From a bacterium (lineage in GTDB: Bacteria; Cyanobacteriota; Vampirovibrionia; Gastranaerophilales; Gastranaerophilaceae), in assembly GCA_017541465.1 (NCBI GenBank), contig JAFXYZ010000066.1, positions 1-57,864 of the forward strand: a stretch of DNA of 57,864 bases. The letters are read 5' to 3'. Positions 1 to 57,864 of this stretch are shown piece after piece. How positions within the stretch are numbered: the stretch's first letter is position 1; every line of letters begins with the position of its first letter. The notes under the pieces are model-generated. The model had not been told where the DNA came from, ran no database searches, and was given only the letters and a program-made list of their open reading frames with translations. Made by a program: the position numbers and the translations under genes.

Positions 1-141
1 AACAGAGGAAACTCAAAGGACTCAAGATACTGGGGCACAATCAAAAAAGACAGGTTTATAGGAAGAGCCGTTCTTCTCTTCTGGCCACTGAACAGAATAA
101 CTCTTTTTAAGCCCTCTGACTACAGCGAACTGAATAAGTAG
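1..141 (+). CDS. lepB: Signal peptidase I, C-terminal end (partial)
   Basis: The first frame is open from the window edge to TAG at 139-141 and encodes the last 46 residues of a protein. It begins NRGNSKDSRYWG, which matches the conserved box E of type I signal peptidases (GDNRxxSxDSRYWG), followed by the usual short tail (IGRAVLLFWPLNRI). The enzyme cleaves signal peptides from exported proteins on the outer face of the inner membrane. The catalytic Ser and Lys lie upstream of the window. Its stop is 2 bases before the next start, so the two genes are probably co-transcribed. Identification is strong for such a short fragment because box E is very characteristic. Confidence 0.85.
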   Translation, partial: NRGNSKDSRYWGTIKKDRFIGRAVLLFWPLNRITLFKPSDYSELNK

Positions 142-143
142 TT

Positions 144-1094
144 ATGAGAATAGTCGTTGTCGGGTATGGAAGTTTATTTCGGGGAGTAATTGAAGGATGC
201 CTCGCTTCAGGACACAGTGTTACCGGGGTATTGAGGGTTAATAAAGTCCGATATTCACCTGTTATGAACTTTTTTATCGATTCTCTTTTCCCCGACAGAG
301 ACAAAATTTTTGTAAATAATTTAAAACTAAACGATATAAATGTTTCCTCTGTAAACTCTGAAAAATTCAAAAAAATACTGGTTAATCTGGGCGCGGATAT
401 AGTGTTTGTGTCCTCCTGGTGCGAAAAATTTCAGGAAGAGACTATAAAAATTCCCAAAATCGGAACAATAAACCTTCATCCTTCACTTCTTCCAAAATAC
501 AGAGGTCCAAACCCTTATGCTCAGGTGATAAAGCACGGGGAAAAAGAGACAGGGCTGACTTTTCACCTTATGGATAAAGAGTATGATTCGGGGGCAATTT
601 TAAGACAGAAAACCATCCCGATTTCGGAAAAAGAGACAGGTGAAAGTTTGAGGGAAAAATGCGCTCTGTACGTCAGAGAAGAAACTCAGGAGCTTCTAAA
701 GGAGTTTGATAACGGGTTTATAACCCCCGTAAACCAAAACCCGAAGCTCGCGACATATTTTCCCCAGCTAACCCTCTATGATTCAATTCTTCCGTTTTCG
801 ACAGAGAGCGCAGAACAACTGGACAGAAGGATAAGGGGATTAACCCCCTGGTTAAAGTGCTGTGTTCCTTTAAAAAATGACTTTTTTATGTTTAAAGAGT
901 ATGAAATACTTGAAGGAACGGCCGAAAAAGAGTTTGGCGAGATAGTTTATAATGACGGCGAAAGGGTTGAAATAGCAACCCTTGACCACAAAATTATGGT
1001 GTTCAGAGGGGTTTATCCCGTTCTTTGCCTTCCCCGGTTTTTGCATAAAAAATATGTGAAACATTTCCTCAAAATCGGGAAAAAAGCAGTTTAA
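144..1094 (+). CDS. Formyltransferase-family protein (methionyl-tRNA formyltransferase-like)
   Basis: This 316-residue protein has the two-domain layout and length of methionyl-tRNA formyltransferase. The N-terminal domain carries the formyl-transfer signature INLHPSLLPKYRG (residues 109-121). It holds the catalytic Asn110 and His112, with the third residue Asp148 in EYDSG. The C-terminal part has IRGLTPWLKC, like the IRGL.PWPGA region of Fmt. Family members transfer a formyl group from 10-formyltetrahydrofolate to Met-tRNAfMet or to an amino sugar. The sequence is more divergent than typical Fmt around the substrate loop (GPNPYAQV rather than GAAPIQWA), so a sugar or other formyltransferase role is possible. 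The start is 2 bases after the lepB stop. Confidence 0.7.
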   Translation: MRIVVVGYGSLFRGVIEGCLASGHSVTGVLRVNKVRYSPVMNFFIDSLFPDRDKIFVNNLKLNDINVSSVNSEKFKKILVNLGADIVFVSSWCEKFQEETIKIPKIGTINLHPSLLPKYRGPNPYAQVIKHGEKETGLTFHLMDKEYDSGAILRQKTIPISEKETGESLREKCALYVREETQELLKEFDNGFITPVNQNPKLATYFPQLTLYDSILPFSTESAEQLDRRIRGLTPWLKCCVPLKNDFFMFKEYEILEGTAEKEFGEIVYNDGERVEIATLDHKIMVFRGVYPVLCLPRFLHKKYVKHFLKIGKKAV

Positions 1095-1113
1095 AAGAAC
1101 AAGAAAGTAGCAA

Positions 1114-1139
1114 GTTGGGCTTTTAGCCCAACAAAACTA
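1114..1139. repeat. Short palindromic intergenic repeat (TTGGGC type)
   Basis: A perfect hairpin (TTGGGC..GCCCAA) followed by ACAAAACTAC. Related palindromes with the same TTGGGC arms occur at 7139-7158 and 32419-32437. It sits between the converging ends of the formyltransferase and the prepilin gene. There is no U-run, so it does not look like a simple terminator. Confidence 0.6.
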
Positions 1140-1902
1140 CCAAGGATAATCGTCTGCGATTCTCCAACCGTCTCTAACAATAACTGCCGCACAAGGTGTA
1201 CCTTGTTGATTTTTATGACAGTTCCAAGCAGAATTAGATAATAAAGCACTTCTTGATGATATTCCATTACCAAAATCCGGTACAATTTTCCCAACAAATG
1301 GATAATAAATATGATTTGGATTAACATAAATTAGGTATTCAAACATAAAAACATCTCTGCCAAATTTATTGGGTTTTTTATCTCCATTAATATCTATAAG
1401 AATTGATAAACGTTTCCAATCTGAAGATTGAGATTGAACATAACAAGATATTGAAGTACCATCAGACAAATAAAATCTTACTTGATGATTTACTCCATCA
1501 TTTGAATCCGGATCGACAGGAGAACCATTCAGAAAATATAATTCGCTATTCCAATTACCTTCTGCCAATGACATCGGTTTTTTTGCAACATTCATATATG
1601 GAATCATATATTTATTAACAAATGTTTTAGCATCTTCAACATTTCCATGAGTCCCAATTTCCCAAGTAGTAACAGGTCCATAATCGGCAATTGCTCTTGC
1701 TGTTGTTTGAGCCAATGTAGAATATGCTTTTTTTCAACCTTGTAACAGTCTGCTCCTTTTGATACTTTGTTATTAAAGTCGGAACAGTTATTGCTGCGAT
1801 AACACCTATAATAACGAGAGTAATCAGGACCTCTGCTAACGTAAAAGCATGATTTTTTTCATAATAAGGGATAGAAAAAAGTTTATTATTTAAATTAAAC
1901 AT
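1137..1902 (-). pseudogene. Prepilin-like protein with a frameshift in an A7 tract
   Basis: The first part, from ATG at 1902, encodes MFNLNNKLFS, a short leader, then AFTLAEVLITLVIIGV and about 20 more residues. This is a class III/pseudopilin-type signal with the usual Glu at +5. After RLKK the frame runs into a dead end. The homologous continuation (AYSTLAQTTARAIADYGPV...) is in another frame and runs to TAA at 1137, ending with the family signature INGDKKPNKFGRDVFMFEY. The two frames meet at a run of seven A (1728-1734, T on the plus strand). Six would restore one continuous protein. The start is supported by GAGAGG 6 bases upstream and by the conserved MF(N/S)LxNK start of its paralogues. 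It could be a decayed gene, a sequencing error in a homopolymer, or a gene rescued by slippage. Confidence 0.75.
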
Positions 1903-2054
1903 AATATCCTCTCAATTTTATAACTCTATAAAACACTAATAATATTATCATATATTCCACAAAATAACAAATATTAAACCTCCTGATAAATATTATTTAC
2001 ATCAATATTCATCTTTCGTGGTATAATCATCCCATAGATTAAAAGGGAAATTAA

Positions 2055-2315
2055 ATGTTAGATTCATCGGCGATTTATGAAGTTACGGACTTCGTTTTGG
2101 GGACTACAAAAACAGGAACAAAAATGGGGACACTAAACCTCAGAAACACCAGTGACAACACTGTTTTAAACTGCAAGATTTGGGAAGAGGCGCTAAACAG
2201 AATAGACCCTAAAAATTTCAGAACATGAAGTCTTATCAGGATTAAAAACGGTTCTTTAAATGAAAAATACAATAATTACATTGTTAATGAAGTTGAACTC
2301 GTCAAAGAAGCCAAA
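2055..2315 (+). other. In-frame upstream segment: N-terminal OB-fold part of the YhaM-like gene, ending in TGA
   Basis: From ATG at 2055 (preceded by AAAAGGGAAATTAA, a fair ribosome site) the frame encodes MLDSSAIYEVTDFVLGTT, then GTLNLRNTS and CKIWEEALN. This resembles the N-terminal nucleic-acid-binding OB domain of YhaM-type exoribonucleases. It is in the same frame as the HD-domain gene and is separated from it only by one TGA at 2226-2228 (FRT-stop-SLIRIKNGS). Homologues usually have glycine near this point, so the simplest reading is a GGA to TGA change. If the TGA were read through, the protein would be 276 residues. Confidence 0.7.
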
Positions 2316-2885
2316 ATGGGAATGAGCGAGGAGCAGAGAGAAGAGGTTTTCTCAAAGATTCTCGAATACGCGAATAAAATTCAAAAGCAGGATTTAAGAG
2401 AATTTATCCTGTCGCTTCTCAACAAATACAATAAAGAATTTAAGACTGCGCCTGCCGCAAAAGCTATGCACCATAACTATATCGGTGGTTTAACCGAACA
2501 CACCTATGAATGTCTTAAGATAGCAGACACCGTACTTTCAACTTTTTACAAAAAAGTTGATGCTGACATCGTTTATGCTGCCTGCATTCTGCACGATTTC
2601 GGAAAAATTCACGAATACAATTTTGACCTTGAAACGGGAATTATTTCCTATAACAATGATTTTATCAAAGACTGGATTTCCCACTCTCAATGGGCTTTTA
2701 CGGTCTGTATGAGCAAAGGTTATAAAGATATAGCGAAGATGGTAGCCGCTCACCACGGCAGAACCGAATGGGGCGCAATTATTGACCTCGACACAAAAGA
2801 CTTAGAACCCTTTGTTTATTTAATTCACCACATAGATGATTTATCGGCAAAATTCGGAAAAACAAGTGTCAATGACCTGGAATAA
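2316..2885 (+). CDS. HD-domain 3'-5' exoribonuclease, YhaM-like (C-terminal part downstream of an in-frame stop)
   Basis: The 189-residue product is an HD-domain phosphohydrolase closest to YhaM-type 3'-5' exoribonucleases. It has HHNYIGGLTEHT near the start, then LHDFGK with the metal-binding His-Asp pair, and AAHHGRTEWGA and LIHHIDDLSAKFG with further metal-binding histidines. YhaM degrades single-stranded RNA and DNA. The start at 2316 is only the first ATG after the in-frame TGA at 2226 and has no good ribosome site. The natural gene probably begins at 2055, so the listed product would lack its nucleic-acid-binding domain. The stop lies 10 bases before the next gene. Confidence 0.7.
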   Translation: MGMSEEQREEVFSKILEYANKIQKQDLREFILSLLNKYNKEFKTAPAAKAMHHNYIGGLTEHTYECLKIADTVLSTFYKKVDADIVYAACILHDFGKIHEYNFDLETGIISYNNDFIKDWISHSQWAFTVCMSKGYKDIAKMVAAHHGRTEWGAIIDLDTKDLEPFVYLIHHIDDLSAKFGKTSVNDLE

Positions 2886-2895
2886 GGAGAAAATA

Positions 2896-3600
2896 ATGAA
2901 AAAAACTTTAATAATATCACTTTTGGGCGCACTGATGATTTTCACTCAGGTGACGGCGCAGGCTGCAATAAAAGACAGTAAAATCAACGCAAATGCGGCA
3001 ATAAAGAAGCTCGAAGCCGGAACAATTCTCAAGGTAAGACTTCAGGAGCCCATCGGAACAGCCTACCTCAAAACTGGTGCGCCGTTTACCGTAACCGTTA
3101 TGGAGGATATAAAAGAAGGCAAAAAGATTGTCGTACCTCAGGGAACTTTAATCAGAGGCTCTCTCAGCGATGTTTCACCCGCAAAGAGATTCAGCAAGGG
3201 TGCAGCTTTGGGTATGTATTTTGACCACATCGTAAGCCCAAGCGGAAAGCAGATACCTATTGATATTGCACTTTGCAACAACAAATATCTGACCTATGAC
3301 GGAAAATTGAGCACAAAAACGAACTACGGAACGGCTATCAGACAAAATGCGCAAACAGCAAAGAATATCATCACAAAATCAACGACCTGGTCGTGGGAAA
3401 AGGGCGATGATTTATTCAACGGCTTCCCGAAATACATCTTTGCGCCTGTCACCGCTATTTTTGCAACACCCGTTGCAGGTCTTTATTTCGTTGGCGATGC
3501 AGTTGTTGATATGATTAAAAAAGGTGATGAAATTGCTATCAACCAGGGCGAAATTTTGTATGTATATCTCGTAAACTCGGTTGATTTACCTGTTTACTAG
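2896..3600 (+). CDS. Secreted protein of unknown function (shares a domain with the protein at 17353-18516)
   Basis: This 234-residue protein starts with a clear signal peptide (MKKTLIISLLGALMIFTQVTAQA). The start is fixed by AAGGAG 7 bases upstream of ATG at 2896. The mature part has a beta-rich segment reading GTLIRGSLSDVSPAKR, then YFDHIVSPSGKQIPID. The same pattern recurs in the 387-residue protein at 17353-18516 (GTIAHGTIKQISSPKR, then FDYLVTPDGRQIPIE), so the two are paralogues. The C-terminal third has a hydrophobic stretch (IFAPVTAIFATPVAGLYFVG). I do not recognise a function. An envelope role is likely from the signal peptide. It follows the YhaM-like gene by 10 bases and precedes the isocitrate dehydrogenase by 11. 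Confidence 0.75.
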   Translation: MKKTLIISLLGALMIFTQVTAQAAIKDSKINANAAIKKLEAGTILKVRLQEPIGTAYLKTGAPFTVTVMEDIKEGKKIVVPQGTLIRGSLSDVSPAKRFSKGAALGMYFDHIVSPSGKQIPIDIALCNNKYLTYDGKLSTKTNYGTAIRQNAQTAKNIITKSTTWSWEKGDDLFNGFPKYIFAPVTAIFATPVAGLYFVGDAVVDMIKKGDEIAINQGEILYVYLVNSVDLPVY

Positions 3601-3611
3601 AAAGAAAAATT

Positions 3612-4610
3612 ATGAGAACAATAACACTGATTAACGGAGACGGCATAGGGCCTGAGATTTCAGAAAGTACACTCGAAATCATTGAGGCATCGGGGCTGAA
3701 AATTAACTGGGATATACAAACCGCAGGACAGAAGGTAGCGGAAGAAGAAGGAACACCGCTCCCCAAGAGGGTTATCGACTCCATAAAAAAGAATAAAGTT
3801 GCCCTGAAAGCCCCCGTTACAACCCCTATCGGAAAGGGCTTCCGCAGTGTTAATGTTCAGTTGAGAAAAGAACTTGATTTATATGCAAATATCCGTCCCT
3901 GCAAAAATATCAAAGGAATTGAAACAAGATTTAACGATGTTGATTTGATAGTTGTGAGGGAAAATACCGAAGATTTATACGCGGGAATTGAGAGGAAGGT
4001 GGATGAAAACACCGCAGAATCAATAAAGATAATAACGAGAGGTGCATCGGAGCGCATTGTTGATTATGCGTTTAATCTTGCGGTAAAACAAAACCGAAAA
4101 ACCGTCTGGTGCGTAACAAAAGCAAATATCTGCAAGCTCTCTGACGGATTATTTTTAGAGAGCGCAAGAAAAATAGCCCAAAACTACCCGGATATCGAAT
4201 TTAAGGAAATTCTGGTGGACAACCTTTGTATGCAGCTGGTTCAAAACCCTTCTAAATTTGATGTACTTGTACTTCCCAACCTTTATGGCGATATAGTTTC
4301 CGACCTGACTGCAGGCTTAATCGGAGGGCTCGGAGTAGCGCAGGGCGCAAACATAGGGAAGGAATGCGCTGTTTTTGAGCCTGTTCATGGTTCTGCTCCC
4401 GATATAGCAGGGAAAGGGCTTGCAAACCCTGCTGCCTTAATTTTTTCGGCAGTTGAGATGTTGAAATATATCGGTGAAACAGGTTATGCCGATAAAATTG
4501 ACAGAGCAATAAGAGAAACGATAGAGAACAAGGACAGTTTGACGAAAGACCTCGGCGGAACTTCGACTACAAGAGAGTTTACGGACGCAATTATCAAAAG
4601 GTTAAGATAA
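3612..4610 (+). CDS. NAD-dependent isocitrate dehydrogenase
   Basis: This 332-residue protein belongs to the isocitrate/isopropylmalate dehydrogenase family. It opens with ITLINGDGIGPEI. The substrate loop SVNVQLRKELDLYANIRP has the Ser-x-Asn-x-x-Leu-Arg pattern of isocitrate enzymes, and VRENTEDLYAG is typical of NAD-type IDH. The metal site is in NLYGDIVSDL, and the cofactor loop HGSAPDIAGKGLANP fits NAD rather than NADP. It oxidises isocitrate to 2-oxoglutarate, supplying carbon for glutamate synthesis even if the TCA cycle is incomplete. The length matches the family. The related 3-isopropylmalate and homoisocitrate dehydrogenases are less likely because of the SVN loop. Confidence 0.85.
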   Translation: MRTITLINGDGIGPEISESTLEIIEASGLKINWDIQTAGQKVAEEEGTPLPKRVIDSIKKNKVALKAPVTTPIGKGFRSVNVQLRKELDLYANIRPCKNIKGIETRFNDVDLIVVRENTEDLYAGIERKVDENTAESIKIITRGASERIVDYAFNLAVKQNRKTVWCVTKANICKLSDGLFLESARKIAQNYPDIEFKEILVDNLCMQLVQNPSKFDVLVLPNLYGDIVSDLTAGLIGGLGVAQGANIGKECAVFEPVHGSAPDIAGKGLANPAALIFSAVEMLKYIGETGYADKIDRAIRETIENKDSLTKDLGGTSTTREFTDAIIKRLR

Positions 4611-4662
4611 CCCTCACCCCGCCCCTATCCCAAAGCAGCATGGCAGACTTCAGTCTGCAAAT
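4611..4662. repeat. Intergenic repeat: CCCTCACCCC motif plus GCAGACT palindrome
   Basis: Immediately after the isocitrate dehydrogenase stop there is CCCTCACCCCGCCCC, a fragment like the repeats at 7091 and 50003. It is followed by a perfect hairpin GCAGACT-TC-AGTCTGC at 4642-4657, similar to the GTAGACT palindromes at 13858 and 52483. It lies between convergent genes. Confidence 0.5.
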
Positions 4663-4671
4663 GATAAACAA

Positions 4672-6021
4672 CTATATCAACTTTGTCTTTTTAATTCTGT
4701 AAATATTTTTAAGTTTTGATTTTTTGTTATGGAAAATGTTGTATTTTTTCATCTCTTCAATATATTCGCCGAGTTCCTGAGGGTGATTAACGAGAATATC
4801 AATGGTTTCAAAGGCAATTTCAAGCTGGGTATCGCCGAATTTGGTGATATTTGGAATAGCAATATCGGGTGTAAGTCCTGTCTGGTAAATATCCTCACCT
4901 TTTGGAAGAATATATTTTCCTGTTGTCAGAAGTATTCCCGTCATATTCTGAAGGGGAATTACCTTTTGAATGGTATTTTTGCCGTAAGTCTGTTCGCCAA
5001 CTATTATTGCGCCCAAATTATCTCTGAGCGTACCCGCGAGAATTTCCGCCGAGCTGGCGGTAGAGTTATTTGTCAAAATGACGACGGGTTTATCAATAAA
5101 GGGTTTATTGTGCTCCGCAAAAATTCTGAAATAATAGTTACCTCTTGATTCAAGACTGACGATGAGACTGTCCGAAATCATCAAATCTGCCATGTTTATT
5201 GCATTTGTAAGGATACCGCCGTAATTATTTCTTAAATCTATAATCAGCCCTTTTGCGCCGTTTGTTTTTTGCAAAATAACATCAAAATCTTTAACGGCAT
5301 TATTTCCCATAAAATTTTCAATTCTGACATAGGCGATATTGTCGTCAGAGATGTAATATTCCATATTTTTGATGTTGATGTCGGCAATATTTATCTCTTT
5401 TTCAATGAGTTTGCCGTTTCTTTTTATCTTGAGCTTAATTTTCTTCTTTGATTTATCGGAGGTTAAATCAGCAAGAGAAGCCAAATCAAATTTTTTGACA
5501 TCGACATCGTTAATTTTGAGCAGAAAATCGCCTATTTCAAGCTCTTTCAAATCGGCAGGCGAGTTTTTGATGATATTATCAATAACAACACCATCTTTGA
5601 TCTGTTTAAGGTTTGCGCCTATCCCTGTGATATGGGCGTCCATCACGACCTTTTGTTTTTTGTACTGTTCGGTCCTCAAAAACACCGAGGACTGGTCATT
5701 AAGGCTTGCGAGCATGGTGTTTATTGCAACATCGGCATCATCAAGAGTAACAATTTGGTTCAGATACTTATATCTCCACCTGTACCAGTCCTGATTATTC
5801 ATGGAAATATCGTAGTATTCGTTCCTGATTTTCCGCCACGCATTGACGTAAAGACGTTTTGGCGCAATCTTCTGCTTTTGGTTCATCTCACTCAGGAATT
5901 TGTCGAATTTATTTTCCTTCTGAACGGTCGGGGTATCAACGAACAAATATACCCCTGAGAGCATAATTGCCCCCATAACGGTAAAAAATAATATTCGTTT
6001 CAGATTAAGTTCTTCTGCCAA
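4672..6021 (-). CDS. S41-family carboxy-terminal processing peptidase (CtpA-like)
   Basis: The 449-residue protein has an N-terminal membrane anchor (ILFFTVMGAIMLSGVYLF, residues 10-27), so the catalytic part should face the periplasm. A PDZ domain follows at about residues 125-205 (GIGANL...IIKNSPAD...GDFLLKINDVDV). The S41 protease domain has GLIIDLRNNYGGIL, then the nucleophile Ser323 in STASSAEILAG and the general base Lys348 in GEQTYGKNT. The 25-residue spacing is the one found in C-terminal processing proteases. Such enzymes trim C-termini of envelope proteins; in phototrophs CtpA matures the D1 protein, but no photosystem is expected here. It is a single-gene unit convergent with the isocitrate dehydrogenase. 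Confidence 0.88.
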   Translation of the reverse strand: MAEELNLKRILFFTVMGAIMLSGVYLFVDTPTVQKENKFDKFLSEMNQKQKIAPKRLYVNAWRKIRNEYYDISMNNQDWYRWRYKYLNQIVTLDDADVAINTMLASLNDQSSVFLRTEQYKKQKVVMDAHITGIGANLKQIKDGVVIDNIIKNSPADLKELEIGDFLLKINDVDVKKFDLASLADLTSDKSKKKIKLKIKRNGKLIEKEINIADINIKNMEYYISDDNIAYVRIENFMGNNAVKDFDVILQKTNGAKGLIIDLRNNYGGILTNAINMADLMISDSLIVSLESRGNYYFRIFAEHNKPFIDKPVVILTNNSTASSAEILAGTLRDNLGAIIVGEQTYGKNTIQKVIPLQNMTGILLTTGKYILPKGEDIYQTGLTPDIAIPNITKFGDTQLEIAFETIDILVNHPQELGEYIEEMKKYNIFHNKKSKLKNIYRIKKTKLI

Positions 6022-6181
6022 AACAGTCCCCTTTATCTCTTTAATTGTAAACTATTAATATTTTTCTTCAACACCAGGTTAAAATTTTGGGATAATTGTT
6101 TACATTTGTAATTTTTCAGAACAAAAACGGCAAAAAATTGAGAGACTATCTTTTTATATAAATAAGAGGTATAATTTATAT

Positions 6182-6364
6182 ATGGCAAGAGATAATATAA
6201 CCGATATTTCAGAGATAATTAAGGCTAAACAAGAGGAAGAGCCTGAAATTGAAGTGCATAAAAAAGCCGTTGAAAATAAGGTTACGGATCCAATATTGCA
6301 GGAAAAATTAATCATCTGCCATAGTGAAAAGAAAAAGTTTTCGATTAAAGATTTGTTGAGATAA
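6182..6364 (+). CDS. Small acidic/charged protein of unknown function
   Basis: This 60-residue product is highly charged and has no membrane segment: an acidic N-terminal half (KAKQEEEPEIEVHKK) and a basic tail (SEKKKFSIKDLLR). It is preceded by AAGAGG and by TATAAT at 6170-6175, which lies too close to the ATG to leave a normal leader, so translation may be from a short-leader mRNA. I recognise no family. It stands alone between the divergent CtpA-like gene and a prepilin gene. Confidence 0.5.
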   Translation: MARDNITDISEIIKAKQEEEPEIEVHKKAVENKVTDPILQEKLIICHSEKKKFSIKDLLR

Positions 6365-6382
6365 AAATTTATTGAGTTATTT

Positions 6383-6402
6383 GTCGTGTTTTACAACACG
6401 AC
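6383..6402. repeat. Palindromic intergenic repeat (GTCGTGTT type, ends in CCTAC)
   Basis: A perfect 8-bp hairpin GTCGTGTT-TTAC-AACACGAC followed by CTACTAC. It belongs with the window's other short palindromes that end in CCTAC (7139, 13858, 52483). There is no run of T beyond it. It could also slow transcription from the 60-residue gene upstream. Confidence 0.5.
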
Positions 6403-6442
6403 CTACTACTTTTAAACCCGACATTTTTGTATATTTCATATA

Positions 6443-7229
6443 TTAATAATTAATTGCACCTTCACGAAGAACTTTGCAGGTGCAACCAAAACCAGTAGAA
6501 TTTTTATTACAAGTATCGTTATCACAACCTGCAGGATATAATCCGTTTGGTTCAAGAATAAAAGCAAATAAATCTCGACCAATAGCATTAGGTTTTTTAG
6601 CACCGTTAATATCAATCCAAAACTCTGCACAAATACGATGAGTATTTGTACCTTCTCCGGAATAACCTCCCGTACAAGTCGGTTCTGCTTTAATTATTGC
6701 AACATAAGTACCATCTGCCAATACAAAGTTTCTCGCAGCGGCATTTGCAGCATTATAATTATCTGTATACTGACCATTCATCCACAAATATTTATCTGCC
6801 AGACAACCTGATTTATTACTGCATTCTTTTGCATTGTGAAGATGCTTTATGTATAAATTATAAACATCATCCATATTTGTAACCCAACCAACCCCGTTAT
6901 TCACAGGAGGTCCTTCTTCTGCAATAATTAAATTTGTTGCCTGAGCCATAGTTGAATATGCTTTTTTTAATTTTGACACTGTTTCCTGATTATTTGTACT
7001 ATTCATCAATGTCGGCACTGTAATAGCCGCAATAACACCTATGATAACTAATGTAATCAGAACCTCTGCAAGGGTGAATGCGCACTTACTCCCTCTCCAA
7101 TGGGAGAGGGTTGGGGTGAGGGTAGATTTTTTGAAATTGTTGGGCAAGTATGCCCAACCTACACTATTTTCTAAACCGTTATTACAATAGGGGGGGGGTA
7201 GGAACAAGTTTATTTTTCAAATTAAACAT
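6443..7229 (-). CDS. Prepilin-like protein with a long leader and a C9 tract that shifts the frame
   Basis: The gene encodes the family hallmark AFTLAEVLITLVIIGV, a hydrophobic helix, and a C-terminal domain with DINGAKKPNAIGRDLFAF and several Cys pairs. Prepilin peptidase should cut before the Phe. The conserved start is ATG at 7229-7227 (MFNLKNKLVPTPP), with AGAGG upstream exactly as in the paralogue at 53401. From that ATG a run of nine C (G on the plus strand, 7190-7198) puts translation out of frame, and it stops after 15 residues. With eight C it would run through, and the paralogue has eight. A TTG at 7207 gives an open frame downstream of the slip. The leader also contains inserted palindromic repeats. 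This may be a phase-variable gene, currently off from its normal start. Confidence 0.75.
7091..7158. repeat. Two intergenic-type palindromes inserted in the prepilin leader
   Basis: Inside the coding frame of the leader, just before the prepilin cleavage motif, lie two elements found elsewhere between genes. One is CCCTCTCC-AATG-GGAGAGGG followed by TTGGGGTGAGGGT (7091-7123, compare 50003-50039). The other is a GTTGGGC..GCCCAAC palindrome followed by CTAC (7139-7158, compare 1114 and 32419). Both keep the frame open (read as TLTPTLSHWRGS and GWAYLPNN). Confidence 0.7.
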
Positions 7230-7333
7230 ACTAAAAACCTCTCTTAATTCTCTTAATAATAATTATATTATCAAATATTCCCAATTTTGACAATTTATAA
7301 CATTTTTTGTCAGGATTAAGCCCAACTTACATT

Positions 7334-7606
7334 TTATTCCTCTTCTTTTCCGTCCACCAAATCAAAATATTTCTTCGTGTCTGACTTTAGTTTTGCAAAG
7401 AAAATTTTATTGAACAAAAAGAAAACAGCAAGAACAGCAAATACAATCCATTTATGAGGCGTAAAGCATGATGCTAATGCTGATACTATTAGTACAATAA
7501 CAAAAATTACGAAATAAATATGATGTCGATTTATTCTTTTTACTAACTCTTCTTCTGCTGCTTGCTCTGCCGAGTATGGCGACAAATTTTTATCATTATA
7601 TTCCAC
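7334..7606 (-). CDS. Small membrane protein, last gene of the bamA operon
   Basis: This 90-residue protein has a charged cytoplasmic-looking N-terminus, two hydrophobic helices (about residues 31-50 and 53-70) and a charged tail. It resembles its two upstream neighbours in helix layout but has no zinc ribbon. It starts 3 bases after the preceding stop, so it is almost certainly translated from the same mRNA. No family is recognised. Confidence 0.6.
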   Translation of the reverse strand: MEYNDKNLSPYSAEQAAEEELVKRINRHHIYFVIFVIVLIVSALASCFTPHKWIVFAVLAVFFLFNKIFFAKLKSDTKKYFDLVDGKEEE

Positions 7607-7609
7607 TTT

Positions 7610-7903
7610 TTATTCCTGTTCTTTCCCGCATTTAGTACAGTTTTCCTCTGAAATCATAAGTTTTTCGCCGCAATGAGGACAAACCTTATAATACTCTTTT
7701 TTGTCCTTAATCACTCCGTAAACTTCCTGCGCTATTTTGTCATTCTCCCGCTTTTCAATATTAAGATACACCATCAGCGAAATAATTCCGGCAATCATAA
7801 CTATAAAGGGAAGCCACTGATAAGGGGTAAAAAACGCAGCAAAACTTAAAATAACAACAGTAAACAGTAAAAAAGCAAACCCGCTAGAATTTTTCATATT
7901 CAC
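7610..7903 (-). CDS. Small membrane protein with C-terminal zinc ribbon
   Basis: This 97-residue protein has two hydrophobic helices (FAFLLFTVVILSFAAFF and LPFIVMIAGIISLMVYL) and a C-terminal zinc ribbon, CPHCGEKLMISEENCTKCG, with two CxxC knuckles. It is a paralogue of the next protein upstream in the operon (ribbon CPNCGEK...CPYCGQ). The gap to the previous gene is only 3 bases. Function is unknown. Such ribbons bind zinc and often mediate protein contacts. Confidence 0.65.
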   Translation of the reverse strand: MNMKNSSGFAFLLFTVVILSFAAFFTPYQWLPFIVMIAGIISLMVYLNIEKRENDKIAQEVYGVIKDKKEYYKVCPHCGEKLMISEENCTKCGKEQE

Positions 7904-7906
7904 CTC

Positions 7907-8191
7907 TTAACCTAACTCCTGCCCGCAATAAGGACATTTTAAATCAGTAACCTTAACCTTTTCCCCGCAATTAGGACAAACCTTGTATGACTGCCCGATT
8001 TCAGGGTTAAATTTCTCTTTTTCAGCCTTCTTTTGCTCAAGTTTTTGCAAAAATACCGTAATAAAAGTATTAACCATCCAGATTAAAACCATAATGGCGA
8101 CAAGCCACCAGAGTTTTGTCATAAGAAAAACAATGAAGGTCAAAATAATTAATGCGGTGAGACACCCTGTTATTTCAAATTTATAAAACAT
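7907..8191 (-). CDS. Small membrane protein with C-terminal zinc ribbon
   Basis: This 94-residue protein has two closely spaced hydrophobic helices (residues about 8-45), then a charged linker and a zinc ribbon (VCPNCGEKVKVTDLKCPYCGQ). Its ATG lies 11 bases inside the tsaB 3' end, which indicates translational coupling. Together with the next two genes it forms a set of small membrane proteins, two of them zinc-ribbon paralogues, carried on the bamA-tsaE-tsaB transcript. No specific function can be read from the sequence. Confidence 0.65.
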   Translation of the reverse strand: MFYKFEITGCLTALIILTFIVFLMTKLWWLVAIMVLIWMVNTFITVFLQKLEQKKAEKEKFNPEIGQSYKVCPNCGEKVKVTDLKCPYCGQELG

Positions 8192-8861
8192 TTTTCTCCT
8201 TCGGCTTTGTTATGGAGGGGGGCTGGATATAGAGCGGTTTCAGTTTTGCAAAGCTGAAATTATCCTCTTTGTTTTCCGTTAAAGTTTTATAAGTCAAATG
8301 TGATAAATATTCCCCAATTTTTTCCTGATTATTTAAATAATTAATACTCTCAATACCGGCTGTTTTCAGGTATTCCGAAATAGTTTCATCAGTAATAATA
8401 ACATCTTCAGAGTTAATAATCTCTTTTAATTCATCTCTCTCAACGAGCTGAGGCTCAACAACAGGGTTATTATCCTTATCATATCTTGCAAAATAGACTT
8501 TATTTTTTCTCGCATCCAAAATAACGGTTGAATTTTTGTCTGAAGTATTAAGTTTTGAAAGTATCTGAAGAGAAGGAACTCCGACCAGTTTTAAATCGGC
8601 TGACTGAGCGAAAACCCTCGCTATCGTTGCCGAAATTCTTATCCCCGTAAAACTCCCGGGGCCTATATTCACCCCGATAGCATCTAAATCCTGTATTTTT
8701 AAATTATGAGAGTTTAAAATTTCAACGATATTAGGAATAAGATAAACACTGTGATACCCCTCATCGGTTGTATCTATTGTGTTTGAGGTCAAAATTTTAT
8801 CATCTTCGGACAAAACAACGTAAGTTTTTGCAAAACAGGTATCAAAAGCTAAAATCTTCAT
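8181..8861 (-). CDS. tsaB: tRNA threonylcarbamoyladenosine biosynthesis protein TsaB
   Basis: The 226-residue protein starts MKILAFDTC and contains VNIGPGSFTGIRI, the diagnostic TsaB motif (GPGSFTGLRIG), followed by GVPSLQ. TsaB is a catalytically inactive ASKHA-fold partner that dimerises with TsaD. Together with TsaE it forms the complex that adds threonylcarbamoyl to A37 of ANN-decoding tRNAs. Its start overlaps the tsaE stop by 4 bases (ATGA), and the two proteins act in the same complex, which makes the assignment firm. No tsaD or tsaC is present in this window. Confidence 0.93.
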   Translation of the reverse strand: MKILAFDTCFAKTYVVLSEDDKILTSNTIDTTDEGYHSVYLIPNIVEILNSHNLKIQDLDAIGVNIGPGSFTGIRISATIARVFAQSADLKLVGVPSLQILSKLNTSDKNSTVILDARKNKVYFARYDKDNNPVVEPQLVERDELKEIINSEDVIITDETISEYLKTAGIESINYLNNQEKIGEYLSHLTYKTLTENKEDNFSFAKLKPLYIQPPSITKPKEKNVL

Positions 8862-9328
8862 TTCAAAAGCTCCTCTACCACCTTTTTATTTGTTTCTCCA
8901 AATGCTTTAAAGGTAAAAGAGCGTTTTGTTTCGCCAAGATATTCAATTTTTATCTCGATTCTGTCAAAGGGAAGTGCATCCTGCGAAAACTCCGCCCATT
9001 CAACAAGGGTAACGATTTTCCCCTGCGAATACTCCTCAAGCTCGTTGATAATAGTTTTAATCCCTTCATTTTCAAGCCTGTAGAGGTCAAAATGATAAAC
9101 AGGAAGTTTCCCCGATTTATACTCATTCAGTATCACAAAACTGGGGCTTGTAACCTTTTGTTTAACTTCAAGATGTTTGCATAAACACTTTGCAAATGCT
9201 GTTTTGCCCGCACCAATATCCCCGAAAAGGCAGATAAAAGCACCCGTATTTTCAATCAGCTTTGAAAGTCTTGAAGCAAGAAGGTCTGTTTCTTCAAGAT
9301 TTAAGCAGATGACAGGCTCACAGGACAT
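8858..9328 (-). CDS. tsaE: tRNA threonylcarbamoyladenosine biosynthesis ATPase TsaE
   Basis: This 156-residue P-loop protein has Walker A GDIGAGKT at residues 36-43, then VTSPSFVILNEY and VYHFDLYRLE, both standard TsaE motifs, and LVEWAE near the C-terminus. TsaE is the ATPase that drives turnover of the TsaBD complex in t6A synthesis. The gene ends with TGA inside the tsaB start codon. Its own start shares one base with the bamA stop (TAATG), so the three genes are translationally coupled. Confidence 0.93.
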   Translation of the reverse strand: MSCEPVICLNLEETDLLASRLSKLIENTGAFICLFGDIGAGKTAFAKCLCKHLEVKQKVTSPSFVILNEYKSGKLPVYHFDLYRLENEGIKTIINELEEYSQGKIVTLVEWAEFSQDALPFDRIEIKIEYLGETKRSFTFKAFGETNKKVVEELLK

Positions 9329-11220
9329 TAGAAGTAATCTCCGACACCAAAGCTGAAGGTACCGCTCTTGCTTGCGCCATCTCCGACAGGTGTGAACGGA
9401 ATACCATAGTCGATAGTCAACGGACCAACAGCAGGTATGAACAATTTTATACCGACACCTGCGGACAAGCCATATTCAGGTCTGTCGTAAATTTTGTTGG
9501 CAACCGTACCCTTGTAAATCTTACCTGCGTCAGCAAACATTGTGAACTTGATGTTGTCGAGGAACGGAACTTTCTTTATTCTGTCGAGGAAGAAGAACGG
9601 AGTTGTCAACTCGGCAGATGCCATCATAAATCCTTCACCTGTACCGACACCGCTCATGTTATACCCTCTGACCGTATAAGGTCCGCCCAGACGGAAGGCC
9701 ATAACCTCAGGCATATCGCCGTGGAGTTTTCCTGCCGCTCTGGCTGTTAAAGCAAACGATGACTTCTTCATTACTGGGAAGTATTTCTTTATACCTCCGG
9801 TGAGAGTTGCGTGAGTAAGTCCGAAATCGGTAACACAAACGTTTTCACTAAGTCTGATAGCCGAATAAACACCTCGTCTCGGGTTAATCGTGTTGTCTCT
9901 TGTATCATAAATCAAAGAAGGTCCGAGAGTAATAAACGTTCCGCCCTGAAGCTGTTCTGCTCTCTCTGAAATCGGAACATTATGTCTTGCAAACAGAGTT
10001 CTTGTCTGATGTTCATCACCCTCTTTAACGTTGACATATTCAACACCGAGCTTAAATGAACCCGTTAAGTTCTTATATCTCTTAAACTGACGGGCAATAA
10101 CGGCTTCACCGCCAAATCTCTGCTCAATAGCAAGCGGAATCTGATAGCTGCCGAAATCTCTCCAGAAGGCTTTAAGTAACAAAGAATTATCGCTTCCTCT
10201 GAGTCTCGGTTCAAAGAAGCTGAGTTCTGCCTGCCAGCTTGCGTGTCTAATTGTCGTATCATCAGACATCAGAACACCTGTACCTGCCATGAAGTTCAGA
10301 CCGACTCTCTGACCGTTTCCGAGGAAGTTGTTTTCAACAAACCCTGCCTGTCCGAAGAAACCTGTTGCGGTATCAATACCACCACCCAGGGATATTGTAC
10401 CCGTTCTCTGTTCTTCAAGTACGATGGTTATATCATAGAGATTTTCACCCTCATCACTCTTTTCGATTGTTCTGTTGACATCTTTAAATGCCTGAGTGGA
10501 ATATAACCTCATAAGGTCTTCTCTCAGAGTGTTGTCGTTATAAACAGAACCCGGGGTTGAGCGGATATTTCTTTCTATAACAAAATCTTTTGTCTTTTTA
10601 TTACCCTCAAATTTAATTGAGTTAATAACACCTTCTTCAACGATAAAGTTAATACAACCGTCTGGATCATCAAGCACTTCAACGACTCTGGCGAGAACGT
10701 AACCTTTAGAAGCATACAGTTCTTCCATTTCGCTGACTACATCGCTGATTTTCTGTAAATTCTGAGGCTGTCCCTGAAGCGGTTCGGTGAGTGCAAGCAA
10801 ATCGCCCGTATTAATAACGGTATTGCCGACAACTGTAAAATCCGTCATCGGGGTATTTTCTTCAACGTAAACCTTTAAAGTAACAGTCTCGGGATCGTTC
10901 GGGATAGGAACTGCCTTCATCTTTTCCGAGAAATATCCCATTTTATAAATGTCCTTGAGGTTTTGCTGTAGAGATTCCTTGCTGTAAACATCGCCAACCT
11001 TGAGATTGGTATTCTTTAAAATCTCGTCCTCACCGATAAGGTAGTTACCCTCAACGACAATCTTTGAAATCTTAGAGCTGGAGGATATATCAACGGGCTT
11101 TGCTTCTTCAACGGCAAAAGCTGGCGCGCATGACAATACAACCAATGCTGCCAACATTAAACCTTTATTGAATTTATTAACTATTCCGCTAATTGTTTCA
11201 TCCTCTGATAGACTGTTCAA
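9328..11220 (-). CDS. bamA: Outer membrane protein assembly factor BamA (Omp85)
   Basis: The 630-residue protein has a hydrophobic signal sequence ending in CAPAFA, then three POTRA-type repeats (KIVVEGNYLIGEDEI, DFTVVGNTVI, SIKFEGNKKTKDFVIE). The C-terminal beta barrel contains the VRGYNMSGVG lid-loop motif (the conserved (V/I)RG(F/Y)) and ends in Phe, the outer membrane insertion signal. It inserts beta-barrel proteins into the outer membrane. Three POTRA domains rather than five is the cyanobacterial Omp85 form. The start is uncertain: the frame opens with TTG at 11220, only a few bases from a TATAAT-like box at 11226-11231. An ATG at 11157 with AAAGG upstream would give a signal peptide without positive charge. 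The gene heads an operon with tsaE and tsaB. Confidence 0.9.
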   Translation of the reverse strand: MNSLSEDETISGIVNKFNKGLMLAALVVLSCAPAFAVEEAKPVDISSSSKISKIVVEGNYLIGEDEILKNTNLKVGDVYSKESLQQNLKDIYKMGYFSEKMKAVPIPNDPETVTLKVYVEENTPMTDFTVVGNTVINTGDLLALTEPLQGQPQNLQKISDVVSEMEELYASKGYVLARVVEVLDDPDGCINFIVEEGVINSIKFEGNKKTKDFVIERNIRSTPGSVYNDNTLREDLMRLYSTQAFKDVNRTIEKSDEGENLYDITIVLEEQRTGTISLGGGIDTATGFFGQAGFVENNFLGNGQRVGLNFMAGTGVLMSDDTTIRHASWQAELSFFEPRLRGSDNSLLLKAFWRDFGSYQIPLAIEQRFGGEAVIARQFKRYKNLTGSFKLGVEYVNVKEGDEHQTRTLFARHNVPISERAEQLQGGTFITLGPSLIYDTRDNTINPRRGVYSAIRLSENVCVTDFGLTHATLTGGIKKYFPVMKKSSFALTARAAGKLHGDMPEVMAFRLGGPYTVRGYNMSGVGTGEGFMMASAELTTPFFFLDRIKKVPFLDNIKFTMFADAGKIYKGTVANKIYDRPEYGLSAGVGIKLFIPAVGPLTIDYGIPFTPVGDGASKSGTFSFGVGDYF

Positions 11221-11268
11221 ACAAAATTATATCACACAAAAAAATAAAATGAAGTTAATTAATATTTT

Positions 11269-11274
11269 TATAAT
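11269..11274 (+). promoter_or_regulatory. Probable -10 box of the his genes
   Basis: A perfect TATAAT lies 9 bases upstream of the first ATG (11283) and 39 bases upstream of the second (11313). Transcription would start near 11281, leaving about 30 bases of leader before 11313. This favours 11313, which has AAAGG 7 bases upstream. No convincing -35 box is visible. Confidence 0.5.
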
Positions 11275-11312
11275 ATAATTAGATGAGAAAAAATGGTGTG
11301 AAAGGTCACAGA

Positions 11313-12539
11313 ATGATAGTTCCAAGTATAGATTTAATGTCCGGAAAAGCAGTTCAGCTCAGACAGGGGAAAGAAAAAGTCCTCGAAAGGGAAGATGTTA
11401 TTGAACTTGCGAAATACTATTCAAGATTCGGCGAACTTGCGGTCATAGACCTTGATGCCGCAATGTCAAAAGGGAATAATGAAGAATTAATAAAAGAAAT
11501 TTGCAAGGTTGCAAAATGCAGAGTCGGGGGCGGTATCAGAGATGAGGAAAAAGCAAGACGCATGCTCGCAAACGGGGCTTATAAAATCATCATAGGCACT
11601 GCAGCAAACGAAGAGCTGCTCTCAAAACTCCCCAAAGACAAAGTAATTATTGCGATTGACTCAAAAGGCGGCAAAATCACAACCGAAGGCTGGACTAAAG
11701 AACTTTCATCAACCCCCGAGGACTTTGTCAAAAGGTTTGAGAACTTTTGTTCAGGTTTTTTATACACCATTGTTGATAAAGAGGGCTTAATGTCGGGAAC
11801 GGACCTTGAAGCCATAAAAAGAATAAGAAATATTACAAAAAATTCACTTACGGCAGCAGGGGGCATTTCAACGATTGAAGAAATACAAACTTTAAATAAG
11901 ATGAATGTATCAACCCAGCTCGGTATGTCTATTTATACTGGCGCGGTTAAACTTGAAGATGCATTTCTCTCTGTGCTTGATTTTGAAAAGGGAGGGGGCT
12001 TAATTCCCACCGTTGTTCAGGATATGGACACAAAACAGGTGGTCATGCTCGCTTATTCAAGCAAAGAAGCCGTCAGAAAAACTCTCGAAACGGGGAAATG
12101 CACTTATTTCAGCCGTTCAAGAAACGAACTCTGGACAAAAGGTGAGACTTCGGGCAATACTCAGGAGCTCATCACCGCAAGATTTGACTGCGATTTTGAT
12201 TCTCTGTTATATAAAATTAACCAGAAAGGGAGTGCCTGCCACACAGGGCAATTCTCCTGTTTTGAGGATAAAGAATTTACGGTTAAACAGCTCGTTAATC
12301 TGCTCGAGGACAGAAAACAAAACCTTCCCGAGGGCTCTTATACAACAAAACTCTTTAAAGATGAGTTTTATTTAAAAAGAAAACTTATGGAGGAGGCATT
12401 TGAGAGTGTCAACTTTGAAGAAGGCGACGGCTTAGAGTGGGAAGCAAGCGACCTTGTTTATTTTCTTCTCACTTTCATGGTCAAACACAATGTAAGACTT
12501 GAGGATATAGTCAATAACCTCGCGTCAAGAACCAAATAG
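11313..12539 (+). CDS. Trifunctional histidine biosynthesis protein HisA-HisI-HisE
   Basis: Three enzymes are fused in 408 residues. Residues 1 to about 235 are HisA (ProFAR isomerase): MIVPSIDLMSGKAVQLRQG with the catalytic Asp, RVGGGIRD, IIGTAA, YTIVDKEGLMSGTDLE and AAGGIS. About 236-345 is HisI (phosphoribosyl-AMP cyclohydrolase): RSRNELWTKGETSGNTQ, DCDFDSLLY and GSACHTGQFSC with the zinc and catalytic residues. About 346-408 is HisE (phosphoribosyl-ATP pyrophosphohydrolase): LLEDRKQNLPEGSYT and KLMEEAFE. HisE, HisI and HisA catalyse consecutive steps (PR-ATP to PR-AMP to ProFAR to PRFAR), so one chain would channel three reactions. HisI-HisE fusions are common, but adding HisA at the front is unusual. 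The start is chosen by AAAGG before 11313; an in-frame ATG at 11283 adds ten residues. hisD follows after 8 bases. Confidence 0.88.
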   Translation: MIVPSIDLMSGKAVQLRQGKEKVLEREDVIELAKYYSRFGELAVIDLDAAMSKGNNEELIKEICKVAKCRVGGGIRDEEKARRMLANGAYKIIIGTAANEELLSKLPKDKVIIAIDSKGGKITTEGWTKELSSTPEDFVKRFENFCSGFLYTIVDKEGLMSGTDLEAIKRIRNITKNSLTAAGGISTIEEIQTLNKMNVSTQLGMSIYTGAVKLEDAFLSVLDFEKGGGLIPTVVQDMDTKQVVMLAYSSKEAVRKTLETGKCTYFSRSRNELWTKGETSGNTQELITARFDCDFDSLLYKINQKGSACHTGQFSCFEDKEFTVKQLVNLLEDRKQNLPEGSYTTKLFKDEFYLKRKLMEEAFESVNFEEGDGLEWEASDLVYFLLTFMVKHNVRLEDIVNNLASRTK

Positions 12540-12547
12540 GAAATATT

Positions 12548-13834
12548 ATGAATATATGCAATTTTGAAGATATAACAGGCATTTTTTACGGCAAAACCTC
12601 TTTTGAGGACCTGGATTCCGTCAGAGCGATAATCAACCACGTCAGAGAAAATAAGGACAAAGCCGTTATTGAATACGCAAAACAGTTTGACCACGAGAAG
12701 CTGAAGGAATTAAGGGTTTCCGAGGACGAAATCGACAGATGTTATTCGATGGTTGATAAAATCACCATTAAGGCTATGAAATATGCCATTAACAACGTTA
12801 AAGAGTTTGCAAAATGCCAGCTTTCAACCCTCAAAAATTTGGAGGTCAATATAGGCGGAAACATTTTAGGACACAGAATTATCCCGCTCGATTCGGTCGG
12901 GTGCTATGTCCCCGGGGGTAATTATCCGCTTCCGAGCAGCGCCATTATGACTATCACCCCTGCAAAAGTTGCGGGAGTAAAGAGGGTTATTGCAACTTCA
13001 CCCAAAATTCAGCCCGTAACCGTTGCTGCGATGAAGCTTGCAGGCGCTGATGAGATATACAGAGTAGGCGGAGTTCAGGCAATAGCCGCTATGGCATACG
13101 GAACGGAATCTATTAAAAAAGTTAATAAAATAGTAGGCCCCGGAAATAAGTTTGTTACGGCAGCAAAAAAGCAGGTTTACGGTGAATGCGGGATAGATTT
13201 TCTTGCAGGTCCTTCAGAGGTTATGATTATAGCTGACAGCACCGCCAATGTCGATTTTGTGGCAGCCGACATGCTCGCTCAGTGCGAACACGACAAGGAT
13301 GCAAGAGCATATCTTGTATGCTTCAGCGAAGAATTTGCAATGTCAGTTGAGAAACAGGCTCAGAAATTTTTGAAAACACTCCCCACAAAAGCAATAGCGC
13401 AAAAATCTTTTGATAATTCACTCGCAATTATTGTTAATACTTTAGAAGAAGCGGCAGAAATTGCAAACAACAAAGCGCCCGAACATCTTGAACTCTGTTT
13501 TGAGAACTCATCAAACAAGATTGATTTATTCAGAAATTATGGTTCTTTGTTTATCGGAAACTACTCTGCCGAAGTTTACGGCGATTATGTTACGGGCACA
13601 AACCATACCCTTCCTACAAATCAGGTGTCAAAATATACAGGCGGGCTGAGTGTGTTTGATTTTGTAAAGGTTCAGACCTATCAGATAGTCCACCAGGCTT
13701 CTATTTCAAAAACCGCAACAGAAGCTTCCCTTCTCGCTGCAAGAGAGGGACTTTTTGCCCACAAACTCGCAGCCGATATAAGATACCCGAACAGGCTTAA
13801 ACAGGTTTTGAAAAAGAAGAAAAGTGAAGAATAA
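12548..13834 (+). CDS. hisD: Histidinol dehydrogenase
   Basis: The 428-residue protein is full length for HisD. It shows YVPGGNYPLPSSAIMT, KIVGPGNKFV, DFLAGPSEVMIIAD, AQCEHDKDA (zinc and catalytic region) and GTNHTLPT. It oxidises L-histidinol to L-histidine in two NAD-dependent steps, the end of the pathway. It lies 8 bases after the HisA-HisI-HisE gene and clearly belongs to the same operon. The other his genes (hisG, B, C, F, H) are not in this window. Confidence 0.95.
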   Translation: MNICNFEDITGIFYGKTSFEDLDSVRAIINHVRENKDKAVIEYAKQFDHEKLKELRVSEDEIDRCYSMVDKITIKAMKYAINNVKEFAKCQLSTLKNLEVNIGGNILGHRIIPLDSVGCYVPGGNYPLPSSAIMTITPAKVAGVKRVIATSPKIQPVTVAAMKLAGADEIYRVGGVQAIAAMAYGTESIKKVNKIVGPGNKFVTAAKKQVYGECGIDFLAGPSEVMIIADSTANVDFVAADMLAQCEHDKDARAYLVCFSEEFAMSVEKQAQKFLKTLPTKAIAQKSFDNSLAIIVNTLEEAAEIANNKAPEHLELCFENSSNKIDLFRNYGSLFIGNYSAEVYGDYVTGTNHTLPTNQVSKYTGGLSVFDFVKVQTYQIVHQASISKTATEASLLAAREGLFAHKLAADIRYPNRLKQVLKKKKSEE

Positions 13835-13857
13835 AATTTTAAATCTCTTTTTTTGTT

Positions 13858-13912
13858 CGGTAGACTAAAGTCTACCCTACTGTCTGTCATGCTGAACTTG
13901 TTTCAGCATCTC
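13858..13912. repeat. Intergenic repeats: GTAGACT palindrome plus CTGAAAC palindrome
   Basis: Two adjacent elements. GTAGACTAAAGTCTAC followed by CCTAC (13860-13880) is repeated almost exactly at 52483-52505. GTCATGCTGAAC-TTG-TTTCAGCATC is a GTCATTCTGAAC-type palindrome also present inside the prepilin leader at 53311-53337. They fill the gap between hisD and the convergent rhodanese gene. Confidence 0.7.
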
Positions 13913-13932
13913 ACCAATTATGTATAAATTCT

Positions 13933-14331
13933 TTATTTATCAGAAGCACTTGTTTTAACCGTTTCAAAGTCAAACTCTTCCCAGGTTTCTATGCCACCAT
14001 CTAAGATTACGGCGGGATATTTGTGTTCAATGAGTTTTAATGCGGCATGAACGGCTCTTTTGCAGGAAGGGTTATAACAATAGACTATTGTAGGCTTGGT
14101 TTTGTCCAGCATAGACAGATTTTCTTCGATTTTATGTGGGGGAATATGCTGAGCAAACTCGATATGCCCGTCCAAATAGTCCTCATAATCTCTCACATCA
14201 ATGAGCTGAAAGGAATTCATACTCTTTTTGAGCATAACATTGAGTTCATAAGGGCTTATCAGGTATGCTGACATATTTTCAAAATAGAACTTTGCTCTCT
14301 CAAAATCATTAACAATATTTTTGTGAAACAT
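13933..14331 (-). CDS. Rhodanese-domain protein
   Basis: This 132-residue single-domain protein has the rhodanese pattern FQLIDVRDYEDYLDGHI, then VYCYNPSCKRA with the active-site loop, and ILDGGIETWEEF. Rhodanese domains carry sulfur on a loop cysteine; here the loop reads CYNPSCKR, with two Cys either of which could be catalytic. The longer N-terminus (FERAKFYFENMSAYLISPYEL) is typical of stand-alone versions. It is monocistronic and divergent from the U32 gene. The sulfur acceptor is unknown. Confidence 0.8.
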   Translation of the reverse strand: MFHKNIVNDFERAKFYFENMSAYLISPYELNVMLKKSMNSFQLIDVRDYEDYLDGHIEFAQHIPPHKIEENLSMLDKTKPTIVYCYNPSCKRAVHAALKLIEHKYPAVILDGGIETWEEFDFETVKTSASDK

Positions 14332-14433
14332 AAAATTATCCTTTTTTCTCTACAAAAAAAAGAATAATTAAAAACAGGAAAAACTTTATCCGACAGAAGA
14401 GTATATTTTCAATATTTATAGTAGAATATAATT

Positions 14434-15684
14434 ATGGGACAAGAAAAAAAACGACCTGAACTGCTTTTACCTGCAGGGAACAGGGAAAAAATGGAGTATG
14501 CAATTCAATACGGCGCTGATGCCGTATATCTTGGCATGGTCGATTTCAGCCTTCGGGCGATGAGAAAAGGCGAACTCGTTACAAAAGAAAATCTCAAAGA
14601 CTGCATTTCACTAGCCCACAAATACGGAAAAAAAGTCTATCTCACCATTAACATTTTCGCTTACAATAATGACATAGAACAGTTAATTGAAGAAGCGGAG
14701 ATTATAAAAGACTCAAAGCCTGACGCAATAATACTTTCAGACTTCGGCATCTACAGAGTTTTAAGAAAATATATGAGCGAAATTCCCGTTCACATCAGCA
14801 CTCAAACAAATATTTTAAACTATGAGGCGGTAAAATTCTGGCAGGATTTAGGGGCGCAAAGGGTTATTCTTTCAAGAGATTTATCCTTAGAGCAAATCAG
14901 GGAAATAAGAGAAAAATGCCCCGATATTGAGCTTGAAGTCTTTGTCCACGGGGCTCAGTGCGTTTCTTTTTCAGGCAGATGTTTAATCAGCGACTATATG
15001 ACAGGGGGAGAGAGAAAAGCAAACCACGGAAACTGCTCCCAGCCCTGCAGATGGTCATATAAACTACTTGAGGAAACGCGCCCTAACGAATACTACGAAA
15101 TCAACGAAAACGAAAGAGGAACACACATTTTAAGCCCCAAAGACCTTGCTTTGATTAATTATCTTCCTAAATTAATCGATATAGGAATTGATTCCTTCAA
15201 AATCGAGGGCAGGACAAAGAGTTTATACTACGTTTCAGCTGTAGCAAAAGCATACAGAAATGCTATTGATGACTATATAGAGCGGGGCGAGGTCAGAGAA
15301 GAAGAAAATTATAACGAAATAATAAAAATCGGAAACAGAGGTTATACAACGGGCTTTTATCTCAACCCGAAAGGTACTGACGGCTACAGTTATGACATCT
15401 CAAAAGGACTTGCAGGCGCAGACTTTTTATGTATTTTCCTTGAGGAAAAGGACGGAATGTATAAGGTTGAGACAAAAAATAAAATTATTTTGGGCGACGA
15501 AATCGAGGTTATCAGCCCGAAGGAAAAATTCGTTGCAAATGTAACAAAAATTATAAGCACAAAAACAGGCGAAGAAGCCGATCTTTCAAACACAAATGAT
15601 ATTTCGTGGCTCGAACTTTCGCAAAAGCCGAAGGATTACAGATTTGCACTTGCAAGAACGGTCGGAGTAAAAAATTTAAGATGA
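14434..15684 (+). CDS. U32-family peptidase-like protein (TrhP/YegQ type)
   Basis: The 416-residue protein begins RPELLLPAGNREKMEYAI and has YGADAVYLG, VHISTQTN and EVFVHGAQCVSFSGRCL. HGNCSQPCRW completes the set of conserved cysteines, and SFKIEGR follows. Characterised members (TrhP) take part in 5-hydroxyuridine formation at the wobble position of tRNA; the peptidase name is historical. The TGA stop overlaps the start of the next gene by 4 bases (ATGA), so it is co-translated with a YqeG-type phosphatase. Confidence 0.87.
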   Translation: MGQEKKRPELLLPAGNREKMEYAIQYGADAVYLGMVDFSLRAMRKGELVTKENLKDCISLAHKYGKKVYLTINIFAYNNDIEQLIEEAEIIKDSKPDAIILSDFGIYRVLRKYMSEIPVHISTQTNILNYEAVKFWQDLGAQRVILSRDLSLEQIREIREKCPDIELEVFVHGAQCVSFSGRCLISDYMTGGERKANHGNCSQPCRWSYKLLEETRPNEYYEINENERGTHILSPKDLALINYLPKLIDIGIDSFKIEGRTKSLYYVSAVAKAYRNAIDDYIERGEVREEENYNEIIKIGNRGYTTGFYLNPKGTDGYSYDISKGLAGADFLCIFLEEKDGMYKVETKNKIILGDEIEVISPKEKFVANVTKIISTKTGEEADLSNTNDISWLELSQKPKDYRFALARTVGVKNLR

Positions 15685-16163
15685 TAATAAAACCTGATTA
15701 TGATGTAGAATCACTATTTGACATTGATTTTGACGAACTGAAGTCAAAAGGAATTAAGGTTATTATGTTTGACCTTGATTCAACCGTAATGCCCTCAAAG
15801 AGCGGTCAGTTCCCTTCAGAAGTGCTTGATTTATTCAGAAAACTTGAAGAAAAAGGGTTTCTTCTTTCTATTGTGAGCAACAATCACAGGAAAGAGTATA
15901 TGGAAAAAGTGCGCTCTCAGGTTGATTTCACCGTTATTGAAAAAGCAAAAAAACCTGATACAAAAATAATTAAAAAGTTTTTATCCTCGAAAAATATCTC
16001 ACCCAAAGAAGCGGTTTTAATCGGTGACAGACCTTTAACGGATATTCTTGCGGGAAAATTTTCAGGCGCGATGACAATTCTGGTCGATTCCATAACTAAA
16101 GACAAAGAAAACAAACTCACAAGAATCGTCAGGGCAATAGAGCGAAGTGTAATAAAAAAGTAA
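15681..16163 (+). CDS. YqeG-family HAD phosphatase
   Basis: This 160-residue protein carries the HAD-IIIA core: FDLDSTVMP with the nucleophile and acid Asp pair, IVSNNHR (motif II), and KPDTKIIKKF...LIGDRPLTDILAG (motifs III and IV). It resembles the YqeG family, some of whose members dephosphorylate phosphatidylglycerophosphate. An upstream in-frame ATG at 15606 would overlap the U32 gene by 79 bases, so the ATG at 15681, which shares ATGA with the U32 stop, is preferred. Substrate is not determined by the sequence. Confidence 0.82.
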   Translation: MIIKPDYDVESLFDIDFDELKSKGIKVIMFDLDSTVMPSKSGQFPSEVLDLFRKLEEKGFLLSIVSNNHRKEYMEKVRSQVDFTVIEKAKKPDTKIIKKFLSSKNISPKEAVLIGDRPLTDILAGKFSGAMTILVDSITKDKENKLTRIVRAIERSVIKK

Positions 16164-16247
16164 CGAAATTTCCGTTAAAACTACCCAAGAAATTCTTTTT
16201 ATGGTATCATCAAAAACGTAAATTGAAACCGAAAAAAAGGAAAAATT

Positions 16248-16805
16248 ATGATTTCAGTTAATGATTTGAGAACAGGCTTAACCGTTGAAATTGATAACGG
16301 TTTATGGATTGTAGTTGAATTTCTGCATGTAAAACCCGGTAAAGGTGCTGCTTTTGTAAGAACAAAACTGAAGAATGCAGAAACAGGACAGGTCGTTGAA
16401 AAGACCTTCAGAGCAGGCGAAAAAGTCGCAAAAGCAACTCTGGACAAACGCGATATGCAATATTTATACAAGGACGGCAACGACTACGTTATGATGGACC
16501 TTGAAACTTATGAACAGCTTTCTGTTCCCGAGGTTCAGGTCGGTGACGGCAAAAAATACCTCAAGGAAAATATGAATGTATCAATTCTCCTTCACGATGC
16601 AAAGATTATCGGTGTTGATATTCCGAACCACGTTGAGCTGACTGTTGTTGATACACCTCCTGCGGAAAGAGGAAACACCGCACAAGGTTCAGGCAAACCT
16701 GCAACTCTGGAAACAGGTGCAGTTGTAAACGTTCCTTTCTTTGTTGCAGTAGGAGACGTTATCAGAGTTGATACGAGAACTAACGAATATCTTGACAGAG
16801 TTTAA
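16248..16805 (+). CDS. efp: Translation elongation factor P
   Basis: The 185-residue protein has the three EF-P beta-barrel domains: ISVNDLRTGLTVEIDNGLWIV and HVKPGKGAAFVRTKLKN (KOW-like domain with the modifiable Lys loop KPGKG), then LETYEQL, and TNEYLDRV at the C-terminus. EF-P binds the ribosome and relieves stalling at polyproline. The loop sequence PGKGA is of the EpmA-type or unmodified kind. A strong AAAAAGGAAAAATT precedes the ATG. It forms an operon with accB (10-base gap), an arrangement also seen in cyanobacteria. Confidence 0.96.
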   Translation: MISVNDLRTGLTVEIDNGLWIVVEFLHVKPGKGAAFVRTKLKNAETGQVVEKTFRAGEKVAKATLDKRDMQYLYKDGNDYVMMDLETYEQLSVPEVQVGDGKKYLKENMNVSILLHDAKIIGVDIPNHVELTVVDTPPAERGNTAQGSGKPATLETGAVVNVPFFVAVGDVIRVDTRTNEYLDRV

Positions 16806-16815
16806 GGATTAACCA

Positions 16816-17259
16816 ATGGAATTTGATTTAGAATACATACAAAAACTTGCAAATATATTAAAAGACAATAATCTGACGGAAATTACACTCGAGGATGTTG
16901 ATAGAGCAATCGTTCTTAAAAAAGAAGCGGTTGTGACATCTGCCCAGAGTGTACCCGCAGTGCAGGTTCAGACTACACAACCCGAACAGAAGGCAACAGC
17001 GGAAGAACCCAAAACAGAGAAAAAAGGTCACGCTATTGTATCTCCTATGGTCGGAACTTTTTACAGAGCCCCCGGCAAAGACGAACCTCCGTTTGTTGAA
17101 GTCGGCGACATAGTTAAAGACGATCAGACCGTATGCATTATCGAGGCTATGAAACTTATGAACGAAATCGAAGCCGAAGTAAGCGGAAAAGTTACCGAAA
17201 TATGCGTCAAAGACGGTGAAACCGTTGAGTTCGGTCAAGTCTTAATGTATATTGAATAG
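16816..17259 (+). CDS. accB: Acetyl-CoA carboxylase biotin carboxyl carrier protein
   Basis: This 147-residue protein has an N-terminal helical segment, a Pro/Gln/Glu-rich linker (about residues 40-70) and a C-terminal biotinyl domain. That domain contains VSPMVGTFYRAP-like sequence and EAMKLMNEIEAE, in which the Lys of MKLM is biotinylated. It carries carboxybiotin between the carboxylase and transferase parts in fatty acid synthesis. It lies 10 bases after efp, with AAGGA before the ATG. Confidence 0.96.
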   Translation: MEFDLEYIQKLANILKDNNLTEITLEDVDRAIVLKKEAVVTSAQSVPAVQVQTTQPEQKATAEEPKTEKKGHAIVSPMVGTFYRAPGKDEPPFVEVGDIVKDDQTVCIIEAMKLMNEIEAEVSGKVTEICVKDGETVEFGQVLMYIE

Positions 17260-17291
17260 TGGCAAAACTTTTTGAAAAAAGGTACAATGTA

Positions 17292-17325
17292 AATAGCCGT
17301 AGGAAATAAACCTCCTGCGGTTATT
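17292..17325 (+). terminator. Hairpin between accB and the secreted-protein gene
   Basis: A 13-bp imperfect stem (AATAGCCGTAGGA pairing with TCCTGCGGTTATT, two G-T pairs) sits in the 93-base gap. It is not followed by a proper T-run, so it may be a weak terminator, a processing site, or a leader structure of the next gene. Confidence 0.4.
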
Positions 17326-17352
17326 ACATAAAAATCGGGGATAGAAAGAAGA

Positions 17353-18516
17353 ATGAAAAGATTATTTTCTTATATTTTGATAACGGCTTTTCTATTGTCA
17401 AACACATCGGTTCTGAGTGCTTCAGCGGAGCAGGTTTATAAAGGTTCGGTTGAAACCGATGACGGAGGAAAAGCAAAAAGAGAAAGTGACGGCTATTTTA
17501 CAAACGAGTATGAGAAAATAAAACCGAATAACAAGATAGAAATGACTGTTGCCCAGGTGCTTAACGGCGCCGTTGCACAGGAGGGCGACCAGTTTTTTGC
17601 AGAGGTAACCTCAGACGTTAAAGGCGGTTCCGGGGTTTTACTTCCCGTAGGAACAATTGCCCACGGCACAATTAAACAGATTAGTTCCCCGAAACGTTTA
17701 GGGCGAGGCGGTTCTATGGAAATATCCTTTGATTACCTCGTCACACCTGACGGCAGACAAATCCCGATAGAGGGTGAAATGTCCTCAAAACTCAGCAACG
17801 CAAAAGGTGCGGCTAAAATTGTTGCCGAAGATACGGGGCACGTTATGGCGGGCGCAATAATCGGAAGCGGAGTTGCTTTAAATGTTGCCGGAGTTGCGGG
17901 TGTAGTGGCCTCAAGCGGATATACAATACTCGGCGGAGCAGCAGTAGGCGGAATAATTGCACTTGGTGTCAGCTTAATCAGAAAAGGCGACCACGCGCTG
18001 ATTACCCCGGGCGATGAGATAAAAGTCCAGGTCAGAATTGACGAAGAGCTTCCCGTTATATCACAGGATGCACTCAAAGTAGAGGATATGACCTACCCGG
18101 GGCTGAAGGTAGATATAATAAGCAAAAAGAGAGAAAAAGATCCGTTTGATAACGAAAACACAATAACTCTCGATTTGGTTATTAACAATAACTCCGACAA
18201 AACCTTCTCGGGCTTTGATATTGTGCTCAGAGACGATTTAAACAAGGATTATCCCCCAAGTGTCTTTGCAGCAAAGAAAAATTCCATCGCGTTTGAGCGG
18301 ATACAAAGAAACTCTTCCATTTCGGGCACTCTGTCTTTTACGGTCGATCACCCGAAAAGGAAGCACTGGCTTGTTTTTTATGACAAACACAAAAGAATAC
18401 CGCTTGCGAGATATTCAATAAGCAACGTACCTTTAGAGAGCACTCTTGCAAAGGATAAAAATAAAAAGAAGAGAAAAGACAGACACAGAGATGACGATGT
18501 AATTCTTTCGATTTAA
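17353..18516 (+). CDS. Secreted protein with glycine-zipper segment, paralogue of the protein at 2896-3600
   Basis: The 387-residue protein starts with a signal peptide (MKRLFSYILITAFLLSNTSVLSASA). The next part (about residues 55-140) matches the protein at 2896-3600 (GVLLPVGTIAHGTIKQISSPKR, FDYLVTPDGRQIPIE, split by a short gap). Residues about 155-205 form a long glycine- and alanine-rich hydrophobic stretch (AGAIIGSGVALNVAGVAGVV), a glycine-zipper pattern. A C-terminal beta domain contains LVINNNSDKTFSGFDIVL and ends in a very basic tail (KDKNKKKRKDRHR). It is probably envelope-attached. The function is not recognised. Confidence 0.7.
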   Translation: MKRLFSYILITAFLLSNTSVLSASAEQVYKGSVETDDGGKAKRESDGYFTNEYEKIKPNNKIEMTVAQVLNGAVAQEGDQFFAEVTSDVKGGSGVLLPVGTIAHGTIKQISSPKRLGRGGSMEISFDYLVTPDGRQIPIEGEMSSKLSNAKGAAKIVAEDTGHVMAGAIIGSGVALNVAGVAGVVASSGYTILGGAAVGGIIALGVSLIRKGDHALITPGDEIKVQVRIDEELPVISQDALKVEDMTYPGLKVDIISKKREKDPFDNENTITLDLVINNNSDKTFSGFDIVLRDDLNKDYPPSVFAAKKNSIAFERIQRNSSISGTLSFTVDHPKRKHWLVFYDKHKRIPLARYSISNVPLESTLAKDKNKKKRKDRHRDDDVILSI

Positions 18517-18520
18517 GTTT

Positions 18521-19225
18521 TTATGATTTATCCGCAAGAATACTTATATCTTCAAGATTAGAGCAGAAGGCATCAGCAAATTCCGTTGCCTCGTACTCTG
18601 AAAGCAGCGAAGTTGAGGTCTGTTTTGCGCAAATCACACCAACTCCGACCTGAAGTGCCCCCGAACCCATCTGTTCAAAAGCTGCCTTTGCCTGTGCATC
18701 CGTTGTTGCACTGTCGGCAATTTTAGCGGCATTAACAAAATCTTTAATTCCGTTGTTTATCAACCCGCAGGCACCGACAAAACCGATTATACCGACAACA
18801 GCCGCACCGACAGGTCCGCCAAAAACAGCAATACCTGCCATAATTGCAGCGGTAGTGACGAATTTTGCTAATTTCTTCTTGTCTTTTGAAAGTGTATGAA
18901 GAGAACCTACCGCAGTTTTTAAAGACCCTTCGATAAAATTCCAGACTTTTGAGAAAATATTTATATGCCCGTCATCTTTCCCGTCAGTACACTTATTATC
19001 TTCCCCTCTGAGCCAGGCTTCGAGCTGGTCGTTTGAAGTCTTATAAGCATCTTCAACAACAGGCGAGGTCATTTTATAGAGTTTATCGACAAATTCGATA
19101 TTTCTGTCGTTAAAATTCAGTTCTTTTACACTGTACCCAAAATTTTCGAGTGCCCGCTTTTTACTGTCAAAAGCAACCTTCTCAAGATTAAACCCAAGTC
19201 CGCACAAAGACACAGCTAATGCCAT
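18521..19225 (-). CDS. Unknown protein with a glycine-rich hydrophobic core
   Basis: A 234-residue protein with a helical, charged N-terminal half. Near residues 115-150 there is a glycine/alanine-rich hydrophobic segment (AAIMAGIAVFGGPVGAAVVG), followed by an amphipathic region and a Cys-containing tail. There is no signal peptide. ATG at 19225 is chosen because AGGA lies 10 bases upstream; a GTG 6 bases earlier is possible. It converges on the secreted-protein gene with only 4 bases between the stops. No family is recognised. Confidence 0.55.
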   Translation of the reverse strand: MALAVSLCGLGFNLEKVAFDSKKRALENFGYSVKELNFNDRNIEFVDKLYKMTSPVVEDAYKTSNDQLEAWLRGEDNKCTDGKDDGHINIFSKVWNFIEGSLKTAVGSLHTLSKDKKKLAKFVTTAAIMAGIAVFGGPVGAAVVGIIGFVGACGLINNGIKDFVNAAKIADSATTDAQAKAAFEQMGSGALQVGVGVICAKQTSTSLLSEYEATEFADAFCSNLEDISILADKS

Positions 19226-19361
19226 TTTCACACATTCCTATATTTCTTACACACACAATTTTATAAAAACAATTTAAAGAAAGAAATTGACTTTAAAAAA
19301 TGCGCAAATTATATTTTTAGGAATTTTAAAGAGAAAGAGAAGAAAAAAGAGGAACGAAAAA

Positions 19362-19601
19362 ATGAACATTTCTTTCGGACAAAAATTCGTCGTTGATTCT
19401 GCCCAAAATAAACCCGAAGCCTTTAAAAGATTTGGTGCTTACTGCGCTATTCGAAGCAACCTGGCGGGAAGAACACTCTATAAAACGGAAGATTACGGGA
19501 AAGATAAATCAAAATTAACTTTGGATATCCACGACAAACTATCCCCAAAAGTCGAAGAATACTGCAAAATTTTTAATATTAATTACTCAAAAGTTGATTA
19601 A
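19362..19601 (+). CDS. Small protein with N-terminal ISFG motif
   Basis: This 79-residue protein begins MNISFGQKFVVDSAQNKPEAF and is otherwise hydrophilic. ATG at 19362 is preferred because AGAGG lies 9 bases upstream. The longer reading from 19287 adds a basic stretch (LKRKRRKKRNEK) that looks like translated leader. The (I/V)SF(G/E/K) motif also appears near the N-termini of the proteins at 27217 and 39419. No function is recognised. Confidence 0.5.
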   Translation: MNISFGQKFVVDSAQNKPEAFKRFGAYCAIRSNLAGRTLYKTEDYGKDKSKLTLDIHDKLSPKVEEYCKIFNINYSKVD

Positions 19602-19626
19602 AAAGGATAATTTTACAAATTAAAAC

Positions 19627-19655
19627 TTGACCGCAAGCTATTTAGATGTTATCTT
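19627..19655 (+). promoter_or_regulatory. Promoter of the tRNA-Met transcription unit
   Basis: TTGACC at 19627-19632 and TATCTT at 19650-19655 are separated by exactly 17 bases, a good sigma-70-type promoter. The start would fall near 19662, so the two foldback elements at 19680-19908 would be co-transcribed with the tRNA. Confidence 0.65.
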
Positions 19656-19679
19656 AAAAGCATAGAAATAAGATAATAA

Positions 19680-19908
19680 GGGCTTGTGGCACTCTGCCGA
19701 GAAAAACAATTGATAATTGTTTTTCGAGAGGTAGGTAGCGGGACGCTACCGCAAGCCGAAAGAATTAAAACTGAATAATAAGGGCTTGTGGCACTCTGCC
19801 GAGAAAAACAATTGATAATTGTTTTTCGAGAGGGGTAGCGCAGACAAAAAATCGAAGATTTTTTACTCTGAGTTACCGCAAGCCGAAAGAATTAAAACTG
19901 AATAATAA
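19680..19908 (+). repeat. Two tandem foldback elements derived from the 5' half of tRNA-Met
   Basis: Unit 1 (19680-19781) and unit 2 (19782-19908) both begin GGGCTTGTGGC, identical to the first 11 bases of the tRNA at 19909. Both end CCGCAAGCC followed by GAAAGAATTAAAACTGAATA. GGCTTGTGG pairs with CCGCAAGCC to form an outer stem. Inside each is a long AT hairpin (GAAAAACAATT..AATTGTTTTTC) flanked by CTCTGCCGA and CGAGAG. Unit 2 then has GGGTAGCGCAGA, almost the tRNA D-arm (CGGTAGCGCAGA), and later CTCTGAGTTACCGC, an inverted copy of the same arm. Unit 1 has GGTAGCG-GGA-CGCTACC. They look like palindromised tRNA 5' halves invaded by a hairpin module. Confidence 0.75.
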
Positions 19909-19980
19909 GGGCTTGTGGCGCAGCGGTAGCGCAGAGGACTCATAATCCTTTGGTCGTAGGTTCGAATCCTACCGGGCCCA
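19909..19980 (+). tRNA. tRNA-Met (anticodon CAT)
   Basis: The full cloverleaf is readable: acceptor GGGCTTG with CGGGCCC, D-arm GCGC..GCGC, anticodon stem GAGGA/TCCTT with loop CTCATAA, T-arm GTAGG-TTCGAAT-CCTAC and discriminator A. CCA is not encoded. The acceptor pairs at the first position (G-C), so it is not an initiator. It is elongator Met, or possibly the tRNA-Ile whose C34 is modified to lysidine. It is the third of three sequences that begin GGGCTTGTGGC. Confidence 0.93.
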
Positions 19981-20018
19981 TTTTTTATGTTTAAAAATAT
20001 AAAAAAAATAACACAACT

Positions 20019-21143
20019 ATGCAATCAACAAAAGAAATAAACGCAAAAGAAAGAATTATAGCCTGGCCGAGGATGGGCAGAATTGATATACCGTTAAAAG
20101 CGCTTTTGGTATCCTTGGGCGCAAAGGTTATCATACCGCCACCCAACAGCAACGAGGCGCTCGAAATCGGGGTTAAAAACAGTATTGAAGGTATCTGCCT
20201 TCCGTATAAACTCAACCTCGCAAACTATATTATGGCGCTAAATCAGGGCGCAAACACTCTGATGATGTTTCAGGCACCCGGTTCATGCCGGCTCGGAAAC
20301 TACACCAAAATGGCGCAAAAGACCTTAAAGGATATGGGCTACGATTTTGACATGGTCATTTTTGACATGTATAAAAGCAAGATGAAACAAACCCTGCACG
20401 CGTTCTGGTACGTTACCCACTGTCTTAACCCTTTTAAATACTATAAAGGCTTCAGCCTAGGCTTCAACAAATTCTTCGCAATAGACACAGCTGAAAAAAT
20501 GCTCTTAAAAATCCGCCCGAGAGAAATACATAAGGGGGAAGCTGAAGCCCTCTACAACAAATGGCTTCAGATAATAGACGACACAAACTCCGTCTGGGCA
20601 GCGAAAAAGCTCAAAAAACAGGTTATTGAAGATTTTAACAAAATTGAAATCGACAAAGAAAAATTTGTTCCGAAAATATTTCTAATCGGCGAGTTTTTTG
20701 TCCTTTTAGATCCTTACACAAACAAAGAAATTGAAAAAACTCTCGGCGAAATGGGTGTTGAGGTGCAACGGCAGATTATGTTCGGAGACTGGCTAGAGCA
20801 CGTTTTAAAGCCCTCTCTTTTCTACAAAAAAGAATCCCACAGAGAGCGCTCGGTCAGATATGCTAAAGACTATATGAAACGTGCGATAGGCGGTGAGTGT
20901 ATAGAAACAATAGGCGACACTGTCTATGCCGCAAAAAACGGAATAGACGGGGTTATTCACATTTCACCCTTTTCGTGCATCCCCGAAATCGTTTCACAAA
21001 ATATTTTAAACAAAGTGAAACGCAACGAGGATATTCCCGTTATGTCACTAATCTTTGACGAACAAACGGGAAGGGCAGGCTATATAACAAGACTTGAAGC
21101 CTTTGTCGATTTGGTTAAAAGAAAGAAATATAAAAAGCAATAA
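20019..21143 (+). CDS. 2-hydroxyacyl-CoA dehydratase activase-related protein (DUF2229/COG3581-like)
   Basis: The 374-residue protein has the pattern of the activator-associated proteins of the 2-hydroxyacyl-CoA dehydratase family: GICLPYKLNLANYI near the start, FQAPGSCRLGNY, SPFSCIPEIV, and the C-terminal signature DEQTGRAGYITRLEAFVD. Conserved cysteines suggest an iron-sulfur cluster. The protein at 34572-35651 shares the C-terminal signature (DEQTGEAGFVTRLEAFVD) and looks like a partner subunit. No ASKHA ATPase domain is attached or nearby. No ribosome site is visible before ATG at 20019. It follows tRNA-Met by 38 bases and ends at a strong terminator. Confidence 0.7.
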   Translation: MQSTKEINAKERIIAWPRMGRIDIPLKALLVSLGAKVIIPPPNSNEALEIGVKNSIEGICLPYKLNLANYIMALNQGANTLMMFQAPGSCRLGNYTKMAQKTLKDMGYDFDMVIFDMYKSKMKQTLHAFWYVTHCLNPFKYYKGFSLGFNKFFAIDTAEKMLLKIRPREIHKGEAEALYNKWLQIIDDTNSVWAAKKLKKQVIEDFNKIEIDKEKFVPKIFLIGEFFVLLDPYTNKEIEKTLGEMGVEVQRQIMFGDWLEHVLKPSLFYKKESHRERSVRYAKDYMKRAIGGECIETIGDTVYAAKNGIDGVIHISPFSCIPEIVSQNILNKVKRNEDIPVMSLIFDEQTGRAGYITRLEAFVDLVKRKKYKKQ

Positions 21144-21169
21144 AAAAAGCGCCACGAAAGGCGCTTTTT
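21144..21169. terminator. Bidirectional rho-independent terminator
   Basis: AAAAAGCGCC-ACGAAA-GGCGCTTTTT, a perfect stem with A and T flanks. It can serve both the activase-related gene on the plus strand and the giant coiled-coil gene on the minus strand, whose stops face each other. Confidence 0.85.
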
Positions 21170-21192
21170 AATTTAATATTTAATATCTTCAA

Positions 21193-24100
21193 CTATTCTT
21201 CAATATAATTGACTATCTTTGCAATATTTCCGTCAAAGCTCTTGAGTTTTGAAGTCAGAGCATCAACTTTATCGTTGTTTTCTTTTCTTCCTGCAGCCTG
21301 AACCTCGGAAATTACATTGAGCTTAGCACCGAGAGCTTCAATCATATTCTTTATATCAGTGCTGTTTTGCTGGGAAATCTTTTCAAACTTAGCTTCGAGC
21401 TCTGAAATATGCTCTTCAAGTCTGACGATTTTTTCGCTCTGCTCAACAATAATATTAGCCTGCTCTGTGAGTTTGGCATTATAATTATCCATTATCTTTG
21501 CCTGTTCGATGAGCCTGTTATTATATTTATCGAGAATTTTTGACTGCTCTGAAAGTTTCTTTTCCTGGCTTTGTGCGAGTTTGACACTATCCGCGAGTTG
21601 TTTAACAGATTTTTCGGATAATTCTTTTAATAACCCGTTATTTTCTGTTCCGTTTTTCTCAACTGTTTTAAGAAGCATTTCCAAAATCGGAGTAAACATC
21701 TCAAGTGTTTTAACCGAAATATTGTCCGCATCAGGAATATCAAGCCCTTCGATCTGTTTGATAACCTTCTGGGAGTTAGTTTTGCTGATTTTTTCTATCT
21801 TCTTCAGAAGTTTTATTAAGACTGTCTTATCTTCAAAATTTTCTATCTTCTTAATTATTTTGTTTAAGAAAATTCTGTCATCGAGATATTCGAGTTTATC
21901 AAAGAGTTTGACATAAACCTTCTCGGAATTAAGGAGCATCTTGAAGTTTTCGGTATTCTTTTCCTCAATGTCCTTAATCTTCTTGCTTATGCTCTCAAAC
22001 TGTTCCGTGAAGTTCTTGTAATAGTCATCGTTATTGAGAAGAAGGTCGAGCTCGGAGTTGTGTTTTGCCTTCAGCTCCGCAATTTTTTCGAGCAATTCGG
22101 TGTGAAGCTGTTCGTTTCTTGTGATTATTTCCTTCTGGAGGAAAAGGCTCTCTTCTTCACTGCCTGATTTAATTTCAGAAAGTTTATCAATTATATCCTT
22201 ATGGAAACATGCTCTTTCTGTTTCACTATCCGATTTAATCTCGGAGAGTTTATCAAGAACATAATTTTGGAATTGTGCTCTTCCTGTTTCACTTGCTTCC
22301 CTTAAATCCGCAAGTTTTGAGAGAATATCGTTATAATAAACCCCAACCTGAGATTTCGTCTCATCGGAATATCCCTGAATTGCCGATTTAATGATACCAA
22401 GAGAATCGCCGACCGAATCTATCCACTGAGCAAGATATGCAAAAGCATTACTCAGGTTATCGCTTGCCTCGGTCAGAGAATTTACCTTACTCTCTAAGCC
22501 CGTAACCTGCATTGTGCTTTCGATTGCATAGCGCATATCCTGAAGCTGAACAATAGCATCCGACAAATCTTCGAGCTGAGCTCTGAAACGTTTGTTTGCA
22601 TCATCAGAGTTAACGATTAATTTGTTTGTTCTCTTACTGATACTTGAAATATCAGAATTTATGGAATCGATATTATCCTTAATCGTCTGAATATTTTCGT
22701 CAGTATATTTTGTATTATCGTTGATTATTTTATGAATTTTAATGAAATCGGACTCAACATCAAAGAGAGTGTAAACATAGTTGTTTGCGGTCAAGTCTTT
22801 TGTACCTGTCAGATTTACAAACTCTTTTGAAAGATCATCAAGCTGAGATTTAACGTTATCAAGGTTCTCGGAGGAATTATCAACTTTATTCTTTAAGTAA
22901 TCAATATAAGAATTTGAATTATCGAGCTGAGATTTGACATAACTCATATCAATGGAAGAGTTATCCATCTCATTCATCAAATATCTTAAATCATTTGAAC
23001 TCTCGGCATTCTGTCTGTTGATTTCGTCCATCTTTGTTCTGATGTCATCAGACAAATCTCTGAGGGTTGCGCTGTTGTCCTCTGCTTTATCCTTTAAAGA
23101 AAGTACGTCCTGAGATACATCCGAGACCTTATTGATTATCTCGTTTGCGTTTTCCTCGAGTTTATCCTCAACAACCCCAAAGGTGTCATTGATTTTGGAC
23201 AATTCCTCGGAAAAAGTCTGTTTGAGCTCTTCTTTAAATTCACGGAAGGAATTATCGGTACTTTCGTATTTTTCAGCGATAGACTCCATTTCAGAGTACA
23301 TCGACTTAATTTCATCCTGAAGTGAATGAAGAGTTTCACCTGCAATCTGAGTATTTGAACACAATTCCTCTATGGTTGCGGTCATCTGGGTAAACTGTCT
23401 TGAAATATCATCGCTGTTTTGGGCGAAGTTATCGCTCAACAGTTCGCTTATTTCGTGGAAGGAATTGTTAATCGTTTCAACATTAGAATTAACAAGAGCG
23501 GAAATTTCCTCCATTCTTTCATTAAGCGCTTCTGAAACCTGAGCAACGTATTCAAACTTCTGAGTGGTTTCTTTTATTTCGTCTAATGTAAACGTAATAT
23601 TTTCAATGCTGTTATTGCGCTCAATTGCAATATCCGTCAATTTAGAGGAAATATTGTCTGTAATTCCCTCCATAACGTTGTCAAGCTCGGGTTTGAACTC
23701 GTTTGTGAAGGTTACAATTCTGTCATTGATTTCATCATAGACAAAATTAATCTTCTCTGTGAGCTCATCTCTTAACTGTTCTGTTATTTCTTTTGTATCT
23801 GACGGAATGATATTCTGAATTTCCTCGAGTTTTGAGGTAAGCTCGAGGTTTAAATCGGAAATTTTTGCATTAAGTTCTTCTGTTATATCGTGCGCAAGAA
23901 CACTCTCTGAAGGAAGCTCGGAAGATAACTGTTCAAAAATTGTATGAATTTCCTGCGATAAATCAGAGATTTTTTCATTTAAAGTGTTATTTAAATTATC
24001 GCCGATTTGAGCGAGTTCAGGCTTAATATCGTTTGAAACAATTGCAAGATTTTCGGCAATATCACCCGAAATATTATTTATCTGCTCTCTTATCTGAGAG

Positions 24101-26166
24101 ATATTTTCTCCTAAATCAACAGATGAAGATTCAAGCTGCTCTCTGATTTGGGCTATATCACTCTGCATAAGAGAAGATGAGGTTTCAAATTGTTCTTTAA
24201 TAAGCGCAAAATCGCCCTCAATGGATTTATCAATTATATCTTTAAGAGTTTCCAGTTGCTCTTTAACTTGGGTGAAATCGCCCTGCATATCCTCGGAGGA
24301 ATTTTCGAGCTGTTCTTTAATCTGGGCGAGCATTTCGGTGTTATCTGCGGGGATAACCGACTGGAGCTCCTCAAACCTCATCGCCAAATCGTTGCTTATC
24401 TCTGAAAGTCTTTCGTTTGTTTCGGCAGTTCCGTTACTGTCTGCCATCTGATTAAGACTATCGTTGATTTCACTGATTATCTGACCGACAATATCAGTCG
24501 ATTTCATTTCATCATTGTATTTTTTGATGCTCGTAAAGACATCATTAATTCTGACGGCAATCTGGTTGTTTAAATTTTCAAACTTGTCGTTAATATCGTC
24601 TTTGAGCGCTTTTTTAATATCGAGCTTCGATATTTCCTCGTTAAGTCTGTTTATTGTGGAGGAAATATTTTCAACCTTTTTCGCAATTTCAATATTGACG
24701 TTGCTAAGGTTATCATCAAGCTCTTCTGAAACCTTTGCGACAAGGTTGATGTTGTTGATTTCCTCATTGAAGTTATCGATATTTCTCGAAATTTCCTCAA
24801 TTTTCTGGGAAATTTCACTGTTTACTTCCTCAAGTTTATTATCAACTTTGTTTCTGAGTTGTTCTCCTACATCAATTTCGCTGAGTCTGTCATTTAATAT
24901 GTTGACATTTTCGATGATTGTATCAACCTTGGAATTAACATCCATAGTTGATTTTCTCAAATCATCAACGTCAATATCACCGCTGATAACAGCACCTTCA
25001 GAGGAAACAGGTCTGTCAACGGATTTAATGTTTTCAATTTTTTCCTGAATGGTATCGAGTTTTGATGCCCAGATATTTAAAGCGCTGAGGCTTTCATAAA
25101 CAATATCAACCTTTGAGCATAAATCATCAAATTCGGGCATATCGGAAAGAGATGCACCAGCACCGCCTTTGATTTTTGCGATAAGCGAGGATATTTTTTC
25201 AGCACTCTCATCACTCAGACCGCCATCCATAGACTTTTTCTGGATTTTGTCAAGTTGTTTTGAAATATAATCAAGTTTATCGGACTGATCGGTTAATCCT
25301 GAAAGGTCATCGCTTAAAGAATCCAGCCTTTGTGTCATCTCGTCAAAATTAATGCTTTTTGAGAGTTTTGCCACCATATTCTCAAAAGTCGAATTGAGGA
25401 GGTTCATCTCCTTTGTCCAGGTTTCGACAGTGAGCATATTCTCATAGATTTCATCTATTTTGGCAAGCTGGGCTGACAAATCTTTATTTTTGAGAGTTTC
25501 CAGACTTTCCTTCAACTCTTTAACATATTTATGTGTCTGCCTTATTGATTTATACTGAATTTCAAGTGTTTCCGCGGGAAGTGTTGCACCGCCGCCTTCT
25601 ACCGAAATAGGAACGGGCTTGGGCATCTTTGAGGAATCAATCTTAAAGTCGTGAAGAATTTCCTGAACTCTTGCAACAAGTTTATCGTTAATTCTTTCAA
25701 GCTCTTCACCTATTTTTTCAACACCGTCAATTCGCTTGAAGGCTTTTGTATTTTCCTGAATTTCGGTTAATCGTGAAAATATATCGTCATTTGATTTTAA
25801 AGCTAAATCGAGCTGCTGGCGCTGAAACTCCTCGAACTCGGCACTTGTCATTGTCAGATTTTGCAAATTCTGAATTTTTTCAAGTGAATTTGAGATATTA
25901 TCACTGCGGTCAACAAGTGTTTCAATATCGTGCCTGAGATCTTCCAGAGCATCAAAGCCCGCGCCCTCAAGCTGAGAGGACATCGCCTCCAGTTTTTCTT
26001 TAATGGCGGAAAAATTTTCCTTCGCCTGATTATCCGTCATCCTCAAATCTATCTGGGAAACCAGCTCTTTGAGTTCGGTCAAATCAAGCTGCTCTTTGTT
26101 GTTAAAGTTTTCTAATTTTGCATCAATTTTATCTAATAACTGCGCGTAATCTTTTTCGTTTGACAT
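21193..26166 (-). CDS. Giant coiled-coil protein of unknown function (1657 residues)
   Basis: The largest gene in the window encodes a hydrophilic, almost entirely helical heptad-patterned protein with no signal peptide, membrane helix or nucleotide-binding motif. Short repeats of about 20-30 residues recur throughout (variants of LxEIxNxLxxKIxEI). About residues 620-720 hold a clearer tandem array built on (A/Q)xI(K/R)EQLExSS. A glycine-rich break with PKPVPISVEGGGATLP near residue 215 separates an N-terminal module. The C-terminal part has ILDKYNNRLIEQAK/IMDNYNAKLTEQAN duplications. ATG at 26166 is preferred to 26232: the protein starts MSNEKDYAQLL, and TATATAAT lies about 17 bases upstream, giving a short leader. 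It could be a cytoskeletal or scaffold protein. Confidence 0.75.
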   Translation of the reverse strand: MSNEKDYAQLLDKIDAKLENFNNKEQLDLTELKELVSQIDLRMTDNQAKENFSAIKEKLEAMSSQLEGAGFDALEDLRHDIETLVDRSDNISNSLEKIQNLQNLTMTSAEFEEFQRQQLDLALKSNDDIFSRLTEIQENTKAFKRIDGVEKIGEELERINDKLVARVQEILHDFKIDSSKMPKPVPISVEGGGATLPAETLEIQYKSIRQTHKYVKELKESLETLKNKDLSAQLAKIDEIYENMLTVETWTKEMNLLNSTFENMVAKLSKSINFDEMTQRLDSLSDDLSGLTDQSDKLDYISKQLDKIQKKSMDGGLSDESAEKISSLIAKIKGGAGASLSDMPEFDDLCSKVDIVYESLSALNIWASKLDTIQEKIENIKSVDRPVSSEGAVISGDIDVDDLRKSTMDVNSKVDTIIENVNILNDRLSEIDVGEQLRNKVDNKLEEVNSEISQKIEEISRNIDNFNEEINNINLVAKVSEELDDNLSNVNIEIAKKVENISSTINRLNEEISKLDIKKALKDDINDKFENLNNQIAVRINDVFTSIKKYNDEMKSTDIVGQIISEINDSLNQMADSNGTAETNERLSEISNDLAMRFEELQSVIPADNTEMLAQIKEQLENSSEDMQGDFTQVKEQLETLKDIIDKSIEGDFALIKEQFETSSSLMQSDIAQIREQLESSSVDLGENISQIREQINNISGDIAENLAIVSNDIKPELAQIGDNLNNTLNEKISDLSQEIHTIFEQLSSELPSESVLAHDITEELNAKISDLNLELTSKLEEIQNIIPSDTKEITEQLRDELTEKINFVYDEINDRIVTFTNEFKPELDNVMEGITDNISSKLTDIAIERNNSIENITFTLDEIKETTQKFEYVAQVSEALNERMEEISALVNSNVETINNSFHEISELLSDNFAQNSDDISRQFTQMTATIEELCSNTQIAGETLHSLQDEIKSMYSEMESIAEKYESTDNSFREFKEELKQTFSEELSKINDTFGVVEDKLEENANEIINKVSDVSQDVLSLKDKAEDNSATLRDLSDDIRTKMDEINRQNAESSNDLRYLMNEMDNSSIDMSYVKSQLDNSNSYIDYLKNKVDNSSENLDNVKSQLDDLSKEFVNLTGTKDLTANNYVYTLFDVESDFIKIHKIINDNTKYTDENIQTIKDNIDSINSDISSISKRTNKLIVNSDDANKRFRAQLEDLSDAIVQLQDMRYAIESTMQVTGLESKVNSLTEASDNLSNAFAYLAQWIDSVGDSLGIIKSAIQGYSDETKSQVGVYYNDILSKLADLREASETGRAQFQNYVLDKLSEIKSDSETERACFHKDIIDKLSEIKSGSEEESLFLQKEIITRNEQLHTELLEKIAELKAKHNSELDLLLNNDDYYKNFTEQFESISKKIKDIEEKNTENFKMLLNSEKVYVKLFDKLEYLDDRIFLNKIIKKIENFEDKTVLIKLLKKIEKISKTNSQKVIKQIEGLDIPDADNISVKTLEMFTPILEMLLKTVEKNGTENNGLLKELSEKSVKQLADSVKLAQSQEKKLSEQSKILDKYNNRLIEQAKIMDNYNAKLTEQANIIVEQSEKIVRLEEHISELEAKFEKISQQNSTDIKNMIEALGAKLNVISEVQAAGRKENNDKVDALTSKLKSFDGNIAKIVNYIEE

Positions 26167-26331
26167 GTCTGACTTTCTGATTATATAATCCCACAATTTA
26201 TATTTTATCAAAATTACGAAATTTCGGCACAAATTAGCGCAAAATTACGGCAGACAAAATATATAATTGTCAAAACAACAATAATAAAAGAGTTTTGGCT
26301 ATATTGAAATATTACAAATTTTTAAGTAATT

Positions 26332-26949
26332 TTATTTTCCTATAAAATTCTTAACAGCAATTAAATCCTGTTTTGTGAGCCAGATGGGTGAATTTTCTTC
26401 TTCCGAGCGGTTTCTGAGAAGATATGAAGGGTGGAAAATAACAACAGCATCAAGAGAATTAAAGAGTTTAAACCATTTTCCTCTTATCTGGGTTATTTTT
26501 ATGTCGTTTCCAAGAAATGATTTAGCACTCGTTGCCCCGCACAGTATAATGACTTTAGGACGTACAATATTAATCTGGGCATTTAAAAATCTTTCACAGA
26601 TACATTTCTCTTCGTCAGTAGGCACGCGGTTTTCAGGTGGACGGCACTTAACCGTATTACAAATATAGAAGTCGTTTTCCCTGCTTAACCCGACATCTGA
26701 AATCAAAGAAGTCAAAAGTTTCCCAGCTTTCCCTACGAAAGGAATACCCGTTGCATCCTCGTCTGCCCCGGGGGCTTCACCTATAAGCATAATCGGTGCG
26801 CCTGCTTTTCCATCCGAGAACACAACATTTCTTCTCGTTTGCGCCAAATCACAGCTTTTGCACCCGAGACAAACCTGTCGGACTTCTTTTATCGACTTCT
26901 CTTTTAATTCGTCATCAAGTTCTGATTCATTAAATTTCAGATAATTCAT
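26332..26949 (-). CDS. Uracil-DNA glycosylase, family 4
   Basis: The 205-residue protein has the iron-sulfur family 4 UDG layout. CLGCKSCDLAQTRRNVVFSD gives the first cysteines and the TR motif, and LIGEAPGADEDATGIPFVG is the catalytic motif A. ICNTVKCRPPENRVPTDEE followed by CICERF gives the other cysteines, and FHPSYLLRN is motif B. It removes uracil from DNA to start base excision repair. It is monocistronic, and its upstream region is shared with a divergent transcription unit. Confidence 0.9.
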   Translation of the reverse strand: MNYLKFNESELDDELKEKSIKEVRQVCLGCKSCDLAQTRRNVVFSDGKAGAPIMLIGEAPGADEDATGIPFVGKAGKLLTSLISDVGLSRENDFYICNTVKCRPPENRVPTDEEKCICERFLNAQINIVRPKVIILCGATSAKSFLGNDIKITQIRGKWFKLFNSLDAVVIFHPSYLLRNRSEEENSPIWLTKQDLIAVKNFIGK

Positions 26950-26984
26950 AGTGTCCTCAACATTTGATACCGTTCAATTTTATA

Positions 26985-27146
26985 ATAATTCACAAAAAAA
27001 ATCTATACTTCCGTTTAAGACGGAAAAATAGTCATAAAGTCCAATGAATATAGAGCAAAAATTCTTTATTATATAAAAGTAAATCCTCAACTCTTCTGAT
27101 TGCTTATTCTTAGTGCTCATCCCCTTATCTGAGGGGATTTTTTTTA
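26985..27146 (+). ncRNA. Candidate small RNA or leader ending at an orphan terminator
   Basis: The 267-base gap after the divergent UDG gene has a TATAAT box (near 26979-26984), a small hairpin (TCCGT-TTAAG-ACGGA, 27011-27025) and a clear terminator at 27119-27146. No gene lies on the plus strand upstream that would need this terminator. A transcript of about 155 bases is therefore plausible, either a small RNA or an attenuating leader of the gene at 27217. I do not recognise a known RNA family. Confidence 0.35.
27119..27146 (+). terminator. Rho-independent terminator without an obvious upstream gene
   Basis: ATCCCCT-TATCTG-AGGGGAT followed by eight T. It lies 70 bases upstream of the start of the HNH-like gene and downstream of no plus-strand gene. 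Confidence 0.7.
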
Positions 27147-27216
27147 TTTTAAATTCTGAGGGGTAGCAAAAAATTTTGAAACCTGTTTTTATAGCATGTG
27201 TGGATCAGGATATTTT

Positions 27217-28365
27217 ATGTACATAAACCAAATATCACCGCTGCTTGGCTGTCAGCCTCTAAAAACGGCACAAATTAAGCAACCAAAACAGCAAAATATC
27301 AAAGAACAAAGGACTGTTGAATATTCACTATGGAATGGTCCTTCGGTTAGTTTTGAAGGCAGAAAGAAAAGACAGTATTCCTCTGTGCTTGCAGGGAAGT
27401 ATGAAAAACCCTCTAAATTCAGGATAGCAAGAATACCCAACCTGACATGCCCCGCCTGTGGTCAGAAAATAATGACACGGCACGGCTACACCACCTTCCT
27501 CGATAAAATCAGAAAAGCAAAAGAAGAGGACTATTTAACCATACTTGATGAATACAAGGAATATATGTGTCCGACCGAACTAGAGGTTTTTGACTCCATA
27601 AAAGAGCATGCGGACAGAATTGTTAAAGAAGGCGGAACTCCTCATATAACGGAAATTGTCAAAGATTTAAGGCAGATAAAACTCCCCGAACTCGAAAAAA
27701 TACAGCTGGACAAAGTCGAGGATATGCGAGATGCCATACAAACGCTCCCCGGGGCTGAAAAAAGGAGGTTGAACGAAAAATTCAACACTCTGACTGAAAT
27801 TATCGTCGGATTAAACAAAAAAGCACCCTTCAGAAGGAAAACCCTTATTGAATGGGTTGAAAAATGCAAAATATCAGATGATTACGTCAAAACAGAGCTC
27901 CTCGATATTGCCTATAGTTTCCCCTCTTCTAGTGAATCTGCCTGCGCGTGGATAGTTAAGAACTCGGGTAAAGACAAACAGGGCAACGACAGAAGCGCAC
28001 TCGAACTTGCGGAAAAACTTGTCAGCATTGCTTCTACCAGCACCGATCACGTTTTAGCAAGAAATATAGAACTTAACCACGATGATATAACCAACTATAT
28101 GGCTATGCACAAGGGGTGTAACTCTGAAAAAACCGACAAAAGTTTTATGGAATGGTACAACGAAAGCCCACATGAGCGCCATATATTTATAAGAAACTAC
28201 CTGAAAGATGTTAAAGAAGCCTTAGATAAAGGAAAAATCAAGGATAAAAAATACAAAGACTACATAAAAGACTGCGTTTTAAACATCTATAAACTCTCTA
28301 AGGGCAACGTGGACTACAGAGAAGAATTCTGCCCCGAGACAATAAAAGATAAATCAGAAGATTAG
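27217..28365 (+). CDS. HNH-endonuclease-like protein with N-terminal SFEG motif
   Basis: A 382-residue protein. CPACG at residues 78-82 is a CxxC zinc knuckle. A helical region follows, and near residues 277-305 the sequence reads DHVLARN...ITNYMAMHKGCNSEK. The order D-H, then N, then H-x-x-C-N-x-x-K is the pattern of HNH nucleases, so a treble-clef ββα-metal fold is likely. Whether it cuts DNA is not shown. The first 45 residues are low-complexity Gln/Lys and include PSVSFEGRKK, a motif shared with proteins at 19362 and 39419. ATG at 27217 is chosen because CAGGA is 7 bases upstream; an ATG at 27196 adds seven residues. Confidence 0.55.
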   Translation: MYINQISPLLGCQPLKTAQIKQPKQQNIKEQRTVEYSLWNGPSVSFEGRKKRQYSSVLAGKYEKPSKFRIARIPNLTCPACGQKIMTRHGYTTFLDKIRKAKEEDYLTILDEYKEYMCPTELEVFDSIKEHADRIVKEGGTPHITEIVKDLRQIKLPELEKIQLDKVEDMRDAIQTLPGAEKRRLNEKFNTLTEIIVGLNKKAPFRRKTLIEWVEKCKISDDYVKTELLDIAYSFPSSSESACAWIVKNSGKDKQGNDRSALELAEKLVSIASTSTDHVLARNIELNHDDITNYMAMHKGCNSEKTDKSFMEWYNESPHERHIFIRNYLKDVKEALDKGKIKDKKYKDYIKDCVLNIYKLSKGNVDYREEFCPETIKDKSED

Positions 28366-28373
28366 AGTATCTC

Positions 28374-29372
28374 TTACGCTATATAATCGTATTTTTTAAG
28401 ACTTGTATCCGCAGCGACAGATTTAAGCCCTGACGATGCCGCACCGACAAAAGAACCCTTATGGTTTGGTGAAGTCATTGCAATATCCGGATCTCTTAAC
28501 TGATAAATCTCTGCAACCCGGCTGTCAAGTGTCTCAGGTGATTTTTGGTATAACTCGGCGGCATAATCCATTTCGGAATCCTTAATTCCGTTTGAGTTTA
28601 AGAGCCAGAATTTTGAAGCGGCTCTGTAGGCGTCCTGTTCTTCTGCAACGGAAGTAAAGGCATCATTGTCTTTTGCGTGTACAAATTCATGGACAAGGTA
28701 TGCGCTGATTATCTCGGGAGCTGCGTAAGTGTATTTATCAGTTATAACAATACGTTTTTTGCCGTGTTCATACTGCGCAATATTCGCTGTTCCGCTCATC
28801 GATGCGGTTTTATCAAACATAACCTTCAAAGAACTCAGACTCTTCATATATTCGGGAGATAAATACTTTGTAACTATACTCAGTGCCTCATTTAAGGTTT
28901 TGACGCCATGCTCATATCTTTCTTTTTTGGCTCTTTCCGGCTCAGTCTGCTCTAAAATCTTGTTTTGGGTTTCAAGATACCCTCTTTTTGCGTTGTCATC
29001 GTTTTCATCAGCTTCCATGGCTTTTTGGAAGCTCTTCAGGGCTTCATCAAGATTTCCTTCCTCCAAATACGTTTCTCCGAGCATTGTTTCGGCTTCGCAG
29101 GTGGAGGAAGCGGCAGAAACATATTTGTTTAAACTTTTTATAGTGTCGCTGTAATCCTGCAAACCTAAATATGCCCTTGCAATATTCAGTAAAATCTCGT
29201 TTTTCTCGGGCGACATCTCCATAGACTTTTTATAACTGCTTATTGCGTACTCATACTTCTTTTTATCCATGAAACTATCGCCCAAAGACTTATAATAGTT
29301 CGGGTTTTGAGCCTGAAGATATGCAGGGGTGAGAATATCATTACGTTGTACGGCACTGACTCTGAATGTCAT
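28374..29372 (-). CDS. TPR protein with a putative zinc metallopeptidase (HExxH) domain
   Basis: The 332-residue protein has three or four tetratricopeptide repeats at about residues 25-135 (YYKSLGDSFMDKKKYEYAIS, LLNIARAYLGLQDYSDTIKS, ETYLEEGNLDEALKSFQKA). A C-terminal domain contains YLVHEFVHAKD with H228, E229 and H232, and EEQDAYRA (E244/E245) 12-13 residues further on. This is the gluzincin-like HExxH...E arrangement. The end is Ser/Gly-rich. No signal peptide is evident. It probably cleaves or binds peptides, with TPRs recruiting a partner. The substrate is unknown. It converges on the HNH-like gene with 8 bases between stops. Confidence 0.65.
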   Translation of the reverse strand: MTFRVSAVQRNDILTPAYLQAQNPNYYKSLGDSFMDKKKYEYAISSYKKSMEMSPEKNEILLNIARAYLGLQDYSDTIKSLNKYVSAASSTCEAETMLGETYLEEGNLDEALKSFQKAMEADENDDNAKRGYLETQNKILEQTEPERAKKERYEHGVKTLNEALSIVTKYLSPEYMKSLSSLKVMFDKTASMSGTANIAQYEHGKKRIVITDKYTYAAPEIISAYLVHEFVHAKDNDAFTSVAEEQDAYRAASKFWLLNSNGIKDSEMDYAAELYQKSPETLDSRVAEIYQLRDPDIAMTSPNHKGSFVGAASSGLKSVAADTSLKKYDYIA

Positions 29373-29491
29373 TATAAAAAATTACCTAATTATTTTTTTC
29401 TACACCATTTTAAACAAAAACAAAAAATTTATTGCCAGTTTTTCGAATGATTTGTTGCAAATATTAAAAAAATAATGAACTTTAAACATTT

Positions 29492-29531
29492 TCCCCTCTC
29501 CCTTAATCCCTCTCCCTCAAGGGGCGAGGGA
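29492..29531. repeat. CCCTCTCC-type intergenic palindromic repeat
   Basis: CCCTCTCCCTTAATCCCTCTCCCTCAAGGGGCGAGGG: an inverted pair of CCCTC and GAGGG arms, of the same family as 7091-7123 and 50003-50039. It lies upstream of the tRNA-Leu promoter. Confidence 0.55.
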
Positions 29532-29557
29532 AATAATTTCCATTTTCCAAAAATTAT

Positions 29558-29586
29558 TTGGCATTTAAAAATGTTTTTGCTAGAAT
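29558..29586 (+). promoter_or_regulatory. Promoter of tRNA-Leu
   Basis: TTGGCA at 29558-29563 and TAGAAT at 29581-29586 with an exact 17-base spacer. The expected start near 29593 is about 28 bases before the mature tRNA. Confidence 0.8.
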
Positions 29587-29620
29587 AAACATTATCAAAT
29601 TGAACATTAAAAAAGGAAAT

Positions 29621-29709
29621 GCCGAAGTGGCGAAATTGGTAGACGCATCAGACTCAAAATCTGACGCAGCTCACCCTGTGTACCGGTTCGAGTCCGGTCT
29701 TCGGCACCA
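29621..29709 (+). tRNA. tRNA-Leu (anticodon CAA)
   Basis: Acceptor stem GCCGAAG pairs with CTTCGGC, followed by discriminator A and an encoded CCA. The anticodon stem TCAGA/TCTGA encloses CTCAAAA (anticodon CAA). A long variable arm (CGCAGCTCACCCTGTG) marks a class II tRNA, and the T-arm is ACCGG-TTCGAGT-CCGGT. It reads UUG codons. Unlike tRNA-Met in this window, CCA is genomically encoded. Confidence 0.95.
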
Positions 29710-29713
29710 TTTT

Positions 29714-29740
29714 AAAAGACCTCATAATGAGGTCTTTTTT
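29714..29740 (+). terminator. Terminator of tRNA-Leu
   Basis: AAAAGACCTCA-TAA-TGAGGTCTTTT with a T-run. The structure overlaps the last 19 bases of the minus-strand HAD gene, so the same bases encode the C-terminus of that protein. Confidence 0.8.
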
Positions 29741-30387
29741 ATTGCGTCAATTAGTTCGGATGGACTGTCAATAATCTTTTTCGCCCCTTTATTTATAAGA
29801 AATTCTTTTTCTCTGAACCCCCAGGAAACACTAATACACTCTATCCCCGAATTTTTTGCGGTCAGAATATCTGTATCAGAATCACCGACATATAAAACCT
29901 CGTCTTTAGTTAAATTCAGTTCTTTTAAAACCTCAAAAACCATATCGGGTGAAGGTTTTTTCGCTATTCCCCTCTCTTCGCACTCCCCGATTGAAACATC
30001 AATCAATTCCCCGAAATATTTTTTTGTTAATTCCCTCACCGCCAAATCAAATTTATTCGATACAACCGCCGTCTTTATCCCCTTTGCTTTTAACAAAGAA
30101 AGCATTTTTAAAATACCGTCATAAGGTTTTGTTTTATTATACATATTATTTTCATAGTGCTCTTTAAAAATTCCCAGGCACTCATTGAATTTGGGGTTTA
30201 AAAGCCCTTCCGGAATTGAGCGCTCGATTAACTTTGCAACCCCATCCCCGACAAAAGAATTGACCTGTTCAACCGTCAGAACGGGAAACCCAAAACATGA
30301 CAGCGCAAAGTTAACACTCTCTTTTAAATCCTCAATAGTGTTTAGCAAAGTTCCGTCTAAATCAAAGATAACCGCTTTTATCGTCAT
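29722..30387 (-). CDS. HAD-superfamily phosphatase, phosphoglycolate phosphatase-like
   Basis: The 221-residue protein has VIFDLDGTLLNTIEDL (nucleophile and acid Asp), a helical cap domain, VVSNK (motif II), KPSPDMVFEVLK (motif III Lys) and YVGDSDTDILTAKNSG (motif IV). The length and the C1 cap fit phosphoglycolate phosphatase (Gph), which recycles 2-phosphoglycolate, but other phosphosugar phosphatases look alike. It is monocistronic and faces tRNA-Leu. Confidence 0.78.
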   Translation of the reverse strand: MTIKAVIFDLDGTLLNTIEDLKESVNFALSCFGFPVLTVEQVNSFVGDGVAKLIERSIPEGLLNPKFNECLGIFKEHYENNMYNKTKPYDGILKMLSLLKAKGIKTAVVSNKFDLAVRELTKKYFGELIDVSIGECEERGIAKKPSPDMVFEVLKELNLTKDEVLYVGDSDTDILTAKNSGIECISVSWGFREKEFLINKGAKKIIDSPSELIDAIKKTSL

Positions 30388-30495
30388 AATAAAATTATCT
30401 TATCACAAACTTTGTTAAAATTTTTTATCAAAAAAGGCAATTTTAAAACTTCAGTTGTTTTATATCCTCATTCAAAGTTTATAAGGTAAGTAAAA

Positions 30496-31167
30496 TTGAG
30501 TTTTAATCTTTCAGTCAAACAGAATATTAATAAAACAAGTCTTTTAACATTAGTTGAAAATGAAATCAAAACGGGTGATAACCTCTTGTCCGTTCTTGAA
30601 AAAAGAGAAGTTGTCAGTCTTTTAACGTTAATGAACCCGAACATTGCCAAAATTTTATCGTCTCAAAATCTCACTTTTAATGTTTACAGCGAAAACATAA
30701 AAAATATTGAGAAATCACATATATCAAGAGTTGAACTGATTGCTGACAAAATCGCTCTTCAGATGAACATTTCTTTTGAAGAGCGTAAACTCTTGAAACA
30801 AGGGGCAGAGCTTCATGATTACGGCAAAATCTTAATTCCCTCGTACATTCTTGAAAAAGAAAATGAACTGACGAAAAAAGAAAAGTCAATCATAAAGCTC
30901 CACGCCGACCTTGGATATGAATTATTATCCTCCACCTCAATAGACAAAAGAGTTTTGATGATGATTAAAAATCACCACCGGAGTGCAGACAAAAACCCCG
31001 ATATTTTAGGTCAGATTCTCACCGTAGCAGACATCTTCGCCGCACTCACAGAGCAAAGAGTTTATAAAATAACCTACAGAAAAGAAGATGCCATCTCAAC
31101 ACTCGAACAGTATTCAAAAACAGGGTTAGTTAACAACAACATCGTTACCGCACTCAGAAATATTTAA
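30496..31167 (+). CDS. HD-domain phosphohydrolase related to HD-GYP proteins
   Basis: The 223-residue protein starts at TTG (30496), supported by AAGG 9 bases upstream. Residues 75-200 follow the HD-GYP layout: HISRVELIADKIA, the metal-binding LHDYGKILIPSYIL (H107, D108), LHADLGYELL, and IKNHHRSADKNPDILGQIL. The tripeptide GYP and its neighbours are replaced by DKNPD, so classical cyclic-di-GMP hydrolysis cannot be assumed. VADIFAALTEQRVYK is retained. The first 70 residues are a separate unknown segment. It is monocistronic. Confidence 0.7.
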   Translation: MSFNLSVKQNINKTSLLTLVENEIKTGDNLLSVLEKREVVSLLTLMNPNIAKILSSQNLTFNVYSENIKNIEKSHISRVELIADKIALQMNISFEERKLLKQGAELHDYGKILIPSYILEKENELTKKEKSIIKLHADLGYELLSSTSIDKRVLMMIKNHHRSADKNPDILGQILTVADIFAALTEQRVYKITYRKEDAISTLEQYSKTGLVNNNIVTALRNI

Positions 31168-31171
31168 TCTA

Positions 31172-31303
31172 GTGTCGCCTTATGCCGCCTCGTCAACCGA
31201 GCCGTCATAATGGCTCACCTTTTCTCACGCGCCACTCACAAAATTCACTAAAATTTTATATTGTGAATTTTGCTCGGACAATTTAAAATCTTGTCATAAG
31301 CCT
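31172..31303. repeat. Modular hairpin element in the intergenic region
   Basis: Between two genes lie a GAGCC..GGCTC hairpin (31199-31216) and a long AT hairpin CAAAATTCAC..GTGAATTTTG (31239-31272) flanked by CTCA and CTCGG. CTTATG and CATAAG form a possible outer pairing. The layout resembles elements at 19680, 40891 and 57660. Confidence 0.5.
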
Positions 31304-31347
31304 GATTTAAGGTTACAATGATTTCAGGCAGAGATTAAGGAATACAA

Positions 31348-32406
31348 ATGGAATATACTTCGTGCAGTTTTTTGAATGGCGGAATCTGTTTTGTTGAGGA
31401 CAGAATAATGTTTTGCTGTAAAGGAAACTCTGCAAAAAACAAAGCCCAGCCGATTTTGGTCAAAAATTTCCGTGGCGGAAGAGTAGACTGGGAAGAGATA
31501 TTTCAGGAACGAAACAGAGCCTATGAACTTCTGAAAAACGGCTCCTGCCCTGAATATTGCGCGGGATGCATAGACCTTAAAAAGCAAAGATGGTTCGAGA
31601 GAGACCACTGGTTTGATTACGTACTCTTTTCCACCTGGACGGCCTGCAACTGCGCATGTCTGTATTGCAACTGTAATATAAAACCCGGTAAATACTTAAT
31701 CAAAGACATCAACAAGTATGCAAAGGAACAACTGGAGCAGGAAAAAGCAAATTCCTTCGACCTTCGTCCGACAGTATATGACCTCATCTCAAACGGGTAT
31801 ATTTCAAAGCACACTACCATTGACTTTGCAGGCGGTGAGCCGACTATTTATCCCTATTTTGATGACCTCGTAAAAATGCTTCTTGATGCAGGGATAAGAA
31901 AAATGGTTATCCACACAAACGCAATAAGGTTTTCAAAAATAGTCGAAACCGCAATCAAAAAAGGTGTTATGGAGGTTGTCGTTTCCCCCGATTCGGGCTC
32001 AAAAGAGTGCTATGAAAAAATAAAAAGAGTTTCAGCCTATAATCAGGTCTGGAGTAACATCAAGAAGTATGCAAGAGCAAAAAAGCCTTATTCCACAAAC
32101 GGTATAGCTCTTAAATACGTCATCATGCCGGGAATAAACGACACAAAAGAAGAACTCGATTTGTGGATAAAAAAAGGACTTGATGCAGGGATAAATACCT
32201 TTATTTTAAACGGTGACGACAATTTCTTCTCTAAAAAAGAGAGAAATAAAGATGTTCTTCAGAGGATAGTCAACCTTGCAGACCACTTCCAGGAATATAT
32301 GCAGGATAACTGCTGCCAGTATATTCTCTATACAAACTGCGTTATGGCTTATGAAGAACTCGGAATTGAAGAGTATCTTGCCGATAACCACAGAAGAATG
32401 TATTAA
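31348..32406 (+). CDS. Radical SAM protein with an N-terminal cysteine-rich region
   Basis: The 352-residue protein has the radical SAM cluster motif C100-x3-C104-x2-C107 (CNCACLYC), then FAGGEPTIYP (the GGE SAM-binding motif). Later elements of the partial TIM barrel include VIHTNAI, EVVVSPDSG and LKYVIMPGINDTKEEL. Upstream is a second C67-x3-C71-x2-C74 (CPEYCAGC) with further Cys at 6, 14, 23 and 24. This suggests an auxiliary iron-sulfur cluster placed before the SAM domain rather than after it as in SPASM proteins. The C-terminal region is also Cys-containing (DNCCQYILYTNC). The substrate is unknown, and no peptide precursor gene is obvious next to it. Confidence 0.75.
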   Translation: MEYTSCSFLNGGICFVEDRIMFCCKGNSAKNKAQPILVKNFRGGRVDWEEIFQERNRAYELLKNGSCPEYCAGCIDLKKQRWFERDHWFDYVLFSTWTACNCACLYCNCNIKPGKYLIKDINKYAKEQLEQEKANSFDLRPTVYDLISNGYISKHTTIDFAGGEPTIYPYFDDLVKMLLDAGIRKMVIHTNAIRFSKIVETAIKKGVMEVVVSPDSGSKECYEKIKRVSAYNQVWSNIKKYARAKKPYSTNGIALKYVIMPGINDTKEELDLWIKKGLDAGINTFILNGDDNFFSKKERNKDVLQRIVNLADHFQEYMQDNCCQYILYTNCVMAYEELGIEEYLADNHRRMY

Positions 32407-32418
32407 TTACATTGTAAA

Positions 32419-32437
32419 TTGGGCTTTCCAGCCCAAC
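32419..32437. repeat. TTGGGC palindromic repeat
   Basis: TTGGGCTTTCCAGCCCAA with ACAAAATAC downstream, nearly the same as the element at 1114-1139. It lies just upstream of a true terminator. Confidence 0.6.
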
Positions 32438-32447
32438 AAAATACAAC

Positions 32448-32480
32448 AAAAAGAGCGGACTTTAATAATCCGCTCTTTTT
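32448..32480. terminator. Bidirectional rho-independent terminator
   Basis: AAAAAGAGCGGA and TCCGCTCTTTTT form a perfect 12-bp stem with a 9-base loop. It is placed between the convergent radical SAM gene and the response regulator gene. Confidence 0.88.
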
Positions 32481-32496
32481 AAATTTTCTCTGAGAA

Positions 32497-33246
32497 TTAA
32501 GCAATTCTCTGGAACATATATCCGATACCTCTTGCCGTCAAAATCAGTTCGGGGTTTGCAGGATCGGTTTCGAGTTTTGAGCGCAGTCTTGAAATATGAA
32601 CATCAACAACTCTTGTATCAATTCTGTGATCAGGCGGATAAGACCAGACGTGCTGAAGAATTTCGTTTCTCGAATAAGCCTGTCCCGAGTTATTAACAAG
32701 GAGTTCGAGAAGGCTGAATTCCATACCCGTAAGTCTGATTCTTTCGTTCTTGCGGAAGACCTGACGTCTTGCGGTATCAATTCTGATATTGCCTGTTGTG
32801 ATAATGTTCTTTGCTATCTTGCTTGTAGGAGCAACAACTTCTTTGTTTGTTGTACGTCTTAAAATAGCCTTAACTCTTGCTTCAAGCTCTTTAGGGCTGA
32901 AGGGCTTAATTACATAGTCATCAGCGCCGAGTTCAAGCCCGGTAATTCTTTCGGAAACATCGCCGAGTGCCGTCAGTATGATAATCGGAACATCAGACGT
33001 TCTTCTGATTTCTCTTGTAACTCCATAACCATCAATTTTCGGCATCATAACATCTAAAACAATCAGGTCAGGATTTGTTTTATTAAAAGCCGCAATAGCT
33101 TCTTCGCCGTCAGTCGCAGTAACAATATCGAAACCTATCATTTTAAGACGGGTTTCCAAAATTCTTCTTATACTTGCTTCGTCATCGGCGACGAGAATTT
33201 TTTGTCTTGCATCTTGCTCTTGCGGAGTATCATTTGCTTCAGTCAT
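32497..33246 (-). CDS. rpaB: OmpR-family response regulator, RpaB-like
   Basis: The 249-residue protein has a receiver domain with KILVADDEASIRRILETRL, phospho-acceptor Asp65 in LIVLDVMMPKIDGYGV, LTALGDV and YVIKPFSPKELEARV, and a winged-helix DNA-binding domain (RLTGMEFSLLELL, RVVDVHISRLRSKLE, RGIGYMF). The receiver and linker closely resemble cyanobacterial RpaB (Ycf27), which in phototrophs regulates light- and stress-response genes together with the kinase NblS. In a non-photosynthetic relative it probably controls envelope or stress genes. No histidine kinase is adjacent; the one at 56622 is about 23 kb away. Confidence 0.88.
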   Translation of the reverse strand: MTEANDTPQEQDARQKILVADDEASIRRILETRLKMIGFDIVTATDGEEAIAAFNKTNPDLIVLDVMMPKIDGYGVTREIRRTSDVPIIILTALGDVSERITGLELGADDYVIKPFSPKELEARVKAILRRTTNKEVVAPTSKIAKNIITTGNIRIDTARRQVFRKNERIRLTGMEFSLLELLVNNSGQAYSRNEILQHVWSYPPDHRIDTRVVDVHISRLRSKLETDPANPELILTARGIGYMFQRIA

Positions 33247-33483
33247 TTCTAACCCCTTAATTATTATTTTTAACTAAATCTGATGTCATTATATTACAAA
33301 ACACGAAATATTTCAAAACATTTCTTAAAAAAACTTTGTTAATTTTTATAAAGTATTAGTACTACAAAGCTTTCGGGGAACTTTTGAAATTTTTCTTAAT
33401 AAATTGCTTATTTGGTTTGATTTTCAAATGTTTTTATCTGATGATGTACCTACTGTCTGAAAAAAATGAGGGCTTTTTATGAA

Positions 33484-34473
33484 ATGAAAGAATTACCGCT
33501 GAAACCAAATATCTCAAACGCAATGTTTGCGTATATTTCAATTTCCATAGCAGTAATTCTTTACGGAACTACCCTGACTGCAACAAAAATCTGCCTGGAG
33601 GAATACTCAACACCTGCTCTTATGGCGCTCAGAATGAGTATTTCGGCAATTTTGTTTGCCCCCTTCTTTTTAACCATCTATAAAAACATTAAAATAGACA
33701 AATCGGATATTAAGTATGTCATTTTAATGGTTTTATGTGAGCCATGCCTGTATTTTATCTTTGAGACAAATGCGCTGAAGTTCACCTCGTCAGGTCAGGC
33801 AGGTGTTGTAAGTTCACTTGAGCCTGTGCTGATAATTCTTCTTGCGCGCATGATTTTAAAGGAAAAATTTCCCCGTCTTGCATATATAGGGCTTGCTATC
33901 GCCATTATCGGCTCTGTTTTTCTGAGTATTATGTCTGACGTCAACGAGCTTGCTCCCCGCCCCCTGCTCGGAAACTCACTTCAGTTAGGGGCTGAGATTT
34001 TAACCTGCATAAGTGTTATCACGACAAAATATTTAATGGATAAATACCCGCCCTTCTACTTAGCCGGAATTGCAGTGCTCGGAGGTTCTATATTCTTTAC
34101 TTCCATGTGTATTATGAACGGAGAAACACTCCACGTTGTTGCATCACCGAGTATTTTTATTGTAGGATATCTGGGAGTACTTACCGTTGTTGCTTATGCA
34201 CTCTATAATTATTCCATGTGTACACTCTCAGCGAGCAAGGTTTCACCTCTTTTGTTTCTTCTTCCCGTTTCTGCGGTATTTTTCGGGTGGTTCTTCCTCG
34301 GAGAAACTCTGAACACAATGCAGTTTGCTTCTTGTCTTGTTATTTTCCTCGGAATTTATATCTGCCAGACCTTCAGCAAACACTCACTCGATGAAGCGGA
34401 AGAGATAATCGATGAAAAAGCGCTGGAAGATTTACACAAACAACAGGAAGTCAGGGAAGAGTGCAAAATCTGA
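33484..34473 (+). CDS. EamA/DMT-family transporter
   Basis: The protein of about 329 residues has ten hydrophobic helices in two repeats, with the EamA signatures LYGTTLTATKICLEEYSTPALMALR at the start (spread over more than one helix) and ALKFTSSGQAGVVSSLEPV. In the second half, ALYNYSMCTLSASKVSPLLFLLPV is the matching repeat. A cytoplasmic acidic tail of about 40 residues follows. Family members export or import metabolites and amino acids; the substrate cannot be read here. ATG at 33484 is preferred because GAGGG lies about 11 bases upstream; ATG at 33466 adds six residues. Confidence 0.82.
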   Translation: MKELPLKPNISNAMFAYISISIAVILYGTTLTATKICLEEYSTPALMALRMSISAILFAPFFLTIYKNIKIDKSDIKYVILMVLCEPCLYFIFETNALKFTSSGQAGVVSSLEPVLIILLARMILKEKFPRLAYIGLAIAIIGSVFLSIMSDVNELAPRPLLGNSLQLGAEILTCISVITTKYLMDKYPPFYLAGIAVLGGSIFFTSMCIMNGETLHVVASPSIFIVGYLGVLTVVAYALYNYSMCTLSASKVSPLLFLLPVSAVFFGWFFLGETLNTMQFASCLVIFLGIYICQTFSKHSLDEAEEIIDEKALEDLHKQQEVREECKI

Positions 34474-34571
34474 AAAAATGTAAACAATAAAAACCGAAAA
34501 ACAGGCTGATAAATTTTGTTCGTGTTATAATTTCAGAGAGCCAAACATAACCCTTTTAGAGAGGACAAATA

Positions 34572-35651
34572 ATGCAAATTGGAATACCGAGAGCACTTTC
34601 ATATTATAATTTCTATCCGTTAATTTACGGCTTTTTGTCTGACCTTGGAGTTGAAATCGTACTTTCAGACAAAACTACAAAGCAGACTATGACCGATGGC
34701 TCAGCTCTTGTTGTTCCCGAAACCTGCCTTCCTATAAAGGTTTATGTAGGGCATATTTTAAACCTGCTTGACAAAGGGATAGAAAACATTTTAGTTCCCT
34801 CTGTTCAGTCAATAGCACCAAAAATTTATAACTGTTCAAAGATAAGAGGACTTCCCGATTTAATCAGAAACGTCATTAAACGCGATTTCAATATGATTGA
34901 GGCGACTTACGACAAGTCCGAAAAAAACCGTAGTTCTATTGACTTTTTTAAGGAAATCGCAGGTAAACTCGGAATTACCGACCTTGCAAGAATAAAAAAA
35001 GCCTCGAAAAATGCCTGGAGAGTTTATAACAACTACCTTGTTATGACGCGCTCGGGTGTTCCTTACGTTCAGGCTGTTAAGTATGCGCTTGAAAACAAGG
35101 TCGTGCTTGCACAAAACGATACAACAAAGCCGGTTAATATTGCGGTTATTGCGCATGGATATAATCTCTATGACGAGAGAATTTCAATGAAAATATTTGA
35201 AAAGCTCGACAAACTTGATGTCAAAGTCTTTACTGCAGAGCAATTAACCCCCGAGCAGATGAAGGAAGGGTTAAACAAGCTCGAAACAAGACTTTACTGG
35301 GCAAACGAATTTGAAATATCTGGCGCAGCAGGACATTATATCCAGGATAAAAAAATTGACGGAATAATCACCATCAACGCGTTTGGTTGCGGACCTGATT
35401 CTCTGATGGTGGACAGAATTACAAGATACGCAAAAGAACTTAAAAAACCGATTTTAAATCTTTCCATAGATGAACAGACAGGTGAGGCAGGGTTTGTCAC
35501 AAGACTGGAAGCCTTTGTTGATATGCTTTTCAGAAAGAAACGCTCAACCATTATCAATAAAATCGATATAAATGAGCAACAACCCCCTCAGCCGAGAATA
35601 ACAGAGCCGAAAGTCAGGGTAACAATGGAAGATTTGGTTCAGAAGATGTAA
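34572..35651 (+). CDS. 2-hydroxyacyl-CoA dehydratase activase-related protein (COG3580-like)
   Basis: The 359-residue protein begins MQIGIPRALSYYNFYPL and has VPETCLPIKVYVGH, VPSVQSI, GYNLYDERIS, NAFGCGPDSL and the C-terminal signature DEQTGEAGFVTRLEAFVD. These are features of the proteins related to (R)-2-hydroxyglutaryl-CoA dehydratase activators. The conserved Cys residues probably bind an iron-sulfur cluster. It shares its C-terminal signature with the protein at 20019-21143, so the two may be partners despite being 13 kb apart. The start has an excellent GAGAGGA 6 bases upstream. A strong terminator follows. Confidence 0.7.
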   Translation: MQIGIPRALSYYNFYPLIYGFLSDLGVEIVLSDKTTKQTMTDGSALVVPETCLPIKVYVGHILNLLDKGIENILVPSVQSIAPKIYNCSKIRGLPDLIRNVIKRDFNMIEATYDKSEKNRSSIDFFKEIAGKLGITDLARIKKASKNAWRVYNNYLVMTRSGVPYVQAVKYALENKVVLAQNDTTKPVNIAVIAHGYNLYDERISMKIFEKLDKLDVKVFTAEQLTPEQMKEGLNKLETRLYWANEFEISGAAGHYIQDKKIDGIITINAFGCGPDSLMVDRITRYAKELKKPILNLSIDEQTGEAGFVTRLEAFVDMLFRKKRSTIINKIDINEQQPPQPRITEPKVRVTMEDLVQKM

Positions 35652-35653
35652 GA

Positions 35654-35695
35654 AACAAAAAGAGAAGGAATTAAAAAAACCTTCTCTTTTTTGTT
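35654..35695. terminator. Bidirectional rho-independent terminator
   Basis: AACAAAAAGAGAAGG and CCTTCTCTTTTTTGTT form a long stem around an A-rich loop, between the convergent activase-related gene and the SPFH gene. Confidence 0.85.
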
Positions 35696-35709
35696 ATCTG
35701 ATTAAACTG

Positions 35710-36495
35710 TTATTTCCCGAGATTTATAAACGGAACAGAACTTCCCATCATATACTGCGGGAGTTTTCCATCCCATCTCTGAACCGCTTCATATTCAACG
35801 AGCGCTTTATTCTGAGTGAGGGCATTCGCTCTTATGGACATTGATTTTGCCTCAGCTTCAGCTGAAATCAGTTTCTGTTTTGCTTCCTCCTGAACCTGAA
35901 CGGTTTTGTTCTTAGCTTTTAGAGCTTCCTGCTCTGCCGTTACCTTTGATTCGATAGCTTTTTCAAAGACATCGGAATAGTTAATATCTATGAACTGAAA
36001 GCCCGTAACATTGATATATTTATCCTTCATCTGGGTTTCAAGTTTATTGAAAATATCGGCAGTTGCAACAGCTCTGTTTGCAACGAGGTCCTGAGCATTC
36101 CATTTACCGATAACGTCTTTAATATTACCCTCAACGACAGGCATCAAAATCGTTTCCACATAGTCCATACCGACCTCACGGTACATTTTGTGCGCCTTAT
36201 CGGGGATAAGGTTATAGTTGATAACGTAAGTTATTCTTGCCTGCTGAATGTCTTTTGTATAAACCTCTGTTTTTATTGTCTGCTTTTGGGTTTTGACGTT
36301 CATAACTTTTATTTTTGAGATAAACGGAGTGATAAGATGAACACCCTCGCCATAGCTTCTCGGTGAAACCATTCCGAGAGTGACCTTAACACCTCTCTCG
36401 CCCGCACCGACTATTGCAATAGGGTTGCACATGATAATAAACATCACAACCAAAATTGATATAGCAAGAATTAATGCCGATTTACTTCTTCCCAT
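35710..36495 (-). CDS. SPFH/prohibitin-family membrane protein
   Basis: The 261-residue protein has one N-terminal membrane helix (ALILAISILVVMFIIMC), then the SPFH domain: IAIVGAGERGVKVTLGMV, GVHLITPFISKIKVMNVKTQ and a coiled-coil tail rich in Ala/Glu/Lys (EAKQKLISAEAEAKSM). It resembles prohibitin and HflC, which form ring-like membrane microdomain scaffolds that regulate proteases. ATG at 36495 is chosen for AAGGAG 7 bases upstream; an open frame continues a further 51 codons but has no good start signal. It probably forms a unit with the 63-residue membrane protein upstream. Confidence 0.8.
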   Translation of the reverse strand: MGRSKSALILAISILVVMFIIMCNPIAIVGAGERGVKVTLGMVSPRSYGEGVHLITPFISKIKVMNVKTQKQTIKTEVYTKDIQQARITYVINYNLIPDKAHKMYREVGMDYVETILMPVVEGNIKDVIGKWNAQDLVANRAVATADIFNKLETQMKDKYINVTGFQFIDINYSDVFEKAIESKVTAEQEALKAKNKTVQVQEEAKQKLISAEAEAKSMSIRANALTQNKALVEYEAVQRWDGKLPQYMMGSSVPFINLGK

Positions 36496-36610
36496 TGTAT
36501 TCTCCTTAATTCGATTAAAAAATTCAAAAAAAATGTTCAAATCAATTTGTCTGAAATAATCAGAAACAAAATCAAAATTAAAACTGTTCTTTTTCCGTTT
36601 CCTTGCCATC

Positions 36611-36802
36611 CTAGATGAGCCCCAAAACTCCGAGGACAACATAGACAAGCACTATCACAACGGCAAAAGCGCCGAAGAAAATCAGGATTTGTTTTCCGTA
36701 TTTTTCGTACAAATTAACGTTCATAGCGAGCCCGACACCCGATAAAACGATGTTAACCGCTATAACAAAGCCCAATATTAATAATAAAATTCTGACTGCC
36801 AT
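36611..36802 (-). CDS. Small two-helix membrane protein
   Basis: This 63-residue protein consists almost entirely of two hydrophobic helices (ILLLILGFVIAVNIVLSGVG and ILIFFGAFAVVIVLVYVVLG) with a short charged turn. AAGGAA is 9 bases before its ATG. It is on the same strand and 115 bases ahead of the SPFH gene. Small membrane partners are common for SPFH proteins, but no family is recognised. Confidence 0.55.
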   Translation of the reverse strand: MAVRILLLILGFVIAVNIVLSGVGLAMNVNLYEKYGKQILIFFGAFAVVIVLVYVVLGVLGLI

Positions 36803-36882
36803 AATTATTTGTTTCCTTCTTATAACAAGAATACTAAATATAAACTATTATGCCATCATCTTTAAGACGTAAAATAGACAAA

Positions 36883-36915
36883 AATAAAAAGTCCCCGTTC
36901 TGAGGACTTTTTATT
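36883..36915 (-). terminator. Terminator of the yggS-sepF operon
   Basis: AATAAAAAGTCC and GGACTTTTTATT form a perfect 12-bp stem with a 9-base loop, just beyond the sepF stop on the minus strand. Confidence 0.82.
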
Positions 36916-36943
36916 GTATTAAAAATTAGTGTCTGACATCAAA

Positions 36944-37429
36944 TTATAGAGGCTGAGCCCAGTAAGAATCACTGAGTGATTTAGCTTTCTGTGTTTCTGT
37001 TGATGACAAATTAACATTTGAAGGAGTAAAGATGAAAACGGAATCACCAATTCTCTGCTGATTGCCCATTAATGCGTGTGAAGCACCGCAAACAAAATCA
37101 ACAAGTCTCATTGACTGTTCTCTGTCGAGAAGGTGAAGGTTTAAAATAACCGTTTTTCTGTCCTTCAGGTGTTTTACGATTGTCATAGATTCTTCATAAG
37201 CTCTCGGTTCGCAAACCAGAACTTCATAGCCCTTATAACTAGGAAGATTAACCACCTTTGAATTAGGTGTATCCTTCGGTGTATAAACTTTATCCAATGC
37301 TGCATTCCCATCTGTTGCGTAGTCTTCTACGCCCATCATTTCCTTAAATATACCTTCATCTTCTTCATCGCCGAAAGTCGAATTAAAGAAGTCTTGTATC
37401 GTTGATTTTACTTTGTCAAACACTGCCAA
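36944..37429 (-). CDS. sepF: Cell division protein SepF
   Basis: The 161-residue protein has the SepF layout: an amphipathic, membrane-binding N-terminus (AVFDKVKSTIQDFFN), an acidic linker, and the core domain with VLVCEPRAYEESMTIVKHLKDRKTV (interrupted here for length), LNLHLLDREQSMRLVDFVCG and FIFTPSNV. SepF anchors FtsZ filaments to the membrane in cyanobacteria and Gram-positives. It lies 24 bases after yggS, the arrangement usual in those groups. Confidence 0.93.
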   Translation of the reverse strand: MAVFDKVKSTIQDFFNSTFGDEEDEGIFKEMMGVEDYATDGNAALDKVYTPKDTPNSKVVNLPSYKGYEVLVCEPRAYEESMTIVKHLKDRKTVILNLHLLDREQSMRLVDFVCGASHALMGNQQRIGDSVFIFTPSNVNLSSTETQKAKSLSDSYWAQPL

Positions 37430-37453
37430 TTTTATATCCTCCCAATGATTTTG

Positions 37454-38113
37454 TTATGTAAATAGTATTCTTCCCAATCTTATGATTGTTGCGCCTTCTT
37501 CGAGTGCAATGAGAAAATCGTTTGACATTCCCATCGACATCTGTTTTAATTCTACACCCCATTCAGATCTTAATCTATCCTTTATTTGTTTGATATTTTT
37601 GAATAATCCCCTTAATTTTTCACTGTCCTCACAAAGAGGAGCAATGTTCATCAAGCCTTCAATACTGACAGATTTAAGATTTAACAGTTTTGGAAAATTC
37701 TCTTCCAACTCTTCCGGTGAAAAGCCGAACTTTTGTTCTTCTCTTGCGTTGTTGACCTGAAGCAGGACCTTCTGAACAAGCCCCTTTTTCTTTGCCTCTT
37801 CATCTATCGCCTGAGCGAGTTTTAAAGAGTCAACGGAATGAATTAAATCGAAATTTCCGACTGCCGATTTTACTTTGTTTGTCTGAAGATGCCCTATTAA
37901 GTGAAATCTTGAATTTTGCCTTATCTCGTTTGGAAGCTTCTCAATTTTTTCGATGAACTCCTTAACCCTGTTTTCGCCAAAATCCCTGAGTCCCAGCTCA
38001 TAGTACCTGATTATCTCTTCATAACCAAAGTATTTCGTAACAGCAACTATTGTAGGATTATAAGGTGCAACCAGCATTTTGATTCTTGAGATATTCTCTT
38101 CTATTTTGTCCAT
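37454..38113 (-). CDS. Pyridoxal phosphate homeostasis protein (YggS/PLPBP)
   Basis: The 219-residue protein is a single-domain PLP-binding barrel: VAVTKYFGYEEI with the PLP lysine, FGENRVKEF, FHLIGHLQTNK, IHSVDSLKLA, VLLQVNNAREEQKFGF, GLMNIAPL, and MSMGMSNDFLIALEEGATIIRLG. It binds PLP without known catalysis and controls vitamin B6 and amino acid balance. It is the first gene of an operon with sepF. Confidence 0.93.
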   Translation of the reverse strand: MDKIEENISRIKMLVAPYNPTIVAVTKYFGYEEIIRYYELGLRDFGENRVKEFIEKIEKLPNEIRQNSRFHLIGHLQTNKVKSAVGNFDLIHSVDSLKLAQAIDEEAKKKGLVQKVLLQVNNAREEQKFGFSPEELEENFPKLLNLKSVSIEGLMNIAPLCEDSEKLRGLFKNIKQIKDRLRSEWGVELKQMSMGMSNDFLIALEEGATIIRLGRILFT

Positions 38114-38427
38114 GTTTGCCTAAACAGAATGTCCTTTACCTGCAATTCTTCAAAACACTAAATTAATTATAACAAACTTTTTAAGTCGGACAAATAATTT
38201 AAGCAAGTTAAAAAGGGCTTCTCTTCTAATCGCCCTTAAACCCATGCAACTCATGGTTTTTGGTAACATCAAACACCATGCAACATTCCTTAACATTTGC
38301 AATAATCAAGCCAATTTACATCCTTTTTTCTTCACATTTTTAAAGAGATGAAGGATGCCATCCTCTAAAAAGTTGATTTGATGTTTTTGAGAATGCAAAG
38401 AAACGGAAAATTTTATATAATCAGAAT
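38114..38427. other. Intergenic region with small hairpins, no gene seen
   Basis: This 314-base gap lies between divergent genes (yggS minus, Xer recombinase plus). It contains AAGGGC..GCCCTT, two copies of CCATGCAAC (about 38244 and 38278) and the palindrome AGGATGCCATCCT near 38356. No tRNA-like fold, no good open frame and no strong promoter boxes were found, though the AT-rich end near 38415 (TATATAATC) may be the -10 of the recombinase gene. Confidence 0.4.
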
Positions 38428-39330
38428 ATGAGAGAAGATTCAAAACAGTATTTATACGACTTTAACCTCTATCTTGAGGTCGAGCGAAACTTTTCAAAGC
38501 ACACCATAAAGGCTTATAACTCCGATATTCTGAGCTTTTTGGTCTGGCTTAACGAAAAGAGCGTCGCTGAAGTTTCTTACAAAGATATAAAAGAATATCT
38601 TCTCTATATTCAGCAGTTTAACTACCATAAAACTACAACTGCAAGAAAAGTCGCTTCGTTGAGGACTTTTTACCGCTATCTGTATCGTGAAAGACTCATT
38701 GAAAATAACCCGGCTCTGACAGTTCAGGCACCAAAGAGAGGGAAAACACTTCCTCAGTTTTTGACTGAAAATGAAATTGAAAAAATTTTCAACAATATGA
38801 AAATAGACACACCCTCGGGGTATCGGAACAGAGTTATACTGGAACTCCTTTTCGCCACAGGGATGAGAGTTTCAGAACTCAGTAATCTTAATTTTGAAAA
38901 TTTAAACCTTGATGAAAATGAAATAAAGGTTTTCGGAAAAGGCGCAAAAGAGCGAATTGTTTTGGTTTCAGACAGAGCAAAAGATTTTCTTCTGAAATAT
39001 TTAAAAACGGCAAGAGGTTTAATCTGCCCGAATTTAACAGATCCCGAGAATAATTCCCCTGTTTTTATCAATAAAAACGGGTACAGACTGCAAACTCAGA
39101 GCATAAGAATTGCGATAAACGAAACCGTCAGCAGTATTGAACTCCCCAAGCATGTCACTCCCCACGTATTCAGACACAGTTTTGCAACAAAACTTCTCGA
39201 AAACGGTGCTGATTTAAGAGTTGTTCAAGAGCTTTTGGGACACAGCAGCATAAGCAACACCCAGATTTATACCCACGTTACAACCGAAAGACTGAAATCC
39301 GCTTACGCACAAACCCATCCGAGAGCATAA
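38428..39330 (+). CDS. Tyrosine recombinase XerC/XerD-like
   Basis: The 300-residue protein has an N-terminal SAM-like core-binding domain (YLYDFNLYLEVERNFSKHT) and a C-terminal catalytic domain. The Arg is in FATGMRVSELS, the HxxR box in HVFRHSFATKLLENGADL, the His in LGHSSISNTQ and the Tyr nucleophile in IYTHVTTERL. Length and motifs fit the chromosome dimer resolvases XerC/XerD rather than a phage integrase. No att-like repeats flank it. Confidence 0.88.
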   Translation: MREDSKQYLYDFNLYLEVERNFSKHTIKAYNSDILSFLVWLNEKSVAEVSYKDIKEYLLYIQQFNYHKTTTARKVASLRTFYRYLYRERLIENNPALTVQAPKRGKTLPQFLTENEIEKIFNNMKIDTPSGYRNRVILELLFATGMRVSELSNLNFENLNLDENEIKVFGKGAKERIVLVSDRAKDFLLKYLKTARGLICPNLTDPENNSPVFINKNGYRLQTQSIRIAINETVSSIELPKHVTPHVFRHSFATKLLENGADLRVVQELLGHSSISNTQIYTHVTTERLKSAYAQTHPRA

Positions 39331-39418
39331 ATAAAAAAAGTGAAGAAATTTTAAGAAACTAGCAAATTTTTTATTTTGAGGGTTTAATAATAACAACGAT
39401 TAGACGGAAAGGGAAAAG

Positions 39419-39910
39419 ATGTTTATAAGTCCTATTGGTGCAGGGAACTATTATAAGCCGTACAGCATGCCAAAATCGGCTGAAAAGAAAAACGGTGCAG
39501 ATAATGTTTCCTTTAAGGCTCTTTTAAGAGATCCGAGAAGTGCCGAAGAACTAAGACAAATTGCGCTCAGAGAACGCTACGGCAACACCGAAATCTCTAT
39601 GATTGAACCTGAAGTTATCTTTGAAGCAAAAGAACGTCTGAAGGAAATGGGTATCAAAGATATTCAGGACAAAAACATTTACGTCATCGTTGAAGATGCT
39701 CCTTATGACAGAGAGCATGACAAATACCACATTATCAGCTATTACGATGAATCAAAACAGGCTTCCATCCGCTTCACAAATGACGGCGACAGAGCTTATA
39801 TGGTTAAATACAACAGAACCCCTGACGGAGTAATAAAAGACTGCTACTTTGACCAGTATTATGATTTCTATTCAAAGAAATGGCGCCCCGTTTCAGGTCC
39901 TCTGTTCTAA
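39419..39910 (+). CDS. Unknown protein with N-terminal VSFK motif
   Basis: A 163-residue hydrophilic protein preceded by AAAGGGAAAAG. The first 30 residues are low-complexity (Tyr, Lys, Asn, Gly) and end in NVSFKALLRD. The rest is a compact alpha/beta-looking domain with many aromatic residues (YDREHDKYHIISYYDE, CYFDQYYDFYSKKWRP). The VSFK motif resembles ISFG at 19362 and VSFEG at 27217. No family is recognised. A strong terminator follows. Confidence 0.55.
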   Translation: MFISPIGAGNYYKPYSMPKSAEKKNGADNVSFKALLRDPRSAEELRQIALRERYGNTEISMIEPEVIFEAKERLKEMGIKDIQDKNIYVIVEDAPYDREHDKYHIISYYDESKQASIRFTNDGDRAYMVKYNRTPDGVIKDCYFDQYYDFYSKKWRPVSGPLF

Positions 39911-39929
39911 AAAAATTTTATAAAATACA

Positions 39930-39960
39930 AAAAACCCCGATTTTAAAAATCGGGGTTTTT
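39930..39960. terminator. Rho-independent terminator
   Basis: AAAAACCCCGATTTT with AAAATCGGGGTTTTT, a 15-bp perfect stem ending in T, directly after the preceding gene. Confidence 0.88.
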
Positions 39961-40110
39961 AGTATCTGAGATTTTACCTGCTTATCTTGTTCTCTCTCTA
40001 AAGAATAGGAAATTAAAAATAAATCTAAAGATCGAGAAAAAATTAACCTTTTTGGCGGATAAACAACAAAGGATGACAAACTAGAATTGTTTTATGGGAG
40101 GAGCTTTGTT

Positions 40111-40881
40111 GTGGCGTTTAACGACGAAAAACATCAGAATAAATGCGTGTCTGATCCGATAAAATCAGATATTAAAGACATGGCACAAAAGCTCTTTTCA
40201 AAAGCAAACGATTTAAGGGCGGAAAACAAATACAAAGAAGCAATCAGGGAATATCTCAATTCCATTATGCTCAACCGAAACAATCCTGAAGCCTATTTCA
40301 GTTTAGGCTTAGTCTATAAAGAGCTCAGCAGTTTTAAAAAATCACTTGAGGCACTAAGAAAAGCCTATAAATTATCCCCGTTTAACTCTGAAATTCTCTC
40401 AGAATTAGGCATTTGTGAGCTCATCAACGGCAATATGCCCGAGGCAATAAACTGTTTTCAAAAAGCAATAAAACTAAACCCCGAAAACTATGACCTTCAG
40501 CTGCATCTCGCGCTTGCACACGAAATAGAAGAAGAGCCCGAGATGGCGCTGATGGTTTATCAGAGAATTATTGACAAAAACCCGGAATTCACAAAAGCCT
40601 ATATCCAAAAAGCCGCCTTATATATGTCGCTCGAATGCTATATAGATTCAGCGCGTCTTTTTAAGCAGGTTTTAGAAATGCAGCCTGAGTATGCAAGAGC
40701 CTATTTAGGAATAGGTATCTGCTGCGACAAGATGAACAAAAAGAAGGAAGCACTCAGGTATTACAAAAAATTCCTTAAAATGAAGAGCAATTCACCCAAT
40801 ACGGATAAGGTGTATGAGAGAATTTCCTCGATAAAATCAGGGTTTGGGCACAGACAACACTCTCTCAAAGTGCTTAATTAA
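40111..40881 (+). CDS. Tetratricopeptide repeat protein
   Basis: The 256-residue protein starts at GTG (40111), with GGGAGGAG 7 bases upstream; a TTG at 40087 is less likely. From about residue 20 it consists of roughly six TPR units (for example AIREYLNSIMLNRNNPEAYF, ALRKAYKLSPFNSEILSELG, AINCFQKAIKLNPENYDLQL, ALRYYKKFLKMKSNSP). It has no signal peptide or extra domain. TPRs form a protein-binding superhelix, and the partner is unknown. It is monocistronic and followed by a repeat-rich gap. Confidence 0.8.
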   Translation: MAFNDEKHQNKCVSDPIKSDIKDMAQKLFSKANDLRAENKYKEAIREYLNSIMLNRNNPEAYFSLGLVYKELSSFKKSLEALRKAYKLSPFNSEILSELGICELINGNMPEAINCFQKAIKLNPENYDLQLHLALAHEIEEEPEMALMVYQRIIDKNPEFTKAYIQKAALYMSLECYIDSARLFKQVLEMQPEYARAYLGIGICCDKMNKKKEALRYYKKFLKMKSNSPNTDKVYERISSIKSGFGHRQHSLKVLN

Positions 40882-40890
40882 TTTTGTTGT

Positions 40891-41141
40891 CTTGTAAATC
40901 CTTTGCGCTCAATGTTTTGTCCCTACGGGTAAAACCCTCTCCTCAATCCTTACCTCTCACAAAACGATTATCAATCGTTTTGTTCGGCAGAGTCCAGGGA
41001 GGAAGAATAATTATAAAAATTCAGATGCGGATTTACGCTTCTTGTAAATCCTTAGCGCTCAAACCTATCGCTCACATGGCATTCTGCCAGCATTCGCTAC
41101 GGTTTTCGCACACCGGAACTTCGTCCGTCCGGATTTACGCA
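40891..41141. repeat. Two modular hairpin elements with GTAAATCC/GGATTTAC outer arms
   Basis: Element A (40891-41039) and element B (41041-41141) each begin CTTGTAAATCCTTNGCGCTCAA and end GGATTTACGC. GTAAATCC pairs with GGATTTAC as an outer stem. A contains CAAAACGATT..AATCGTTTTG (40960-40982) flanked by CTCT and TCGGCAGAGTCC. On the opposite strand this reads ACTCTGCCGA-hairpin-GAGAG, the same module as in the tRNA-linked elements at 19680. B contains GC-rich arms (CCGG..CCGG and TCCGTCCGG). An open frame across this region is built from these repeats and is not a gene. Confidence 0.65.
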
Positions 41142-41270
41142 AAAGGAAAGACGCACCTTTTGATTGTGATACGCCTTTGTTTTGTATTATATGATATTGC
41201 CTACTGTACCTGTTTTAAGTTTGGACATAATTATTTTTTCCACCCGGAAATATAAATTTTAAGAAATATT

Positions 41271-41303
41271 AAAAAAGCCCGGCTTAAAAAACCGGGCTAA
41301 AAA
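41271..41303 (-). terminator. Terminator of the ompH gene
   Basis: Read on the minus strand: AGCCCGG, an A/T loop, CCGGGCT, then TTTTTT. It lies directly beyond the ompH stop. Confidence 0.8.
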
Positions 41304-41324
41304 CTTATTATGACTTCATTTATA

Positions 41325-41792
41325 CTATTTTACGGCTTTTGAAATCATTGAAGTAATATCCTCACCGCCATAGAGTATCGTGCCTTTGGCAAAAACCATG
41401 TCATAGCCCTGTTCTTTTGCTTTTTTGGCGATTGTGTCAGAGATATTTTTGTCTAGTTCAGACAATTTTTTTGCATATTCTTTTGTTTCTGCTGCCTGTC
41501 TTGCAGAGATTTCTTTTTCATATTTAGCGGCTAGTTCTTTTCTTTTATCGTCAGAGGTTTGTTTCTGAACATCTAACTTTGCCTTATCTATAAAATTCTT
41601 AAAATCTTCAGCCTTTTTAATCTGCTCTTTTTTGAGTGCCTCAACCTGAGCCGAGCTGCTTACAACCTGCGGAATATCAACTATCCCGATTTTGAGTTTT
41701 GCATTTTCCTGAGAAACAGCATAATTATTAGCGCTGATACCGAGAGTAAACGCAAGAACACCGACAAGTATTAATCTTAAATCAAGTTTCAT
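41325..41792 (-). CDS. OmpH/Skp-family periplasmic chaperone
   Basis: The 155-residue protein has a signal peptide (MKLDLRLILVGVLAFTLGISA), then IGIVDIPQVVSSS, the Skp N-terminal strand. A long charged helical arm follows (KKEQIKKAEDFKNFIDKAKL and onward), then the closing strand region YDMVFAKGTILYGGEDIT. Skp/OmpH trimers hold unfolded outer membrane proteins and hand them to the BAM complex, which fits the bamA gene in this window. ATG at 41792 has AAAGGG upstream; the longer frame lacks a start signal. Confidence 0.87.
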   Translation of the reverse strand: MKLDLRLILVGVLAFTLGISANNYAVSQENAKLKIGIVDIPQVVSSSAQVEALKKEQIKKAEDFKNFIDKAKLDVQKQTSDDKRKELAAKYEKEISARQAAETKEYAKKLSELDKNISDTIAKKAKEQGYDMVFAKGTILYGGEDITSMISKAVK

Positions 41793-41943
41793 ATAAAACC
41801 CTTTCCAAAACGTATAAGATAACTCATTTTTAACACAAAGGACAATATTTTTCAAGCACAGAGGAATGTAAAAGTATCTTCTTAACATATTGTCTTTATT
41901 CTCTCTGACATTATACAATATCATTAAGCGAAAGAGAAAAACC

Positions 41944-43698
41944 ATGGAAGAAGAAAATTATTTTAGTTTGGCGCAGGAATACGCGAATAAAGGACAGACA
42001 CAGGAAGCAATAAAGAACTATAAAAAGGCGCTTGAAGAAAACCCTGCCTCTTTTGCTGCACTTTTCAACCTTATTCTGCAGCTCAGAAAAACAATGTCCC
42101 CGGAGTTAATCGAATACGCTTATCTCGGGCTTAAACTTGAACCGAACAACGACAATCTCTATTCCATTCTCGGCGAATTTTATTTAAAACACGGGCAAAA
42201 GGACTATGCGCTCGTATCCTTTGAAGAAGCGCACAAAATTGCCCCAGATAATTTTACTTATACCTATAATATCGCAACAATTCTCTATATGCTGAAAAAT
42301 TTCCCGAAGGCAAAAGACTATTTTGAAGAACTGCTGGAAAAGGATAAAGATAATATTTCCGTTCTGACAAGTCTTGCACAGACTTATAAGCACCTTCACG
42401 ACAACCAGAAGGCGCTTGAACTTCACAAAAGATGCTATGAACTGCGCCCTGACGATCTTAAAATAAAAAGAAACCTTGCAATAACCTATAATACGGTCGA
42501 GCAGCCCGAACAGGCGCTTAAATTATATGAAGAACTGCTGGAAACCGACCTTGATAAAATCGAAGTATTCAGGGGAATAGGTATTGCGTACAGAAAAATG
42601 CACAAGTATGAGCTTGCTCTCGAAAATTTCAACAAGGCGCTTGAATATAACCCTGATGACCTCGAAACAATGACCTATATCGCCGATATGTATATGTTCT
42701 TTGAAAAAGAAGAAACAACGGAAATGCTCATTGACCAGATTTTGAAAAAACAGCCCGATTTTCTGCCGGCTATTCAGTATAAATGTATTCTGAAGCTCAG
42801 AAGGAAAGATTTCAGCGGATTTGAGTATTACAGGATAAAAGGACTTGAATTTCAGGGCGGAGGCTCGGCATTTTTATATAAAGATAAAATCTGGAAGGGT
42901 GAGAGCCTGAGAGGGAAAACCGTTCTTGTCAACTGCAACTGCGGTCTTGGTGATTCGATTATGTACGCAAGGTATATCCCCGAGCTCACAAAAAAAGCAA
43001 AAAAAATAATTATTGAAATCAATAAGTCGCTTGAATATATGTTTTCCGAGAATTTTCCCAAATGTACCATCGTCAGACACAGTGTAAACACTAAATTTGA
43101 CATTATGCTCAATATGCAAATGCTTCCCTATTACTTAAAAGCGGGCAGGCATATCCCGAAAGGCAAAAATTCACTCAAGCCCGACAAAGATTTAGTTAAG
43201 CAGGCTTCAAAACTCGAAGTGCTTCAGACGGATAAAAAGAAAATTGCAATAGCCTGGCGCGGAAGTCAGCTGAACCTTTTAAGGCAGATAACGCTTAAAG
43301 AATTAGAGCCCTTGTTTGATATTGATGATACAATGTTTTATTCCTTCCAGCTCGATGCAACTGAGGAGGAAAAGGAAATTCTCAAAAACCACCCGAATGT
43401 GGTTGAAATGAAGGATTATGTAAAGGATTATTCCGATACTGCCGCCATTTTAACCAAAATGGACAGGGTTATTTCCATTGATACCTCGCTTATCCACATG
43501 GCAGGCGCTTTAGGAATGAAATCATACCTTATCTTGCCGTTTGAACAGGAATGGAGATGGTACGGGGGAAAGAAAAACATCTCGCCCTGGTATGAAACCG
43601 TAAAAATGTTCCGCCAAACCCCCGAAGGCTCCTGGGCAGATGTCGTTGAGGAGGTTAAATCAGAATTAGTCAGGACTTTATATAATGGCAAATTCTGA
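41944..43698 (+). CDS. TPR protein fused to a glycosyltransferase-like domain
   Basis: In this 584-residue protein, residues 1 to about 280 are seven or eight TPR units (AIKNYKKALEENPASFAALF, AKDYFEELLEKDKDNISVLT, ALENFNKALEYNPDDLETMT). The C-terminal 280 residues have VLVNCNCGLGDSIMYARYIPEL, IAIAWRGSQ, DRVISIDTSLIHMAGALG and WRWYGGKKNISPWY, the pattern of GT9-like domains in TPR-glycosyltransferase proteins. The acceptor may be a protein or a surface glycan. ATG at 41944 is preferred over 41890, which would start within the region divergent from ompH. Its TGA stop overlaps the rlmD start by 14 bases. Confidence 0.8.
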   Translation: MEEENYFSLAQEYANKGQTQEAIKNYKKALEENPASFAALFNLILQLRKTMSPELIEYAYLGLKLEPNNDNLYSILGEFYLKHGQKDYALVSFEEAHKIAPDNFTYTYNIATILYMLKNFPKAKDYFEELLEKDKDNISVLTSLAQTYKHLHDNQKALELHKRCYELRPDDLKIKRNLAITYNTVEQPEQALKLYEELLETDLDKIEVFRGIGIAYRKMHKYELALENFNKALEYNPDDLETMTYIADMYMFFEKEETTEMLIDQILKKQPDFLPAIQYKCILKLRRKDFSGFEYYRIKGLEFQGGGSAFLYKDKIWKGESLRGKTVLVNCNCGLGDSIMYARYIPELTKKAKKIIIEINKSLEYMFSENFPKCTIVRHSVNTKFDIMLNMQMLPYYLKAGRHIPKGKNSLKPDKDLVKQASKLEVLQTDKKKIAIAWRGSQLNLLRQITLKELEPLFDIDDTMFYSFQLDATEEEKEILKNHPNVVEMKDYVKDYSDTAAILTKMDRVISIDTSLIHMAGALGMKSYLILPFEQEWRWYGGKKNISPWYETVKMFRQTPEGSWADVVEEVKSELVRTLYNGKF

Positions 43699-45070
43699 GG
43701 ACAACAGACCTGCTGAAGGTGAAGAATACAGAGTAAAAGCAGAAAAAATGCTCTTTTCCGAAACGGCTTTGGGGAAAATAGGCAATTTTAGTGTTTTTAT
43801 CCCAAATGCCTGCCCCGGTGATGTTTTGAGGGTTAGAATAAAAAAAGTCAATAAAAATTATGCTTTTGGAGAAATCGTTGAAATCGAAACCCCGTCAGAA
43901 TATAGAGTAAAACCCTTCTGCCCTATGGCAAACATCTGCGGAAGCTGTTCCTGGCAGCATATAGCTTATTCTGAACAATTAAAACAAAAACAAATCATTG
44001 TGAAGGACATAATGAAAAAAATCGGGGGAATTGACACGGAGGTACCCATGCCCGTTTCCACCGACAGTAAAACGGAATACAGATGCAAAGTTCAGTATCC
44101 TCTTTCGCAGACAAAAGTTTCAAAGAGAATTTTGGCGGGATATTACAAAAAAAATTCACACGAACTTGTAAACATCAAATTTTGCCCGATTCAGCCTGAT
44201 TTAATTAATAAAATAACGGAATATTTCAGGGAAAAAGCGCAGGAGCTAGGGCTCAGTGCCTACGAAGAAAGAACCCACAGAGGACTTTTGAGACATATCG
44301 TTTTTAAATATTCAAAAAAAACAGGTGAAATGCTTGTTGTTCTTTGTATCAATGATGATAAAACCAGCCCTGAATTAAAAACTTTAGCAAAAATGTTAGC
44401 AGAGAATTTTAAAGAAATAGTAGGGATTTGCGCTAATTTTAACACTATGAAGAATAACGTCATTATGTCTGACAGAACCGAAACCATTGTCGGCAGAGGG
44501 TTTTATTATGAAGAGGTAAACGGCAAAAAATTCAGAATAAGCGCAAACAGTTTCTTTCAGGTTAACCCCGAAACTGCAGGAAAGATTTTTGAATACGTTA
44601 AAAAAGAAATTACAAAAAGAATTGAAAACCCCAGCATTCTTGATGCGTATTCGGGGGTTTCAACCTTTGGGATAATGCTCTCTGACATAACAAAAGAGGT
44701 TGTATGCGTTGAAGAAATCAAACACGCAACAGAGGATGCAAAAGAAAACGTCAAAATCAACAACTGCCGTAATGTTGAAATAATCTCAAACGATGCAGGA
44801 CAAGAGTTTAAAAAGTTTCAGAAAGAGGGCAGACAGTTTGATGTTATAGTTGTTGATCCTCCGAGGAAGGGTTGCAGCGAAGAATCTATAAAAAACATCG
44901 TCAAAAGTGCAAAACATCTGATTGTTTATGTAAGCTGCGATGTTTCAACCTTAGCAAGAGACACAAAATACATCACTTCAAACGGCTTTAAACTCTCATC
45001 AATTCAGCCGTTTGATATGTTCCCGAATACTTACCATATCGAAAATGTTGCGGTGTTTGAGAGAAAATAA
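43685..45070 (+). CDS. rlmD: 23S rRNA (uracil-5-)-methyltransferase, RlmD/RumA type
   Basis: The 461-residue protein has an N-terminal TRAM domain (GKIGNFSVFIPNACPGD) and an iron-sulfur cluster motif C79-x5-C85-x2-C88 (CPMANICGSC) with a later Cys in KFCPIQ. The methyltransferase fold carries SANSFFQVNPETA, LDAYSGVSTFGI, VVDPPRKGC (motif IV), and the nucleophile Cys in VSCDVSTLARD. It methylates a uridine of 23S rRNA (or another RNA; RlmC and TrmFO-like targets are possible). The gene starts inside the 3' end of the TPR-glycosyltransferase gene, so the two are coupled. Confidence 0.85.
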   Translation: MANSEDNRPAEGEEYRVKAEKMLFSETALGKIGNFSVFIPNACPGDVLRVRIKKVNKNYAFGEIVEIETPSEYRVKPFCPMANICGSCSWQHIAYSEQLKQKQIIVKDIMKKIGGIDTEVPMPVSTDSKTEYRCKVQYPLSQTKVSKRILAGYYKKNSHELVNIKFCPIQPDLINKITEYFREKAQELGLSAYEERTHRGLLRHIVFKYSKKTGEMLVVLCINDDKTSPELKTLAKMLAENFKEIVGICANFNTMKNNVIMSDRTETIVGRGFYYEEVNGKKFRISANSFFQVNPETAGKIFEYVKKEITKRIENPSILDAYSGVSTFGIMLSDITKEVVCVEEIKHATEDAKENVKINNCRNVEIISNDAGQEFKKFQKEGRQFDVIVVDPPRKGCSEESIKNIVKSAKHLIVYVSCDVSTLARDTKYITSNGFKLSSIQPFDMFPNTYHIENVAVFERK

Positions 45071-45071
45071 A

Positions 45072-45419
45072 TTAATTTCGTTCAATCTTTTTCCAATAAA
45101 CATTAAAATCATCTATTTCAGTTAAAAGTTTATCAAAATCACCATTGAAACAAATACACCTGTCATCTATATAAAGATATGCAGGAATTTTTGTATTGGT
45201 AATATCTTTAAAATACTTTGTTAAATTATTTTCATTAAGCCATTTTTCCGACAATTTCTTTTCTCTTGTCGTAAAAAGATAAAGGTCAAAAGTTTGATTT
45301 AATTGTTCAATAAATTCTCTTGCCCCCTTTTTCATTTCAGGTATTATATTTTTATCAAAATCACCTGAATATACATTCAAAACCCCGTCGAGGTCTATCA
45401 ATATTTTTTTTCTGTACAT
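45072..45419 (-). CDS. HAD-like hydrolase, small
   Basis: The 115-residue protein starts YRKKILIDLDGVLNVYSGDF, with the DxDGV nucleophile motif, then LYLFTTRE (motif II, Thr) and YLYIDDRCICF (motif IV, acidic pair). It lacks a cap domain, resembling the small NIF/5'(3')-nucleotidase-like HAD proteins. ATG at 45419 is chosen; a TTG at 45452 would add 11 residues. It is convergent with rlmD, with one base between stops. The substrate is unknown. Confidence 0.65.
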   Translation of the reverse strand: MYRKKILIDLDGVLNVYSGDFDKNIIPEMKKGAREFIEQLNQTFDLYLFTTREKKLSEKWLNENNLTKYFKDITNTKIPAYLYIDDRCICFNGDFDKLLTEIDDFNVYWKKIERN

Positions 45420-45522
45420 ATTATTTCTTAACTTTTTCAAACTATAATGCAATAAATATTATATTATAGTTTGAATAATAACAAAAAAGACATTTCAAAG
45501 TCAAGATTAGTATAATTATCTA

Positions 45523-45732
45523 ATGAATATCAGGAATGAAATAAAAGCACTTATTGCAAAAAGAGGAACTACTCTAAAGAAAGTGTGCGAAGAATTAACA
45601 AGACGCACAGGGAAATCATATTGCGGAAATAATCTTACAAATAAATTCAGAAGAAAAACCATTAAATACGAAGAAGTACAACTTATTCTTGAAATTTTAG
45701 ACTGTCAGTTTATCATAGAAAATAAATCGTAA
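45523..45732 (+). CDS. Small helix-turn-helix-like protein
   Basis: The 69-residue protein (MNIRNEIKALIAKRGTTLKK...) resembles a widespread family of short proteins with the pattern NIRxEIKxxIxKxGTTLxxV...NLxNKxxRxTIKYxE. It looks like a compact HTH fold of the XRE type. Such proteins are often mis-annotated as LLM oxidoreductases. DNA binding is probable but not shown. It is divergent from the HAD gene, and no toxin partner is visible. Confidence 0.55.
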   Translation: MNIRNEIKALIAKRGTTLKKVCEELTRRTGKSYCGNNLTNKFRRKTIKYEEVQLILEILDCQFIIENKS

Positions 45733-45805
45733 GAAAGCAGGGTTGACTTTAGTCTGCCGAAATAAATTGTACATCAGGCTTTTTAGGCAAACAAAACCTA
45801 AAAAT

Positions 45806-46678
45806 CTATTTCACTTTCTGAAAGAGATAAATATATTCGTGCTGGAATATATAAAAACCGCCGTTAAGGGCTCTGTACCTCCACAAATTTTTGGTTTTGC
45901 CCTTTGCTCTTTCGTTGCCTTCAATGTTTTTAACTATCGTGGCTTTGAGTTTAAACCCGAGTTTCATCATTCTGAACATACACTCAGCGCTCAGAGGAAC
46001 AATTTCAGAGTTTTTATACTCATCACCTATAATCAAAACAGCAAATCTGCCCTTTTCAAGAAGGTCATAACCGTTCTTTGCAACCTTTTCAAACATATCA
46101 TAAAACTGTTCGGGAGTGTCACAGTTCGACAAATCCTCTTTCCTGTCCGAAAATCTGATTATTGTATCATAAGGCGGGTGCAAAACAAGGAACTGTGCCT
46201 TTTCTTCGCCCATAATCTCAAGCCTTGCTTCAACCTTTTCCTTTGCATCTTTGGTTGTTGAGTCAGCCGAAATAATATTTATTTTGGTAACCAAATCTTT
46301 CGGGGTAAACTTTTCCCTGACATGCTGAGCGAGTTCTTCCTTTAACTCAACCCCGATACATCTTCTGCCCATATTGAGTGCCTCAATGGCAGATGTACCC
46401 GAGCCTAAGAACAAATCAAGCACGATGTCGTTCTTTTTGGTAAACCTTTCAAAAAACTGGGTTGCTATCTGGGGAATATAGTTCCCGTGGTATTCGTTTG
46501 AATGCCCGTTCGATTTTTCTCTTGACGCAAACTCCCACCACGTATCTGTTTTGATGTGGTCATAATCTTTCCAGTTATTCAAATCAATGTCACTATACGG
46601 TTTTGTCTTGGGTATGCTCGCCACCTTCAGGTCAGGGCGGACAATTTCAAGTTTCCGTTTTGTATTTTGTTTAGCCAT
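45806..46678 (-). CDS. Orphan DNA methyltransferase (N4-cytosine/N6-adenine type)
   Basis: The 290-residue protein has motif I as LDLFLGSGTSAIEALNMGRRCIG (split at the helix), the usual SAM-binding FxGxG, and motif IV as VLHPPYDTIIRF. Motif IV reads HPPY where (D/N/S)PPY is standard. GNYIPQIATQFFERF before motif I and GRFAVLIIGDEY after it fit the N6/N4 MTase family. Motif I precedes motif IV. ATG at 46678 (MAKQNTKRKLE) follows GGGGAAAG; an upstream ATG at 46744 has no ribosome site. No restriction endonuclease is adjacent, so this is an orphan enzyme, perhaps regulatory. Confidence 0.75.
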   Translation of the reverse strand: MAKQNTKRKLEIVRPDLKVASIPKTKPYSDIDLNNWKDYDHIKTDTWWEFASREKSNGHSNEYHGNYIPQIATQFFERFTKKNDIVLDLFLGSGTSAIEALNMGRRCIGVELKEELAQHVREKFTPKDLVTKINIISADSTTKDAKEKVEARLEIMGEEKAQFLVLHPPYDTIIRFSDRKEDLSNCDTPEQFYDMFEKVAKNGYDLLEKGRFAVLIIGDEYKNSEIVPLSAECMFRMMKLGFKLKATIVKNIEGNERAKGKTKNLWRYRALNGGFYIFQHEYIYLFQKVK

Positions 46679-46770
46679 CTTTCCCCAAATTTTAACAAAT
46701 TGTAACAAAACAAGTATATTTGTTTTGGGGACAAATTTAATCATATAAATTTATGAGATTTAAGCTCAGA

Positions 46771-48129
46771 TTATCCTTTTTTCAACTGAATAAGGGCATT
46801 AACGAGTTCGGGATCCCATTTGATTTTCGCTTCACTCTGAAGGATTTCAAGTGCTTTATCCTTATCTGCCGCGGTTCTGTATGGTCTTGCAACGGTCAGA
46901 GCGCAGTAGGCATCAGAGAGCGCAACTATTCTTGCACCAAGCGGAATACTGTTTCCTTTTAAGCCCTCAGGCTCGCCTTTTCCGTCCCAGCGCTCTTTAT
47001 GGTAGTTAATATAAGGAATAACCTCAGCCATAAAGTTTATGCTCATCAGAATACTTACGCCGACATTCGGGTGGTTCTGGAGTTTATCCCACTCGTCTTT
47101 TGTGAGTTTTCCTTTTTTCTTAAAGATTTCCTCGGGAACTGTGATTTTGCCGATGTTTCTGAGGAGTGCAGCATAATAAATTAAATCTTTTGTCTTTTCA
47201 TTTAAGCCGATGAAGGCTGCAATTTCTTTTGCAAGTCCGGCAACCTCTATTGAGTGAGAGAGCGAGAAGCGGCTCTTCTCATCAACTGCTTTAGCGAGAT
47301 TTTCAACAAACATCTGCTGTTCAACCCCTAAATCAGCTATTAAAGCAGTCAATTCAGCTCTGTTATTCTGAAGCTGAGCCAGATGTGCCGTTTCATCGTC
47401 AATAAGCTGTTTTGTTTCCTGAGTAAGTTTTTCAAGAGATAAAGAAGTCGCAAACAGTCTTGTTGTAATCTTTATCAGCTCAATAAATTCTTCCGATATT
47501 TTCTTTGTCGTATAGTTTTCAATGACAAGCACACCAACCGTTTTATAGTTGTTGTGCATAGGAATTGCAAGAAAATACTTAACCTTTTCTTCCCCGAGTT
47601 TTTTAATCGGGGTAAATTTCTTGCTCTTTGAACAGTCTTTTATGTTTACAATCTCTTTTTTATTAAAACAGGTTGTTATAACCGATTTTTCGTCTAAATT
47701 AAACCCGATATTTTCAAAATCCTGCCTAAACGATGAGCCCACCAAAACCAAATCTTTGGCTTTTTTGCCGGTATAGAGGGCATTATCTTTTGATAGGAAG
47801 ATATGGCAGGCATCAGCTTCGAGCATCTGCTTAACGGTCTTTGCTATTGCGTTAAAGATGATATAGTCATCTTTATTGCTGAAGCCGAGAATACTCAGAG
47901 TGTTGTTAATGGAATAAATCGAAACCAGTTCTTTTAACTGTTTCTTTAAACTCAGAGTTTTATCCTCGTTTTTTCTCTCTATCTTCTGCGCCAATTCTTT
48001 TGAAATCAAATGTTCCGATAAAAAATCACCCAAGTTCAGCGCAAATATTTCCTCTATAGGATCTGCCTCAAGAAGATTTTCACTTCTTGAAAACACCGAA
48101 ATACCCGTTTCTGTTTTCTTTTTACTCAT
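46771..48129 (-). CDS. GAF-domain protein with a degenerate HD-GYP domain
   Basis: The 452-residue protein has an N-terminal charged region, a GAF sensor domain at about 85-235 (ADACHIFLS...LAIPMHNNYKTVGVLVIEN with breaks), a short coiled coil, and an HD-GYP-like domain at about 285-450. In that domain the metal-binding His-Asp pair is replaced: LLRNIGKITVPEE (Arg324, Asn325) where active proteins have LHDIGKIGIPD. The HHExxDGxGYP box reads YHKERWDGKGEP. It probably no longer hydrolyses cyclic-di-GMP and may act as a binding or signalling platform. It is monocistronic. Confidence 0.75.
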   Translation of the reverse strand: MSKKKTETGISVFSRSENLLEADPIEEIFALNLGDFLSEHLISKELAQKIERKNEDKTLSLKKQLKELVSIYSINNTLSILGFSNKDDYIIFNAIAKTVKQMLEADACHIFLSKDNALYTGKKAKDLVLVGSSFRQDFENIGFNLDEKSVITTCFNKKEIVNIKDCSKSKKFTPIKKLGEEKVKYFLAIPMHNNYKTVGVLVIENYTTKKISEEFIELIKITTRLFATSLSLEKLTQETKQLIDDETAHLAQLQNNRAELTALIADLGVEQQMFVENLAKAVDEKSRFSLSHSIEVAGLAKEIAAFIGLNEKTKDLIYYAALLRNIGKITVPEEIFKKKGKLTKDEWDKLQNHPNVGVSILMSINFMAEVIPYINYHKERWDGKGEPEGLKGNSIPLGARIVALSDAYCALTVARPYRTAADKDKALEILQSEAKIKWDPELVNALIQLKKG

Positions 48130-48292
48130 TCTTTATCCTGTACAAAAAGCATTTTATATTTGTATATACATTACTCTTTATCGGATTATTATAACTTAAA
48201 CTTTTAGAAAATTTACAAAATTTCATACTTTAGTAGTATAAGAATTTTTAAAATCTTGCGAATTTTTTAACAGATATTATAAAATTAAGGAA

Positions 48293-49021
48293 ATGGACAC
48301 AAAGAAAAGAATTAAAAACAGAAAAAATGCGTTTACTATGACTGAACTGATGATAGTTCTTGTTGCTGTCGGGTTTGTAGCCATAACGGTTATGCCTGTT
48401 ATTATCTCAAGACACCAAACAACTGTTACTGTCAACAGACTTCAAAAAAGCTATTCCGTTGTTTCTGCCGCCTTTACCAGGGCAAGAGCGGTAAACGGGC
48501 CTGTTTATAACTGGGATATAAGGAATAACCATGCCGCAGAGGATGTGTTTAATATAATTAAACCTCATCTTAAAATTAACAAAGTTTGCGGAAACCAAAC
48601 AAACCAAAACTGTGTAGCGCAGACTTACGGCAGATTAAATAACAACGGAACAGACGGTGGCGACGGCGATACAAGATATTATAAATCGATTTTAGCTGAC
48701 GGAAGCTCATTTGCAGTAAGAATGGATAACATCAACTGCACGATAGTGAAGGGTGAAAACGAATATTTAAAACACATTTGCGGAATAGCCTTTGTCGATA
48801 TAAACGGGGTAAGAAAGCCAAACGTTGCGGGAAAAGACAAATTTGAATTTTATATAACAAGCTATGGTATCTACCCGAGAGGAAGCAGGTTTGAAACGAG
48901 TATCTCAAGACTGGACGGACCGGAGGGTTGTTCAAACAAATCCGCCAAAGGATACGGTTGCAGCGCCTGGGTTTTGACCAACAAAAATATGGACTATTTA
49001 ATCGGAACCGTCAGCTGGTAA
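48293..49021 (+). CDS. Prepilin-like protein
   Basis: The 242-residue protein has a short basic leader (MDTKKRIKNRKNA) and the cleavage site A|FTMTELMIVLVAVGFVAI with Glu+5, so prepilin peptidase processing is expected. The C-terminal domain has the same FVDINGVRKPNVAGKDKFEFY signature as the proteins at 1137, 6443 and 52511, and several cysteines. It is the most divergent member and has neither a homopolymer slip nor an inserted repeat in the leader. It is likely a minor pilin or pseudopilin. AAGGA stands very close to the ATG. Confidence 0.82.
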   Translation: MDTKKRIKNRKNAFTMTELMIVLVAVGFVAITVMPVIISRHQTTVTVNRLQKSYSVVSAAFTRARAVNGPVYNWDIRNNHAAEDVFNIIKPHLKINKVCGNQTNQNCVAQTYGRLNNNGTDGGDGDTRYYKSILADGSSFAVRMDNINCTIVKGENEYLKHICGIAFVDINGVRKPNVAGKDKFEFYITSYGIYPRGSRFETSISRLDGPEGCSNKSAKGYGCSAWVLTNKNMDYLIGTVSW

Positions 49022-49122
49022 TTTAACATTACTTTACAAAACCTCTTCAGATTCTAAAGAAAGAAATTCATGTTGCCGACTACCATAACATAAGAAATAA
49101 GTAACGATTGGAAAAAAGGCAA

Positions 49123-49914
49123 ATGAGTTTTTCAGTAGATAAAATCTACAATAGTTATGGAGCAAATCAGGGAATTGACGTTCAGGCGGTCAAGAAAATC
49201 GCTCAGCAAATCTTTGCTAACGCGAAGGCCGAGAGCACACTTGATTTACAAAACCTCAATTTGTCAGCCTTCAGCAGAACTCAGACCTACGGAATAGATT
49301 TATACAGAACAAATACTGATACTGCAATACAGACCTCTCTGAGAAATACTGATGTTGATTTAAAATTAAGCGAAAATTTCGCTGCAAACGTTCAGTATTT
49401 AAACTCTCAGGCAGCTCAGAAAAATGCGGAAAATATAACGGAATATAACCCCGAACTCCAGGCTCAGCAGGTTAAACCGGTTGAAGAAACGGCAAACGAG
49501 CCTAATATAAAAATAAACATCTTCGAGCCAAAAGCAAATGTTGAAGAGGCTTCCGCAACAAAAGAAGCGCCGAAAGTTGAAGAGGTTAATACAAGCGCAC
49601 TCAGAACAACTGATGCTGATGTTAAACTCGCAGTACAAACTAACGAAAATGTTAATTTCTTAAACACTTTAGCGGCAAAAGAACATTATACACTCCAAAA
49701 GACAGAGGGCAAAATCGCACTCCCCGATGATAATGTTCAGAAGCCCGATACAAAAAATGTTGTTATCCTTGCTCCTTCTCAGGAAACAAACGGTTCCCAG
49801 AATATGAACAACAACAGAAGAGGTTCAAACCCGTTTGCGTTCTATATGCAGCTCCCCAAGAAGGAAGAAGATAACAAAGAAGAAGAAACAAAACCTATCA
49901 ATTTAATAGCATAA
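49123..49914 (+). CDS. Unknown protein with an internal duplication
   Basis: A 263-residue hydrophilic protein; ATG at 49123 is preferred over TTG at 49108 because AAAAAGG precedes it. Residues about 73-96 and 162-185 are duplicated: SLRNTDVDLKLSENFAANV-YLNSQAA and ALRTTDADVKLAVQTNENV-FLNTLAA (pattern LRxTDxDxKL...NVxxLNxxAA). The linker and C-terminus are rich in Glu, Lys, Asn and Pro and probably disordered. There is no signal peptide. No family is recognised. A strong terminator follows. Confidence 0.6.
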   Translation: MSFSVDKIYNSYGANQGIDVQAVKKIAQQIFANAKAESTLDLQNLNLSAFSRTQTYGIDLYRTNTDTAIQTSLRNTDVDLKLSENFAANVQYLNSQAAQKNAENITEYNPELQAQQVKPVEETANEPNIKINIFEPKANVEEASATKEAPKVEEVNTSALRTTDADVKLAVQTNENVNFLNTLAAKEHYTLQKTEGKIALPDDNVQKPDTKNVVILAPSQETNGSQNMNNNRRGSNPFAFYMQLPKKEEDNKEEETKPINLIA

Positions 49915-49947
49915 TAGCATAATTCTTAATTGTTACTTATTTTTCTC

Positions 49948-49973
49948 AGGACAAGTCCCCTTGTCCTTTTTTT
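49948..49973 (+). terminator. Rho-independent terminator
   Basis: AGGACAAG-TCCC-CTTGTCCT followed by a run of T, after the duplicated-domain gene. Confidence 0.88.
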
Positions 49974-50002
49974 GTTATGAAAAATTTAAGTAGTGTTTCA
50001 TT

Positions 50003-50039
50003 TTCCCTCTCCTGTGGGAGAGGGTTAGGGTGAGGGTTT
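50003..50039. repeat. CCCTCTCC-type palindromic repeat
   Basis: CCCTCTCC-TGTG-GGAGAGGG followed by TTAGGGTGAGGGT. It matches the element at 7091-7123 almost base for base, except that there it is inside a prepilin leader and here it is between genes. Confidence 0.75.
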
Positions 50040-50064
50040 GCCCGTAAGGGATAAATAATGTGAA

Positions 50065-51093
50065 TTACGCCTTTTTATTATGTTTTATTGAAGCGAGGAA
50101 AGAAGAACCGACAAGCAAAAGCCCGATTGAACCTGTAACAATTTCAGGCAGTTCTTTTACGGTACTGATAAACATAATAATAGCCAAAGCCCCGATTGCC
50201 CAATGTGCCCCGTGTTCCAAGAAAATAAACTGTTTCAAAGTCTTTTGTTCAACAAAATAAAGAGTTAAAGAACGGACAAACATAGCCCCGATTGCAAGCC
50301 CTATCATAATAATTATGACATCTTTGCTGATTGCAAACGCACCCAAAACACCATCAAGAGAGAAGGAGGCATCTATTAATTCAAGATACAAAAACCCGAT
50401 AAACCCGAGCTTTGCACCTTCGCCCGCCAAATCGAACTTTTTCGACATAACTTTTTCCATAGTTGAGCTTATACTCTCTATTATGAGGAAGGTTATTACC
50501 CCTAAAAGCCCTGACATAACGACATTTAGTTTCTGTTCTGCGGGAACGATAAATTCGACCGCATAAATTGTCAGCAGACAAAGGACTATATCAATATATT
50601 TTACAATGCACAATTTTTTAAGCGGTTCTTCAATAAATCTGAGCCAGTGAACCTCTTTCTCGGGGTTGAAAAAATAGGAAAGAAAAATCATCATCAAAAA
50701 CGCGCCGCCAAAGGAAACAAGCGCAGGGTGTGCGAGGTGAAGGTAGTGAGTGTAGCTGTCAACGTCACTAAGCGCCATTTTTGTGACCGACAAAATAGAA
50801 AGGTGAGAGAAGAACGCAACGACCAAAATCGGGAAAATCAATCTCATCCCGAAAACCGCTATCAAGATACCCCAGGTAACAAAGCGGTGCTGCCATTTTT
50901 CAGTCATTTTTTCGAGCTTCATCGCATTCACAACCGCGTTATCAAACGAAAGTGTGATTTCTAAGATAGCTAAGAAAAACGCAATAAAAAGGCACTTAAA
51001 TCCGCTCGAAGGAAGTCTGTATTCTCCCCAGAAATATGCGCAGATAAGCCCGATTACCGCTACTATAAATGATGACTTAAAAACTTTTTTCAT
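50065..51093 (-). CDS. DUF475-family integral membrane protein (TerC-related)
   Basis: The 342-residue protein has about nine hydrophobic helices. It shows the paired family motifs LAILEITLSFDNAVVNA (near residue 45) and LELIDASFSLDGVLGAFAIS (near residue 235), typical of DUF475, a branch of the TerC/metal-exporter superfamily. Acidic residues in these helices probably bind a metal ion. The substrate is unknown; manganese export is known for related TerC proteins. It is monocistronic. Confidence 0.82.
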   Translation of the reverse strand: MKKVFKSSFIVAVIGLICAYFWGEYRLPSSGFKCLFIAFFLAILEITLSFDNAVVNAMKLEKMTEKWQHRFVTWGILIAVFGMRLIFPILVVAFFSHLSILSVTKMALSDVDSYTHYLHLAHPALVSFGGAFLMMIFLSYFFNPEKEVHWLRFIEEPLKKLCIVKYIDIVLCLLTIYAVEFIVPAEQKLNVVMSGLLGVITFLIIESISSTMEKVMSKKFDLAGEGAKLGFIGFLYLELIDASFSLDGVLGAFAISKDVIIIMIGLAIGAMFVRSLTLYFVEQKTLKQFIFLEHGAHWAIGALAIIMFISTVKELPEIVTGSIGLLLVGSSFLASIKHNKKA

Positions 51094-51179
51094 ATTTTTA
51101 TTTTAACCTAAAAACCTCTCTTGTGACCATTTTTTTATAGGATATTGCCAAAAATGATAATTTATTGTCTAATTGTCTT

Positions 51180-52454
51180 ATGAACGTGATTAGTAAAAAA
51201 ATTAACGGTTTAAGGGGCGAAATCGTTATTCCGCCCGATAAATCGGTTTCCCATAGAGCCGCCCTGTTCTCGCTTTTAACACAGGGAACTGTCGAAATTG
51301 AGAATTTTTCATTAGGGCAGGACTGCCTTACTTCACTTGATTTAATTCAAAAATTAGGTGCAGAGGTTGAAAGAACGTGTGAGAGAAGTTTTAAAATCAC
51401 CGCACCAAAGTATTTAAAAGCCCCTTCTAAGCCGCTTTACTGCGGAAACTCGGGAACTACAACAAGATTAATATCAGGTATTCTGGCAGGACAAAAGTTT
51501 TCCTCAACCTTAACAGGTGATGAAAGTTTATCAAAACGGCCGATGAAACGTATTATCACTCCTTTAGCGCAGATGGGCGCGAAGATTAAACACTCTGATT
51601 TTCGTCTGCCACTCGAATTTCAGGGCTCAGACCTTGACGGAATTTATTATAAATCACCGCTCGCCTCGGCACAGGTCAAATCATGCGTACTTCTCGCAGG
51701 GCTTTTTGCCAACGGAGAAACGTCTTTTGAAGAACCTTATATTTCAAGAGACCATACGGAGCTGATGCTTCAGTATTTAGGCGCTGACATAATCAGAAAC
51801 AAGACAAGGGTTTATATAAAAAAATCGAACCTCGTCTGCCGTCCGCTGACGGTTGTCGGGGATATTTCCTCCGCTGCCTTCTTTATCGCGGCCGCTCTGA
51901 TTACTCCAAACTCCGATATAACAATCAAAAATGTCGGACTGAACCCCACGAGAACGGGAATTATAGATGTTTTGAAACAAATGGGCGGAGAAATCGAAAT
52001 TTTAAATCAGCATAAAATCTCTGGTGAAGAAGTAGGAGATATAAGGGTTAAATACTCTGAACTAAAAGGAACAACTGTATCAGGTGAAATTATCCCGAGG
52101 TTGATTGATGAAATTCCCGTTCTTGCGCTTGTTGCAACACAGGCGAATAGCGAAACGATAATTAAAGATGCTCAGGATTTGAAGAACAAAGAAACAGACA
52201 GAATAAGTGCAACGGCAAAAGTTCTGAACGAAATCGGAGGGGATATAACACCAACGGATGACGGGTTTATAATCAGAGGAAAAACGGAACTCAAAGGCGG
52301 AGTGAGTGTTGATTCCTTCAAAGACCACCGAATTGCGATGACGGAATACGTTGCAGGTCTGATTTCAAAAGAAAACATTGAAATCAAAGACTTTGAATGG
52401 GTAAACATCTCATTTCCCGAGTTTGAGGGAATGATAGAGAGGTTGAAGCAATAG
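51180..52454 (+). CDS. aroA: 3-phosphoshikimate 1-carboxyvinyltransferase (EPSP synthase)
   Basis: The 424-residue protein has the EPSP synthase pattern: GEIVIPPDKSVSHRA, YCGNSGTTTRL, LTGDESLSKRPMKR, SAQVKSCVLLAGL, GDISSAAFFIAAAL, LIDEIPVLA, NKETDRI and SFKDHRIAMT. It transfers enolpyruvate from PEP to shikimate 3-phosphate in aromatic amino acid synthesis. ATG at 51180 is preferred. There is no ribosome site, but GATAAT lies about 23 bases upstream, so the mRNA probably has a very short leader. Confidence 0.95.
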   Translation: MNVISKKINGLRGEIVIPPDKSVSHRAALFSLLTQGTVEIENFSLGQDCLTSLDLIQKLGAEVERTCERSFKITAPKYLKAPSKPLYCGNSGTTTRLISGILAGQKFSSTLTGDESLSKRPMKRIITPLAQMGAKIKHSDFRLPLEFQGSDLDGIYYKSPLASAQVKSCVLLAGLFANGETSFEEPYISRDHTELMLQYLGADIIRNKTRVYIKKSNLVCRPLTVVGDISSAAFFIAAALITPNSDITIKNVGLNPTRTGIIDVLKQMGGEIEILNQHKISGEEVGDIRVKYSELKGTTVSGEIIPRLIDEIPVLALVATQANSETIIKDAQDLKNKETDRISATAKVLNEIGGDITPTDDGFIIRGKTELKGGVSVDSFKDHRIAMTEYVAGLISKENIEIKDFEWVNISFPEFEGMIERLKQ

Positions 52455-52482
52455 ATGTCTGCTGCTCGGCAGAATATTGCTT

Positions 52483-52505
52483 GGTAGACTAAAGTCTACC
52501 CTACG
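52483..52505. repeat. GTAGACT palindromic repeat
   Basis: GGTAGACTAAAGTCTACC followed by CTAC, nearly identical to 13858-13880. It lies between aroA and the convergent prepilin gene. Confidence 0.7.
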
Positions 52506-52510
52506 TACTA

Positions 52511-53401
52511 TTAATGTAAACATTCAAAATATCTTTTTGTTTCATCATATGGGCATGTATTTTTAAGTGCAAAATATGCGCATCCTATACCGTTTGACTC
52601 TCTTGTTGACTCCAAATTACAAGGAAGTCCGCTTAATAGTCCATATTCATATGTTGAAGCATTATTGGCTATTTCATCTGAAATATTTGTCGGTTTTTGA
52701 TTAAAAAAGCCCGCAATTGCATCATTGTCATTATTGACTGAAAATATAAAGATATCATAACCAAGTCTGTTAGGTTTTTTATACCCATTTAAATCTACGC
52801 TAAAAAATAAAACACCATTATTTACATTAAAGCCTAAAAAACTACCATCTACCAAAGGATTGACATAAAATATTGATGCATATGCCGCATCAGGATTTAT
52901 AAGAGAACTTTTGTTGTTATATGTTTTTATTGTTTCATTTCGTCTTGAAATATTGTTTTTTTGTTTCGATAGGGTAATAATTTGTTTATATATTCCGTTT
53001 GAACATTCTGTTTGATTGTAGTAATAGGTTCCATTATATAGAGAACAATATTGACCTAACTTATTAACATTTAAATCCATTCTTGTTTTTAAAATTATTT
53101 GTGAAATTATTGAAATACTTTTTTTAAATTGACTTTCAAACATTTGGTTTCGGTATTTGGTAATTAGAGTCGGCACAGTTATCGCAGCGATAACACCGAT
53201 GATGACTAGGGTAATCAAAACCTCTGCAAGCGTGAAACCGCATCTATAATTCTTTGGAATTGTTCTTCCTCCCCGGACAGGGAGGATTGAGGTGGGGTGA
53301 TATTGGTTAGATTCTGAAACAAGTTCAGAATGACAAATATCTTCTAAAAACTTATCACAATAGGGGGGGGTAGAAACAGATTTATTTTTCAAACTAAACA
53401 T
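52511..53401 (-). CDS. Prepilin-like protein with a long leader (in-frame C8 tract)
   Basis: The 296-residue product starts at ATG 53401 (MFSLKNKSVSTPPYCDKF), with AGAGG upstream. The leader is about 55 residues and contains two inserted intergenic repeats before the prepilin site G|FTLAEVLITLVIIGV. The mature part has a C-terminal domain with SVDLNGYKKPNRLGYDIFIF, the family signature, and Cys near the end. The run of eight C (G on the plus strand, 53363-53370) is in frame here, while the homologous run at 7190-7198 has nine and is out of frame. Length heterogeneity of this tract would switch the gene on and off. Confidence 0.82.
   Translation of the reverse strand: MFSLKNKSVSTPPYCDKFLEDICHSELVSESNQYHPTSILPVRGGRTIPKNYRCGFTLAEVLITLVIIGVIAAITVPTLITKYRNQMFESQFKKSISIISQIILKTRMDLNVNKLGQYCSLYNGTYYYNQTECSNGIYKQIITLSKQKNNISRRNETIKTYNNKSSLINPDAAYASIFYVNPLVDGSFLGFNVNNGVLFFSVDLNGYKKPNRLGYDIFIFSVNNDNDAIAGFFNQKPTNISDEIANNASTYEYGLLSGLPCNLESTRESNGIGCAYFALKNTCPYDETKRYFECLH
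53265..53337. repeat. Two intergenic-type repeats inside the prepilin leader
   Basis: CTTCCTCCCCGGACAGGGAGG..GAGGTGGGGTG (53265-53300, a variant of the CCCTCTCC family) and ATTCTGAAAC-AAG-TTCAGAATGACAAAT (53311-53337, compare 13885-13912) are read in frame as ILPVRGGR and CHSELVSESN. The reading frame of the prepilin is preserved. Confidence 0.7.
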
Positions 53402-53514
53402 ATAAAAACCTCTCTTAATTCTCTGATTAATTATATATTATCAAATATTCCCATATTTGTAAATTTTTAACATTATGCAAAACCCTCTCTCCCTATGAAA
53501 GAGGTATTAAACAA

Positions 53515-54753
53515 TTATTTGTTAAATTCAACAAACAACTCTTTCAAAAACTCATAGCCTTTGAGGTGAGATTTATAGTTTATCGTTTCATTACTTGAGT
53601 GCATATTTTCAATATCCGCTATTCCGACAAGATAGGGCTTGAATTTTTGCCCTTTTGCGTTCTTATTGTTCGCATAGTAGTGAGTTTCAGCACCTGCGTG
53701 GAAAGATGAAATATCCATAGGGGCATTTAATTTTTCCCCGACCTTCTTCGCTAAATTAATCATAGTTTCATCTTCACTCTTTTCAAAAGGAGGAAGATGA
53801 CATTCAGTTTTTAATTCAGCCTTGGCTAAAGGTTCATATTTTTTGTTGAAATCATCCACAATTTTTTGAATATCCGAAATCAGATTTTGCTCAAACTCTT
53901 TATTTGAACTCCTTATTGAATACGCAAGCCCTGCGTCTGTATTAATCATATTTGTTACTGCATTTTCTATCATAAACTTATTATAGTCTTTTGAGGGAAC
54001 ATCAGAGGTTTTAAGTCTGTTTATAGGAGCCTGAATACCGCCACCGACTATTGCGCCAAGGTTTATTGAGGTTACAACTCCATAATCATCTTGTTTATAA
54101 ACACCCTGAGGGATATTTAAAGCAAGCTCCGCTATAAGTTTTGCGGCATTTAACCTGTCTTTATCCGCTATATCTATTCCGCTGTGCCCTCCGAGTTTAG
54201 CCTTAACAAAGACCTCCGCCTTTGTATAGCTTGCGCCTGCTATCTGGAATTGCCCGAACTTATCCGCGTCAATAACAAGAACGTACTCAGAGTTCAATTT
54301 TGTCAAATCGACATTTCTCATCCCCGACATTCCCTGCTCCTCGTCTCTTGTGAAAACGAGTTCAAGTCCGCCATGTCTGAGGTTTTCATCTTTTGAGACT
54401 TCAAGAGCAAGCAAAACTGCCCCCGAAACTCCCGCTTTATCATCAGCCCCTAAGGTTCTTGTTTTATCCGTTTCGATAATATCCCCGTTTAATCTTAAAT
54501 TAACAGGGGAATCATCGCCCACAACGTCCATGTGTGCGCTTAAAAGCAAAGACGGTTTTGAAGTATCCGTTGCCTTAACTCTGCCTATAACATTTCCGTA
54601 ATTATCCTGCGCTGCCTCAATTCCGTTTTGGGTTAAAATTTCTACAATTCTCTTTGCAACCCTGTCTTCTGAAAACGTGGGAGACGGAATTTGTGCGAGT
54701 TCACAAAACAAATCAACAAGTTTATGTTCTTTTCTTATTTCTTCAACTGTCAT
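53515..54753 (-). CDS. M20-family peptidase, PepT-like
   Basis: The 412-residue protein has LLLSAHMDVVGDD with a zinc His and Asp, RTLGADDKAGVSGAVLLA with the bridging Asp, FTRDEEQGMSGMR with the catalytic Glu and zinc Glu, and a dimerisation domain with KLGGHSGIDI. SSFHAGAETHYY gives a further metal-binding His. It is a zinc aminopeptidase or tripeptidase (peptidase T branch) in the cytoplasm. It probably releases N-terminal residues from tripeptides. It is monocistronic, and its start is preceded by AAAAAGGGTAATT (an acceptable ribosome site). Confidence 0.82.
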   Translation of the reverse strand: MTVEEIRKEHKLVDLFCELAQIPSPTFSEDRVAKRIVEILTQNGIEAAQDNYGNVIGRVKATDTSKPSLLLSAHMDVVGDDSPVNLRLNGDIIETDKTRTLGADDKAGVSGAVLLALEVSKDENLRHGGLELVFTRDEEQGMSGMRNVDLTKLNSEYVLVIDADKFGQFQIAGASYTKAEVFVKAKLGGHSGIDIADKDRLNAAKLIAELALNIPQGVYKQDDYGVVTSINLGAIVGGGIQAPINRLKTSDVPSKDYNKFMIENAVTNMINTDAGLAYSIRSSNKEFEQNLISDIQKIVDDFNKKYEPLAKAELKTECHLPPFEKSEDETMINLAKKVGEKLNAPMDISSFHAGAETHYYANNKNAKGQKFKPYLVGIADIENMHSSNETINYKSHLKGYEFLKELFVEFNK

Positions 54754-54842
54754 AAATAATTACCCTTTTTAACAAATATAAAAATATTATAGCCTATTTC
54801 TCAAAAATAGGGTAGAATAATAAAAACAACAGGGAGAAAATT

Positions 54843-55031
54843 ATGGCGAGAGTTTTACTTTCATTACCTGATGAATTTTTAAACAAAGTGGATAAAATCG
54901 CAGGCAGCGAGCAGAGAACAAGAAGCGAATTAATCAGAGAAGCCCTGAGAGCCTACATCAAACGCTCTTCCGTTATCGATATTGAGAAATCAAACAAAAA
55001 CGCTCAGCTTCTTGAGGACCTGCTTGATTAA
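54843..55031 (+). CDS. Ribbon-helix-helix (CopG/Arc-type) protein
   Basis: The 62-residue protein has the RHH fold pattern: ARVLLSLPDEFLNKVDKIAG (strand plus first helix), then RTRSELIREALRAYIKR (second helix). TAGAAT and GGGAG lie upstream. Such proteins bind DNA as dimers, often as antitoxins or autoregulators. No toxin gene is next to it, so a solo regulator is more likely. Confidence 0.75.
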   Translation: MARVLLSLPDEFLNKVDKIAGSEQRTRSELIREALRAYIKRSSVIDIEKSNKNAQLLEDLLD

Positions 55032-55043
55032 AAATTTACAATC

Positions 55044-55094
55044 GACCAAACGTAATGCCCGACAGGGTTTCAGGTCGTTCTAGGTCGTTTGGTG
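55044..55094. repeat. Foldback element with ACCAAACG/CGTTTGGT arms
   Basis: Outer arms ACCAAACG (55045-55052) and CGTTTGGT (55086-55093) enclose a GC-rich core with CCC-GACA-GGG and two GGTCGTT copies. This is again an outer stem with a nested hairpin, shorter than the elements at 19680 and 40891. Confidence 0.45.
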
Positions 55095-55176
55095 GGTTGA
55101 AATTTATTCTTGAAGTTATAAATTTAAGTTAATCGGGATTCTAATCTTCCGAACTTTAATAACTCAGAGGATATTT

Positions 55177-55839
55177 ATGATTAGAGTAAAGTTATTAATA
55201 CCATTAATAATATCTTTAAACCTGTTGATACTTCCTGCATTTGCAGATACGGTATCAAAAGTTACCGTCAAAGAACTTATTGTTAAGCACGCAAAAGAAA
55301 TGGGAATTGAACCTGCACTTGCGCTTTCTATTGCGAAAACGGAATCGGGATTTAACCATTCGACTAAAAGCCGCTATGGTGCTGTCGGCGTTTTTCAGCT
55401 TATGCCGAGAACCGCAAACAAAATGGGCTTCAACCCATATAAAGTTTCTGATAATATAAAAGGCGGAATTACTTACTACAAGATGATGTATAAAATGTTC
55501 GGCTCGGTTGAGCTTGCGCTTGCCGCATACAACGCAGGTCCCGGGAATGTCAAAAAATATAACGGTATGCCCCCGTTTTCCGAAACAAAAAAATTCGTTG
55601 CTAAAATTATGCAGGATTATAATAATTTTAAGGTAAATCCGGATCCTTCAATGGTTGCAAAACAGGAAACGGAAGTCAGCAATACTGAAACTGCGGAAGT
55701 TCAGGAAGCCCAAGAAACAGAAGAAACTCTGGCAATGATTGAAGAGAAGCAAAAACAGGAAGAACTTGCAAAGCAGGAAGAATTCAGGCGGGAACAAAGA
55801 ACAGTCATCAATTCTTTCCTTGCGGAGCAGGCAATATAG
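55177..55839 (+). CDS. Lytic transglycosylase (SLT domain), secreted
   Basis: The 220-residue protein has a signal peptide (VKLLIPLIISLNLLILPAFA) and an SLT/lysozyme-like domain: ALSIAKTESGFNHSTKSRYGAVGVFQL with the catalytic Glu in KTESGF, MPRTANKMGF and LALAAYNAGPGNVKKY. The C-terminal 60 residues are a Glu/Gln-rich charged helix (EEKQKQEELAKQEEFRREQR). It cleaves peptidoglycan glycan strands in the periplasm. The NrtR-like gene follows 24 bases later and may be co-transcribed. Confidence 0.88.
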   Translation: MIRVKLLIPLIISLNLLILPAFADTVSKVTVKELIVKHAKEMGIEPALALSIAKTESGFNHSTKSRYGAVGVFQLMPRTANKMGFNPYKVSDNIKGGITYYKMMYKMFGSVELALAAYNAGPGNVKKYNGMPPFSETKKFVAKIMQDYNNFKVNPDPSMVAKQETEVSNTETAEVQEAQETEETLAMIEEKQKQEELAKQEEFRREQRTVINSFLAEQAI

Positions 55840-55863
55840 AAGGAAGAGAGAAATTTAAAGGTT

Positions 55864-56538
55864 ATGTTTAACGAAATTAAGACACACGAGGTCACCACAG
55901 ACGTAGTTATTTTCACTATCCAGCAAAACAAATTATCCGTACTTCTCGTTAAACGTGCTAATGAACCTTTTAAAGACCGCTGGGCTATCCCCGGAGGTTT
56001 TATCAGATTATCCGAAAACCTCGATGATGCGGCACTCAGAATTTTAAAGGAAAAGACAAACGTAGAAAACATTTACTTAGAACAGCTCTACACCTTCGGT
56101 GATCCTCTTCGTTACCCGAACGCAAGGGTTATCACCTGCGCTTATTTCGCACTTATCCGCTCTGATGATATTGAACTTTCTTTCGACCAGACTTCAACAG
56201 AGGTCAGCTGGCACGAGGTTTATAACCTCCCTAAACTCGCCTTCGACCACAAAGAGATTATTGAATACTCATTAAAGAGAATGAGAGAACGACTTGAGTT
56301 CTGCCCGATAGCTTTCCAGCTTCTGCCTGAAAAGTTTACCCTGACCGAACTTCAGAAATCTTATGAGCTTATCCTCGGCAAAAAACTCGACAAGAGAAAC
56401 TTCAGAAAAAAAGCCCTGACAGGTTTTATCTTAAAAGAGCTTCCGGAAATGACAAAATCAGGCTCAAAACGACCTGCAAGACTTTATTCCTTCGATAAAA
56501 TCACCCTCGATTCAAAAAGAGGTCATTTCTTCTCTTAA
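55864..56538 (+). CDS. NUDIX-domain transcriptional regulator, NrtR-like
   Basis: The 224-residue protein has a NUDIX domain (DRWAIPGGFIRLSENLDDAALRIL, then KEKTNV, the region matching the NUDIX box), with REL/EE replaced, so hydrolysis is doubtful. A C-terminal winged-helix domain follows (FTLTELQKSYELILGKKLDKRNFRKK, read over two helices). NrtR-family regulators sense ADP-ribose and control NAD or sugar metabolism genes. No NAD gene is next to it. Confidence 0.78.
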   Translation: MFNEIKTHEVTTDVVIFTIQQNKLSVLLVKRANEPFKDRWAIPGGFIRLSENLDDAALRILKEKTNVENIYLEQLYTFGDPLRYPNARVITCAYFALIRSDDIELSFDQTSTEVSWHEVYNLPKLAFDHKEIIEYSLKRMRERLEFCPIAFQLLPEKFTLTELQKSYELILGKKLDKRNFRKKALTGFILKELPEMTKSGSKRPARLYSFDKITLDSKRGHFFS

Positions 56539-56621
56539 AATTAATCTCTCGGGTAATTTATCATTTCAAAAGAATTAATTATTCTTTTAATATAAAAGAA
56601 ATTAGCAGGAACATAAAAAAT

Positions 56622-57419
56622 ATGATAAATGCCTATGATTTAACGCTCTTTATGGTGTTTTGCTGTGCCCTTTCGGCTATTTATCCGGCATATAAATATA
56701 TTAAAAATTTCAAAAAACTCACTGAAGAGCAAAACAATAAGACAAATTTTGTTGAAGCCGTCACACACGACCTCAAAACCCCGACAAATGCGCAAATCAG
56801 AGCGCTCGATTTATTGCTCGGAAATACCTTCGGGGAGCTCAAAACCGAACAGAGGGAAATAATCAGGGAAATAAAAAATTCGTGCAAGTATATGAATACC
56901 CTGATTTATTCCATTCTAGACACCTGTAAGACGGGAAACAGAACTTTAACCCCCGAACTGTTTGATTTTACCAAACTCACAGAGGAATGTATAAGGGAAA
57001 TTTCTTATCTTGCTGAGGAAAAAGGTCAGAAAATCAGTATTTTAAAACCAAAAACCCCGATTTTTATCTTCGCCGATAAGGTTCAGATAAAAAGGGTTAT
57101 TATAAATTTAACCGGAAATGCTGTCTGGTACGGAAGAAAAAACACCGTTATTGAAATCAGCGCGGAAGAAAACAAGAATTTCCTCAATTTTGCCGTCAAA
57201 AACCATTCAAGATATATTGAAAAAGAAAAACTAACCGCCTTGTTTGATAAATACCAAACAGAAGGGGGAACGGGGCTCGGGCTTTTTCTTTCCAAACAAA
57301 TCATCCTCTCTCATAAGGGAACAATGAGCGCAAAAAGTGATGAAAATAATATTTGCACCTTCGGGTTTACGATACCCGAAAACCGCGAAAAATTTAAAAC
57401 AGAAAAAATAGCCTGCTGA
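56622..57419 (+). CDS. Sensor histidine kinase
   Basis: The 265-residue protein has one N-terminal membrane helix (LTLFMVFCCALSAIYPAY) with almost no periplasmic part, then a DHp domain with the phospho-acceptor His in AVTHDLKTPTNAQ. The catalytic ATPase domain has the N box NLTGNAVWYG and the G box GGTGLGLFLSK; the G1 box (D-x-G) reads VKNHSRYI and is not canonical. It probably senses a cytoplasmic or membrane signal. No response regulator is adjacent; RpaB at 32497 is a possible but unproven partner. Confidence 0.8.
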   Translation: MINAYDLTLFMVFCCALSAIYPAYKYIKNFKKLTEEQNNKTNFVEAVTHDLKTPTNAQIRALDLLLGNTFGELKTEQREIIREIKNSCKYMNTLIYSILDTCKTGNRTLTPELFDFTKLTEECIREISYLAEEKGQKISILKPKTPIFIFADKVQIKRVIINLTGNAVWYGRKNTVIEISAEENKNFLNFAVKNHSRYIEKEKLTALFDKYQTEGGTGLGLFLSKQIILSHKGTMSAKSDENNICTFGFTIPENREKFKTEKIAC

Positions 57420-57657
57420 TTGGGTTTCAGACATTATATTAACTTTTGTTAATCAAAGTATATACAAAATATCAATTTTTTATATCAAAAATATTTTATA
57501 TATATGTAAGAACCAGACGGATAAGTCAAAGACCACAGACAAATAGAGAACATCAAAGAGACGAAGATACTAAGAGAGAAGAAGCTAAACCATAGATTTT
57601 ATACATACTTCAAAACTAAATTTCCACACACACAAGACCTAAACGGTCTTTTTTTTT
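57420..57657 (+). other. Non-coding region ending in a terminator, possible small RNA or leader
   Basis: No open frame. After an AT-rich promoter-like stretch there is a purine-rich, apparently unstructured segment (57508-57600). A terminator AAGACC-TAAAC-GGTCTT plus nine T follows at 57634-57657. AAAGACC at 57528-57534 is also complementary to GGTCTTT, so an alternative pairing could prevent the terminator from forming. This may be a small RNA or a riboswitch-like leader. Confidence 0.35.
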
Positions 57658-57659
57658 GC

Positions 57660-57864
57660 GAAAAACCGGACGGACGGAGTGAAACGAGTCCGGGGAGCGA
57701 GTGCAAAGTTGACGACAACGAAGTGAAGTCAACGATAGCAACGAGCGTGAAGGTTTTTCAAGACAGCGGATTTTGGCTAGGGCGGAGTTGAGGGCAAAGC
57801 CCGAACGAGCCCGTCTGTTCGAGAAAATTTCCGAAGCGACTGAAAATCTTTGATTTTCAAAAGC
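57660..57864. repeat. Modular hairpin elements at the window end
   Basis: GAAAAACC (57660-57667) pairs with GGTTTTTC (57752-57759) around CGGAC..GTCCG and GTTGAC..GTCAAC hairpins. A second GC-rich part (GGGC-AAA-GCCC near 57800) and an AT hairpin TGAAAATC-TTT-GATTTTCA (57840-57859) follow to the edge. The layout matches the elements at 19680, 31172 and 40891. It is cut off by the window end. Confidence 0.5.

Follow-up and report, generated by a model that had tools for sequence, protein, structure and literature searches.

Bacteria contain short palindromic inserts that encode no gene, among them Rickettsia palindromic elements (RPEs) and similar repeats; RPEs carry a fixed palindrome. IS200/IS605 elements are single-strand transposons whose hairpins are recognized as single strands. 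Two further systems resemble the units described here: REP sequences with their RAYT (Y1_Tnp) genes, which share with them a short hairpin of strand-specific structure, and tRNA-targeting integrative elements (tyrosine-integrase islands and prophages), which likewise insert in a tRNA gene, duplicate part of the tRNA, and restore an intact gene. The mitochondrial mobile hairpin elements, i.e., fungal double-hairpin elements, yeast GC clusters, and sponge RHEs, are alike in being tens of nucleotides long, hairpin-forming, and dispersed over genic and intergenic sites, with conserved stems, variable loops, and an unsettled mechanism (PMC2800124).

We analyzed a stretch of 57,864 nt from a Gastranaerophilaceae bacterium (the window) together with related genomes. 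Unlike the mitochondrial hairpin elements (PMC2800124), the units found here are bacterial, lie largely at tRNA genes and 5' of GNA, and come with a duplication of the cognate target and often an inverted target copy; as in other mobile hairpins, dispersed copies with a conserved, covarying stem were found. In contrast to RPEs, each unit has arms matching its own tRNA, and next to the insert an intact tRNA remains. A direct repeat of the tRNA end beside the intact tRNA, as integrase-type insertion produces, is also present. However, the units are geneless and ~70-250 bp long, which leaves no space for an integrase gene in the insert, their breakpoints are set by GNA rather than by one attachment core, and they contain an inverted target copy and form tandem arrays. 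Single-strand hairpin recognition by IS200/IS605 serves as the model for the mechanism proposed below, although the units have no fixed left tetranucleotide, their constant part is the right-side GNA, and no TnpA/TnpB was found alongside.

RAYT genes are present in the window's genome and its relatives. A REP/RAYT origin was rejected: the core has no GTAG foot, no ACTCTGCC core lies beside the RAYT ORFs that were read, and Y1_Tnp occurs in 22 of 60 genomes, is absent from the core-rich genomes G009 and G042, and is not followed by core number. Instead, hairpins of the GTAGGTTGGG..CCCAAC type, which form their own REP-like family, border the RAYT genes of this clade (loci L237, L238, and L253).

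Two hairpin-bearing units before tRNA-Met

Two consecutive units (unit 1, 19680-19781; unit 2, 19782-19908) are directly followed by an intact tRNA-Met gene. Each contains, in this order, nucleotides 1-11 of tRNA-Met, a 41-nt module, a D-arm copy, the inverted D-arm plus acceptor strand, and a 24-nt leader. The features of the locus are as follows:

19627-19655, + strand: putative sigma70-like promoter match TTGACC-17-TATCTT upstream of the array (9/12 of consensus, about the chance number)
19680-19690, + strand: copy 1 of tRNA-Met nt 1-11, the left target duplication (exact match)
19691-19731, + strand: hairpin module 1, core type I (ACTCTGCCGA-stem-loop-GAGAGG; sequence, fold, covariance-model family)
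19734-19757, + strand: D-arm copy GGTAGCG, triloop GGA, inverted D-arm CGCTACC, inverted acceptor strand GCAAGCC (sequence, RNA and DNA folds)
19758-19781, + strand: leader copy GAAAGAATTAAAACTGAATAATAA, resembling a diverged TTGAMAATTNAATA motif (exact repeat of 19885-19908; motif statistics)
19782-19792, + strand: copy 2 of tRNA-Met nt 1-11 (exact match)
19793-19833, + strand: hairpin module 2, core type I, equal to module 1 (sequence)
19834-19884, + strand: D-arm copy GGTAGCGCAGA, hairpin AAAAAATC-GAA-GATTTTTT, inverted D-arm CTCTGAGTTACCGC, inverted acceptor AAGCC (sequence, folds)
19885-19908, + strand: leader copy next to the intact tRNA (exact repeat)
19909-19980, + strand: intact tRNA-Met (CAT) (ARAGORN; Rfam RF00005, 71.3 bits)

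The initial annotation of this locus had described two elements that begin with the exact first 11 bases of tRNA-Met, contain sense and inverted copies of its D-arm, and bear a hairpin module at the D-loop position. All of these were recovered. The 11-nt sequence GGGCTTGTGGC recurs exactly at 19680-19690 and 19782-19792, and an identical module, ACTCTGCCGAGAAAAACAATTGATAATTGTTTTTCGAGAGG, follows both copies. Sense D-arm copies lie at 19734-19740 (unit 1) and 19834-19844 (unit 2), and inverted copies at 19744-19757 and 19866-19884, respectively. An exact 46-nt repeat with GGGCTTGTGGC at its end has copies at 19747 and 19874. Unit 2 is the tRNA 5' half with the module in place of CGCAGC (GTGG-module-GGTAGCGCAGA); in the intact tRNA-Met, the insertion-type site falls between C19919 and G19920 (TGGC^GCAGC). 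That every unit is preceded by the same sequence holds in part: the leader is repeated before unit 2 and before the tRNA, but unit 1 is preceded by GATAATAAGGG and not by AATAATAAGGG.

Both units fold far more stably than shuffled sequences as RNA (z of -4.7 for unit 1 and -4.8 for unit 2), and DNA folding gave z of -6.5 and -7.0. The TTGACC-17-TATCTT site, previously called a good promoter, is indeed present, but it matches 9/12 of the sigma70 consensus and is one of four such matches in the region, against a chance expectation of 2.3 +/- 1.7; since an AT-rich region yields a similar number by chance, it is weak evidence. In an Rfam search of the window, the tRNA alone reached the gathering score, and beyond tRNA no credible family appeared for four unit-bearing loci with E up to 5.

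A family of hairpin modules in Gastranaerophilales

The strict pattern CACTCTGCCGA-N12-42-GAGAGG was detected in 53 of the 99 relatives and reaches 61 copies in one genome, and the reversed-pattern control gave 0. Core-rich genomes include G046, G042, and G005, and G008, G031, and G045 are core-free. With a covariance model of the core, 141 of the 240 class genomes searched gave a match, and the copy numbers per genome from this search are to be read as "at least". All but one of the matching genomes listed belong to the window's family, and the exception falls in another family of that order; genomes listed from other orders of the class gave zero matches. Among the matches listed from a scan of 84,980 species genomes, the true-hairpin cases are nearly all Gastranaerophilales, Melainabacteria, or gut MAGs, and at least one carries another label, namely locus L139 (Muribaculaceae), which has a true hairpin and may be misbinned. 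Pattern matches under other phylum labels are mostly without a hairpin, look like chance, and were discarded. Phage carriage was also rejected, as one alone of 28 pattern-matching viral contigs has the hairpin. In that IMG/VR contig (L087), a genuine module sits at 3448-3494, just past an ORF end; the contig could come from a phage, or else from host DNA of this order that was misclassified. We found no report of such elements in Melainabacteria in the open literature searched, and they apparently represent a large and undescribed family of tiny hairpin elements in tRNA genes.

In the window's genome, a module with tRNA-Pro arms also precedes tRNA-Pro(GGG), and further cases precede tRNA-Pro(CGG) and tRNA-Val(GAC). 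The variable parts of its two Pro cores differ by a single base, yet one core sits at C^GCA and the other at G^GTA, which are separate places in the D-loop. Within a genome, cores from different tRNAs have a similarity of 0.571, compared with 0.506 under permutation of the genome labels (maximum over 300 permutations, 0.572), and the nearest-neighbour core comes from the same genome in 9 of 41 cases (22%, versus 3% permuted).

The core stem covaries, with 22 double-changed cells versus 5.7 in shuffles (0/500). Because its mismatches are G.T far more often than A.C (27 versus 2), folding can be assigned to the strand that reads ACTCTGCC..GAGAGG, whether in RNA or in single-stranded DNA.

Insertion sites and unit anatomy

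Among 223 distinct extracted cores, 126 lie ≤400 nt from a tRNA gene, on either tRNA strand, and with few exceptions the 3' side of the core points toward the tRNA. Sense units are found upstream of the 5' end of tRNA-Pro, Leu, Met, Lys, Val, and Ile, and opposite-strand units beyond the 3' end of tRNA-Gln, Leu(CAA), Phe, and Met, where the terminator is duplicated. The module also occurs inside some non-tRNA repeats. With the target written as U-a-c-b, a full unit reads U-a-core-b-loop-b'c'a'-leader-U'a and is followed by the intact tRNA. The replaced segment c measures 0-9 nt, the conserved module 40-46 nt across the family, and the direct target duplications ~8 to 60 nt, or longer if an earlier unit is included.

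Checked across the genomes of relatives, as the initial annotation had proposed, the arms follow the adjacent tRNA, and GGGCTTGTGGC arms with no tRNA nearby were not encountered. The direct copy is the sequence of the neighbouring tRNA, and the inverted arm matches the same tRNA in many units, not all: the cognate antisense score averages 8.5 versus 6.3 for the median non-cognate tRNA, with 63 units above and 17 below that median, and the arm is undetectable in most tRNA-Val and Pro(TGG) units. The arm often extends across c without a gap, as GTCTACCGATTCCGC does in tRNA-Leu units, which implies that it was copied from an uninterrupted target. Its mismatches with the tRNA are G.T and A.C in similar numbers (18 versus 16), and this lack of G.T preference gives no sign of pairing selection, as expected of a decaying copy. 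Judging from these sequences, the inverted arm looks like a decaying fold-back copy of the target.

GNA occupies positions +1 to +3 at 28 of 28 tRNA-type/position sites, usually as C^GNA, against a background of 6.9% (0.069) in the same tRNAs. The nominal binomial P is about 4e-33, with homologous D-loops and 1-base differences in tRNA start counted separately; since D-loops are homologous and some sites differ by one base in the called tRNA start, the effective number of independent sites is perhaps ten rather than 28. Even with about ten, the rule is very unlikely to arise by chance. A dispersed repeat in one genome (G046) occurs in an empty version, GAGTGG-CGTAT-TAGACAG, and in a filled version, GAGTGG-core-TAGACAG, again at C^GTA. 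In that genome, loci L043-L062 belong to a repeat a few hundred bases long (GTCCGAGAAA...GGAGAACTGCTTTA) that is dispersed in many copies, with one or two nested hairpin modules. GNA also forms 18 of 22 triloops capping the second hairpin of units, an excess that arises partly because tRNA D-arms provide GCA.

These turning points at small GNA hairpins, the zig-zag order of sense, inverted, and sense copies, and the continuity of the inverted arm across the site in several units are also what repeated template switching at hairpin-prone tRNA sequence would leave, in which case the module would be a by-product of replication error and no mobile element need exist. Random switching is not expected to yield a module of 40-46 nt order-wide, identical cores at unlinked loci, or so strict a GNA rule, and we regard this explanation as quite unlikely.

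The right end of sense insertions is A/T-rich, and the right-end motif is missing from antisense ones. TTGAMAATTNAATA is rare in these genomes; its exact matches in ten genomes are far above the reversed control and are concentrated before element-bearing tRNAs in sense orientation only. It was thus dismissed as a universal right end: its absence from antisense insertions makes it a sense-side feature. An A/T-rich 3' end, direct duplications varying from about 8 to 60 nt, and a core that folds strand-specifically would suit a non-autonomous, SINE-like bacterial retroelement inserted by target-primed reverse transcription. Such an origin is nevertheless distinctly improbable, given that antisense insertions are without the right-end motif and that reverse-transcriptase genes occur in 27 of 60 family genomes, with no RVT_1 match in the core-rich G005 and G019.

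Independently of the core, we scanned the flanks of tRNA genes for copies (≥11 nt) of the gene's own ends, the 5' end on the upstream side and the 3' end on the downstream side. Such copies were found at 9 of 33 tRNAs in the window's genome, 13 of 32 in G042, and 7 of 24 in G084, a genome of another family of the class without the type I core; in the same three genomes, non-cognate flanks gave 1 match in 4992 comparisons. There were none at the 25 tRNAs of G006, which belongs to the window's family, none at 30 tRNAs of Komagataeibacter (non-cognate, 0 of 1668), and none at 26 and 23 tRNAs of two genomes of the same phylum but outside the class. Own-end copies therefore accompany 27-41% of sampled tRNAs in three of four genomes of the class, versus 0 of 79 in three genomes outside it. 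As G084 is positive without the core and G006 is negative, the unit anatomy is wider than the type I core but patchy. The same data bear on an assembly or binning artefact. The Gastranaerophilales genomes were assembled from metagenomes, contig breaks cut off many units, and arrays are often at contig ends; on the other hand, dozens of independent assemblies agree, many units are contig-internal, and an artefact would not explain the specificity for the cognate tRNA, so that this reading is hardly credible.

Units with other hairpins were found at tRNA-Val(TAC) in the window's genome and at tRNA-Asp, Tyr, and Trp in G005. At the Val(TAC) locus (L258, G000:C52:77200-77634), a partial 5'-end copy is followed by a CCCGAAAAGCGTTGGCGCTTTTC hairpin and TTGAAAATTGAATA, i.e., the same anatomy with another core. 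A second core type, AAGG(A)CTCC..GGAGG, takes the same position in tRNA-derived units at L016, L197, L200, and L259. At L285, L292, L294, and L298 (G000) and L324 and L331 (G042), copies of the tRNA 3' end after the tRNA are joined to longer dispersed repeats, several with GTCTTG; these seem to be further cases of this kind of insertion, here involving a larger repeat.

Probable hairpin DNA insertion versus a possible leader RNA

The initial annotation had offered two readings, the first being tRNA decoys or processing elements. Here, a functional leader RNA would be co-transcribed with the tRNA as a decoy or processing/maturation element, and its a/a' stem would tie up the surplus 5' strand of the tRNA, leaving the real tRNA free to fold. 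In its favour, sense units follow a promoter-like site and precede the tRNA, their three-way-junction fold is strong, the core stem covaries with G.T preferred over A.C, and TTGAMAATTNAATA is a leader motif of element-bearing tRNAs. However, such units are also found in antisense orientation at tRNA 3' ends, where the terminator is duplicated, and in non-tRNA repeats, the antisense arm has no G.U bias, and presence is patchy between related genomes. Left-arm cis pairing was rejected as a selected RNA structure, being barely higher than in shuffles (4.8 versus 4.3). The module's occurrence outside tRNA leaders and the lack of pairing selection on the antisense arm disfavour this reading, and we consider it unlikely. 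The second, a hairpin element that captured and palindromized a tRNA 5' end, comes close, except that tRNA-Met is not carried along: what the units have in common is the hairpin, whereas their tRNA copy comes from the local host tRNA.

Insertion of DNA fits best, because both tRNA strands are hit, terminators and leaders are duplicated, and non-tRNA sites are used. The units are thus probably, though far from certainly, tandem copies of a miniature non-autonomous hairpin DNA element that inserts in tRNA genes with target duplication; its movement is inferred. In such an insertion, the module would be recognized as a folded single strand by a putative nuclease or transposase, which would cut at C^GNA and attach the hairpin where the tRNA fragment has its 3' end. 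The growing strand may then fold back at a small GNA-capped hairpin and copy the intact target, giving the inverted arm, and repair across a staggered break would produce the long target duplication. Later unequal recombination between duplications could expand or contract the array. At the loci themselves, the intact tRNA gene adjoins the insert, and the far side carries a duplicate of the tRNA end together with variable upstream (or terminator) DNA. Some units have no detectable inverted arm, so fold-back copying does not apply throughout. Insertion replaces 0-9 nt instead of making a clean join, and this is atypical of transposition. Neither an autonomous partner nor a transposase was found, and RAYT and reverse-transcriptase genes do not track core number.

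It is possible, and we suggest it tentatively, that these elements form a new class of mobile DNA, in which a geneless 40-nt hairpin is inserted at C^GNA in tRNA genes, the tRNA is rebuilt, and the target is copied inverted by the proposed machinery. If so, each copy would bear the sequence of its current host gene and not of its origin. The mechanism is testable through its site rule, its folded-strand signature, and the arm copied from the target, and an enzyme placing hairpins at C^GNA, should one exist, could interest a wider field. Annotation and assembly of these genomes may be misled by the additional tRNA fragments. In two Gastranaerophilales genomes and one genome of another family of the class, 27-41% of sampled tRNA genes lie near a partial own-end copy that has an insertion behind it, and this frequency implies that essential genes are often hit by something that leaves an intact copy.
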